This document shows, piece after piece, positions 1-35,636 of a DNA stretch of 35,636 nucleotides. Source of the DNA: Candidatus Gastranaerophilales bacterium (GTDB lineage: Bacteria; Cyanobacteriota; Vampirovibrionia; Gastranaerophilales; Gastranaerophilaceae); assembly GCA_947631645.1 (NCBI GenBank), contig CANRMD010000019.1, positions 1 to 35,636 of the forward strand, given 5' to 3'. Under the pieces are notes generated by a model, which saw only the letters and a list, made by a program, of their open reading frames with translations, had not been told where the DNA came from and searched no databases. Made by a program: the position numbers and the translations under genes. Position 1 is the stretch's first letter; each line of letters opens with the position of its first letter.

Positions 1-639
1 TGATATATCACCTGTTTTATTTTCAAGAAACCCTATGTTCCAACAAAAATTTTGATAATCTTGAAACGATGAATTTTCATTTAAAGCATTTTTATTATCT
101 GAATAAAATTTAAAGTGTGAAAAGTTATTTTTACCTATAAATTCTAAGATTTTATCTTTATCATTTTGAACATTAACATAATTGTTTAATGCTGTTTCTA
201 TTACAAAATTTAAGTCATTTATCGCAATTAAAACAAATAACATTTTGTATATTTTTTTAATTAATCGAAATGGAATTTTTTGCTCATTTTTAATTAATCT
301 TTCCATCTCCTCAATGAATATAGGCAGTTTTATATAAATAATATCAATAATTTTTTTAATTCTTTTCAAAAATTTATCATTATTAAATTTTTGAAATGCC
401 GTTAAATGAATTAATTTTCTTGTTTGATTAGTATATTCTATTACCAAGTTATCAATTTTTTTTATATAAACCTTTTTTGATATGCCAAGCAATTTTGGTA
501 CATAATAGCAAGCATCCGCATAAATTTGTATAAGTAATTGACAATTAGTCAGATACAGTAATGGAAAATGAAGATATAAAAAACCTAAATTTTCAACACC
601 GTTATTATAAATGCTTTGTTGTATACCAATATAGTTCAT
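1..639 (-). CDS. Hypothetical protein, C-terminus beyond the left edge
   Basis: This frame is open for 213 codons on the minus strand, from an ATG at 639 to position 1 with no stop, so the gene runs off the window. The visible product is rich in Lys, Ile, Asn and Phe. It has an alternating hydrophobic/basic middle (about residues 85-150) that looks helical, and no signal peptide. I recognise no family. An in-frame TAA lies 24 nt upstream, so the ATG is the likely start, although a TTG two codons after that stop is possible. There is no Shine-Dalgarno; a TATAAT ends 6 nt before the ATG, pointing to a leaderless message. It lies 111 nt downstream of the SGNH-like gene on the same strand but appears to have its own promoter. 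Confidence 0.7.
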   Translation of the reverse strand, partial: MNYIGIQQSIYNNGVENLGFLYLHFPLLYLTNCQLLIQIYADACYYVPKLLGISKKVYIKKIDNLVIEYTNQTRKLIHLTAFQKFNNDKFLKRIKKIIDIIYIKLPIFIEEMERLIKNEQKIPFRLIKKIYKMLFVLIAINDLNFVIETALNNYVNVQNDKDKILEFIGKNNFSHFKFYSDNKNALNENSSFQDYQNFCWNIGFLENKTGDIS

Positions 640-645
640 AAAATT

Positions 646-651
646 ATTATA
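646..651 (-). promoter_or_regulatory. -10 box, leaderless type
   Basis: TATAAT on the minus strand, separated by exactly 6 nt (AATTTT) from the ATG at 639. No convincing -35 is seen at 16-18 nt. The same -10/N6/ATG geometry recurs at several genes in this window. Confidence 0.5.
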
Positions 652-750
652 CAAAATTTACAGGTAAATTAAAACAAAAATTTACTGCACAATAATTTTA
701 ACAAAAATCTATTTTTTACAGCTTGCATTGTATTATAGACTAAAAATTAA

Positions 751-1752
751 TTATTTTAAGTTTAATCTTTTAATTATTAGCGGAGTTAGCAACTCCCAAG
801 CTTTCTCTGAAGGATGTGCACCATCATCTGCCAGATACTTTTCTGAATATAAATTTTCATCTGTCAGTTCATTTGTATCAATTACAATAAAATTATTTTT
901 TTCCAGTTTTTTTCTAAGAGACATTGCATGTTTATTATTATTTACGCAATAAAAAATAACAGTAAATCTTATATCTTTATTCCAACGCTCTTGAAGAATT
1001 TTTCTTGTATAAATAAAGTATTGCAATACAATATCCGTAACTTTATCAATATTTTTATCGCTAAAAAGATATTTATTTACATATAAATTATTTAAAAGCT
1101 TAGTAATATAAAAAGATTTTAGAAGATTAAAAAATTTATTGTTGTAATTTTCAAGATAAAAAGTTTTATTTTTATACGAATAATGTAATCTTTGCGAAGT
1201 ACCGCAAATATTATCAATAAAAACAAATGACCGTCTAAAATGATCGGGAATAAGAATATAAATAACTTCATCAGATGGCGGAACATCATTGAAGAAAAAA
1301 GAAGAATTAATTTTATCAGCAACTTGATAATACATGAATTCAAAACTTTCACCGCGAAAAGATCTGTTAAACACAGGTCTCTTTAGTAAATGAGCTAATT
1401 TATAACTAAAAGTTTGATCATACTTTAAATATGCACCATAAGCAAAAGAACACCCAAAAATAATTATCGGAGTTTTATTTTTATATTCAAGACCGTCAGG
1501 GTTTCTACCGAATTCTTCACGAATATCAATTAAATTATTTTTATTAAAAAAATCTTTAAGATAATAAATTTTATCAGGGTATTTAATAGTATATTTAAAT
1601 TTCTCATCATTAACATTAAAAAAAATCTTAGATTCAATATTATGATATACCTTGTATATAGAATATTCCAACAAGAAAAATAATCCTACAAAAATAGATA
1701 AGTTAAATATAAAAATAAAAATAAAATATTTACATTTATCTAAATATTTCAT
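751..1752 (-). CDS. Membrane-anchored SGNH/GDSL hydrolase-like protein
   Basis: A 333-residue protein with one N-terminal membrane segment (about residues 9-29) followed by an extracytoplasmic domain. The SGNH signature is visible. Block I reads FGCSFAYG with candidate nucleophile Ser102 (GCS in place of GDS). A block-II-like Gly follows in NRSFRGES. Block V is DDGAHPSEKAW with Asp310 and His313 as the other triad members. Such proteins usually remove or add acyl groups on surface sugars or lipids; the substrate here is unknown. The gene starts 5 nt after the gcvPB stop and has only a weak upstream GAGAG, so it is probably coupled to the lysA-cdaA-gcvPB operon as its last gene. Codon use is like its neighbours. 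The fold assignment is fairly firm, the activity is not. Confidence 0.65.
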   Translation of the reverse strand: MKYLDKCKYFIFIFIFNLSIFVGLFFLLEYSIYKVYHNIESKIFFNVNDEKFKYTIKYPDKIYYLKDFFNKNNLIDIREEFGRNPDGLEYKNKTPIIIFGCSFAYGAYLKYDQTFSYKLAHLLKRPVFNRSFRGESFEFMYYQVADKINSSFFFNDVPPSDEVIYILIPDHFRRSFVFIDNICGTSQRLHYSYKNKTFYLENYNNKFFNLLKSFYITKLLNNLYVNKYLFSDKNIDKVTDIVLQYFIYTRKILQERWNKDIRFTVIFYCVNNNKHAMSLRKKLEKNNFIVIDTNELTDENLYSEKYLADDGAHPSEKAWELLTPLIIKRLNLK

Positions 1753-1757
1753 ATCTG

Positions 1758-3206
1758 CTATATATCACTCTCAATATGAAATTTATAAGCCAAATCAGGT
1801 TTTCTTGCCGCAAGAGTTTCATCTACTTTCTTTACCGGAGTATTCAAAGGATGATTTAAAACCTCTTGAGGATTAGATTTAACTTCCTTAGCAATGTCAA
1901 TCATAACATTGATAAATTCATCAAGTCTATGTTTAGATTCTGATTCCGTAGGCTCAATCATAATAGCTTCATGAACAATTAAAGGGAAATATACTGTTGG
2001 CGGATGGAAGTTAGAATCCATTAATCTTTTTGCAATAGCTAAAGTATTAACCCCGTCTTGTTTTTGCCAATCACCTGACAATACAAATTCATGCATACAT
2101 TTTGAAGCATAAGGCAACAAATAATAATCTTTTAACTTGTGCATCATATAATTTGCATTTAAAACAGCATAAGAGCTTACATCTTTTAACTCGCTGCCCA
2201 TCATAAGTATATACGCATATGCTTTTACCAGTACTGAAAAATTAGCATAAAATGCCTTAACTTTTCCGATAGAATTTTTTAAATCAAATTTTCTGTAATA
2301 TTTTTTACCGTCAAAATCAACAATCGGAACAGGTAAAAACTCTTTTAATTTATCAACAACACCAACAGGTCCGGCTCCGGGACCGCCGCCGCCATGAGGA
2401 GTCGAAAATGTTTTATGTAAATTCATATGAACAATATCAAACCCCATTAATTTAGGATTAGTATGTCCCATAATTGCATTCATATTTGCACCGTCATAGT
2501 ACAATAAACCGCCTGCATTATGAACAAGTTTTGAAATCTCCAATATATTTTCTTCAAATAATCCCAATGTATTTGGGTTGGTAAGCATAATGGCTGCCGT
2601 ATTATCGTCTAAAACAGCTTTAAGTGCTTCAATATCAACCTGACCTTTTTCGTTCGATTTAATTTCAACAATATTGAACCCGCACATTGCAGCACTTGCA
2701 GGATTAGTTCCATGGGCAGAATCAGGTATAATAACATTTTTTCTCGGTTGATTAATCGACTCAAAATATTTCTTAACTATCATCATTCCCGTTAGCTCAC
2801 CATGAGCACCTGCCGCAGGCTGCAGTGTAACAGCATCCATTCCGCTTATTGTTTTTAAAGCCTCTTGCAAATTAAACATTAATTTTAAAGCACCTTGACA
2901 ATCATCATCATCCTGCAACGGGTGTAACTCACAAAAACCTTCAAGAGCGGCAAGCATTTCATTGACTTTTGGATTATATTTCATAGTACATGAACCCAAC
3001 GGATAAAAACCTTTTTCAATACAAAAATTTTTATCTGAAAGTTCTTTATAATGACGCATAACCTCAAGTTCAGACACTTCAGGCAGAATAGAACAATCAT
3101 TATCCGAAAGATATTTTTTATCAATAAAATCAATATTTACATCATTAATTGTAAGATTTACACCATTTACATTCTTTTCAGATTTTTCAAAAATAAGTTT
3201 AGTCAT
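1758..3206 (-). CDS. gcvPB: Glycine dehydrogenase (decarboxylating) subunit 2, GcvPB
   Basis: C-terminal half of the split P-protein of the glycine cleavage system. It decarboxylates glycine with PLP and passes the aminomethyl group to the lipoyl arm of GcvH. The PLP lysine is in NLHKTFSTPHGGGGPGAGP (about Lys265), with the glycine-rich loop next to it. The N-terminal EKGFYPLGSCTMKYNP motif is typical of subunit 2. Length (482 aa) is normal. Two ATG codons are in tandem at 3209 and 3206; the Shine-Dalgarno AGGGGA is only about 2 nt from the first but 4-5 nt from the second, so 3206 is preferred. The partners gcvPA, gcvH and gcvT are not in the window. Here the gene sits 18 nt after an aldolase-like gene in the lysA operon. 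Confidence 0.95.
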   Translation of the reverse strand: MTKLIFEKSEKNVNGVNLTINDVNIDFIDKKYLSDNDCSILPEVSELEVMRHYKELSDKNFCIEKGFYPLGSCTMKYNPKVNEMLAALEGFCELHPLQDDDDCQGALKLMFNLQEALKTISGMDAVTLQPAAGAHGELTGMMIVKKYFESINQPRKNVIIPDSAHGTNPASAAMCGFNIVEIKSNEKGQVDIEALKAVLDDNTAAIMLTNPNTLGLFEENILEISKLVHNAGGLLYYDGANMNAIMGHTNPKLMGFDIVHMNLHKTFSTPHGGGGPGAGPVGVVDKLKEFLPVPIVDFDGKKYYRKFDLKNSIGKVKAFYANFSVLVKAYAYILMMGSELKDVSSYAVLNANYMMHKLKDYYLLPYASKCMHEFVLSGDWQKQDGVNTLAIAKRLMDSNFHPPTVYFPLIVHEAIMIEPTESESKHRLDEFINVMIDIAKEVKSNPQEVLNHPLNTPVKKVDETLAARKPDLAYKFHIESDI

Positions 3207-3224
3207 CATATCCCCTATAATATT

Positions 3225-3839
3225 TTAAACAGATTGTGCATTTTTACATGCAAGAATAGCTTTTTGAGTAATTTCAGAATAAGAAAGATTTTTATATAAA
3301 GCTCTGCCTATACCGACAGCTTTAGCCCCGGCTGATAAATAAGCCTGAATATCATCAATTTTAATACTTCCCGCCGCAATAATATTAATAAATTTCATAG
3401 GTCTTAAAATATCTTCAATATATTCAGCCCCGCCCATCGGATTAGCCGGAGATATTTTAATTAACTGAGTTCTTGCTTTCCAAGCCGAATATGCTTCATT
3501 TGGCGTAGTTGCTGTCATTATTAAAGGTATTTTTTGACTTTTACACAGCCTTACTAAATTCATTTGAAAAACAGGAGAAACAATAACATCAGCACCCGAA
3601 TCAATAGCAATTTGAGCTTGCCTTTGAGTAATAATTCCACCCGCCATAATAAGCGGGCGATTGGGTTCATTAGTTATATCCCGAATAACTTTAACTGTTT
3701 CAGGTGTTTCTATAACCAGTTCAATAACTTTTATTCCCCCGTCCGTTAAAGCTCTTATTATATTTTTTGTTTCTTCAGGCTGTGTGTTTCTTAATACTGC
3801 AAATACTTTTTCTTTTTCAATTACTTCTATGGAGTTCAT
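3225..3839 (-). CDS. KHG/KDPG aldolase-like protein (Eda family) with altered active site
   Basis: A 204-aa class I aldolase-type TIM barrel, related to 2-keto-3-deoxy-6-phosphogluconate / 4-hydroxy-2-oxoglutarate aldolase. The Schiff-base lysine is kept in LIKISPANPMGG (Lys128, E. coli Lys133). The catalytic glutamate is kept in KVIELVIETPE (Glu40, E. coli Glu45). By my alignment the residue matching E. coli Arg49 is Glu44 and the one matching Thr73 is Gly68 in IMAGGIIT, so the acid or phosphate end of the substrate may differ. The C-terminal phosphate loop GAKAVGIGRALY is present. It starts 1 nt after the cdaA stop and precedes gcvPB. No edd gene is visible, so an Entner-Doudoroff role is not supported by context. 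Family confident, substrate uncertain. Confidence 0.75.
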   Translation of the reverse strand: MNSIEVIEKEKVFAVLRNTQPEETKNIIRALTDGGIKVIELVIETPETVKVIRDITNEPNRPLIMAGGIITQRQAQIAIDSGADVIVSPVFQMNLVRLCKSQKIPLIMTATTPNEAYSAWKARTQLIKISPANPMGGAEYIEDILRPMKFINIIAAGSIKIDDIQAYLSAGAKAVGIGRALYKNLSYSEITQKAILACKNAQSV

Positions 3840-3840
3840 A

Positions 3841-4740
3841 TTATTTCTTTCTTAACTTCAATAAATTATGCATAAATATATTTTCAATTTTTTCAGGCTC
3901 ACTCGAACCTAATATTTTTTCTAAATCATCTTTAAATGCAGTAATATCTTCATATTTTCTTAAAATACCGTCAATGGCAATTGATATATCGCCTGTTTCT
4001 TCCGAAACAACAATACAAGTAGAATCAGATATTTCACTGGCTCCGATTGCAGCTCTGTGTCGAGTACCGTATCTCCAACTTAATTTTGGGTCTTCCGTTA
4101 AAGGAAGCAAAACACCTGCCGCTAAAATTTTATCATTATATACAACCATTGCACCGTCATGCAAAGGAGTATTAGGAAAAAATATTGTTAATATTAATTC
4201 GGCAGATATATCTGCATTTATTGCAGTACCAACTTCATTATAAAAAGATTTATCTTCTGCCTTTTGAATAACAATTAAAGCACCTCTTTTAACTCTGCTG
4301 CAATACTTGACTGCTTCGGTAATTTCTTTTACAACATTTGTTTTCTGCTCGTTATTATCTTTTTTAAAGAAAAAGAAATTTTTTGCAACAAACTTAGTTT
4401 GCCCGATATGAACCAGCAATTTTCTTAACTCAGGTTGGAATACAACAACCAAAGAGAATAATATTGCCGTAAGAAGATATTGAGCTATTTGACCTAAAAT
4501 TTGAAAATCTAAAGCAATTAAAACTGCAGAAAACGCCCAAGCAAAAATTACAAAGAACAAAATTCCTCTGATTAACTTTTCTGCTTGAGTATTTTTAATA
4601 AAACGCATATATAAATACGCAATAACAAAAACAATGAGCAGAATTTGAATACAGCCTTTTATCGAAAAAATCGCACCATTATCAACAAGCTCTGCCTTGC
4701 CAAAAAAATTACCGTATATAGTTAAGATTTTTTCTATCAT
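3841..4740 (-). CDS. cdaA: Diadenylate cyclase CdaA (c-di-AMP synthase)
   Basis: Makes cyclic di-AMP from two ATP at the inner membrane. About three N-terminal membrane segments lie between residues 28 and 101. The DAC domain follows, with its two hallmark motifs: LHDGAMVV (Asp195-Gly196-Ala197) and YGTRHRAAIG (Arg227-His228-Arg229). Length (299 aa) is normal for CdaA. The start at 4740 is supported by TTAGGT about 8 nt upstream, which overlaps the lysA stop. No cdaR or glmM, the usual Firmicute partners, is next to it. Instead it follows lysA by 7 nt; from memory, lysA-cdaA adjacency is a cyanobacterial arrangement. c-di-AMP normally controls potassium and osmolyte uptake. Confidence 0.95.
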   Translation of the reverse strand: MIEKILTIYGNFFGKAELVDNGAIFSIKGCIQILLIVFVIAYLYMRFIKNTQAEKLIRGILFFVIFAWAFSAVLIALDFQILGQIAQYLLTAILFSLVVVFQPELRKLLVHIGQTKFVAKNFFFFKKDNNEQKTNVVKEITEAVKYCSRVKRGALIVIQKAEDKSFYNEVGTAINADISAELILTIFFPNTPLHDGAMVVYNDKILAAGVLLPLTEDPKLSWRYGTRHRAAIGASEISDSTCIVVSEETGDISIAIDGILRKYEDITAFKDDLEKILGSSEPEKIENIFMHNLLKLRKK

Positions 4741-4747
4741 TTACAAC

Positions 4748-6073
4748 CTAATTCAAGCTATCAGGAATTACATCCGATTCACATAATTGTTCATAAGACT
4801 GCCTACTTATTATAATATCAGATTTTCCATTATTTACAAGTACTGCAGCGGGTTTTAAAACACGATTATAATTACTTGACATAGAATACCCGTATGCACC
4901 TGTAGTATAGAAACAAATAATATCACCTTCATTTATTTCAGGTAATATAATATCTTTTGCTAAAATATCACCCGACTCACAATGTTTACCTGCAATTGTT
5001 ATTTTTTGGTCTGCGACAGAATCGGGTTTATTTGCAATTTGAACCGTATACTCAGCTTGATACAAACTGGGTCTTGCGTTATCGGACATTCCGCCGTCAA
5101 CCGCCTGATATTTTCTACCGTTAGGAACTTGTTTTGAACTTCCTGCCGTATATAAAGTAATACCGGATGTTCCGACTATACTTCTTCCCGGTTCTATAAA
5201 TACCGTAGGTTCATCAAGCCCGTACTTTTCGGAATGTATTTTTATTGATTCTATAATAGTATCAGCAATATCATAAACACTTATAGGCATATCTTTATCG
5301 GTATATTTAATTCCCAATCCGCCGCCTAAATTTATTTCATGAAGAACTATTGAATATTTATCCCATATTCTTTTTATTTCTTTAAAAATTACATCAACTT
5401 CATCAAAGTATACTTTCTTTTCAAATATTTGAGAACCAATATGAGCATGCAAACCCACTAAATTTAAGTTTTTATATTCATCAATAATCAACTCAACAGC
5501 ATTATCAATCTGGGTTAAATCAAAACCGAATTTCGAATCCAAATGTCCTGTTTGAATGTACTCGTGAGTATGGCATTCAATGCCGGGGGTAATTCTGAGA
5601 AGAATACGCACTGTTTGGTTTTTCGATTTAGCAATACTGTTTAAAAGTGCAAGTTCAAAAAAATTATCAACGGAAATGGTGCCTATTCCCGACTCTAAAG
5701 CCAATAATAAATCATCATAAGATTTATTATTACCGTTAAAAAGAGTTTTAGACATGTCAAAACCCGAAGTTTTAGCGGTATAAATTTCACCTCCGGAGCA
5801 TAAATCAAGCCCAAAGCCTTCTTGCTGCATTATTTTACATATTGCTTTTGTCATAAAAGCCTTTGCGGCAAACATCATTTTCATATTCGGATAATTTTTA
5901 AATGCGTCTTTGTAACTTGAAGTCATTGAACGAATTGTAGCTTCATCAAAAACATATAGAGGAGTTCCGAATTTATCCGCAAGTTCAACTAAATCACAAC
6001 CTCCTATTTCTAGATTGCCGTTATCATTTATTTTTGTTGTTATCGGTTTTATACTTTGATTAGCTGTTTTCAT
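4748..6073 (-). CDS. lysA: Diaminopimelate decarboxylase
   Basis: Last step of lysine synthesis: meso-diaminopimelate to L-lysine plus CO2, PLP-dependent, cytosolic. Fold type III motifs are present: the PLP lysine in MMFAAKAF (Lys71), HIGSQIF, the phosphate loop GGGLGI, EPGRSIVG, the active-site Cys in CESGDILAKD and the closing YSMSSNYN. The longer frame begins 10 codons earlier, but a strong Shine-Dalgarno (GAGAGGAGAGG) lies just before the ATG at 6073, giving 441 aa, so that start is chosen. It is the first gene of a five-gene minus-strand operon (lysA, cdaA, aldolase-like, gcvPB, SGNH-like) with gaps of 1-18 nt. dapB of the same pathway is at about 16 kb. Confidence 0.96.
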   Translation of the reverse strand: MKTANQSIKPITTKINDNGNLEIGGCDLVELADKFGTPLYVFDEATIRSMTSSYKDAFKNYPNMKMMFAAKAFMTKAICKIMQQEGFGLDLCSGGEIYTAKTSGFDMSKTLFNGNNKSYDDLLLALESGIGTISVDNFFELALLNSIAKSKNQTVRILLRITPGIECHTHEYIQTGHLDSKFGFDLTQIDNAVELIIDEYKNLNLVGLHAHIGSQIFEKKVYFDEVDVIFKEIKRIWDKYSIVLHEINLGGGLGIKYTDKDMPISVYDIADTIIESIKIHSEKYGLDEPTVFIEPGRSIVGTSGITLYTAGSSKQVPNGRKYQAVDGGMSDNARPSLYQAEYTVQIANKPDSVADQKITIAGKHCESGDILAKDIILPEINEGDIICFYTTGAYGYSMSSNYNRVLKPAAVLVNNGKSDIIISRQSYEQLCESDVIPDSLN

Positions 6074-6093
6074 AACCTCTCCTCTCTTGAATA

Positions 6094-6147
6094 ATAATAA
6101 CATAAATATAATTATCTTGATAATTGAATGAAATGTATTATTATAAT
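6094..6147. promoter_or_regulatory. Divergent promoter region, lysA operon / exported protein gene
   Basis: On the minus strand TGT-TATTAT (hexamer at 6094-6099) is an extended -10 for lysA. On the plus strand TTGATA (6117-6122), N19, TATAAT (6142-6147) faces the gene at 6152, ending 4 nt before its ATG. Between the two -10 boxes lies a short inverted repeat, AATTAT-CTTG-ATAATT, which could be an operator. Confidence 0.45.
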
Positions 6148-6151
6148 AGAT

Positions 6152-6706
6152 ATGAAGAAAATATTGACAATTTTATTATTAATAATCGGATTAAACGCAT
6201 ACGCAAACTCTGATTACGATGCACTATACGAAGCTGCAGAACCGTTTCAATCAAAATTGTATAATGATATAGATCCGTTTGAAGATCAAGATATGATAAT
6301 GTATGCTTGGTCGCCGTATCCGCTGTTCAGGACATCCGCAAATCTTTATTTTAAAGACATGAAAATTGAACCCGGATATTATTCTTTAACCCCAAGAGAA
6401 CTTGGCGGAAAATATTATGTCCTTTTTAAACAAGCAGGCAAAGTCCAATTTATTATACCTGCAGCAAAAAAAGAAGCTACCCCGCTTAACTTTTATGAAG
6501 CTAACACCCCTAAAATGAAACAAACTAAATGGCAAAAATTTGCATCGGGCGTCAGAAAAAAGTTTTATGATACGGCAAAAAGTTCCATGAGGTCTACACC
6601 GCCTAATTCCTTAGTAAATATTGAAAGTGATTCAAAATATATAGTCATGGTTTTATATTACGGCAATGATAAGTTTACCGTACTATTCAGAAGAACACCA
6701 TATTAA
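6152..6706 (+). CDS. Exported protein of unknown function
   Basis: A 184-aa protein with a clear signal peptide: MKK, a hydrophobic run, and a cleavage site after AYA (residue 18). The mature part is mixed alpha/beta with many aromatics (YAWSPYPLF, PGYYSLTPRELGGKYYVLFKQ) and a basic stretch at about residues 120-145. I do not recognise the family. An ATG 24 nt upstream is in frame, but the start at 6152 puts the Lys-Lys and hydrophobic core right at the N-terminus, and TATAAT lies only 4 nt before it, within the longer version. No Shine-Dalgarno is seen. The 3' end overlaps the convergent zinc-ribbon gene by 4 nt, sharing a TTAA. It probably acts in the periplasm or at the outer membrane. Confidence 0.75.
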   Translation: MKKILTILLLIIGLNAYANSDYDALYEAAEPFQSKLYNDIDPFEDQDMIMYAWSPYPLFRTSANLYFKDMKIEPGYYSLTPRELGGKYYVLFKQAGKVQFIIPAAKKEATPLNFYEANTPKMKQTKWQKFASGVRKKFYDTAKSSMRSTPPNSLVNIESDSKYIVMVLYYGNDKFTVLFRRTPY

Positions 6707-6912
6707 CGTTTTTTTAAACGCTTTTTGTTAACAACATAACCGCATTTTGAGCAAGCTAAAATTTCACCCGTTGAATCAATCGGCATAAAGTTATGTTTAC
6801 AGGTTAATATATCCTCGAGCTGCAATGTGTCTTGATTTTCAGGAGGGGAATACGTCTGCCGCTCCGATTTAAATTTTTTATACAGTTTTATTATTTTTTC
6901 TACTATATACAT
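6703..6912 (-). CDS. Small zinc-ribbon-like protein
   Basis: A 69-aa protein: a basic, helical N-terminus (about 1-25), an acidic linker, then a metal-binding half, TCKHNFMPIDSTGEILACSKC, followed by GYVV and a Lys/Arg tail. Cys-x-His ... Cys-x-x-Cys can bind one zinc. It overlaps the end of the prenyltransferase gene by 10 nt and has no clear Shine-Dalgarno, so it is likely translated by coupling. The fused arrangement suggests co-expression with the quinone-type prenyltransferase, but no functional link is known to me. Family unknown. Confidence 0.7.
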   Translation of the reverse strand: MYIVEKIIKLYKKFKSERQTYSPPENQDTLQLEDILTCKHNFMPIDSTGEILACSKCGYVVNKKRLKKR

Positions 6913-7829
6913 TTATCTGTCACTATTGAAATACATAATAATATTGTATAAGATGTCAACAAATTTTGAGGTAATTTAAAGTTATACAAGAAATTATCTC
7001 TTGAAGGTCTTTTTACATAATTATACATAACTTTTAATAAATACAAAGCCTGCGGAAAACTCAATATCGGCAACAAATAATAAAAAGAAAATTTCTTTAA
7101 CACAACCAAAAGCAATAAATATACGTATGATGACAAGATAATAATAAGCAATAGCAGCCAAGCTCTTTTTTCACTGCCAAGTAAGCGAGATAGAGTAATC
7201 TTTCTGTTTGAACAGTCATAAGGAAAATCTAAAAGCATATGATTATGTAAAACTGCAACTGCTAAAAGCCCTGTAGCAACAGAAAGCAGCAATACATTTT
7301 TGGAAAAATGCCCCGTCATTACATAATATACACCTAAATATATTAACGGAGAAAAAACTATGGAAACTAAAATTTCACCAAGTCCAAGACATCCTAAAAC
7401 AGGATATAAAAGACAAATAAATACACAAGGTATAAGAACAAATAAAAGTTTCAAACCCGAAAAATATATAAAAAATAAAGCAAAAATTAAAGAAACGAAA
7501 AATAAAACAAATGAAATAACATAATACTGTTTTAAATTTAATTTTCCTTCAAAAATACAAGAACATTTTCCGCTTTGAAAATCAAATTTATCCTTTTTCC
7601 CTGATAAAATATATTTTTGCTCTCGCGTATAATCAACAGTATCATCAAAAATATTTGTAGCCAAATGCAAAATCAATATACCGATGAGTGAAAACACACC
7701 TAAAATAAGATTTCCACCGGATAAAAAAGCGAAAACAAAAGGCACCAGCCAGGACATGAAAGATATTGGAAGCGAATATGCTCTTGTTGCAGTAAGAAAT
7801 AAAGATACATTATTAAAAAAAGGAACCAT
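6903..7829 (-). CDS. UbiA-family prenyltransferase, MenA-like
   Basis: A 308-aa integral membrane protein with about eight hydrophobic segments. UbiA enzymes join a polyprenyl diphosphate to an aromatic acceptor. The first Mg-diphosphate motif is ATNIFDDTVDYTRE (Asn59, Asp62/63, Asp66). The second is the region MLLDFPYDCSNRKITLSRLLG, matching the MenA-type D-x-x-x-D plus basic stretch. The closest role is 1,4-dihydroxy-2-naphthoate polyprenyltransferase of menaquinone synthesis. No other men gene is present to confirm the acceptor, so the symbol is withheld. The start at 7829 has a GAGG about 11 nt upstream. The zinc-ribbon gene overlaps its end. Confidence 0.75.
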   Translation of the reverse strand: MVPFFNNVSLFLTATRAYSLPISFMSWLVPFVFAFLSGGNLILGVFSLIGILILHLATNIFDDTVDYTREQKYILSGKKDKFDFQSGKCSCIFEGKLNLKQYYVISFVLFFVSLIFALFFIYFSGLKLLFVLIPCVFICLLYPVLGCLGLGEILVSIVFSPLIYLGVYYVMTGHFSKNVLLLSVATGLLAVAVLHNHMLLDFPYDCSNRKITLSRLLGSEKRAWLLLLIIILSSYVYLLLLVVLKKFSFYYLLPILSFPQALYLLKVMYNYVKRPSRDNFLYNFKLPQNLLTSYTILLCISIVTDKCI

Positions 7830-8157
7830 GAACGCAAAACCTCACCAAGATACTATAATCATACAATAAAAAAAATATATTTTTGTAAATTTTTGTAAAT
7901 AGAACTTTTAAATAATTATTTAATATGACATAATATTTAAAAAACAATAAGTAAAAATATTCAAAAGACTATTTAAATGTAAGAAAAAATATGATATTAT
8001 ATCAAAACAAAGTTCGATAAAGTGTTAAATTTACATTTTATAAGAAAGGATAATTTATTAAATATTTTGTAATAAATATTTTATAAATAGCAATTATTGA
8101 AAAGAAAAATTTTTTATATATGTAATGGTAAGTAAGTAAGATTTTGTCGGAGGAAGA
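7830..8157. promoter_or_regulatory. Divergent intergenic region, prenyltransferase / HEAT-repeat gene
   Basis: 328 nt without a gene, extremely AT-rich. A perfect tandem 10-mer (ttttgtaaat twice, 7881-7900) lies about 50-70 nt upstream of the prenyltransferase start. An extended -10 for the HEAT gene, TGA-TATTAT (7992-8000), implies a 5' leader of roughly 150 nt that contains repeated AAATATTTT stretches. The HEAT gene's ribosome site, GGAGGA, ends 3 nt before its ATG. No small ORF with a good start site was found in it. Confidence 0.45.
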
Positions 8158-9000
8158 ATGACAATAAGTGTAAACTCTAGAAAGAAACAAGCTAAGAAAT
8201 CTTTTGATGAATTATTAAATGATTTAAGAACAAGTAATTCGGAAAAAGTTAGATATAATGCAGCAAGAGTACTTGGCGAAATGGGTGACGCAAGTGCTGT
8301 TGAACCATTAATCGATGTATTAAAAAATGACAGAAACGGTTCAGTTCGTTTATATGCAGCAAGAGCTTTAGGTGAACTCGGTGAAGTTTCCGCAACAATT
8401 CCGTTGATTGAATCACTTCGTGAAGACAGAAATGTTGATGTTAGAGTTCGTGCAGCAAGAGCTTTAGGTCGTTTAGGCGGCAGAGAAGTTGTTGAACCGC
8501 TGGTTGAAGCATTAAATGATGAAAATCCTCAAGTTTGTATTACGGCTACTGATGCTTTAATCGAAATCGGCGACGTTGCAACCGAAGCTTTAATCGAATC
8601 TTTAACAAGCGAAAAAGTTAATGTAAGATGCGACGCAACAAGAGCATTAGGCGAAATAGGCAACCCTAAAGCTGTTGATTATATAATCACTATGCTTAAA
8701 GATGAATGGGTTAATGTCAGAATTTATGCAGTTACCTCTTTAGGTAAATTAAACGATACAAAAGCAGTTCCTTCTTTAATCGAAGTTATGAAAAATGAAA
8801 AAGAAAACGATTTGGTAAGAGCAGGTGCTGCAGCAGCATTAGGTGTTCTTCGTGACCAACGTGCACTTCTTCCTTTGAGAGAATTAATTGTTAAAGCTGA
8901 AGAACTCGGTGAACTTGAAGATACAGCTCTTAAATCTTTCAAAAAGATTATGGCTGCTAACTGGAAACCTGTTAACGAACCTAAAAAAGTTAACGCTTAA
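8158..9000 (+). CDS. HEAT-repeat protein (PBS-lyase HEAT-like repeats)
   Basis: A 280-aa protein, soluble, no signal peptide, built of about seven HEAT-like repeats of some 31 residues (residues 30-250). Each repeat has the pattern VR-x-x-AA-x-ALGE-x-G-x-x-x-AV-x-PLI, for example VRYNAARVLGEMGDASAVEP. Such repeats form a superhelical scaffold for protein binding; in cyanobacteria related proteins include phycobilin lyases, but nothing here points to bilins. The gene is monocistronic. It has a strong GGAGGA ribosome site, a long leader and a perfect terminator right after it. It uses the codon CGT for arginine more than its neighbours, consistent with high expression. The partner is unknown. 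Confidence 0.9.
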   Translation: MTISVNSRKKQAKKSFDELLNDLRTSNSEKVRYNAARVLGEMGDASAVEPLIDVLKNDRNGSVRLYAARALGELGEVSATIPLIESLREDRNVDVRVRAARALGRLGGREVVEPLVEALNDENPQVCITATDALIEIGDVATEALIESLTSEKVNVRCDATRALGEIGNPKAVDYIITMLKDEWVNVRIYAVTSLGKLNDTKAVPSLIEVMKNEKENDLVRAGAAAALGVLRDQRALLPLRELIVKAEELGELEDTALKSFKKIMAANWKPVNEPKKVNA

Positions 9001-9010
9001 TATGAGTTTT

Positions 9011-9040
9011 AAAAAGCCCGTTTACATAACGGGCTTTTTT
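9011..9040 (+). terminator. Rho-independent terminator of the HEAT-repeat gene
   Basis: A perfect 12-bp stem, AAAAAGCCCGTT / AACGGGCTTTTT, with a 5-nt loop and a run of T. It begins 10 nt after the stop codon and separates the gene from the lptB operon. Confidence 0.95.
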
Positions 9041-9049
9041 GTGTCTGTT

Positions 9050-9078
9050 TTGACATATCCCTGTTTTTTATTTAAAGT
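9050..9078 (+). promoter_or_regulatory. Candidate promoter of the lptB operon
   Basis: A consensus TTGACA (9050-9055), a 17-nt spacer and TAAAGT (9073-9078, 4 of 6 matches). It lies just after the terminator and about 20 nt before the lptB start, whose ribosome site is AAGGGG. Confidence 0.6.
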
Positions 9079-9098
9079 AGTATAAGGGGATAAAGGAT

Positions 9099-9821
9099 AT
9101 GAAGATAAGAGCTGAAAATCTGATTAAAATTTATAACGACAGAACTGTCGTTAATGATATATCTATTGAAGTTAATAAAGGTGAAGTTGTAGGGCTGTTA
9201 GGTCCAAACGGGGCAGGGAAAACAACTACGTTTTACATGGTAGTAGGTTTGATAAGACCTGACGGCGGTAAAATATTTATTGATGATATTGACTTAACAC
9301 AAATGACCATGAATAAAAGAGCTAAACACGGCATCGGATACTTGCCTCAAGAAGCTTCCATTTTCAGAAAATTATCGGTAGAAGATAACATTAAACTGGT
9401 TCTTGAACTTAACGATAAATTAAACAAGCAAGAAAAAAAAGATAAACTTGAAGAATTGCTTGAAGAATTCAGTATAAAAAAACTTAGAGATACTTCTGCC
9501 GTATCACTATCTGGCGGAGAAAGAAGAAGAGTTGAAATCGCAAGAGCACTTGCCGCAAGCCCTGAATTTATTCTTCTTGATGAACCGTTTGCAGGTATTG
9601 ACCCTATTGCGATAGGCGAAATTAAAGATAATATTAAACTTTTATCAAATCGAGGATTGGGCGTTCTTATAACCGACCATAATCCGAAAGCAACTCTTTC
9701 TATTACCGATAGAGCTTATGTTATTTTTGACGGTAAAATTAAAATAAAAGGTACTCGTGATGAAATCGCTAATGATGAAGTAGCTAAGCAATTCTACTTG
9801 GGAAAGGATTTTTCACTTTAA
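9099..9821 (+). CDS. lptB: LPS export ABC transporter ATPase LptB
   Basis: Cytoplasmic ATPase of the Lpt system, which extracts lipopolysaccharide from the inner membrane. Walker A is GPNGAGKTT (Lys41), the Q-loop is LPQEAS, the signature is LSGGERRRVEIARAL, Walker B is FILLDEPFAGIDP, and the switch His is in ITDHNPKATL. GIGYLPQEASIFRKL and FAGIDPIAI are typical of LptB rather than other ABC ATPases. Length (240 aa) is normal. Its stop overlaps the next start (TAATG), so it is coupled to the permease gene. Its presence shows a Gram-negative, LPS-bearing envelope, together with kdsB. Confidence 0.95.
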   Translation: MKIRAENLIKIYNDRTVVNDISIEVNKGEVVGLLGPNGAGKTTTFYMVVGLIRPDGGKIFIDDIDLTQMTMNKRAKHGIGYLPQEASIFRKLSVEDNIKLVLELNDKLNKQEKKDKLEELLEEFSIKKLRDTSAVSLSGGERRRVEIARALAASPEFILLDEPFAGIDPIAIGEIKDNIKLLSNRGLGVLITDHNPKATLSITDRAYVIFDGKIKIKGTRDEIANDEVAKQFYLGKDFSL

Positions 9822-10924
9822 TGAAAATTAAACTTTTAGACAGATATATATTTTCACAGGTACTTTTTTCCTGTTTAGGCTGCATCATCATTTTTATGAT
9901 TGTCTGGATTATGCCTGAAATATTCTTAAAAACAGTACAAAGAACTATTGCGGGAGATTATACGGTAGAACTTGCAGTTAAAATTATATTATATGAACTT
10001 CCGAAAGTACTCAATATTGCACTCCCTGTAGGCATGCTCTTAGGCTGTATTATAACTTTTGATAAACTCAGCAAAGACTCTGAAATTACTGTTATGCGAA
10101 GTTCAGGGTTTCCGTTTTTCAGAATTATAACTTCCGTAATTATTCTAAGCATTTTTATGTGTTTATTCACTTTTATTGTTGGTTCAAAACTCCTACCTTT
10201 CAGTGCGTGCAAGCTGAAAACCATAAAAAACGAAAGCAGAATTTCTCAATTTGTATTTCCTGTTAAAAATTCTGATGATTCAATGAACAAAATTATTATT
10301 GTTTCTAATTTTGATACTGATAATATTAGAGATGTAATCGTTTTAAATTTCTACAATTATGCGGAAAAAGGCTCTAGTTTATTATCAAGCATTTTAATTT
10401 CCGACTATGTTAAATACGACAAAAAAAATTGGATAATTAACAATGCAAAAAAATACATAATATCTGAAGAAGGTATATTTAAAGAAATCGGAGAAGAAAA
10501 AGATTTAAATATTCTCCAAGGGGATAGTGCCGTTAATGCTTTTAAACTTATGAAATATTCATTACATCGTGACAGAGAACTTACAAACCCGCAAATTTCA
10601 GAATACATTAAACTTTTAAAAAAAGAAAAAATGGACGATGAATACAGGTTTATGCTTAATAAATATATCCAAAGATTTGTACACTCTTTTATGTGCATAC
10701 TCTTTGCTATTTTAGGCTGTTTATTAGGATTTTCTAAGCCAAGAGAACAAAAATTTATCGGAATGCTAATCGCTGTCGGGATAATATTTTTATATTACAT
10801 AACAATGCCATTTTTAGATTTACTCGCGGAAAAAGCCGTACTTTCTCCTTGGGTTACATCTATGATTGCACCGGTTTTTGCAATAGTTGTTATTTTCTGT
10901 TTAAAGAGAGCAAAGGATTTATAA
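9821..10924 (+). CDS. LptF/LptG-family LPS export permease (YjgP/YjgQ)
   Basis: A 367-aa permease of the Lpt complex. The topology matches the family: N-terminal membrane segments (about residues 13-35, 50-75, 97-120), a periplasmic jellyroll domain (about 125-270) and three C-terminal segments (about 285-365). The N-terminal LLDRYIFSQVLFS and the GMLLGCIITFDKLSKDSEITVMRSSG segment are characteristic. I cannot tell LptF from LptG from sequence alone. Only one permease gene is here, so the second partner, if any, is elsewhere. It overlaps lptB by 1 nt and the next gene by 1 nt. Confidence 0.88.
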   Translation: MKIKLLDRYIFSQVLFSCLGCIIIFMIVWIMPEIFLKTVQRTIAGDYTVELAVKIILYELPKVLNIALPVGMLLGCIITFDKLSKDSEITVMRSSGFPFFRIITSVIILSIFMCLFTFIVGSKLLPFSACKLKTIKNESRISQFVFPVKNSDDSMNKIIIVSNFDTDNIRDVIVLNFYNYAEKGSSLLSSILISDYVKYDKKNWIINNAKKYIISEEGIFKEIGEEKDLNILQGDSAVNAFKLMKYSLHRDRELTNPQISEYIKLLKKEKMDDEYRFMLNKYIQRFVHSFMCILFAILGCLLGFSKPREQKFIGMLIAVGIIFLYYITMPFLDLLAEKAVLSPWVTSMIAPVFAIVVIFCLKRAKDL

Positions 10925-11745
10925 TGAAAAAATTTAGTTATTTTTTAGTTGCTATTTTGTTTTATTTATTATCTTTACCTTTACAGGCAAATGCAAAATT
11001 CTTATCACATGATTATAAAATAGTTCATGACCCGCAAGGCGTTTATGTTGTTGAGATTAACACATCAAAATTTAAAGATAAATTAAAACCTGTAATAGTT
11101 AGTGAACTTGAAACTAATGCAAATTTATACAAAATGCTGAAGCCTCAAATCGTTGTTAATGCGGGTTTTTTTGATCCAAAAAATCAAAAAACGGTTTCTT
11201 TTGTAACCATTAATGAACAATTGGTACTTAACCCAAATGACAATGAAAATCTTATTAATAATAAAGTTTTAACGCCTTATATGGATAAAATATTAAACAG
11301 AAGTGAATTTAGAGTTTTATCCGATGAGAAAGGCAAACTGATATACGATATTGCATCACATAATGAACCGATAAAAGAAGGATATAAACTAAAACATTCA
11401 ATTCAGGCAGGTCCTATGCTTTTACCTGAGTTAAAACTTGAAGACGAATTTTTTATACTTGTCCGCAAAGGAAAAATTATTAGTGAATCTGCTTCATCAC
11501 TTCATAAATACGCACGAACAGCAATCGGAATAAGAAATAACAATGTATACCTTTTCATAATTACAAATGAAAACCCTATGACATTAAAAGAAGTTGCAGA
11601 ACTTGCAAAACAATGGGGAATGGAAAAAGCCATGGCTTTTGACGGCGGTGGTTCTACTTCATTCGATTCAAAAGAACTGCATATTATAAGTGAAAAAGAC
11701 AATCAAGCAAGAAAATTGAAATCATTTTTAGTCTTGTTCAAGTGA
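10924..11745 (+). CDS. Exported phosphodiester glycosidase family protein (NAGPA domain)
   Basis: A 273-aa protein with a signal peptide (MKK, hydrophobic run, cleavage after ANA at residue 24) and one phosphodiester-glycosidase domain. Motifs seen: VVNAGFFDP (about 77-85), YARTAIGIR and [12 protein letters not shown]. The family cleaves sugar-phosphodiester bonds; in bacteria the substrates are mostly unknown envelope or exopolysaccharide parts. A frame 25 codons longer exists, but it lies wholly inside the permease gene. The ATG at 10924 overlaps the permease stop (TAATG) and has AAGGA upstream, so it is chosen. Being the third gene of an lptB operon suggests a role in LPS or the periplasm. 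The 3' end overlaps convergent aroQ by 18 nt. Confidence 0.85.
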
Positions 11746-12174
11746 TTTTAAATAATCAACGATTGCAATTAACCCGAGTTTATAACTGAAAGCACCAAAG
11801 CCCGTAATTTGTCCGATACAAGCCGGTGCAGTCATTGAATTTGTACGAAATTCTTCACGCTTATGAATATTTGATAAATGAATTTCAACAGTCGGAATTT
11901 CAACGGCAAGAAGTGCATCTCGTATTGCAACGCTTGTATGCGTATATGCTGCAGGATTAATTACAATGCCGTCATATTTGCCTTTTGCCTGTTGAATTTT
12001 ATCTACAAGCTCACCTTCAATATTTGTTTGATAAAAAGCTGTTTTTACTTTTAACTTTTTGGCTTCAGCATTAACAAAGGTTTCAATATTATCAAGAGTT
12101 ACCGTTCCGTATTTATCAGGTTCTCTTGTTCCCAGTAAATTCAAGTTTGGACCGTTTAAAAATAATATTTTCAT
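11728..12174 (-). CDS. aroQ: 3-dehydroquinate dehydratase, type II
   Basis: Third step of the shikimate pathway: 3-dehydroquinate to 3-dehydroshikimate. The 148-aa type II enzyme shows the N-terminal [19 protein letters not shown] with the active-site Arg and Tyr, the [17 protein letters not shown] segment, and [15 protein letters not shown] with the catalytic His. It overlaps the dxr stop by 4 nt (ATGA), so it is translationally coupled as the last gene of manC-dxr-aroQ. Its 3' end overlaps the convergent glycosidase gene. Confidence 0.96.
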
Positions 12175-13325
12175 ATCAATTCCTTTGCATTTATTAACTT
12201 GCGTGTAAGTATTCTTATCTTATCATCTTCTTCAAGAATTTGCTCAAGAGTAGGATTATTAATTACGCTATAAGAGTCAAAAATCTTTTTTGTAAATTTA
12301 TAAATATCTAAAAATGAAATTTCATTGTTCAAAAAAGCAAATACCGCTTCTTCATTTGCGGCATTAAGGCAAACGGGTGCAGTTCCTCCGATTTTTCCCG
12401 CATCTATTGCAAGTTTCAAAGAGGGAAATTTTTCATAATCAGGTTCATAAAATTCAAATTTTTGAGCCTTAATAAAATCAAAGCTTTCCGTTTCAATTCC
12501 CTCAACTCTCTCGGGATAGCACAGTGCATATTGAATAGGTATGTGCATACTTGGTATTCCTATTTGAGCAATTATGCTTCCGTCTTTAAACTCTACGGCA
12601 CTATGAATATAACTTTGAGGATGAATAACAACTTTAATATCATCATAATCAAAGTTAAACAAATGATGAGCTTCAATTACCTCAAGTCCCTTGTTCATAA
12701 GTGTAGCGGAATCAACAGTAATTTTTTTCCCCATTTTCCACCTTGGATGAGCAAGAGCACTTGTCAAATCAGCGTTTAGCATTTCTTCTTTTGATTTATT
12801 TCTAAATGGGCCTCCAGATGCGGTAATTATAAGATGCTTAACGTCTTTTCCGTTATTAATACACTGAAATATAGCAGAATGTTCACTATCAACAGGCAGC
12901 AATTTTACTTTATTTTCTTTTACAAGTTTAATAACAATATCACCGGCCATAACAAGTGTTTCTTTATTTGCAAGAGCTATATCTTTTTTATTTTTGATTG
13001 CCTCTATTGTTGGTTTTAAACCTATTCTGCCGGATACTGCAACCAAGATTAATTCAACTTCCTTTAAACGGGCAATTTCTAAAAGCCCGTCATCTCCGCA
13101 TAATATTTTTACATTATATTCATCCGATAATAATTTTGCGTCATTTTTCTCCTGAACACAAACATATTTTGGAGAAAATTTTTCAATTTGAGAACGTAAT
13201 AAATTAATATTTCTACCGCCTGAAATTGCAACAACTTCAAACTTATCAGATAATTTAGAAATAACTTCTAATGCCTGAGTACCTATAGAACCTGTTGAAC
13301 CTAAAATAGCAATCTTTTTCTTCAT
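12171..13325 (-). CDS. dxr: 1-deoxy-D-xylulose 5-phosphate reductoisomerase
   Basis: Commits the MEP isoprenoid pathway: DXP to 2-C-methyl-D-erythritol 4-phosphate with NADPH. Motifs: [15 protein letters not shown] (NADPH loop), [24 protein letters not shown] (metal site), [30 protein letters not shown] split over two blocks, and [11 protein letters not shown] longer frame starts inside manC, but the ATG at 13325 falls 1 nt after the manC stop and gives [10 protein letters not shown] with the nucleotide loop at the correct place (384 aa), so it is used. The upstream signal is weak (AGAG), suggesting coupling with manC. Confidence 0.96.
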
Positions 13326-13326
13326 A

Positions 13327-14769
13327 TTATACTCTGCCATAAATATCTTCAAGTCTAACTATATCATTCTCATCAAGAATATCACCTTGCTGAACTTCAA
13401 GTATTTTAAGCTGAATATCACCATTATTTTGAAGTGAATGAATTTCTTCAACAGCAATATCAACGCTTTCACCGGCATTTAATACAATATTTTCCGCACC
13501 TTTTTGAACTGTTGCGACACCCTCTAAAACAATCCAATGTTCACTTCTATAGTGATGTTTTTGAACACTCAATTTAGCATTAGGGTTAACTGTTATACAC
13601 TTTGTTAAGAAACCGTTTCCGTTTTCAAGAACAGTATAATACCCCCAAGGGCGGTAAACTGTTTTATGAATTTCTTTTGTTTTAGAGTTTTTTCCGTTTA
13701 ATTTTTTATATATATTTTTTATTCCGTTTTCAGAATTTCTTTTTGTAACCAAAACGGCATCTTCGGTTTCAACTACTATTGTATCTTTCAATCCAACAGT
13801 TGCAGTCAGTTTTGAAGTTGAATATACAAGAGAATTTGACGAATCAATGTCTGCTGTTTTACCTAACAGACAATTTCCGTTTTTATTTTTTTGAGAAACC
13901 TCATATATAGCATCCCATGAGCCTATATCTGTCCACTTCGTCGGAAAAGGAATAAGAACCAGTTTTTTCGTTTTTTCCATCAATGCATAATCAACCGAAA
14001 CATCAGAAAGCTGTTCATATTCATTTAATGATACCGACGGAATAGAAGTATCTATTTTTTTATTAACAAAGAAATTATAAAGTTCCGGTACACATTTTTT
14101 AAGTTCATTCATATATGTTTGAGGCGTAAACATATATATTCCCGAATTAACAAAAATCTTACCTTTCAAGTTATCTTTAAACTCTTGTTTTGACGGTTTT
14201 TCAATAAATTCCGAAACTTTTAATGCAGAGTCTTCAATTTCCGATAATTTTGAATATTTTCGTGTTTTAATATACCCGAAATTTTCATCAGTTTTATCCG
14301 TATCAGAACCGAATGCAACAATATATCCTTCTTGTGCAAGTTTTATACCTTTTTCAATTAATGAAGCATATTCAACTCTATCCGCAATTATTTGATCAGA
14401 TGGCAATGCAATTACAACAGTGTCATTTTGCATTAATTTTGACTTATCTGATATATACTTTACTGCCATAGATAAAGCCGGAGCCGTATTTTTAAATATG
14501 GGTTCCGATAAAACCTTATAATCAGTTTTCCTTGAAAACTTTTCTTTTAGAGCATTTAACTGCTCTTTTATAGCAGAAATATATTTTACATTAGTTGTTG
14601 TTATTATATTTTTATCATCAATAATTGTAGCAATATTCAGAAAAGTACGCTGAAACAGAGTATATTCACCATCAAATTTTAACATCTGTTTAGGAAACAT
14701 TTCTCTTGAAAGAGGCCAAAGCCTTTTTCCGGCACCACCTGCTAAAATTACGGAATACAGTATCGTCAT
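13327..14769 (-). CDS. manC: Mannose-1-phosphate guanylyltransferase / mannose-6-phosphate isomerase
   Basis: A bifunctional 480-aa enzyme for GDP-mannose. The N-terminal nucleotidyltransferase (about 1-350) has ILAGGAGKRLWPLSREMFPK, ALPSDQII, FGYIKT, EKP and the NSGIYMF block. The C-terminal cupin (about 370-475) has RPWGYYTVLE, the metal-site run SVQKHHYRSEHWIVLEG, and DIAVEEIHSLQN. A strong Shine-Dalgarno (AGAGGAGAG) fixes the start. It probably supplies GDP-mannose or derived deoxysugars for LPS or capsule. It leads the operon with dxr and aroQ and shares a symmetric divergent promoter with anmK. Confidence 0.94.
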   Translation of the reverse strand: MTILYSVILAGGAGKRLWPLSREMFPKQMLKFDGEYTLFQRTFLNIATIIDDKNIITTTNVKYISAIKEQLNALKEKFSRKTDYKVLSEPIFKNTAPALSMAVKYISDKSKLMQNDTVVIALPSDQIIADRVEYASLIEKGIKLAQEGYIVAFGSDTDKTDENFGYIKTRKYSKLSEIEDSALKVSEFIEKPSKQEFKDNLKGKIFVNSGIYMFTPQTYMNELKKCVPELYNFFVNKKIDTSIPSVSLNEYEQLSDVSVDYALMEKTKKLVLIPFPTKWTDIGSWDAIYEVSQKNKNGNCLLGKTADIDSSNSLVYSTSKLTATVGLKDTIVVETEDAVLVTKRNSENGIKNIYKKLNGKNSKTKEIHKTVYRPWGYYTVLENGNGFLTKCITVNPNAKLSVQKHHYRSEHWIVLEGVATVQKGAENIVLNAGESVDIAVEEIHSLQNNGDIQLKILEVQQGDILDENDIVRLEDIYGRV

Positions 14770-14790
14770 AACTCTCCTCTACAAATATTA

Positions 14791-14822
14791 ATTATACACT
14801 AAAATAGTTAATAGTGTATAAT
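14791..14822. promoter_or_regulatory. Symmetric divergent promoter, manC operon / anmK
   Basis: Perfect 11-bp inverted repeat ATTATACACTA (14791-14801) / TAGTGTATAAT (14812-14822), 10 nt apart. Each arm carries an outward TATAAT: complement(14791-14796) for manC and 14817-14822 for anmK, the latter ending 6 nt before the anmK ATG. The repeat may also bind a regulator. Confidence 0.65.
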
Positions 14823-14828
14823 AGCTTT

Positions 14829-15932
14829 ATGAAAAGTTATAAAACAATAATTTCTTTAATGTCGGGAACGTCTGTTGACTCTATTGATGCTTGTTTAGTC
14901 AAAATATATGATAACCTTACCTTTGAAATATCAGACAGTTATTCACTTGAATATCCTAAAATAACAAGGGAACGAATATTAAATCTTGCAAACAATAAAG
15001 GAAGTATAAAAGATGTATGTGAAACAAACTTTGAAACAGGTAATTTATTTGCAAAATGTGTAAATATGCTTATAGATAAGGCAAAAATTAAAAAAGAAGA
15101 TGTTGATTTTATTTCTTCACACGGGCAAACAATATGTCATATTCCCGATAAAAAAAGCACATTACAAATCGGAGATATATCCGTCATCTCTCAAAAAACA
15201 GGTATAATGACAATAGGAGATTTCAGACCTAAAGATATGGCAGCTAACGGGCAAGGTGCTCCGTTAGTTCCCTTTGCGGATAAAATATTATTCGGATTGG
15301 ATAAAAACAGGCTAATTCAAAATATCGGCGGAATTTCCAATGTTACTGTTTTATCAAAAGATTGTGATATTTTTGCCTTTGACAACGGGGTCGGCAATAT
15401 GCTTATTGACTATTTTATGCAAAAATTATTCGACCTGCCATACGATAAAGACGGGCAAACAGCACTTAAAGGTAAAGTTGATACAAAATGGCTGGATGAA
15501 CTTTTAAATGAACCTTATTATAAACTTTTACCCCCAAAATCTACAGGCAGAGAACTTTTTAATAAAGATTATGCCGAAAAAATTTATAAAACCGCACCTT
15601 CTGATAAATACGCAGTTATTGCAACAATTACCGCATTAACTGCAAAAACCATTGCAGATTCATATAAAAATTTTATTTTTACCAAAACAAATATTGAAGA
15701 AATTGTCCTTGGCGGGGGAGGAGCTTATAATAAAGCAATAATAAAATTTTTAAATGAATATTTACCTGAAATCAAAATAAAAACACATGAAGATTACAAT
15801 ATCCCCAATAAACTTAAAGAATGCCTCGCTTTTGCTTATTTGGGATATTTTACGGTTTTAAAGAAACCTAATAATATACCCTCTTGTACGGGTGCTGATT
15901 GTCCCGTAATTATGGGTAAAATTTCATATTAA
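14829..15932 (+). CDS. anmK: Anhydro-N-acetylmuramic acid kinase
   Basis: Phosphorylates and opens 1,6-anhydro-MurNAc released from cell-wall turnover, giving MurNAc-6-P. ASKHA-fold motifs: SLMSGTSVDSIDACLV (residues 9-24), SSHGQTICH, STLQIGDIS, FRPKDMAANGQGAPLVPFAD, QNIGGISNVT, FDNGVGNMLID and the C-terminal LGGGGAYNKAI. An ATG 15 nt earlier is in frame but falls inside the promoter; TATAAT ends 6 nt before the ATG at 14829 and no Shine-Dalgarno exists, so a leaderless 367-aa start is chosen. Its stop codon abuts the stop of convergent dapB with no gap. Confidence 0.95.
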   Translation: MKSYKTIISLMSGTSVDSIDACLVKIYDNLTFEISDSYSLEYPKITRERILNLANNKGSIKDVCETNFETGNLFAKCVNMLIDKAKIKKEDVDFISSHGQTICHIPDKKSTLQIGDISVISQKTGIMTIGDFRPKDMAANGQGAPLVPFADKILFGLDKNRLIQNIGGISNVTVLSKDCDIFAFDNGVGNMLIDYFMQKLFDLPYDKDGQTALKGKVDTKWLDELLNEPYYKLLPPKSTGRELFNKDYAEKIYKTAPSDKYAVIATITALTAKTIADSYKNFIFTKTNIEEIVLGGGGAYNKAIIKFLNEYLPEIKIKTHEDYNIPNKLKECLAFAYLGYFTVLKKPNNIPSCTGADCPVIMGKISY

Positions 15933-16727
15933 CTACATTATATTATCTAACCCGTAAATAAAATCATTGTTATCAAATACATATCTGACAGCTAAAAGGA
16001 CTCCCGCCATATAACATGAACGATCCATTGTATGATGAGCGAGTTTTAAAATCTGACCGTTTGAACCGAATATAACTTCCTGAGAAGCAATATATCCGGG
16101 CATTCTGACTGAATGAATATGAACATTACCATCAGCATTAGCACCTCTTGCACCTGTAATTAATTCTTTTTCGGGGCAGTTAGACAGCGTAAAATCAGGG
16201 TTTACCTCTGCCATCAATTGGGCTGTTTTGATTGCGGTTCCTGACGGTGCATCTTTCTTTTGATTATGATGCAGTTCTATAATTTCCGCATTATTAAAAT
16301 ACTTTGCTGCCTGTTTTGCAAACATCATTAATAAGACTGCACCGGTTGAAAAATTAGGAGCAATTAAACACGCCGTATTATTTTCACATGAAAGTTTTCT
16401 TAATTCTTCAATATTTTCCTGATTTAAGCCCGTAGTGCCGATTACTGATTTAACTTTATTTTTCATATATAAACATACATGCTCAAAAATTCCCTGAGGC
16501 TGAGTGAAATCAATAACGACATCAGGTTTTTTTTCTGTTATAGCCGTTTCTATGTCATTTTCAACACAAATACTGCAAGGATTACCAAGTACAACATTAC
16601 CTATATCTTGAGATTTTCCCATAATATCAACCGCACATACAAGTTCCATATCTTGAGCATTAAGCACCGCTTTAACAACTTCTCTGCCCATTTTACCTAA
16701 AGCACCTATTACTCCGACTTTAATCAT
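15933..16727 (-). CDS. dapB: 4-hydroxy-tetrahydrodipicolinate reductase
   Basis: Reduces the dapA product in the diaminopimelate/lysine pathway. Motifs: VGVIGALGKMGREV (NAD(P)H loop), VIDFTQPQG, GTTGLNQE, APNFSTGAVLLM, ELHHNQKKDAPSGTA (catalytic His-His and Lys) and VHIHSVRMPGYIASQEVIFG. Normal length (264 aa). A good Shine-Dalgarno, GAGGTAA, lies about 6 nt before the ATG. It is monocistronic, divergent from the small gene at 16867. Confidence 0.96.
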   Translation of the reverse strand: MIKVGVIGALGKMGREVVKAVLNAQDMELVCAVDIMGKSQDIGNVVLGNPCSICVENDIETAITEKKPDVVIDFTQPQGIFEHVCLYMKNKVKSVIGTTGLNQENIEELRKLSCENNTACLIAPNFSTGAVLLMMFAKQAAKYFNNAEIIELHHNQKKDAPSGTAIKTAQLMAEVNPDFTLSNCPEKELITGARGANADGNVHIHSVRMPGYIASQEVIFGSNGQILKLAHHTMDRSCYMAGVLLAVRYVFDNNDFIYGLDNIM

Positions 16728-16812
16728 AATTAATTACCTCTTACTTTTATATTAATAATACTTGTTAATTAGCTTTATTAAATATTTTGTAAATAAATAT
16801 AAAATAAACTAT

Positions 16813-16840
16813 TGTTTAATTTAGGAAAATATGTTAGTAT
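16813..16840 (+). promoter_or_regulatory. Candidate promoter of the small-gene pair
   Basis: TTGTTT (16813-16818), a 16-nt spacer and TAGTAT (16835-16840) with TGT just before it. It sits 26 nt before the start at 16867, leaving room for the AAGGAG ribosome site. Confidence 0.4.
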
Positions 16841-16866
16841 TTAAATTATATTAATAAGGAGAAAAT

Positions 16867-17082
16867 ATGGAAAATTTAAAAGAACAGCTAAAAAATAAAG
16901 TGATATCAATAGGCACGGATATTACAATTGTAGACAGTTTAATTAACTTTCTTGAAATGGGCATAGAAGATAAGTTTGACCTGAATAACTATGATTTGGC
17001 TAATCTTGCCCTTGTAATCCAAAAAATGATGAAAATTATAAAATCTAAACAAGATAAAATTGAACAAATACTTGAAATATAG
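16867..17082 (+). CDS. Small helical hypothetical protein
   Basis: A 71-aa protein, no membrane segment or signal peptide. Charged N-terminus, a hydrophobic centre (IDKF-like blocks around LINFLEMGIEDKFDLNNYDLANLALVIQ is split by turns), and a coiled-coil-like Lys/Ile-rich end (about residues 52-71). The start is firm: AAGGAG lies 6 nt before the ATG. It leads a two-gene unit with the 85-codon gene 34 nt downstream. I do not recognise a family; small size and helices fit an adaptor or regulatory subunit, which is only a guess. Confidence 0.75.
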   Translation: MENLKEQLKNKVISIGTDITIVDSLINFLEMGIEDKFDLNNYDLANLALVIQKMMKIIKSKQDKIEQILEI

Positions 17083-17116
17083 TATTATAAAGAAAAGAGT
17101 AAAAGAGGAAAAAATT

Positions 17117-17374
17117 ATGCCCCAAGGTTTTTCACAAGGAAGCCCTATGAAAAAAAGATTATCAGTATTGGTTTTTCTAAAAGGAACAACGGCTCCTATT
17201 GTTTTATATGTTGATAATCCTCTTGAATTATATGAAGAACTTAATCAAGTTTTAAAACTCAATTCTCAAACACCTAAGATCATTGAAAAAAATACTAACG
17301 GCCCCGTAAAAAGAGTCAGCATTCAATCTACGCAAATTTGTGCGGTTGCTCTGCAAGAAGAACAATATATGTAA
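17117..17374 (+). CDS. Small hypothetical protein
   Basis: An 85-aa protein, probably beta-rich. After MPQGFSQGSPMKKR come a strand (LSVLVFLKGTTAPIVLYVD), a helix (NPLELYEELNQVLKL) and a last strand pair (RVSIQSTQICAVALQEEQ). A longer frame begins at 17060, overlapping the upstream gene, but AGAGG lies 8-9 nt before the ATG at 17117, so the shorter start is used. It is the second gene of the pair. The stop lies 1 nt from the stop of the convergent metal exporter. Family unknown. Confidence 0.78.
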   Translation: MPQGFSQGSPMKKRLSVLVFLKGTTAPIVLYVDNPLELYEELNQVLKLNSQTPKIIEKNTNGPVKRVSIQSTQICAVALQEEQYM

Positions 17375-17375
17375 T

Positions 17376-18074
17376 TTATTTCATATCAATTAAAATTTTG
17401 ACGGTATGCTTTATTAGACTTAAAGACCATCTTAAAATTAAAAAGCCGCCAAGTATTCCTATTAGCGGATCTAAACAGGTTATATTAAAAAATTTGCCTG
17501 AAAGAAGTGCTAATATAGCAAATACCGATGTCATAGCATCAGCTAAAATATGATAATACGCTGCTTTAAAATTGTAATCCTTACAAGAATCATCATTTTC
17601 ATGCTCACAACCTTTGCAGTGATGATGTTCATGACCGTTATCAGTACAATGCTTATGCTCCATAATACATATACAAATACTATTAACAATAAAGCCTATA
17701 ACCGCAACTAATATAGCTTCATTAAAATGTATTTTTAAAGGATGCATTATCCTTAATATTGCTTCGTATATAATCCAAACACCGGTAAATGCCAAAAACA
17801 GTGAACTTGTATATGCCGCAATAGTTCCTATTTTATCTGTTCCGTTTATAAATTTATCGGACCCCGAAAACTTTCTTGTCAAGATATAAGCAACATAGGC
17901 AAGTAACAGTGCAAGGGCATGAGTTCCCATATGATAACCATCGGCAAGCAATGCCATGGAATTTGTTATATATCCGTATATAATTTCAGCAACCATTGTT
18001 ATTAAAGTAACAATAATAACAATCAGTGTTTTATTTTCGTTTTCTCCTGATAATTTAGATGCATTAACCTGCAT
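17376..18074 (-). CDS. CDF-family metal exporter, DmeF-like, copy 2
   Basis: A 232-aa cation diffusion facilitator with six membrane segments. TM2 carries LLADGYHMGTHALAL: His-x-x-x-His where many CDF proteins have His/Asp-x-x-x-Asp, a pattern I associate with the DmeF (Co2+/Ni2+) group. TM5 carries AYYHILADAMTSV with the usual His-x-x-x-Asp. The loop between TM4 and TM5 is rich in metal ligands (EHKHCTDNGHEHHHCKGCEHE). The protein ends right after TM6 (LIKHTVKILIDMK), so the cytoplasmic C-terminal domain of most CDF proteins is missing. It has a strong Shine-Dalgarno (AAGGAG) and follows its paralogue by 12 nt. Metal specificity is inferred. Confidence 0.85.
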   Translation of the reverse strand: MQVNASKLSGENENKTLIVIIVTLITMVAEIIYGYITNSMALLADGYHMGTHALALLLAYVAYILTRKFSGSDKFINGTDKIGTIAAYTSSLFLAFTGVWIIYEAILRIMHPLKIHFNEAILVAVIGFIVNSICICIMEHKHCTDNGHEHHHCKGCEHENDDSCKDYNFKAAYYHILADAMTSVFAILALLSGKFFNITCLDPLIGILGGFLILRWSLSLIKHTVKILIDMK

Positions 18075-18086
18075 ATATACTCCTTG

Positions 18087-18761
18087 TTATTTCATATCAA
18101 CAAGAATTTTTACGGTATGCTTTAATAAAATCAATGCCCATCTGAAAATTAAAACACCGCAAAGAATACCGACAATCGCATCAAGGTGAACACAATTATA
18201 AATTTTACCTAATATTAAAACAATAATTGTTAATACTGCAGTAAGTAAATCAGCAGCTATATGATAATAAGCAGCTTTATAATTGTAATCTTCTTTTTCA
18301 TCAGTATTATGTGAATGTTCTTCAACATTGTGCAAGTGGAAATGATGATCTTTCATAACAAACAAGCAAACACCGTTAACAACAAGACATATTACAGCAA
18401 TTAAAATAGCATCATTAAAATCAATAGCTTCAGGTTTGAAAATTCTTTGCAAAGACTCAACAGTAATCCAAAACCCCGCAAAGCCCAAAAGCATTGCACT
18501 TGTATATGCAGCCAAAGTACTAATTTTATATGTACCCGATGGAAATTTTTCAGACCCCTCAAATTTTCGTGCCAAAATGTAAGCAACATATGTCAGTCCC
18601 AAGGTTAAAACGTGAGTACCCATGTGATAACCCTCTGCCAATAGTGCCATTGATTTTGTAGTATATCCGAAAAATATTTCGGATACCATTGCAACTATTG
18701 TACAAATTATGACAATAAGTGTCTTTTTTTCATTAGATAAATGAGTGTGTTCCTGTTCCAT
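18087..18761 (-). CDS. CDF-family metal exporter, DmeF-like, copy 1
   Basis: A 224-aa paralogue of the downstream gene, with the same six-segment layout. TM2 has LLAEGYHMGTHVLTL (His-x-x-x-His, and Glu where copy 2 has Asp). TM5 has AYYHIAADLLTAV. The TM4-TM5 loop has fewer ligands (KDHHFHLHNVEEHSH). It too stops directly after TM6 (LLKHTVKILVDMK) without the C-terminal domain. The ATG immediately follows the kdsB stop (TAGATG), so translation is probably coupled. CDF proteins work as dimers; two tandem, diverged, same-length copies suggest a heterodimer. Confidence 0.85.
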   Translation of the reverse strand: MEQEHTHLSNEKKTLIVIICTIVAMVSEIFFGYTTKSMALLAEGYHMGTHVLTLGLTYVAYILARKFEGSEKFPSGTYKISTLAAYTSAMLLGFAGFWITVESLQRIFKPEAIDFNDAILIAVICLVVNGVCLFVMKDHHFHLHNVEEHSHNTDEKEDYNYKAAYYHIAADLLTAVLTIIVLILGKIYNCVHLDAIVGILCGVLIFRWALILLKHTVKILVDMK

Positions 18762-19493
18762 CTATTTTGCCTCAACTAACTTTTTAAATTCATTTAAATC
18801 TTCAATAGTATCTATTCCGACAGCATTATAATTAACAACCGCTGTTTTGATTTTCATTCCGTAATATAAAGCCCTTAACTGTTCAAGACTTTCTGCTTTT
18901 TCTATTTCAGGCTGTTCTAATTGTGTCATTTTAAATAAAGAGTCCCTTTTATAACCGTATATTCCAATATGTTTGTAAAATTTTGCAATACCTAAATTTC
19001 TTTCGTAAGGAATTTTAGAACGTGAAAAATAAAGTGCAAACCCGTTAATATCTTTTACACATTTAACCATATTAGGGTCATCAAGGTCATCATCAGGGTT
19101 AATTTCAGCTAAAAGGGTAGAAATATCCGCATCATTATCGTTTTTTATCAAATTAATAACCTGTTCAACACATTCGGTATCAATCATGGGTTCATCACCC
19201 TGAAGATTAATAATATAGGAAAACTCGGGATATTTTTGAGCGACTTCAACTATTCTGTCACTGCCGCATTTATGATGTTCCGATGTCATTTCAACATCAG
19301 CACCAAAAGATTTTGCACAATCATATATCTGCTGATTATCCGTTGCTATTATAACTCTGTCCGCAGATTTGACCTGAATTGCTCTTTCCCATACCCATTG
19401 TATTATAGGTTTTTCTAAAACTTTTATTAATGGTTTTCCCTGAAGACGTTTTGAATTATATCTTGCGGGAATTATTATTGCTGTCTGTGACAT
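18762..19493 (-). CDS. kdsB: 3-deoxy-manno-octulosonate cytidylyltransferase
   Basis: Activates Kdo as CMP-Kdo for the LPS inner core. Motifs: IIPARYNSKRLQGKPL, VIIATDNQQIYDCA, MTSEHHKCGSDRIVEVAQ, INLQGDEPMID, YFSRSKIPYE, KHIGIYGYKRD and the C-terminal GIDTIEDL. Normal length (243 aa). The Shine-Dalgarno (GGGAGG) lies within the end of prmA; the two genes abut. Together with lptB it implies a Kdo-containing LPS. Confidence 0.96.
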   Translation of the reverse strand: MSQTAIIIPARYNSKRLQGKPLIKVLEKPIIQWVWERAIQVKSADRVIIATDNQQIYDCAKSFGADVEMTSEHHKCGSDRIVEVAQKYPEFSYIINLQGDEPMIDTECVEQVINLIKNDNDADISTLLAEINPDDDLDDPNMVKCVKDINGFALYFSRSKIPYERNLGIAKFYKHIGIYGYKRDSLFKMTQLEQPEIEKAESLEQLRALYYGMKIKTAVVNYNAVGIDTIEDLNEFKKLVEAK

Positions 19494-20417
19494 TTAATCC
19501 TCCCTTTGAACAACAAATGCTATCCACTCATTTTGCTGAACTTGCTCAATAATTTTTAAATTATTTCTTTCTATTGAATCAATTACTACTTTTTCTTTAC
19601 CATTAAGTATACCGCTTAATACAATTTTTGCCCCTATTTTCATAATTCTTTTTAAATCAGGCATGATTTCAGCTAAAACATTATGAAGAATATTTGCAAA
19701 AACAAAATCATATTCGCCTGTTTTTAAAATGTTACTCGCTGCATTATAAAAAACAATATTTGATACATTATTAACTTTAGCATTAATTTTAGCCGTTTCA
19801 ACCGCAGTTTCATCAGTATCAACGGCATCAGCATATTTTGCACCGAGTTTTACCGCACAAATAGCTAAAATACCCGAACCACATCCTATATCAGCAACTT
19901 TTGAAGATACACTCATATATTTTTCGCAAGCTTTCACACACAATTGGGTAGTTGCATGCGTTCCTGTTCCGAATGCATTACCGGGGTCTATATTTACAAC
20001 AATTTCGTCATCTTTGGCAATATATTTTTCCCACGTAGGACAAATAACAATTTTATCAGATATTTTAGATGGCTTCCAATGTTCTTTCCACTTTTTTGAC
20101 CAGTCAACAATTTCCTGTTTTTTAATACTTACATTCCAACTGCCCAAATCAGAATTAAATACATTTTTTTCCGTTAACTCTTGTTTTTTTTGAGCCAAGA
20201 AAGCTTTTACATAGTCAAAATCTAAATTATCAGAAACAATATAAGCTTTTAAAGTATTTTCAGTTGAAGAAACCAATTCTAAATTTTTATATGTTTCTTC
20301 TGCCGTAATTATACCCTCACAATCAAACTCAGTCTGTATAATATCACATAAAATATCTGCACAGATTGGATTAATCTCAATACACACTTCCCAATAAGTT
20401 TTATCAATTACTGACAA
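19494..20417 (-). CDS. prmA: Ribosomal protein L11 methyltransferase
   Basis: Trimethylates ribosomal protein L11 using SAM. The N-terminal substrate domain (about 1-60) begins with YWEVCIEI. The catalytic domain has DPGNAFGTGTHATTQLC (145-160), the SAM loop VADIGCGSGILAICAVKLGA (174-193) and FANILHNVL. Length 307 aa is normal. Its start lies 10 nt inside the end of accA, and its stop abuts kdsB, so it is embedded in the acc operon. Confidence 0.95.
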   Translation of the reverse strand: MSVIDKTYWEVCIEINPICADILCDIIQTEFDCEGIITAEETYKNLELVSSTENTLKAYIVSDNLDFDYVKAFLAQKKQELTEKNVFNSDLGSWNVSIKKQEIVDWSKKWKEHWKPSKISDKIVICPTWEKYIAKDDEIVVNIDPGNAFGTGTHATTQLCVKACEKYMSVSSKVADIGCGSGILAICAVKLGAKYADAVDTDETAVETAKINAKVNNVSNIVFYNAASNILKTGEYDFVFANILHNVLAEIMPDLKRIMKIGAKIVLSGILNGKEKVVIDSIERNNLKIIEQVQQNEWIAFVVQRED

Positions 20418-21358
20418 AATACACCCATTCTCCTGAATTTGTTATATCTGTCATCTCTGAGTTTATCGGGATTAACATCTTTTAACTCATTAACGGCAGA
20501 CAGAATAGTTTTCTTTAATTCATTACCCATCAACTCATAATCGCAATGAGCACCGCCTAAAGGTTCTTTTACAATACCGTCTATAATTTCCAAATCAAGT
20601 AAATCATCACTTGTAATTTTAAGAGCTTCTGCGGCAACATCAGCTTTAGAAGCATCACGCCATAAAATAGACGCACACCCCTCAGGAGAAATAACGGTGT
20701 AGTATGCATGTTCCAACATATATACTCTGTCAGCAACAGCAAGCCCCAAAGCACCTCCGGAGCACCCTTCTCCCGTGATAACTGCAATAATAGGAACATT
20801 TAATTTTGCCATTTCTTTCAAATTTACGGCAATTGCAGTACCTTGAGCAGTTTCTTCCGCTTTCATTCCCGGATATGCCCCCGGAGTATCTATCAATGTA
20901 ACAATAGGAAGATTAAATTTATTCGCATGATAGAATAGCCTTAATGCTTTTCTGTATCCTTGAGGTTGAGGCATACCAAAGTTATATATTAGATTTTCTT
21001 TTGTATTTTTACCTTTTTGAGTACCAATAATAACAACACTTTGATTATCAATTTTTGCTATACCGCCGATTATTGCTCTGTCATCTGTACCTTCTCTGTC
21101 ACCATGAAGTTCAATAAAATCAGTAGTCATTAATTTAACATAATCTAAAAATGTCGGTCTGTCTGCATGACGTGCAATTTGTAAACGCTGTGACGGAGTT
21201 AAATTAGCATACAATTCTTTTTTGTATTCCAAAGCTTGTTTTTCAAAAGTTTCTATTTGGTTTGATACATCCATACCTGATGACTCACTTATTTCTTTTA
21301 ATTCTTTTATTTTTTCTTCAATTTCGTACAACGGTTTTTCAAATTCCAAAATAGCCAT
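20408..21358 (-). CDS. accA: Acetyl-CoA carboxylase carboxyltransferase subunit alpha
   Basis: With AccD, transfers the carboxyl group from carboxybiotin to acetyl-CoA, the first step of fatty-acid synthesis. The 316-aa protein has the N-terminal helix pair (LEFEKPLYEIEEKIKEL), ELHGDREGTDDRAIIGGIAK, FGMPQPQGYRKALR, LIDTPGAYPGMKAEE, GEGCSGGALGLAVADRV, and YTVISPEGCASILWRDASKA. It begins 8 nt after accD, the usual partner, so the two are co-made. Confidence 0.96.
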   Translation of the reverse strand: MAILEFEKPLYEIEEKIKELKEISESSGMDVSNQIETFEKQALEYKKELYANLTPSQRLQIARHADRPTFLDYVKLMTTDFIELHGDREGTDDRAIIGGIAKIDNQSVVIIGTQKGKNTKENLIYNFGMPQPQGYRKALRLFYHANKFNLPIVTLIDTPGAYPGMKAEETAQGTAIAVNLKEMAKLNVPIIAVITGEGCSGGALGLAVADRVYMLEHAYYTVISPEGCASILWRDASKADVAAEALKITSDDLLDLEIIDGIVKEPLGGAHCDYELMGNELKKTILSAVNELKDVNPDKLRDDRYNKFRRMGVFCQ

Positions 21359-21366
21359 AATATCAC

Positions 21367-22230
21367 CTACACTTTATGAAGCCTTATAAGTTTTGCAATA
21401 GTTGATTTCAAATCAGCTCTCGAAGAAATCATATCAATTTGCCCGTATTTCATTAAATAATTAGCTGTTTGGAAATCAGCGGGAAGAGATTGTCTTATTG
21501 TTTGTTCAATAACTCTTCTGCCTGCAAAACCGATTCTTGCATCTTGTTCGGCAATAATAATATCACCGAGAGTTGCAAAACTTGCAGTTACTCCGCCAAA
21601 TGTCGGCTCCGTAAGAACCGTAATATATAACAAACCTGCATCATTTAATTTCGCAACAGCACAACTTGTTTTTGCCATTTGCATAAGGCTTAAAATACTT
21701 TCTTGCATTCTTGCTCCGCCTGAAGCCGTAACTGCTATCATGGGGATTTTACGTTTTAAAGCTTCTTCCATGGCAAGCGTAACTTTTTCTCCGACAACAC
21801 TGCCCATAGAACCGCCCATAAACTCAAAATCCATAACTGCAGCAGAAACAAGGTTTCCATCTATTTCTCCCACTCCGGCGATAACAGCCTCATTCATATT
21901 TGTTTTTGCTTTAGCCTGAGCTATTCTTTTTTTATAAGATTCCGTATCAGTAAATTCCAAAGGGTCTGCCGTTGTAATATTTGAAAACATTTCTTCAAAT
22001 GTACCCTCATCGAATAACTGATTAATACGTGTTCTTGCATTTATTCTAAAGTGATAACCGCATTTTGGACACACTTGAAGGTTTTCTTCAACATCTTTTC
22101 TTAAAAGCTGTGCATTACAGTTATAACATTTAACCCATAGTTTCCCAATGCTGTCATCAATTTGAGGATCTTGATCCCTTCTTGCAATTTGCATTTCTTT
22201 TCTTTGTTCGAACCAATCCTTTACTGTCAT
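21367..22230 (-). CDS. accD: Acetyl-CoA carboxylase carboxyltransferase subunit beta
   Basis: Beta subunit of the carboxyltransferase. The N-terminal zinc ribbon is complete (Cys35, Cys38, Cys54, Cys57 in KCYNCNAQ ... VCPKCGYHF). It is followed by the crotonase-like domain with FMGGSMGSVVGEK, TASGGARMQES, LTEPTFGGVTASFA and IGFAGRRVIEQT. Length 287 aa is normal. GGAGGA about 7 nt upstream fixes the start. It leads the six-gene operon accD-accA-prmA-kdsB-CDF-CDF; its upstream region carries a perfect palindrome. Confidence 0.96.
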   Translation of the reverse strand: MTVKDWFEQRKEMQIARRDQDPQIDDSIGKLWVKCYNCNAQLLRKDVEENLQVCPKCGYHFRINARTRINQLFDEGTFEEMFSNITTADPLEFTDTESYKKRIAQAKAKTNMNEAVIAGVGEIDGNLVSAAVMDFEFMGGSMGSVVGEKVTLAMEEALKRKIPMIAVTASGGARMQESILSLMQMAKTSCAVAKLNDAGLLYITVLTEPTFGGVTASFATLGDIIIAEQDARIGFAGRRVIEQTIRQSLPADFQTANYLMKYGQIDMISSRADLKSTIAKLIRLHKV

Positions 22231-22254
22231 AAAAGATTTCCTCCGCTAATCTGT

Positions 22255-22286
22255 TTGTGTTTAAACACAATAATATGATTATTATA
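22255..22286 (-). promoter_or_regulatory. accD operon promoter with 16-bp palindrome
   Basis: On the minus strand TATAAT lies at complement(22281-22286); no strong -35 is seen. Just downstream, at about +4 to +19 from the expected start, is the perfect palindrome TTGTGTTTAAACACAA (22255-22270). It precedes the Shine-Dalgarno and is well placed as an operator. Confidence 0.55.
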
Positions 22287-22336
22287 CATCAAAGATTTAC
22301 ATATAAAACATTATACAACTGTTCATGCCATATTAT

Positions 22337-24106
22337 TTACATTCTCTCAGGTGCATTTACAGCTATAAGTTTCATAGCTGATTTTAATATAATGGTTACA
22401 TCTTTAACAATGGCTAATCTTGCAAGCATTAAATCATTATTTTCAACAAGCACTTTTGAAAATGTATAAAATTGATGAAAATTTGCGGCAAGCTCCTGTA
22501 AATACTTTGTTAACAAATATGGAGTTCTATATTTTGCCGAATTTTGAACTACCGATTTATATTCTTCCAATTTTAAAATTAATTTTTTAGTAGTTTCAAC
22601 AGCTTTTTCATCAGTTTCAGTCCAAAGTACATCATAATCAGACTCAGTTAATTTAGAAAGAGCATCATCAACATTTTTACATTCACTGTCATTTACTTGA
22701 GAGTTAATAACATCAAATTTCTCGCTTTGTGCATGTCTTAATATTGAACAACCTCTGGCATGTGCATATTGAACATAAAAAACAGGATTTTCATCGGTTT
22801 TTGATTTAGCAAGTTCAACATCAAAATCCAAAGTAGTATCAATGCTTCTCATTATCATCCAGTAACGTGTAGCATCGACTCCTACTTCTTCAATTAAATC
22901 ATCAAGAGTAATCATCTTAGTACGCTTACCCATTCTGACTTGTTCACCGTTCATAACAAGGTTAACAAGCTGCCCTAACAATACTTCAAGAGATTTCGGG
23001 TTATATCCTAAAACTTCAATAGAAGCTCTTATTCTGGGAATATAACCGTGATGATCTGCTCCCCATATATTTAACAAAGTTTCAAAGCCTCTTTGCAGTT
23101 TGTTAAAATGATATGCAATATCTGCTGTTAAATATGTATAAGCTCCGTCAGATTTTCTTATAACTCTGTCTTGATCATCTCCGTACTTTGAAGATGCAAA
23201 CCATAATGCCCCGTCTTTTTCATACAAAACTCCCAGCTCATCAAGTTTTTTTATACAAGCCTCAACCTGACCCGATTCATGCAGTGTAAGTTCACTAAAA
23301 TAATTATCAAAATGAGTATTAAAATTTTCTAATAACTCTTTTTGAAGACTTAACATTTTTAATCTTGCATATTTAGACAAATATTTCAGGTGTTCAATTT
23401 CAAAATTACCTTTATAAGATTCACTAATTTCTTTTGCCTTGTTCGGTTCAATTTGAACAAATTCTTTAGCAATCGGAATTAAATATTCACCCGTATAATA
23501 ATTTTTAGCTTCTTCTTCATCAACGGGGAAATCAACATCTACACCCATTTCATTCAATATACGAATATATAAAGATTTTCCGAGTTTTTGAATTTGGCTT
23601 CCCGCATCATTAATATAAAATTCCTGATAAACGTCATACCCGGAATATTTCATAACATTAGCTAACGCACTGCCCATAGCAGCCCATCTTCCATGCCCGA
23701 TATGAAAAGGCCCTGTAGGGTTTGCACTAACATATTCAAGAATTACTTTTTTGCCCTCACCTTGATTATTTTTAGCATAATCCAGTTTTTTATCAGAGAT
23801 TTCCGATAAAATATCATTAAGCATTGAATTATCAAGTTTAAAATTAATAAAACCCGCAGCAATATTGATACTGAAACCACCTTTTTTAATATTATCAGCA
23901 ATCAATTGAGCTATTCTTACCGGAGGTAATTTTGCATAACGAGCAAGTGATGATACATTCACCGCAAAATCACCAAATTGAGCATTCTTAGGTATTTCTG
24001 CCTGAAGCTCATAAATATCCGACTCACTCATTTGTCCGAGTGAACCTTGCTTTACTAATGTTTCAATACTCTTGTTTACCTTACAAAGAAAAAAATCTTT
24101 TAACAT
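22337..24106 (-). CDS. argS: Arginyl-tRNA synthetase
   Basis: Charges tRNA-Arg. Class I motifs: the HIGH box in SANPTGPFHIGHGRWA, and the KMSKS position replaced by MGKRTKMITL as is common in ArgS. The N-terminal additional domain (about 1-110) and the C-terminal anticodon-binding domain with a DALRP-type end (NLMLARLAIVKDVTIILKSA, preceding NAPERM) are present. Length 589 aa is normal. A moderate ribosome site, AGGCGA, lies 4-5 nt before the ATG. A perfect inverted repeat lies directly upstream. Confidence 0.96.
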   Translation of the reverse strand: MLKDFFLCKVNKSIETLVKQGSLGQMSESDIYELQAEIPKNAQFGDFAVNVSSLARYAKLPPVRIAQLIADNIKKGGFSINIAAGFINFKLDNSMLNDILSEISDKKLDYAKNNQGEGKKVILEYVSANPTGPFHIGHGRWAAMGSALANVMKYSGYDVYQEFYINDAGSQIQKLGKSLYIRILNEMGVDVDFPVDEEEAKNYYTGEYLIPIAKEFVQIEPNKAKEISESYKGNFEIEHLKYLSKYARLKMLSLQKELLENFNTHFDNYFSELTLHESGQVEACIKKLDELGVLYEKDGALWFASSKYGDDQDRVIRKSDGAYTYLTADIAYHFNKLQRGFETLLNIWGADHHGYIPRIRASIEVLGYNPKSLEVLLGQLVNLVMNGEQVRMGKRTKMITLDDLIEEVGVDATRYWMIMRSIDTTLDFDVELAKSKTDENPVFYVQYAHARGCSILRHAQSEKFDVINSQVNDSECKNVDDALSKLTESDYDVLWTETDEKAVETTKKLILKLEEYKSVVQNSAKYRTPYLLTKYLQELAANFHQFYTFSKVLVENNDLMLARLAIVKDVTIILKSAMKLIAVNAPERM

Positions 24107-24116
24107 ATTTTCGCCT

Positions 24117-24141
24117 ATTAATGTAATTTACATTAATAATA
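24117..24141 (-). promoter_or_regulatory. argS promoter with 10+1+10 palindrome
   Basis: ATTAATGTAA-T-TTACATTAAT (24117-24137) is a perfect inverted repeat with a 1-nt centre. It overlaps a minus-strand TATTAT (complement 24136-24141) and the expected transcription start, and ends 10 nt before the argS ATG. Looks like an operator of unknown regulator. Confidence 0.5.
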
Positions 24142-24161
24142 CCAAAAACATGCAAACTATA

Positions 24162-24311
24162 CTAAAATGCACAATCTTTCATTTTATCGTTTAAAGATTT
24201 TTTAATACATATGGAATAAACATCTATATTACTTCCAAAAGTATTAAACCCGCCTAATAAGTACTTTAGTTTATCTATAGTATCATTAGATAATACAGTT
24301 TCTGTATCCAT
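24162..24311 (-). CDS. Small hypothetical protein, 49 aa
   Basis: A 49-codon gene. The ATG at 24311 has AGAGGA 3-4 nt upstream, and codon choice looks like neighbouring genes. The product starts MDTETVLSNDTIDKLKYLL, continues with GGFNTFGSNIDVYSICIKK and ends KDCAF; it is soluble and mixed-charge. The same frame stays open 22 further codons upstream with a hydrophobic, coding-looking stretch, so it could instead be the remnant of a longer gene. It lies between the SpoU methyltransferase gene and argS, 56 nt before the argS start. A TATAAT at complement(24387-24392) could drive it. Family unknown. Confidence 0.5.
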   Translation of the reverse strand: MDTETVLSNDTIDKLKYLLGGFNTFGSNIDVYSICIKKSLNDKMKDCAF

Positions 24312-24411
24312 ATATCCTCTTGCAAAAAACACTTTACCGATTACATTAAAGTAATTCCCTATCCGATTGTTTTTTTAACGATAAGAATTATAAATATTAA
24401 AAAATATAAAT

Positions 24412-24531
24412 TTAAACTTGACTTTCTACAATAGAGCCGAATAAATCAAATTTAACAATAATATTGTCAATATTATCCAAGAATTTTTTTACTTCAATTG
24501 CAACTTCTTGATTAAATAAAGAACTATTCAT
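24412..24531 (-). CDS. Small hypothetical protein, 39 aa
   Basis: A 39-codon gene with the ribosome site GGAGAG about 6 nt before its ATG. The product begins MNSSLFNQEVAIEVKKFL and ends IVKFDLFGSIVESQV, a helix followed by a short hydrophobic strand. It shares an FGS-I element and general layout with the 49-aa product 100 nt downstream, which hints at weak paralogy. It lies 80 nt after the SpoU methyltransferase stop on the same strand. Real expression is uncertain because of its size. Confidence 0.42.
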   Translation of the reverse strand: MNSSLFNQEVAIEVKKFLDNIDNIIVKFDLFGSIVESQV

Positions 24532-24611
24532 GATTTCTCTCCATTTATCTGACAATTTATTTAATCGGCTAAAAAAATATATACTTTAGAAATATTAAGT
24601 AAAATTTACAA

Positions 24612-25367
24612 TTAATTATTATCAAATATTTCATACATAACAATAGAAGCACAAACAGCCAAATTTAAAGATTCAACATTATTTTGCATATCAAGTTTGA
24701 TATTATAATCAGACAAACTTTCAAGTTCCTTAGATAACCCGTTAGCTTCTGAACCAAACATTATAATTTTTTTATCTAATTTTGAGCAGTTTTTCAAAGT
24801 TATATTATTATTTTTTGAAAGTGATGTTGAAATAATTTTATGAGATTTGAAATATTTTTTAATTTCGCAAATTTCTTTTAATTGAATAATAGGAATTTTA
24901 AAAAAATTACCTACAGCAGAGCGAATAACTTTAGAAGAATACATATCCGTACAATCTGAAAAAAGTACAATACCATCCATTCCAAAAGCACATGCACTTC
25001 TAATTATTGTACCCAAATTACCGGGGTCTGATACAGAGTCTATAAGCACAACAGAATTTAATTTTTCAAAAGAGTTTATATCATATACTTTTTTCTTCGC
25101 TATTGTTAAAACTTCACAAGGCGAAGATGTTGTGGATATTTTTTTCATATCATCTTCGCTTATATAAACTGCATTTTTATAACTAACTTCTTTAATTGCA
25201 TATACGGCAATAATTTCAACAGATGAGTGTATAATGTCTTCAAGAGCCTTTTTACCCTCAGCAATAAACAAATTATACTCATCACGATATTTTTTAAGAT
25301 GAAGTTTTTTTATTTCTTTAATTTTATTATTTGATAGTGACTCTAAATGCACGCAAAAGCCTGCCAT
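24612..25367 (-). CDS. TrmH/SpoU-family RNA 2'-O-methyltransferase
   Basis: A 251-aa SPOUT methyltransferase that modifies rRNA or tRNA with SAM. The N-terminal domain (LSNNKIKEIKKLHLKKYR, about 10-90) resembles the L30e-like RNA-binding part of the 23S rRNA enzymes. The knotted catalytic domain has all three motifs: DPGNLGTIIRSA, IMFGSEANGLS, and NNVESLNLAVCASIVMYE. The gene overlaps the end of the aminopeptidase gene by 25 nt and has no clear Shine-Dalgarno, so it is probably coupled; a GTG 5 codons in is an alternative start. The target nucleotide cannot be read from sequence. Confidence 0.88.
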   Translation of the reverse strand: MAGFCVHLESLSNNKIKEIKKLHLKKYRDEYNLFIAEGKKALEDIIHSSVEIIAVYAIKEVSYKNAVYISEDDMKKISTTSSPCEVLTIAKKKVYDINSFEKLNSVVLIDSVSDPGNLGTIIRSACAFGMDGIVLFSDCTDMYSSKVIRSAVGNFFKIPIIQLKEICEIKKYFKSHKIISTSLSKNNNITLKNCSKLDKKIIMFGSEANGLSKELESLSDYNIKLDMQNNVESLNLAVCASIVMYEIFDNN

Positions 25368-26995
25368 TTCATATAATAATATTTCTCATAATCATTTAAT
25401 TGAGATAAATCAACGAGTTTAATTTCAAAGGGGAAATGAGAAAAACTGTTCATAACAATTTTATCTTCACTATATGAAGCATAAACAGTATTTTCCAACC
25501 TAACTCCGCCCCAGCCTTGTTTATATGCACCTGGTTCTATTGAAAATACACTATTTTCTTTTATTTTTGTTTTAGAAGCATCACTTGAAGAAACTCTTGG
25601 AGGATTTTCATGCACACTTATTCCAACCCCATGCCCTGTTGAATGAGCAAACGGGAACTCTTCGGAAAGAGATTTATTAATTGTTTCTCTCGCTATTTTA
25701 TCTATATTATAATAAGATGCTTTTTTATCATAATTATTATAGTATGCGTTTAAAAATGCTTTAAGTACTCCCGTATATAAATTTTTCTGTTCAACAGACG
25801 GTTCACCTTTTATAAAAGTTCTTGTGGTATCTGTAGCATATCCGCCCTCATAATAACCGCCGTAATCTATTAAAAGAAAATCACCGTTTTCCACTTTCTT
25901 TTCTTTTGATGGTGTTGAATAATGTATTACGGATGAATTTGTTCCCGCTGCAACTATCGGTTTAAAACTTAAAGACAATGCTCCGTTATCTTTTAATGCC
26001 TTTACTAATGCTTCATAATAATCATATTCCGTATATATTTCATCAGAAGACAGCATTTGATATATAACTCTTAATGCATTATCCGAACGTTCAAAGCATT
26101 TTTTTAAATGTTCAATTTCACAGTCATTTTTTACTGTTTTAAAAAGGTTTAAATGACTCTGTAATATTTTATTTGACGGATTAATTAATTTGTAATCGTT
26201 AATCGTTAATTGAGTATCATCAATAAATACATCGCTTCTTTCAATTTGTTTAATATCATTTTCAAATTCACTCATTGGTAAAGCTTTATATTTTTCACCT
26301 ATATAAGGCAAATTACAGTCCGAATAAATTTTCACTCCGTCTTGGTTTATTAAAGCTTTTGCGGGAAAAACCGAAGTATACTCAAAATCATATGACCTTA
26401 AATTAGTTAAATATGCAACATCTTCTAATGAAGTTACCAATATATCAAATTTATCTCCGGCAAATGATTTAACCATTTCAAATTTTTCATCTGCACTCTG
26501 CCCTGTTATTGATTTATCAACGGCAAAAACATTGTATGATATTTGAGATATTGAATCTTTTTTATAATCATAAACAGGGTCTGTATTTAACAGTTTTATT
26601 GTTGAATTCTTTTTCTGCAAATTTTTTAAAAGTAAATCATAAAACCTTTTAGAAGTTTTTTTAGATACCATTCCCAATTTAAAATAAGGAGGAACAATCT
26701 CTAAAAGAGCATTTAAGTATGTTTTTTCGAGCGGAATTTTTACAACATCTATAATATTTTCGTCAACTTGATTTGATGCTTGTTCATGATAACGAGTATC
26801 AACAAAAAGATAAATTTTATCCGCAGTAAAAAGTACGTCACCCGTCGAACCGGAAAAACCCGTTAAATGGTATCTTGAATTATATTCTAACAAATTATAT
26901 TCAACAAGAAACTCGTTTGTTGAATTAACAATTAATCCGTCAATATCATTTTTTGACAAATAATCTTTTAAATATTGAATTAATTCCGTATCCAT
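25343..26995 (-). CDS. Xaa-Pro aminopeptidase (M24B, aminopeptidase P)
   Basis: Removes N-terminal residues that precede proline; cytosolic, two Mn. The 550-aa form has two creatinase-type N-terminal domains (about 1-145 and 150-290), a pita-bread M24 domain (about 295-510) and a short C-terminal part (WQAF motif). Metal ligands: Asp in LLIDYGG, Asp in YATDTTRTF, His in AHSTGHGVGISVHENP, Glu in FSIEPGAY and Glu in GVRLENTV. The long three-domain form is the type called aminopeptidase P or PepP2. Its ATG overlaps the parvulin stop by 1 nt (TGATG). Confidence 0.93.
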   Translation of the reverse strand: MDTELIQYLKDYLSKNDIDGLIVNSTNEFLVEYNLLEYNSRYHLTGFSGSTGDVLFTADKIYLFVDTRYHEQASNQVDENIIDVVKIPLEKTYLNALLEIVPPYFKLGMVSKKTSKRFYDLLLKNLQKKNSTIKLLNTDPVYDYKKDSISQISYNVFAVDKSITGQSADEKFEMVKSFAGDKFDILVTSLEDVAYLTNLRSYDFEYTSVFPAKALINQDGVKIYSDCNLPYIGEKYKALPMSEFENDIKQIERSDVFIDDTQLTINDYKLINPSNKILQSHLNLFKTVKNDCEIEHLKKCFERSDNALRVIYQMLSSDEIYTEYDYYEALVKALKDNGALSLSFKPIVAAGTNSSVIHYSTPSKEKKVENGDFLLIDYGGYYEGGYATDTTRTFIKGEPSVEQKNLYTGVLKAFLNAYYNNYDKKASYYNIDKIARETINKSLSEEFPFAHSTGHGVGISVHENPPRVSSSDASKTKIKENSVFSIEPGAYKQGWGGVRLENTVYASYSEDKIVMNSFSHFPFEIKLVDLSQLNDYEKYYYMKWQAFACI

Positions 26996-27279
26996 CAGTC
27001 TTTTTTATCTGTTAAATAAATTAAATGATAACCGAATTGAGTTTTAACGGGATTTGAAACTTCTCCGATTTCCATAGAAAAAGCCGCGTCCTCAAATTCT
27101 TTAACCATTTGATTTTTTGTAAAATAGCCAAGGTCTCCGCCGTTTTGTTTTGAAGGGCATAAGGAAACTTCTTTTGCTGCCTGTGCAAAATCTTTACCGT
27201 TACTTATTTCTTCTTTTAATTTTAATGCTTCATCTTCAGTTTTAACAAGTATATGGCTTGCTTTTACAAATGTAGTCAT
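26995..27279 (-). CDS. Cytosolic parvulin-type peptidyl-prolyl isomerase
   Basis: A 94-aa single-domain rotamase with no signal peptide. Family motifs: KASHILVKTEDEAL, FAQAAKEVSLCPSKQNGGDLGYF, MVKEFEDAAFSMEIGEVSNPVKTQFGYHLIYL in two parts. A longer frame starts 11 codons upstream, but AAGGAG lies 6 nt before the ATG at 27279, so that start is used. It is first in an operon with aminopeptidase P, two proline-related activities side by side. A good promoter precedes it. Confidence 0.93.
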   Translation of the reverse strand: MTTFVKASHILVKTEDEALKLKEEISNGKDFAQAAKEVSLCPSKQNGGDLGYFTKNQMVKEFEDAAFSMEIGEVSNPVKTQFGYHLIYLTDKKD

Positions 27280-27298
27280 AAGTTCTCCTTTTTCTTGA

Positions 27299-27327
27299 AG
27301 TATAGCATGCAATTATTGTACAGGCAA
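27299..27327 (-). promoter_or_regulatory. Promoter of the parvulin operon
   Basis: Minus strand: TTGCCT (complement 27322-27327), 17-nt spacer, TATACT (complement 27299-27304) with TGC before it (extended -10). The leader is short and contains the AAGGAG ribosome site. Confidence 0.65.
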
Positions 27328-27356
27328 AAAAATTATTCATAAGTTTTAACAGCAGT

Positions 27357-28268
27357 ATGAACATACCAAAAATAAGTCAAATATTTTCAACATACAGAAC
27401 TGCGGGTTTACCGGTTCAAAAAAATCAAGGAATAAGCGTTCCCACTCGCCCGATAAGTGACACTTTTGTATTAAGCAATGCGGAAGAAAAAGAAATAGTA
27501 AAAAAAATATTTTCACGCACAAGAAAATTTTCCATAAAAAATTATAAAAAATTGAACGAAAAAGAACTTGAAGCGATGAGAACAATATGCACAAATGATA
27601 TGTTTGCAAAAGAAGCGGCAGATATTAATCTGGATATGGCACTTATTCTAAAACCCGAACTTGATAAAAAATACGGTGAAGATAACTACGTATTTGTATC
27701 AATAGGAAGATCACCATCGGGAATTGCAAGAGTTTTTGAGTTTATGGGCGTTGAGACAAAATATCTTCCAATCAGCGGATTAAGAAATTACCCCGATGAA
27801 GACTGCGTTATAGGCGGAGCTGAGGGACTTAGAGAATATGGAAAATTCTTGAAAGAACAAGGCATCACTAATATCGATATTGATTTTTCAGATAAAAAAT
27901 ATCTCTTTTTTGATTATACATATTCCGGTAAATCTTTAGATTACTTTAAAAAATTAATAAAAAGATATTACCGAGTAAACCAACCTAACATGGAATTTAT
28001 AAGTTTGAACGGAGAATTAAATAATTCAGTTGATGATAGCAGTTATAAAAAGAGAATGGTGCAAGAATATATAGAAGAATTCCTAAGATCATCTCATATG
28101 CAAGAATTTTCCGGAATTAGCGAACTTAGAGTTAAAAATTTATTTAAAATCAATGAGTGTAAAAAATTTGAATCAGATAAAGCCAAAAAATTTAATTTTT
28201 TACTTATAGATGAACTAAACAGACGGCATTTATTAAAAGATAATCCTAAAAATAAAAAATCATTGTAA
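27357..28268 (+). CDS. Hypothetical protein with PRTase-like core
   Basis: A 303-aa soluble protein. A low-complexity leader of about 45 residues (many Thr, Ser, Pro) is followed by helices, then an alpha/beta core: YVFVSIGRSPSGIARVFEF (about 112-130), KYLPISGLRNYP and YLFFDYTYSGKSLDYFKKL. The last resembles the PRPP loop of type I phosphoribosyltransferases (hydrophobic strand, acidic residue, then a T/S-G-K/R-S/T loop), but the double acidic pair is reduced to one Asp. A charged C-terminus follows. No Shine-Dalgarno is seen; TTTAAC, a poor -10, ends 6 nt before the ATG. It is divergent from the parvulin operon and lies upstream of miaB. Function unknown; the fold is an inference. Confidence 0.75.
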   Translation: MNIPKISQIFSTYRTAGLPVQKNQGISVPTRPISDTFVLSNAEEKEIVKKIFSRTRKFSIKNYKKLNEKELEAMRTICTNDMFAKEAADINLDMALILKPELDKKYGEDNYVFVSIGRSPSGIARVFEFMGVETKYLPISGLRNYPDEDCVIGGAEGLREYGKFLKEQGITNIDIDFSDKKYLFFDYTYSGKSLDYFKKLIKRYYRVNQPNMEFISLNGELNNSVDDSSYKKRMVQEYIEEFLRSSHMQEFSGISELRVKNLFKINECKKFESDKAKKFNFLLIDELNRRHLLKDNPKNKKSL

Positions 28269-28279
28269 TTTGTTTAAAG

Positions 28280-28285
28280 TATAAT
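28280..28285 (+). promoter_or_regulatory. -10 box of miaB, leaderless type
   Basis: TATAAT ending exactly 6 nt (AAGAAT) before the miaB ATG, in the 23-nt gap after the preceding gene. No Shine-Dalgarno is possible between them. Confidence 0.5.
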
Positions 28286-28291
28286 AAGAAT

Positions 28292-29614
28292 ATGAAAAAA
28301 TTATACATTCAAACACTTGGCTGTCAAATGAACAAATCAGACTCTGAAAGGATTGCGGGAATTCTGTCAGAGCATAATTATATTGAAACCGACAATGAAA
28401 AAGAAGCTGATTTGTTAATTATAAACACTTGTTCAATAAGACAACTATCAGCAGATAAAGCCTACAGCCAGCTTGGAGTTTGGGGCAAAATGAAAAAAAA
28501 CAGACCGAACATAAAAATAGGTATATGTGGATGTGTAGCACAGCAAGATAAAGCAAATATAAGGAAAAGAGCACCTTATGTTGATTTGATTTTTGGCACA
28601 CATAATATATATGAATTACCTGAACTTATTAAAAGAATTGAAAACGATGAAAAAGTATGTTCGATTACTAACAATCCCGTTATAAAAGACCAAAATGATT
28701 TTAAAATTATACGCAAAGACTCTGTAAATGCGTGGATACCGATTATTGAGGGCTGTAACAAATTTTGTACATACTGCGTTGTACCTTTTACAAGGGGCAG
28801 AGAACGTTCAAGATTTCCGAAAGAAATTTTAAAAGAAGCTCAAAATATTATTAAAGAAGGTTTTAAAGAAATTACACTTTTAGGTCAAAATGTAGACAGC
28901 TACGGTAAAGATTTGGGGGATAAGGATATAACACTTGCAAATCTGTTAAGAGAACTAAATAAACTTGAGGGGGATTTTAGAATTCGTTTTGTTACGTCCT
29001 ACCCATCTGATATCACTGATGACCTTATTGATGCCGTTGATGAATGCGAAAAAGTATGTAAATATTTCCATATCCCTATGCAGTCGGGAAATTCACGCAT
29101 ATTAAAGGAAATGAACAGACGATATACTAAAGAACAATACTATGAAATAGTTTCTAAAATACGAAAAAGATTTGAAAATGTAACTATAACAAGTGATTTT
29201 ATAGCGGGTTTTCCGTCTGAAACAGAAGAAGAATTTCAAGACACTCTCGATGCAATAGATGAACTGGAACTTGATTATTCAAATACTGCAGCATATTCGC
29301 CGAGAGAATTTACAAAAGCAGGCAGAATGGTTGATAAATTTATACCTGAAAATATAAAATACGAAAGACTTGAACGTCTAAACGAAAAAAACAGGGAAGT
29401 ATGTTTAAAATCTAATGAAAAATTCACGGGAAAAGTGTTGAAAGTTCTTGTTGAAGGGAAAACGGAAAAAGAAGGTAAAATAACCTTAAATTCCCGTGCA
29501 GATAATAACAAAATAGTTCATTTTGAATCAAATCAATACAATATCGGTGATTTTGTAAATGTTAAAATAACAAAAGCTCAAACATGGTGCCTATATGGTG
29601 AACCTGTAGAATAA
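28292..29614 (+). CDS. miaB: tRNA-2-methylthio-N6-dimethylallyladenosine synthase MiaB
   Basis: Radical-SAM methylthiotransferase that adds the 2-methylthio group to i6A37 of tRNAs. The N-terminal cluster ligands are Cys11 (LGCQMNKSDSE), Cys47 (NTCSIRQ) and Cys81 (GCVAQQ). The radical-SAM cluster is Cys155, Cys159 and Cys162 (GCNKFCTYCVVPFTRGRERS). A C-terminal TRAM RNA-binding domain (about 370-440) completes the 440-aa protein. NTCSIRQ and GCVAQQ favour MiaB over RimO or MtaB. It seems to have its own leaderless promoter. Confidence 0.95.
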   Translation: MKKLYIQTLGCQMNKSDSERIAGILSEHNYIETDNEKEADLLIINTCSIRQLSADKAYSQLGVWGKMKKNRPNIKIGICGCVAQQDKANIRKRAPYVDLIFGTHNIYELPELIKRIENDEKVCSITNNPVIKDQNDFKIIRKDSVNAWIPIIEGCNKFCTYCVVPFTRGRERSRFPKEILKEAQNIIKEGFKEITLLGQNVDSYGKDLGDKDITLANLLRELNKLEGDFRIRFVTSYPSDITDDLIDAVDECEKVCKYFHIPMQSGNSRILKEMNRRYTKEQYYEIVSKIRKRFENVTITSDFIAGFPSETEEEFQDTLDAIDELELDYSNTAAYSPREFTKAGRMVDKFIPENIKYERLERLNEKNREVCLKSNEKFTGKVLKVLVEGKTEKEGKITLNSRADNNKIVHFESNQYNIGDFVNVKITKAQTWCLYGEPVE

Positions 29615-29635
29615 TTTTATAATTTCGGCATGTCA

Positions 29636-29644
29636 TGCTAATCT
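29636..29644 (+). promoter_or_regulatory. Extended -10 box before the binding-protein gene
   Basis: TGC-TAATCT; the hexamer (29639-29644) ends exactly 6 nt before the ATG at 29651. The -35 is poor, as often with extended -10 promoters. It supports the later of two in-frame ATG codons (29645 and 29651). Confidence 0.4.
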
Positions 29645-29650
29645 ATGATT

Positions 29651-31507
29651 ATGAAAAAATTTTTGAAAATATTATTAATACTTGTAGTGATTTCTCTTGT
29701 TTTATGTTCATGTTTCAGGATTGACAGAGGCAGTCAGGATATTGAGACAAAACAAAAAGAAACTTCAAATAATGTTAATGAAAATAAAACTTATAAACCT
29801 TACGCTACAAAACTTGTAAACGGCACAGAATACAGAATGTCGCGTTCGGGGCAAGGTAAATACGGCGGACAAATAGTAACTTCAACAATAGGCGAAGGCC
29901 CTAAGACATTTAATCCCTGGGTATCAAAAGATGCAACATCCTCAGAAATCGGGGAATTAATGTATGATTCTCTATTCTCAACAGACCCCGACAGTGGTGA
30001 AGTTATTCCTTATCTTGCTAAAGAAATGAAAGTTTCTCCCGACTTAAAAACATACACAATAACCCTTAGAAAAGGGGTTAAATGGTCGGACGGAACGGAA
30101 ATTACTGCCGATGATGTAGTCTTTACTTGGAATGATATTATTCTTGCAGGTTTCGGCAACACATCACTTCGAGATTCAGTTCTTATTGACGGAGAATATC
30201 CTAAAGTAAAAAAAATTGATAAATATACAGTTGAATTTAAGATTAAAAAACCGTTTGCACCGTTTCAAAGGTTTGTTGGTACACAAATCGCCCCCGCACA
30301 TATTTTTAAACCCGTTATAAAAAAGGGAAAAAGATATTTTGACTCTTACTTGGGAACAACTGTTAAACCTAAAGATATTGTTGCATCAGGTGCTTTTTTA
30401 TTGGAAGAATACGTACCCGCTCAAAGAGTTGTATTAAAAAGAAACCCAAATTATTATTCAATGGATGATAAAGGTCAAATTCTTCCTTATATTGATAAAT
30501 ACGTTATATTAATTGTCGGAGATTTAAATAACGAATTACTAAAATTTGAAGCGGGAGAACTTGATACAATTTCTGTCAGAGGCAAAGATTTACCAAGGTT
30601 TAAGGAGAAACAGAAAAAAGGTAATTTTAAAATATATAATCTCGGTCCGAATACGGGCACCATGTTTTTAGCATTCAATTTAAATACAAGAAAAAACAAA
30701 GATAACAAAGATTACGTTAATCCCGTAAAACAAAAATGGTTTAATGATATCAATTTTAGAACTGCAATAGATTATGCCATTGACAGAACATCAATGGTAA
30801 ATAACGTTACAAACGGAGTTGCTCAACCCCTTTTTACGGCAGAATCATTATCATCAATATATTTAAATGAAAAACTTGCCTCAGGTCATCAACGTGATAT
30901 TGATTATGCAAAATCTCTTTTGAAAAAATCAGGTTTTTATTGGGACAAAAACGGTATACTTCATGATAAAGACAATAATAAAGTAGAATTTGACCTTTAT
31001 ACAAATGCAGGTCAAACAGAACGCGAAGCATGCGGAGTTATGGTAAAAGAAGATTTAAAAGATTTAGGTATTACCGTTAACTTTAAACCCATAGAATTTA
31101 ATACATTGGTAAGTAAAATAATGTCCACATCAGACTGGGATATGGTATTAATGGGCCTAACAGGCAACCCGCTTGAACCTCACAGCGGAAAAAATGTTTG
31201 GTATTCAAAAGGACATCTTCATTTATTTAATATGAGATTTCAAGGTGATAAAAATGATACTCTGCTTGATTGGGAAAAAGAACTTGATGAATTAATAGAA
31301 CAAGGAGCACTTGAATTAGACTATAATAAAAGAAAAGCCGTATATGATAAATATCAGCAAATTATTTATGATGAACGCCCAATAATTTATTTGTATTCAC
31401 CTTTAACTATTACGGCGGTCAGAAATAAAATAAAAAATTTATACCCGACTGCCCTCGGAGGTACAATGCATAACTTAAACGAATTGTATATTGATGAAAA
31501 AGATTGA
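29651..31507 (+). CDS. Peptide/oligopeptide-binding lipoprotein (SBP family 5)
   Basis: A 618-aa extracytoplasmic solute-binding protein of an ABC importer of the OppA/DppA type. It has a lipoprotein signal peptide, MKKFLKILLILVVISLVLC, with the lipid Cys in LCSC (about residue 21), then a polar linker. Family hallmarks follow: ELMYDSLFSTDPDSGEVIPYLA, a DLKTYTITLRKGVKWSDG stretch, and ITADDVVFTWNDI; later FRTAIDYAIDRTSMV and RPIIYLYSP. No permease or ATPase genes are nearby, so it must share a transporter encoded elsewhere or act alone. The ATG at 29651 is preferred on promoter spacing. Its end overlaps the next gene by 14 nt. Confidence 0.92.
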   Translation: MKKFLKILLILVVISLVLCSCFRIDRGSQDIETKQKETSNNVNENKTYKPYATKLVNGTEYRMSRSGQGKYGGQIVTSTIGEGPKTFNPWVSKDATSSEIGELMYDSLFSTDPDSGEVIPYLAKEMKVSPDLKTYTITLRKGVKWSDGTEITADDVVFTWNDIILAGFGNTSLRDSVLIDGEYPKVKKIDKYTVEFKIKKPFAPFQRFVGTQIAPAHIFKPVIKKGKRYFDSYLGTTVKPKDIVASGAFLLEEYVPAQRVVLKRNPNYYSMDDKGQILPYIDKYVILIVGDLNNELLKFEAGELDTISVRGKDLPRFKEKQKKGNFKIYNLGPNTGTMFLAFNLNTRKNKDNKDYVNPVKQKWFNDINFRTAIDYAIDRTSMVNNVTNGVAQPLFTAESLSSIYLNEKLASGHQRDIDYAKSLLKKSGFYWDKNGILHDKDNNKVEFDLYTNAGQTEREACGVMVKEDLKDLGITVNFKPIEFNTLVSKIMSTSDWDMVLMGLTGNPLEPHSGKNVWYSKGHLHLFNMRFQGDKNDTLLDWEKELDELIEQGALELDYNKRKAVYDKYQQIIYDERPIIYLYSPLTITAVRNKIKNLYPTALGGTMHNLNELYIDEKD

Positions 31508-32333
31508 ATTAAATACGGCTCGAAATTGCCTAAGATATGTTATAAAAGCTTTTGATATTAAAGAAATTTATATTCCTTACTATAACTGTCCGTCGCTAAG
31601 AAATGCCGTTTTCAAAGAAAATTGTAAAATAAAATTTTATCATATTGATAAAAACTTTTACCCAAAAGAAAATTTTGATAAAAATAGCTTTATTCTTTAT
31701 ACAAACTACTTTGGAATATGTGATGATATAGTTGATAAGCTTGCAAGAAAATATGATAACCTTATAACAGATAATGCTCATTCTTTTTACTCAGAAGCAA
31801 AAGGAATTGCTTCATTTTATTCATTAAGAAAATTTTTCCCAAATCTTAAAGACGGAGCATTTTTATACACCACTAAAACACTCAATGAAAACATTCCGCA
31901 AGATGAATACCAATATGATACAAAGGAAATGAGTTTTGAAGAGCTGTGTAAAAATGAAAAACGCCTTGATTACGAGGATATTAAGATAATTAATAAAAAT
32001 ACAAAGAAATATTTTTCAAAAATTGATACGGAAATAGAAAAAATAAAACGGCTCGAGAATTTTAAAAATTGGAATAAACTTTTAGAAAAGACCAACTTGT
32101 TAAAAATATCTCCTAAAATGTATACAATTCCTTTCGCTTATCCTTATCTTGCATCATCCGAAAAAGAAGCAAATGAACTTGCGTCTGATTTAAAACTTCG
32201 GGGTATAAACATTTTTAGGTACTGGAACAATCTGCCTGAAAGCTATGAAGAAAAAGTATTTTATAAAAATTTAATCGTAATACCAAGTGTTATAGAAAAT
32301 AGTAAGCTTAAAATATATGTAAATAAATTGTAA
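31494..32333 (+). CDS. Short DegT/DnrJ-like aminotransferase-fold protein
   Basis: A 279-aa protein resembling PLP aminotransferases of the DegT/DnrJ/EryC1 group. Seen: ARNCLRYVIKAF, IYIPYYNCPSLRNAVF, a TNYFGICDD loop, LITDNAHSF (the PLP-ring Asp position) and ASFYSLRKFFPNLKDGAFL, whose Lys is the candidate Schiff-base residue. It is about 90-100 residues shorter than usual, missing mainly C-terminal domain. A TTG 3 nt upstream is also in frame, but the ATG at 31494 is more likely. It overlaps the end of the binding-protein gene by 14 nt, so it is coupled to it. It may make an amino sugar; activity is not certain. Confidence 0.68.
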   Translation: MKKIELNTARNCLRYVIKAFDIKEIYIPYYNCPSLRNAVFKENCKIKFYHIDKNFYPKENFDKNSFILYTNYFGICDDIVDKLARKYDNLITDNAHSFYSEAKGIASFYSLRKFFPNLKDGAFLYTTKTLNENIPQDEYQYDTKEMSFEELCKNEKRLDYEDIKIINKNTKKYFSKIDTEIEKIKRLENFKNWNKLLEKTNLLKISPKMYTIPFAYPYLASSEKEANELASDLKLRGINIFRYWNNLPESYEEKVFYKNLIVIPSVIENSKLKIYVNKL

Positions 32334-32395
32334 AATTACAGTCAACATCAAAAAAATTTGAAATAATTTTAATAAAAAAATAGAAAGGACATCTT

Positions 32396-32884
32396 ATGGA
32401 AAATAAATTTTCAAATGATTCGCCGGAACAAGTTGTTATAATTCCCCGCCCCAGAACAATTATAATAAATGGTGCACATTCTAAAAGAGCCTATGGGCTT
32501 TTTGATACAAAAACAGGCACACAAGTCAGCGAATTTGTAAAGGGTACTGCAGAAAAAGTTGAATTTAGAGATTTAAACCCAAATATACACTATGATGTTG
32601 GTGCTATAGAAGATATGGGAAATGAAAAACCCGAATTTACAATAATTTGGACTGCACCTATGAGAGATGATACAGATACTATATTAAATAATACAGATAA
32701 CTTGCCTGTAGAATATCCACGTCGCTATTTAATAAAAGACAACGGCAATAACAAGGGAGTGTTTGACCTTGTTGATGATAATGACAACACCGTAGGACAA
32801 GTTATTAAAGTGGCACCGACCGGAGATAAACCAAGATTTTGTCAAGCTGATACATTTAGAATGAAAGACGATACACAAAAGTAA
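32396..32884 (+). CDS. Acidic hypothetical protein with FnIII-like segment
   Basis: A 162-aa protein, acidic, with no signal peptide or membrane segment. Beta-rich: VVIIPRPRTIIINGA, YGLFDTKTG, then VEFRDLNPNIHYDVGAIED, which resembles the closing strands of a fibronectin type III or similar Ig-like domain (L-x-P-x-x-x-Y-x-V). The second half has RRYLIKDNGNNKGVFDLVDD and repeated Asn/Asp. A good ribosome site, AAAGGA, lies 7 nt before the ATG. It is followed within 22 nt by a strong terminator. Family unknown; the domain call is an inference. Confidence 0.72.
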   Translation: MENKFSNDSPEQVVIIPRPRTIIINGAHSKRAYGLFDTKTGTQVSEFVKGTAEKVEFRDLNPNIHYDVGAIEDMGNEKPEFTIIWTAPMRDDTDTILNNTDNLPVEYPRRYLIKDNGNNKGVFDLVDDNDNTVGQVIKVAPTGDKPRFCQADTFRMKDDTQK

Positions 32885-32905
32885 CAGACTTGGCATAAAT
32901 CAGAT

Positions 32906-32936
32906 AAAAAGCACTCCGATATGGGGTGCTTTTTTA
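32906..32936 (+). terminator. Rho-independent terminator
   Basis: Stem AAAAAGCACTCC / GGGGTGCTTTTT (12 bp with one G-T pair), a 5-nt loop and a T run, 21 nt after the stop of the acidic protein gene. Confidence 0.93.
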
Positions 32937-32982
32937 TTATTGCATATTTACAATTTGTGGTATCTATTATGAATAAAAATTT

Positions 32983-33008
32983 GTTGGGTTACGCTCCGCT
33001 AACACAAC
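32983..33008. repeat. REP-like imperfect hairpin
   Basis: GTTGGGTTA-CGCTCCGC-TAACACAAC: 9-nt arms with one mismatch, GC-rich against its surroundings. Similar GTTGGGTTACGC...TAACCCAAC hairpins are scattered in many bacterial genomes, including cyanobacteria. It occurs once in this window, 7 nt after which the Kelch-like gene ends. Confidence 0.5.
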
Positions 33009-33015
33009 CTGCTTA

Positions 33016-34212
33016 CTAATTCTCTACTATACTTAATTTATATATTTTATTACTACTTGAGATATTAGGAGTCACATTTCCTCCCATAAATAAAATTGCA
33101 GAATTATCCAATTCAATCTTACTTTTTCCAAATCCTGTAAGACTGAATAAATAATAGTATTTTCTATTCTTATCTAAACGCATATCAATATAGTTATTTG
33201 TATCTTCAAATATTATTAAAGGATGTAAATAGAATAGATTATCAGATAATTTATAAATATTAGAAATGTTAGAATTTATATTTAATAAATCTGACCTAAT
33301 ATGATTATTTTTAATTGTAAAGATATAATTATATATTGGTTTTCCCACAGATACCCTTAAAAATTTTTCTTCATTAATCTTCAAAATATTATAATTATAA
33401 TTATTATCATTAAATAATCCGATTTTCGTAAATTTATTTTTTGTAATATCATACAAATATATATTATTATTAGTTTTGTTGTTATTGGCTTTTTCTATTT
33501 TACCTGCACATAATATTATATTTTTATTTATTGGAATTGAGGCAACAAAATTATTTTCTCCTTTATATAGTAAGCTATATTCACCCGTTTTAATATTCAT
33601 TTTGATTATTTGATTCATTTCTTTTGATAAAATTAAAATTTCTTCTTTTGATTCTGTTATTATATAAGGATTTTCAGGCAAATCCTTAATTCCGGGGTAA
33701 ATTTCAGTAAATGTATTATTTTTAACATTAAATAATTGACAAGGTTTATTTTTTGATAATAGTATAACATTCCCATCGTCATTAACATATAGAGCAACAC
33801 ATTCAGAATGTTTCATATCTGATACTTTTATATTTTTGTTTGCTTTTACATCGTAAATTTCTGCAGATTTAAGAACAGTATTTTTAAACTTAATTCCGAT
33901 CATATGATACTTATTTGGCGGTGAAATATCTTCATGCTTTATTCCTCCAAGTATCAAGATATTCCCATTTTTAAGTTTAACTGCTTGCATATAAGAACGT
34001 GGTTCCAACATATTGCCAATGTGTTCTACATTTATATTTATATTTTTTAACTCTTGATGATTTTTGAAGTGATTTTCATTTAAAGGAACGGCAGCCTTCC
34101 AATAGGCTTTTTCTAAAGTTTCAAATTTACCATTTTGGGTATATCCGCAACAAAAAATACTAATAAATAAAAATAGGATTGTAAAACTAAATAAAATTTT
34201 TATATAACTCAT
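33016..34212 (-). CDS. Exported Kelch-like beta-propeller protein
   Basis: A 398-aa protein with an N-terminal signal sequence or anchor (MSYIKILFSFTILFLFISIF, then Cys-Cys). The rest shows Kelch-type repeats: MLEPRSYMQAVKLKNGNILI followed by LGG and SAEIYDV, then weaker copies such as NKNIILCAGKI, IYLYDITKNKF and NSAILFMGG. These predict a surface or periplasmic beta-propeller, usually for binding. Very Asn-rich. No Shine-Dalgarno precedes any of the in-frame ATG codons (34242, 34227, 34212); the last gives the best signal peptide, 34227 is an alternative. Its promoter has a nine-G run in the spacer, suggesting phase-variable expression. Its end lies beside the REP-like hairpin. Confidence 0.72.
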   Translation of the reverse strand: MSYIKILFSFTILFLFISIFCCGYTQNGKFETLEKAYWKAAVPLNENHFKNHQELKNININVEHIGNMLEPRSYMQAVKLKNGNILILGGIKHEDISPPNKYHMIGIKFKNTVLKSAEIYDVKANKNIKVSDMKHSECVALYVNDDGNVILLSKNKPCQLFNVKNNTFTEIYPGIKDLPENPYIITESKEEILILSKEMNQIIKMNIKTGEYSLLYKGENNFVASIPINKNIILCAGKIEKANNNKTNNNIYLYDITKNKFTKIGLFNDNNYNYNILKINEEKFLRVSVGKPIYNYIFTIKNNHIRSDLLNINSNISNIYKLSDNLFYLHPLIIFEDTNNYIDMRLDKNRKYYYLFSLTGFGKSKIELDNSAILFMGGNVTPNISSSNKIYKLSIVEN

Positions 34213-34240
34213 AAAAACACCAGACATTGTAAACAAAGTC

Positions 34241-34271
34241 ATTATACCACTTTTACCCCCCCCCAAGGCAA
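34241..34271 (-). promoter_or_regulatory. Putative phase-variable promoter with G9 spacer
   Basis: Minus strand: TTGCCT (complement 34266-34271), a 19-nt spacer containing nine consecutive G (complement 34256-34264), then TGG-TATAAT (hexamer complement 34241-34246), an extended -10. Loss of two G would give the optimal 17-nt spacer. Confidence 0.6.
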
Positions 34272-34290
34272 ATTTAAAGTTTTATATTTC

Positions 34291-34319
34291 TTGACAATAT
34301 GTTGTTTTTAGACTACAAT
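34291..34319 (+). promoter_or_regulatory. Promoter of the toxin-antitoxin operon
   Basis: Consensus TTGACA (34291-34296), exactly 17 nt, then TACAAT (34314-34319). The -10 ends 6 nt before the toxin ATG at 34326. This is the best promoter in the window. Confidence 0.8.
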
Positions 34320-34325
34320 AATAAT

Positions 34326-34664
34326 ATGAAAGAAATTCTTACTTATAAAACTTCAAATGGAAAATGTCCTTATGATGATTGGTTTTATAAACTGGATAAA
34401 GCCACACAAGCAAGAATTGAAAAAAGACTTGAACGAGTTGAAGAAGGTAATTATGGAGATTTCAAAAAATTAGATAGTGAAATTTCCGAATTACGATTTA
34501 CATTTGGAAGCGGTTATAGAATTTATTTTACTGAAACAAATGATATTATAGTTATTCTATTATGTGCCGGAGATAAAAGCACGCAAACGGTAGATATTAA
34601 AATGGCTAAAAAATACTTAGATGATTTAATTGAAAGGAATAAATTAAATGAAATTAAATATTGA
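34326..34664 (+). CDS. RelE/HigB-family toxin (Gp49-like, addiction module killer type)
   Basis: A 112-aa toxin of the RelE/ParE superfamily, of the type described as a phage Gp49-like addiction-module killer. Seen: DDWFYKLDKATQARIEKRL, ERVEEGNYGDFKKL, SELRFTFGSGYRIYF (the conserved E-L-R ... G-x-R-I-Y-F) and LLCAGDKSTQTVDIKMAKKY. Members usually cut mRNA on the ribosome; catalytic residues are not certain here. A longer frame begins at 34299 but lies inside the promoter; with TACAAT ending 6 nt upstream and no Shine-Dalgarno, the ATG at 34326 is chosen and translation is probably leaderless. Toxin-first order, overlapping the antitoxin by 17 nt, is normal for HigBA-like pairs. Confidence 0.92.
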   Translation: MKEILTYKTSNGKCPYDDWFYKLDKATQARIEKRLERVEEGNYGDFKKLDSEISELRFTFGSGYRIYFTETNDIIVILLCAGDKSTQTVDIKMAKKYLDDLIERNKLNEIKY

Positions 34665-34968
34665 TAAACTAAAAAAGAATACAATTCCTTATGAAGAACT
34701 TTCAGAAAAACATTTTCTTGATGTAGAATTTCAGAAAGAATATTTAAACCTTTCTTTATCAGAATATATTACTGATGGTGATTTTAACAAATTTTTTAAA
34801 TCATTAGAAAAAGTTATTAAAGCAAGAGAAAGTGTTTCATCCTTCGCTAAAAAAGTAAATATAGATAGAACTAATCTATACACCTTATTTAATGGTGAAA
34901 AAATACCAAGACTTGATACAATTGCAAAAATATTAAAAGAACTCGGTTTTTCAATTCAAGTTGCTTAA
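34648..34968 (+). CDS. HigA-like antitoxin with HTH domain
   Basis: A 106-aa antitoxin paired with the upstream toxin. The N-terminal third (EYLNLSLSEYITDGDFNKFFKSL) matches the usual start of addiction-module antidote proteins. The C-terminal half is a Cro/C1-type helix-turn-helix: SVSSFAKKVNIDRTNLYTLF then NGEKIPRLDTIAKILKELG. It neutralises the toxin and probably represses the operon promoter. Unlike the toxin it has a Shine-Dalgarno, AAAGGA, about 10 nt before the ATG, located within the toxin gene. Confidence 0.92.
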   Translation: MKLNIDKLKKNTIPYEELSEKHFLDVEFQKEYLNLSLSEYITDGDFNKFFKSLEKVIKARESVSSFAKKVNIDRTNLYTLFNGEKIPRLDTIAKILKELGFSIQVA

Positions 34969-35013
34969 AGCTGTTTGACCTTAATTTTAATAAGAATTTT
35001 GTGATATGCTTCA

Positions 35014-35636
35014 CTAATTAGGAGCGTGTAATTCACCAGACGTGCTGTTTTTTATTTTAATGGGATATTCTTTCAGCAGTTCTTTAGCAAATTCTCTTAT
35101 ATGTTCCGATTCATCATTCAAAGATCTAACAAGTAAAATTACGGGTATATCTTTATTATTGATATTATTATAATATTTCCCGGCGAGTTTTTTGTATTTA
35201 ATATAATCTTTTAATAAAATTTCTTTTTCACTGTCGGAATGATTTATATCAGGATTATTATAATATCCAAAAATATGAAGAGCTGAATATTCGGCATATA
35301 TTCCTTTTTGCATGGGAATAATTGATAATTTAGTTGCAATTTCGTAGGGATTTATAACATTTTTTGGTGATTTATCTTTGTGTATCGTGTATGAAAATGC
35401 CATGTCTGGAATGCTTATTATAAGCAGTATAATTAATAAAAGCATTGATAAAACAATCTTCTTAAAAGACTGTTTATTCTTTATAATCCCATATATTATT
35501 ATCGGTATTGATAATAAAATTGTGATACTGCAAATTCTCACATACAAATACAGAACTGTTGCTATAAAAATATTAATCATATTCAAAATAGGAGGATAAG
35601 AATCATAAGCAGGACTTAACCCTAATATCAAAAGAA
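35014..35636 (-). CDS. Membrane protein of unknown function, N-terminus beyond the right edge
   Basis: The frame is open to the right edge, so only the C-terminal part (about 207 codons) is seen. Two or three membrane segments (MINIFIATVLYLYVRI, then ITILLSIPIIIYGII and IVLSMLLLIILLIISIP) precede an outside domain of about 120 residues with YEIATKLSIIPMQKG, AEYSALHIFGYY and a lysine-rich tail. The end (RSLNDESEHIREFAKELLKEYP) is helical and looks a little like one HEAT repeat. I do not recognise the family. A TTG at 35631 could start it but has no ribosome site. It faces the TA operon convergently, 45 nt away. Confidence 0.6.
   Translation of the reverse strand, partial: LLILGLSPAYDSYPPILNMINIFIATVLYLYVRICSITILLSIPIIIYGIIKNKQSFKKIVLSMLLLIILLIISIPDMAFSYTIHKDKSPKNVINPYEIATKLSIIPMQKGIYAEYSALHIFGYYNNPDINHSDSEKEILLKDYIKYKKLAGKYYNNINNKDIPVILLVRSLNDESEHIREFAKELLKEYPIKIKNSTSGELHAPN

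Follow-up and report, generated by a model that had tools for sequence, protein, structure and literature searches.

A -10 promoter element six nucleotides before the start codon predicts leaderless genes in the Gastranaerophilales

The window (the whole 35,636-nucleotide stretch of DNA that was analysed) corresponds to contig C19 in the 1.87 Mb genome (~30% GC) of a Candidatus Gastranaerophilales bacterium, a member of the gut lineage commonly known as Melainabacteria. Five of its genes, one of them on the minus strand, carry a -10-like hexamer that ends 6 nucleotides before the ATG, and a sixth has a weaker candidate. The sites and genes concerned are the following.

637..651, minus strand: TATAAT (651-646), six nucleotides, ATG (639)
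6139..6154, plus strand: weaker candidate by sequence, TATTAT ending 7 nucleotides before the ATG at 6152
14817..14831, plus strand: TATAAT (14817-14822), six nucleotides, ATG (14829) of anmK
14829..15932, plus strand: anmK, anhydro-N-acetylmuramic acid kinase, predicted leaderless (Pfam AnmK, 338 bits)
28280..28294, plus strand: TATAAT (28280-28285), six nucleotides, ATG (28292) of miaB
28292..29614, plus strand: miaB-like radical SAM/TRAM methylthiotransferase, predicted leaderless (Pfam UPF0004, Radical_SAM, TRAM)
29636..29653, plus strand: extended -10 TGC-TAATCT (29636-29644), six nucleotides, ATG (29651)
29651..31507, plus strand: extracellular solute-binding protein family 5, predicted leaderless (Pfam SBP_bac_5, 270 bits)
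34291..34328, plus strand: TTGACA (34291-34296), 17-nucleotide spacer, TACAAT (34314-34319), six nucleotides, ATG (34326)
34326..34664, plus strand: Gp49-like (DUF891) putative toxin, predicted leaderless (Pfam Gp49)
34648-34968: putative antitoxin (HTH) paired with the toxin at 34326 (Pfam dnstrm_HI1420)

Re-inspection of the sequence gives a spacing of 6 nucleotides in all five of the genes for which a preliminary description of this DNA had named it. The gene on the complement from 639 has no Pfam match and extends past the edge of the window. The gene at 6152 is likewise without a Pfam match; a TATAAT ends 4 nucleotides upstream of it, as had been described, and a TATTAT additionally ends 7 nucleotides upstream. 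The hexamer of the gene at 27357, previously called poor, is TTTAAC, which is no -10 element. For the solute-binding protein, the start at 29651 is preferred to that at 29645 because the latter falls in the spacer between the -10 and +1, and for the toxin the ATG of a longer open reading frame (34299) sits within the TTGACA-N17-TACAAT promoter of the gene at 34326. The first ATG is therefore not always the true start, which lowers the number of open reading frames (ORFs) counted below with a hexamer at 6 nucleotides. Just upstream of the toxin promoter there is a run of nine C residues on the plus strand (34256-34264), where a minus-strand ORF with Kelch matches begins.

The window alone proves nothing, as its count of TATAAT-N6-ATG is within chance. 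There are four matches against 2.03 expected, and 15 of 100 shuffled sequences reach four. The match at 29618-29632, just upstream of the promoter at 29636, does not mark a gene start: its reading frame ends in a stop three codons after the ATG. The leaderless inference therefore needed a genome-wide test. The count in the window, the low GC content of the genome and the frequency of loose hexamers at other distances would all be consistent with a peak that is an artefact of AT-rich composition or of the choice of starts.

The sample from the same genome consists of 40 stretches and the window, in all 835 kb of the 1.87 Mb. To keep the choice of start blind to the promoter, the first ATG was taken as the start of every ORF of 100 codons or more (676 ORFs). 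A family sample was built from one stretch in each of 20 other genomes of the window's family (303 ORFs), and patterns were counted in 59 whole genomes of the family, including the window's own, drawn evenly from a larger group. Within the genome's own ORFs, TATAAT ends 6 nucleotides before the ATG in 23 of 676 cases and occurs 0-5 times at every other distance from 0 to 19; when distances up to 45 nucleotides are included, the largest count away from 6 is 9. With the window left out the signal is retained, at 21 of 643 ORFs against a mean of 2.2 at the other distances from 0 to 19 (Poisson p ~4e-14). The family sample has 9 of 303 ORFs at 6 nucleotides and at most 3 at other distances. The genome-wide distance scan that the preliminary description had called for thus returns a sharp TATAAT peak at 6 nucleotides, both in the genome itself and in its family. 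The whole-genome counts have the same form: across the 59 family genomes TGNTATAAT-N6-ATG occurs 1200 times, the N5 spacing 298 times and the N7 spacing 553 times, while the reversed patterns occur 72 times (reversed N6) and 122 and 144 times (the other two). N6 exceeds both neighbouring spacings in 53 of the 59 genomes and does not in the other six.

The looser hexamer TANNNT forms a peak of local extent only, with 56 of the 676 ORFs at 6 nucleotides and 9-25 at distances 2-5 and 7-10. Elsewhere it is found 44 times at distance 0, 43 times at 1 and up to 49 times further upstream (49 at 30). The enrichment of TANNNT at 6 nucleotides that had been anticipated therefore stands relative to adjacent distances, but the same hexamer is in a similar range of frequency further off. 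If all in-frame ATGs near ORF starts are taken, 6 nucleotides is the highest distance in the genome (59, others at most 51) and in the family (38, others at most 28). No peak at 6 nucleotides is seen in the genome for GTG, TTG, CTG, ATA, AAG or out-of-frame ATG, and GTG, TTG and CTG starts show none in the family sample either. AUG is thus the preferred start codon next to a -10 at 6 nucleotides, as looked for in leaderless genes, the exception being a GTG in one orthologue of the gene at 29651. Composition cannot yield a TATAAT peak one base wide, the N5 spacing, the reversed patterns, the other codons and the other frames give none, and the starts were picked blind to the hexamer. An artefact of composition or start choice was accordingly rejected on the counts by codon and frame, outside the window and in whole genomes, and we give it practically no weight.

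Several properties of the hexamer at 6 nucleotides point to a promoter. A group of 55 ORFs of the genome, the window included, has a -10-like hexamer at this distance. A -35 element (at least five of six matches, spacer 16-18) accompanies 8 of the 55 and none of 110 shifted placements, and in the family sample 7 of 31 against 1 of 62 shifted placements; the remaining 47 of the 55 promoters in the genome lack a good -35. The TGN of an extended -10 occurs in 15 of the 55, compared with 78 of 954 hexamers elsewhere upstream (family: 11 of 31 against 42 of 410). A pyrimidine, the preferred base before a transcription start site, is found at -1 in 42 of the 55 against 333 of 621 (family: 28 of 31 against 158 of 272). 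By its -35, its extended -10 and its initiator base, the hexamer thus qualifies as a predicted promoter, with the limit that the set of miaB loci, where 22 of 134 ORFs have a hexamer at 6 nucleotides, has TGN in 2 of 22 and a -35 with five matches in 1 of 22, which is no clear enrichment of either. A further pattern, TTG with a fixed 17-nucleotide spacer, gave 7 against 3 in the genome and was set aside as too few to use.

An AT-rich hexamer near a start codon could also act in the mRNA, as an unstructured start region or a binding site for S1, with transcription starting further upstream. AT-rich start regions and the use of S1 have been proposed for genes without Shine-Dalgarno sites in Cyanobacteria and others (PMC5397173, in excerpt). 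Spacing precise to one base, TGN, a -35 element and the preference for divergent genes described below are features of promoters, and a translation signal of this kind is very improbable as the explanation.

A 4-mer resembling a Shine-Dalgarno (SD) site is present in 275 of the 676 ORFs overall and in 2 of the 55 with a hexamer at 6 nucleotides. In the latter the hexamer itself occupies the place of the SD; the low content is partly forced by its position and is not counted as evidence, and the absence of an SD was rejected as an independent argument for leaderless genes. As to the earlier remark that genes within operons keep clear SD sites, close co-directional genes have an SD-like 4-mer in 111 of 249 cases and divergent genes in 74 of 200, a small difference. 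Of 28 relatives, 6 gave a match to an anti-SD pattern that was not found in the window's own assembly. One of these matches (G239) is unlike a 16S end, and the pattern is taken to show no more than that it exists in some parts of the order.

The reading that we prefer is that sigma70-type promoters in the Gastranaerophilales start transcription at the A of the ATG and give leaderless mRNAs, which on this sequence evidence we regard as very probable. In standard sigma70 numbering, a distance of 6 nucleotides places the A of the ATG at +1. The TATAAT peak is thus a -10 element at a fixed distance that would put +1 on the start codon, as sought for leaderless genes. In this scheme the -10 hexamer of a sigma70-type promoter ends 6, sometimes 7, bases upstream of the start codon, RNA polymerase would initiate on the A of the ATG, and the resulting mRNA would have no 5' leader. 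Translation would then follow the leaderless route, with a 70S ribosome binding the 5'-terminal AUG (PMC9031893, in excerpt). The predicted leaderless genes would run beside ordinary genes with SD-like sites. The spacing peak, the promoter marks, the restriction to ATG and the conservation among orthologues all favour the leaderless reading first suggested for this DNA.

The genomic context of these sites is only partly that of first genes. In the genome and family sample together (context counts exclude ORFs with no upstream neighbour in the stretch), a -10 at 6 nucleotides is found in 39 of 306 divergent genes against 15 of 316 close co-directional genes (p 0.0005; 12 of 249 of the latter in the genome itself). 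Co-directional genes 26-60 nucleotides from their neighbour have one in 7 of 40 cases (family: 5 of 23). Those more than 60 nucleotides away have one in 5 of 150 cases (family: 4 of 81), no higher a rate than in the close ones, although many of them should stand first in an operon. A simple first-gene rule does not lead one to expect this, and it counts against the leaderless reading. The proposed association with genes that stand first in an operon is seen in divergent genes, whereas co-directional genes at this distance are not enriched.

The share of genes involved depends on the background chosen. Counts at 6 nucleotides exceed those at distances 3, 4, 5 and 10 by 40-45 of 676 ORFs, and exceed the mean over 20-45 nucleotides by ~20 (TANNNT, 56 against 34.9). 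By such excesses the predicted leaderless share would be about 3-7% of ORFs. These values are simple excesses; a mixture model intended to estimate the share had instead come to track overall AT-richness and was dropped. The common mode of which the preliminary description had spoken would then be a regular minority mode beside ordinary genes. Twenty of the 23 genes with TATAAT at 6 nucleotides were scanned with Pfam (the two window genes were scanned separately and the gene at 4552 in L010 was left out), and 19 of the 20 match. They are a mixed housekeeping set that includes uvrC, mnmG, a pterin-binding enzyme, an FAD synthetase/riboflavin kinase, a hemN-like gene and a type II secretion protein.

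The layout is retained in orthologues of the window genes, to different degrees. The gene at 29651 has orthologues in 58 of 59 genomes, and among the best 30 loci, its own included, 29 have an ATG near the aligned start. Of these ATG-start orthologues, 28 of 29 carry TGN-TANNNT at 6 (22) or 7 (6) nucleotides. The orthologue left out (L256) has a GTG start and also carries TGN-TANNNT at 6 nucleotides. For miaB the best 29 loci have at least 63% protein identity and are mostly from Candidatus Gastranaerophilales, with some from Candidatus Avigastranaerophilus or labelled 'Cyanobacteria bacterium'; after removal of one without the N-terminus and six without an ATG at the aligned start, 22 remain, or 23 with the window. 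An exact TATAAT is present in 18 of the 23 aligned starts, at 6 (12) or 7 (6) nucleotides, and the other five consist of two hexamers with one mismatch at 6, one TATAAT at 9 and two with none. Identity further upstream averages 0.40, indicating that the flanks have diverged. The miaB loci without an ATG at the aligned start (L068, L069, L071-L074) also lack the usual -10 layout, and miaB in this subgroup may follow another gene directly. The third gene, anmK, matches in 51 of 59 genomes. Its best 30 orthologues have a near-consensus -10 at 6 nucleotides in 12 cases and at 7 in 6, while no other distance up to 30 nucleotides has more than 3, so that about a third or more of them are without the layout.

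The spacing of 'exactly 6 nt' claimed for the window is accordingly correct at the named genes, but varies between 6 and 7 in their orthologues. This sliding, together with the excess of N7 over N5 across the family, is in line with a second reading, in which the promoters are real and transcription starts 1-3 bases before the ATG, giving ultra-short leaders and near-leaderless mRNAs. It also accommodates the broader spacing in another order of the class (f3), described below. In the window's family, on the other hand, TATAAT peaks at 6, which would give the A at +1, and a pyrimidine most often precedes that A. We consider ultra-short leaders possible but rather unlikely, and start at the A of the ATG remains the preferred reading.

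Both the window's family (f1) and a neighbouring family (f2) belong to the Gastranaerophilales. In f2 (3 genomes) the N6 pattern has 28 occurrences against 3; an ORF sample from this family, with TATAAT at 6 nucleotides in 1 of 106, is too limited in size for a peak to emerge. Across 9 genomes from five further families of the order the counts are 32 against 19, a weak excess, and across 11 genomes of f3 they are 28 against 23. In 498 ORFs of f3 (L151-L166, L187-L204), TANAAT is found 22, 13, 12 and 14 times at 6, 7, 8 and 9 nucleotides, and twice each at 5 and 10. This spread of 6-9 nucleotides suggests leaders of 0-3 nucleotides. SD-like 4-mers are present in 42 of 219 ORFs in the first f3 sample, against the 275 of 676 in the window's genome. 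Genomes of the same phylum outside the class have, by inspection of the table, pattern counts similar to their controls. A phylum sample (20 genomes, 266 ORFs) has no TATAAT at 6 nucleotides and TANNAT in 4, where the mean is 1.0; with a GC content of 0.52 it is a weaker control. Among 242 ORFs at miaB loci of other bacteria, mostly Bacillota, TATAAT was not found at 6 nucleotides. As a positive control, 120 annotated starts of the D. radiodurans plasmid MP1 have TANNNT 8 times at 6 and 5 times at 7 nucleotides, and 48 starts of E. coli K-12 have it once at 6 and never at 7. The predicted layout with a -10 at 6 nucleotides is characteristic of the window's family and, by pattern counts, of f2. 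A wider proposal is that (near-)leaderless transcription is regular across the non-photosynthetic class, at 6(-7) nucleotides in f1 and f2 and at 6-9 nucleotides with scarcer SD-like sites in f3, and much rarer in photosynthetic Cyanobacteria; this we put forward tentatively, with slightly more doubt than confidence.

A -10 element adjacent to the start codon is an arrangement that is already known, for example in Deinococcus-Thermus, where PMC12340547 describes a TANNNT, usually located 6-7 bp before the ORF, as the -10 for leaderless mRNA, beside a separate class of SD genes. There the signal is on ~30% of ORFs, a share that the window's genome does not reach, and is a loose TANNNT of which TACACT is the commonest form. 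The Gastranaerophilales differ in the predicted 3-7% of ORFs by excess, in a full TATAAT often with TGN and in being an AT-rich gut lineage, as judged from sequence. Similarly, in the portion of Zheng 2011 consulted (PMC3160421), TA-led leaderless genes across bacteria have a Pribnow-like signal ~10 bp upstream of the translation start; leaderless genes are given for 207 of 953 bacterial genomes, Cyanobacteria are not named among those groups in that portion, and many cyanobacterial genomes are said to use neither SD-led nor leaderless genes. Published accounts of Cyanobacteria differ on this point. PMC5397173 refers to reports in which the proportion of leaderless genes is high, PMC6091082 gives 19 leaderless gene start sites in Synechococcus elongatus UTEX 2973, and PMC5607370 holds leaderless mRNAs likely to be present in Prochlorococcus (all in excerpt), so that leaderless transcripts are reported or held likely in photosynthetic relatives. 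In mycobacteria, leaderless mRNAs are, as here, a regular mode beside leadered ones (PMC4633059, PMC3898074, both in excerpt), although the evidence there is from RNA sequencing.

No report of leaderless genes in the Gastranaerophilales lineage was found among the open-licence papers listed. If the prediction holds, a gut relative of Cyanobacteria would join the bacteria in which leaderless genes are regular. The rule of a -10 at 6-7 nucleotides would help to assign start codons and promoters in metagenome-assembled genomes, of which this lineage has many, and orthologous genes make it possible to trace across genera how the -10 is gained, lost or shifted by one base.

One further arrangement was observed in stretch L007 of the window's genome (11501-11600), where uvrC (start 11561, plus strand) and a CxxCxxCC-domain gene (start 11531, minus strand) are divergent with 29 bp between their ATGs. 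A TATAAT lies 6 nucleotides before each ATG, forming two back-to-back predicted leaderless promoters, and the -35 region of each would fall inside the opposite gene.
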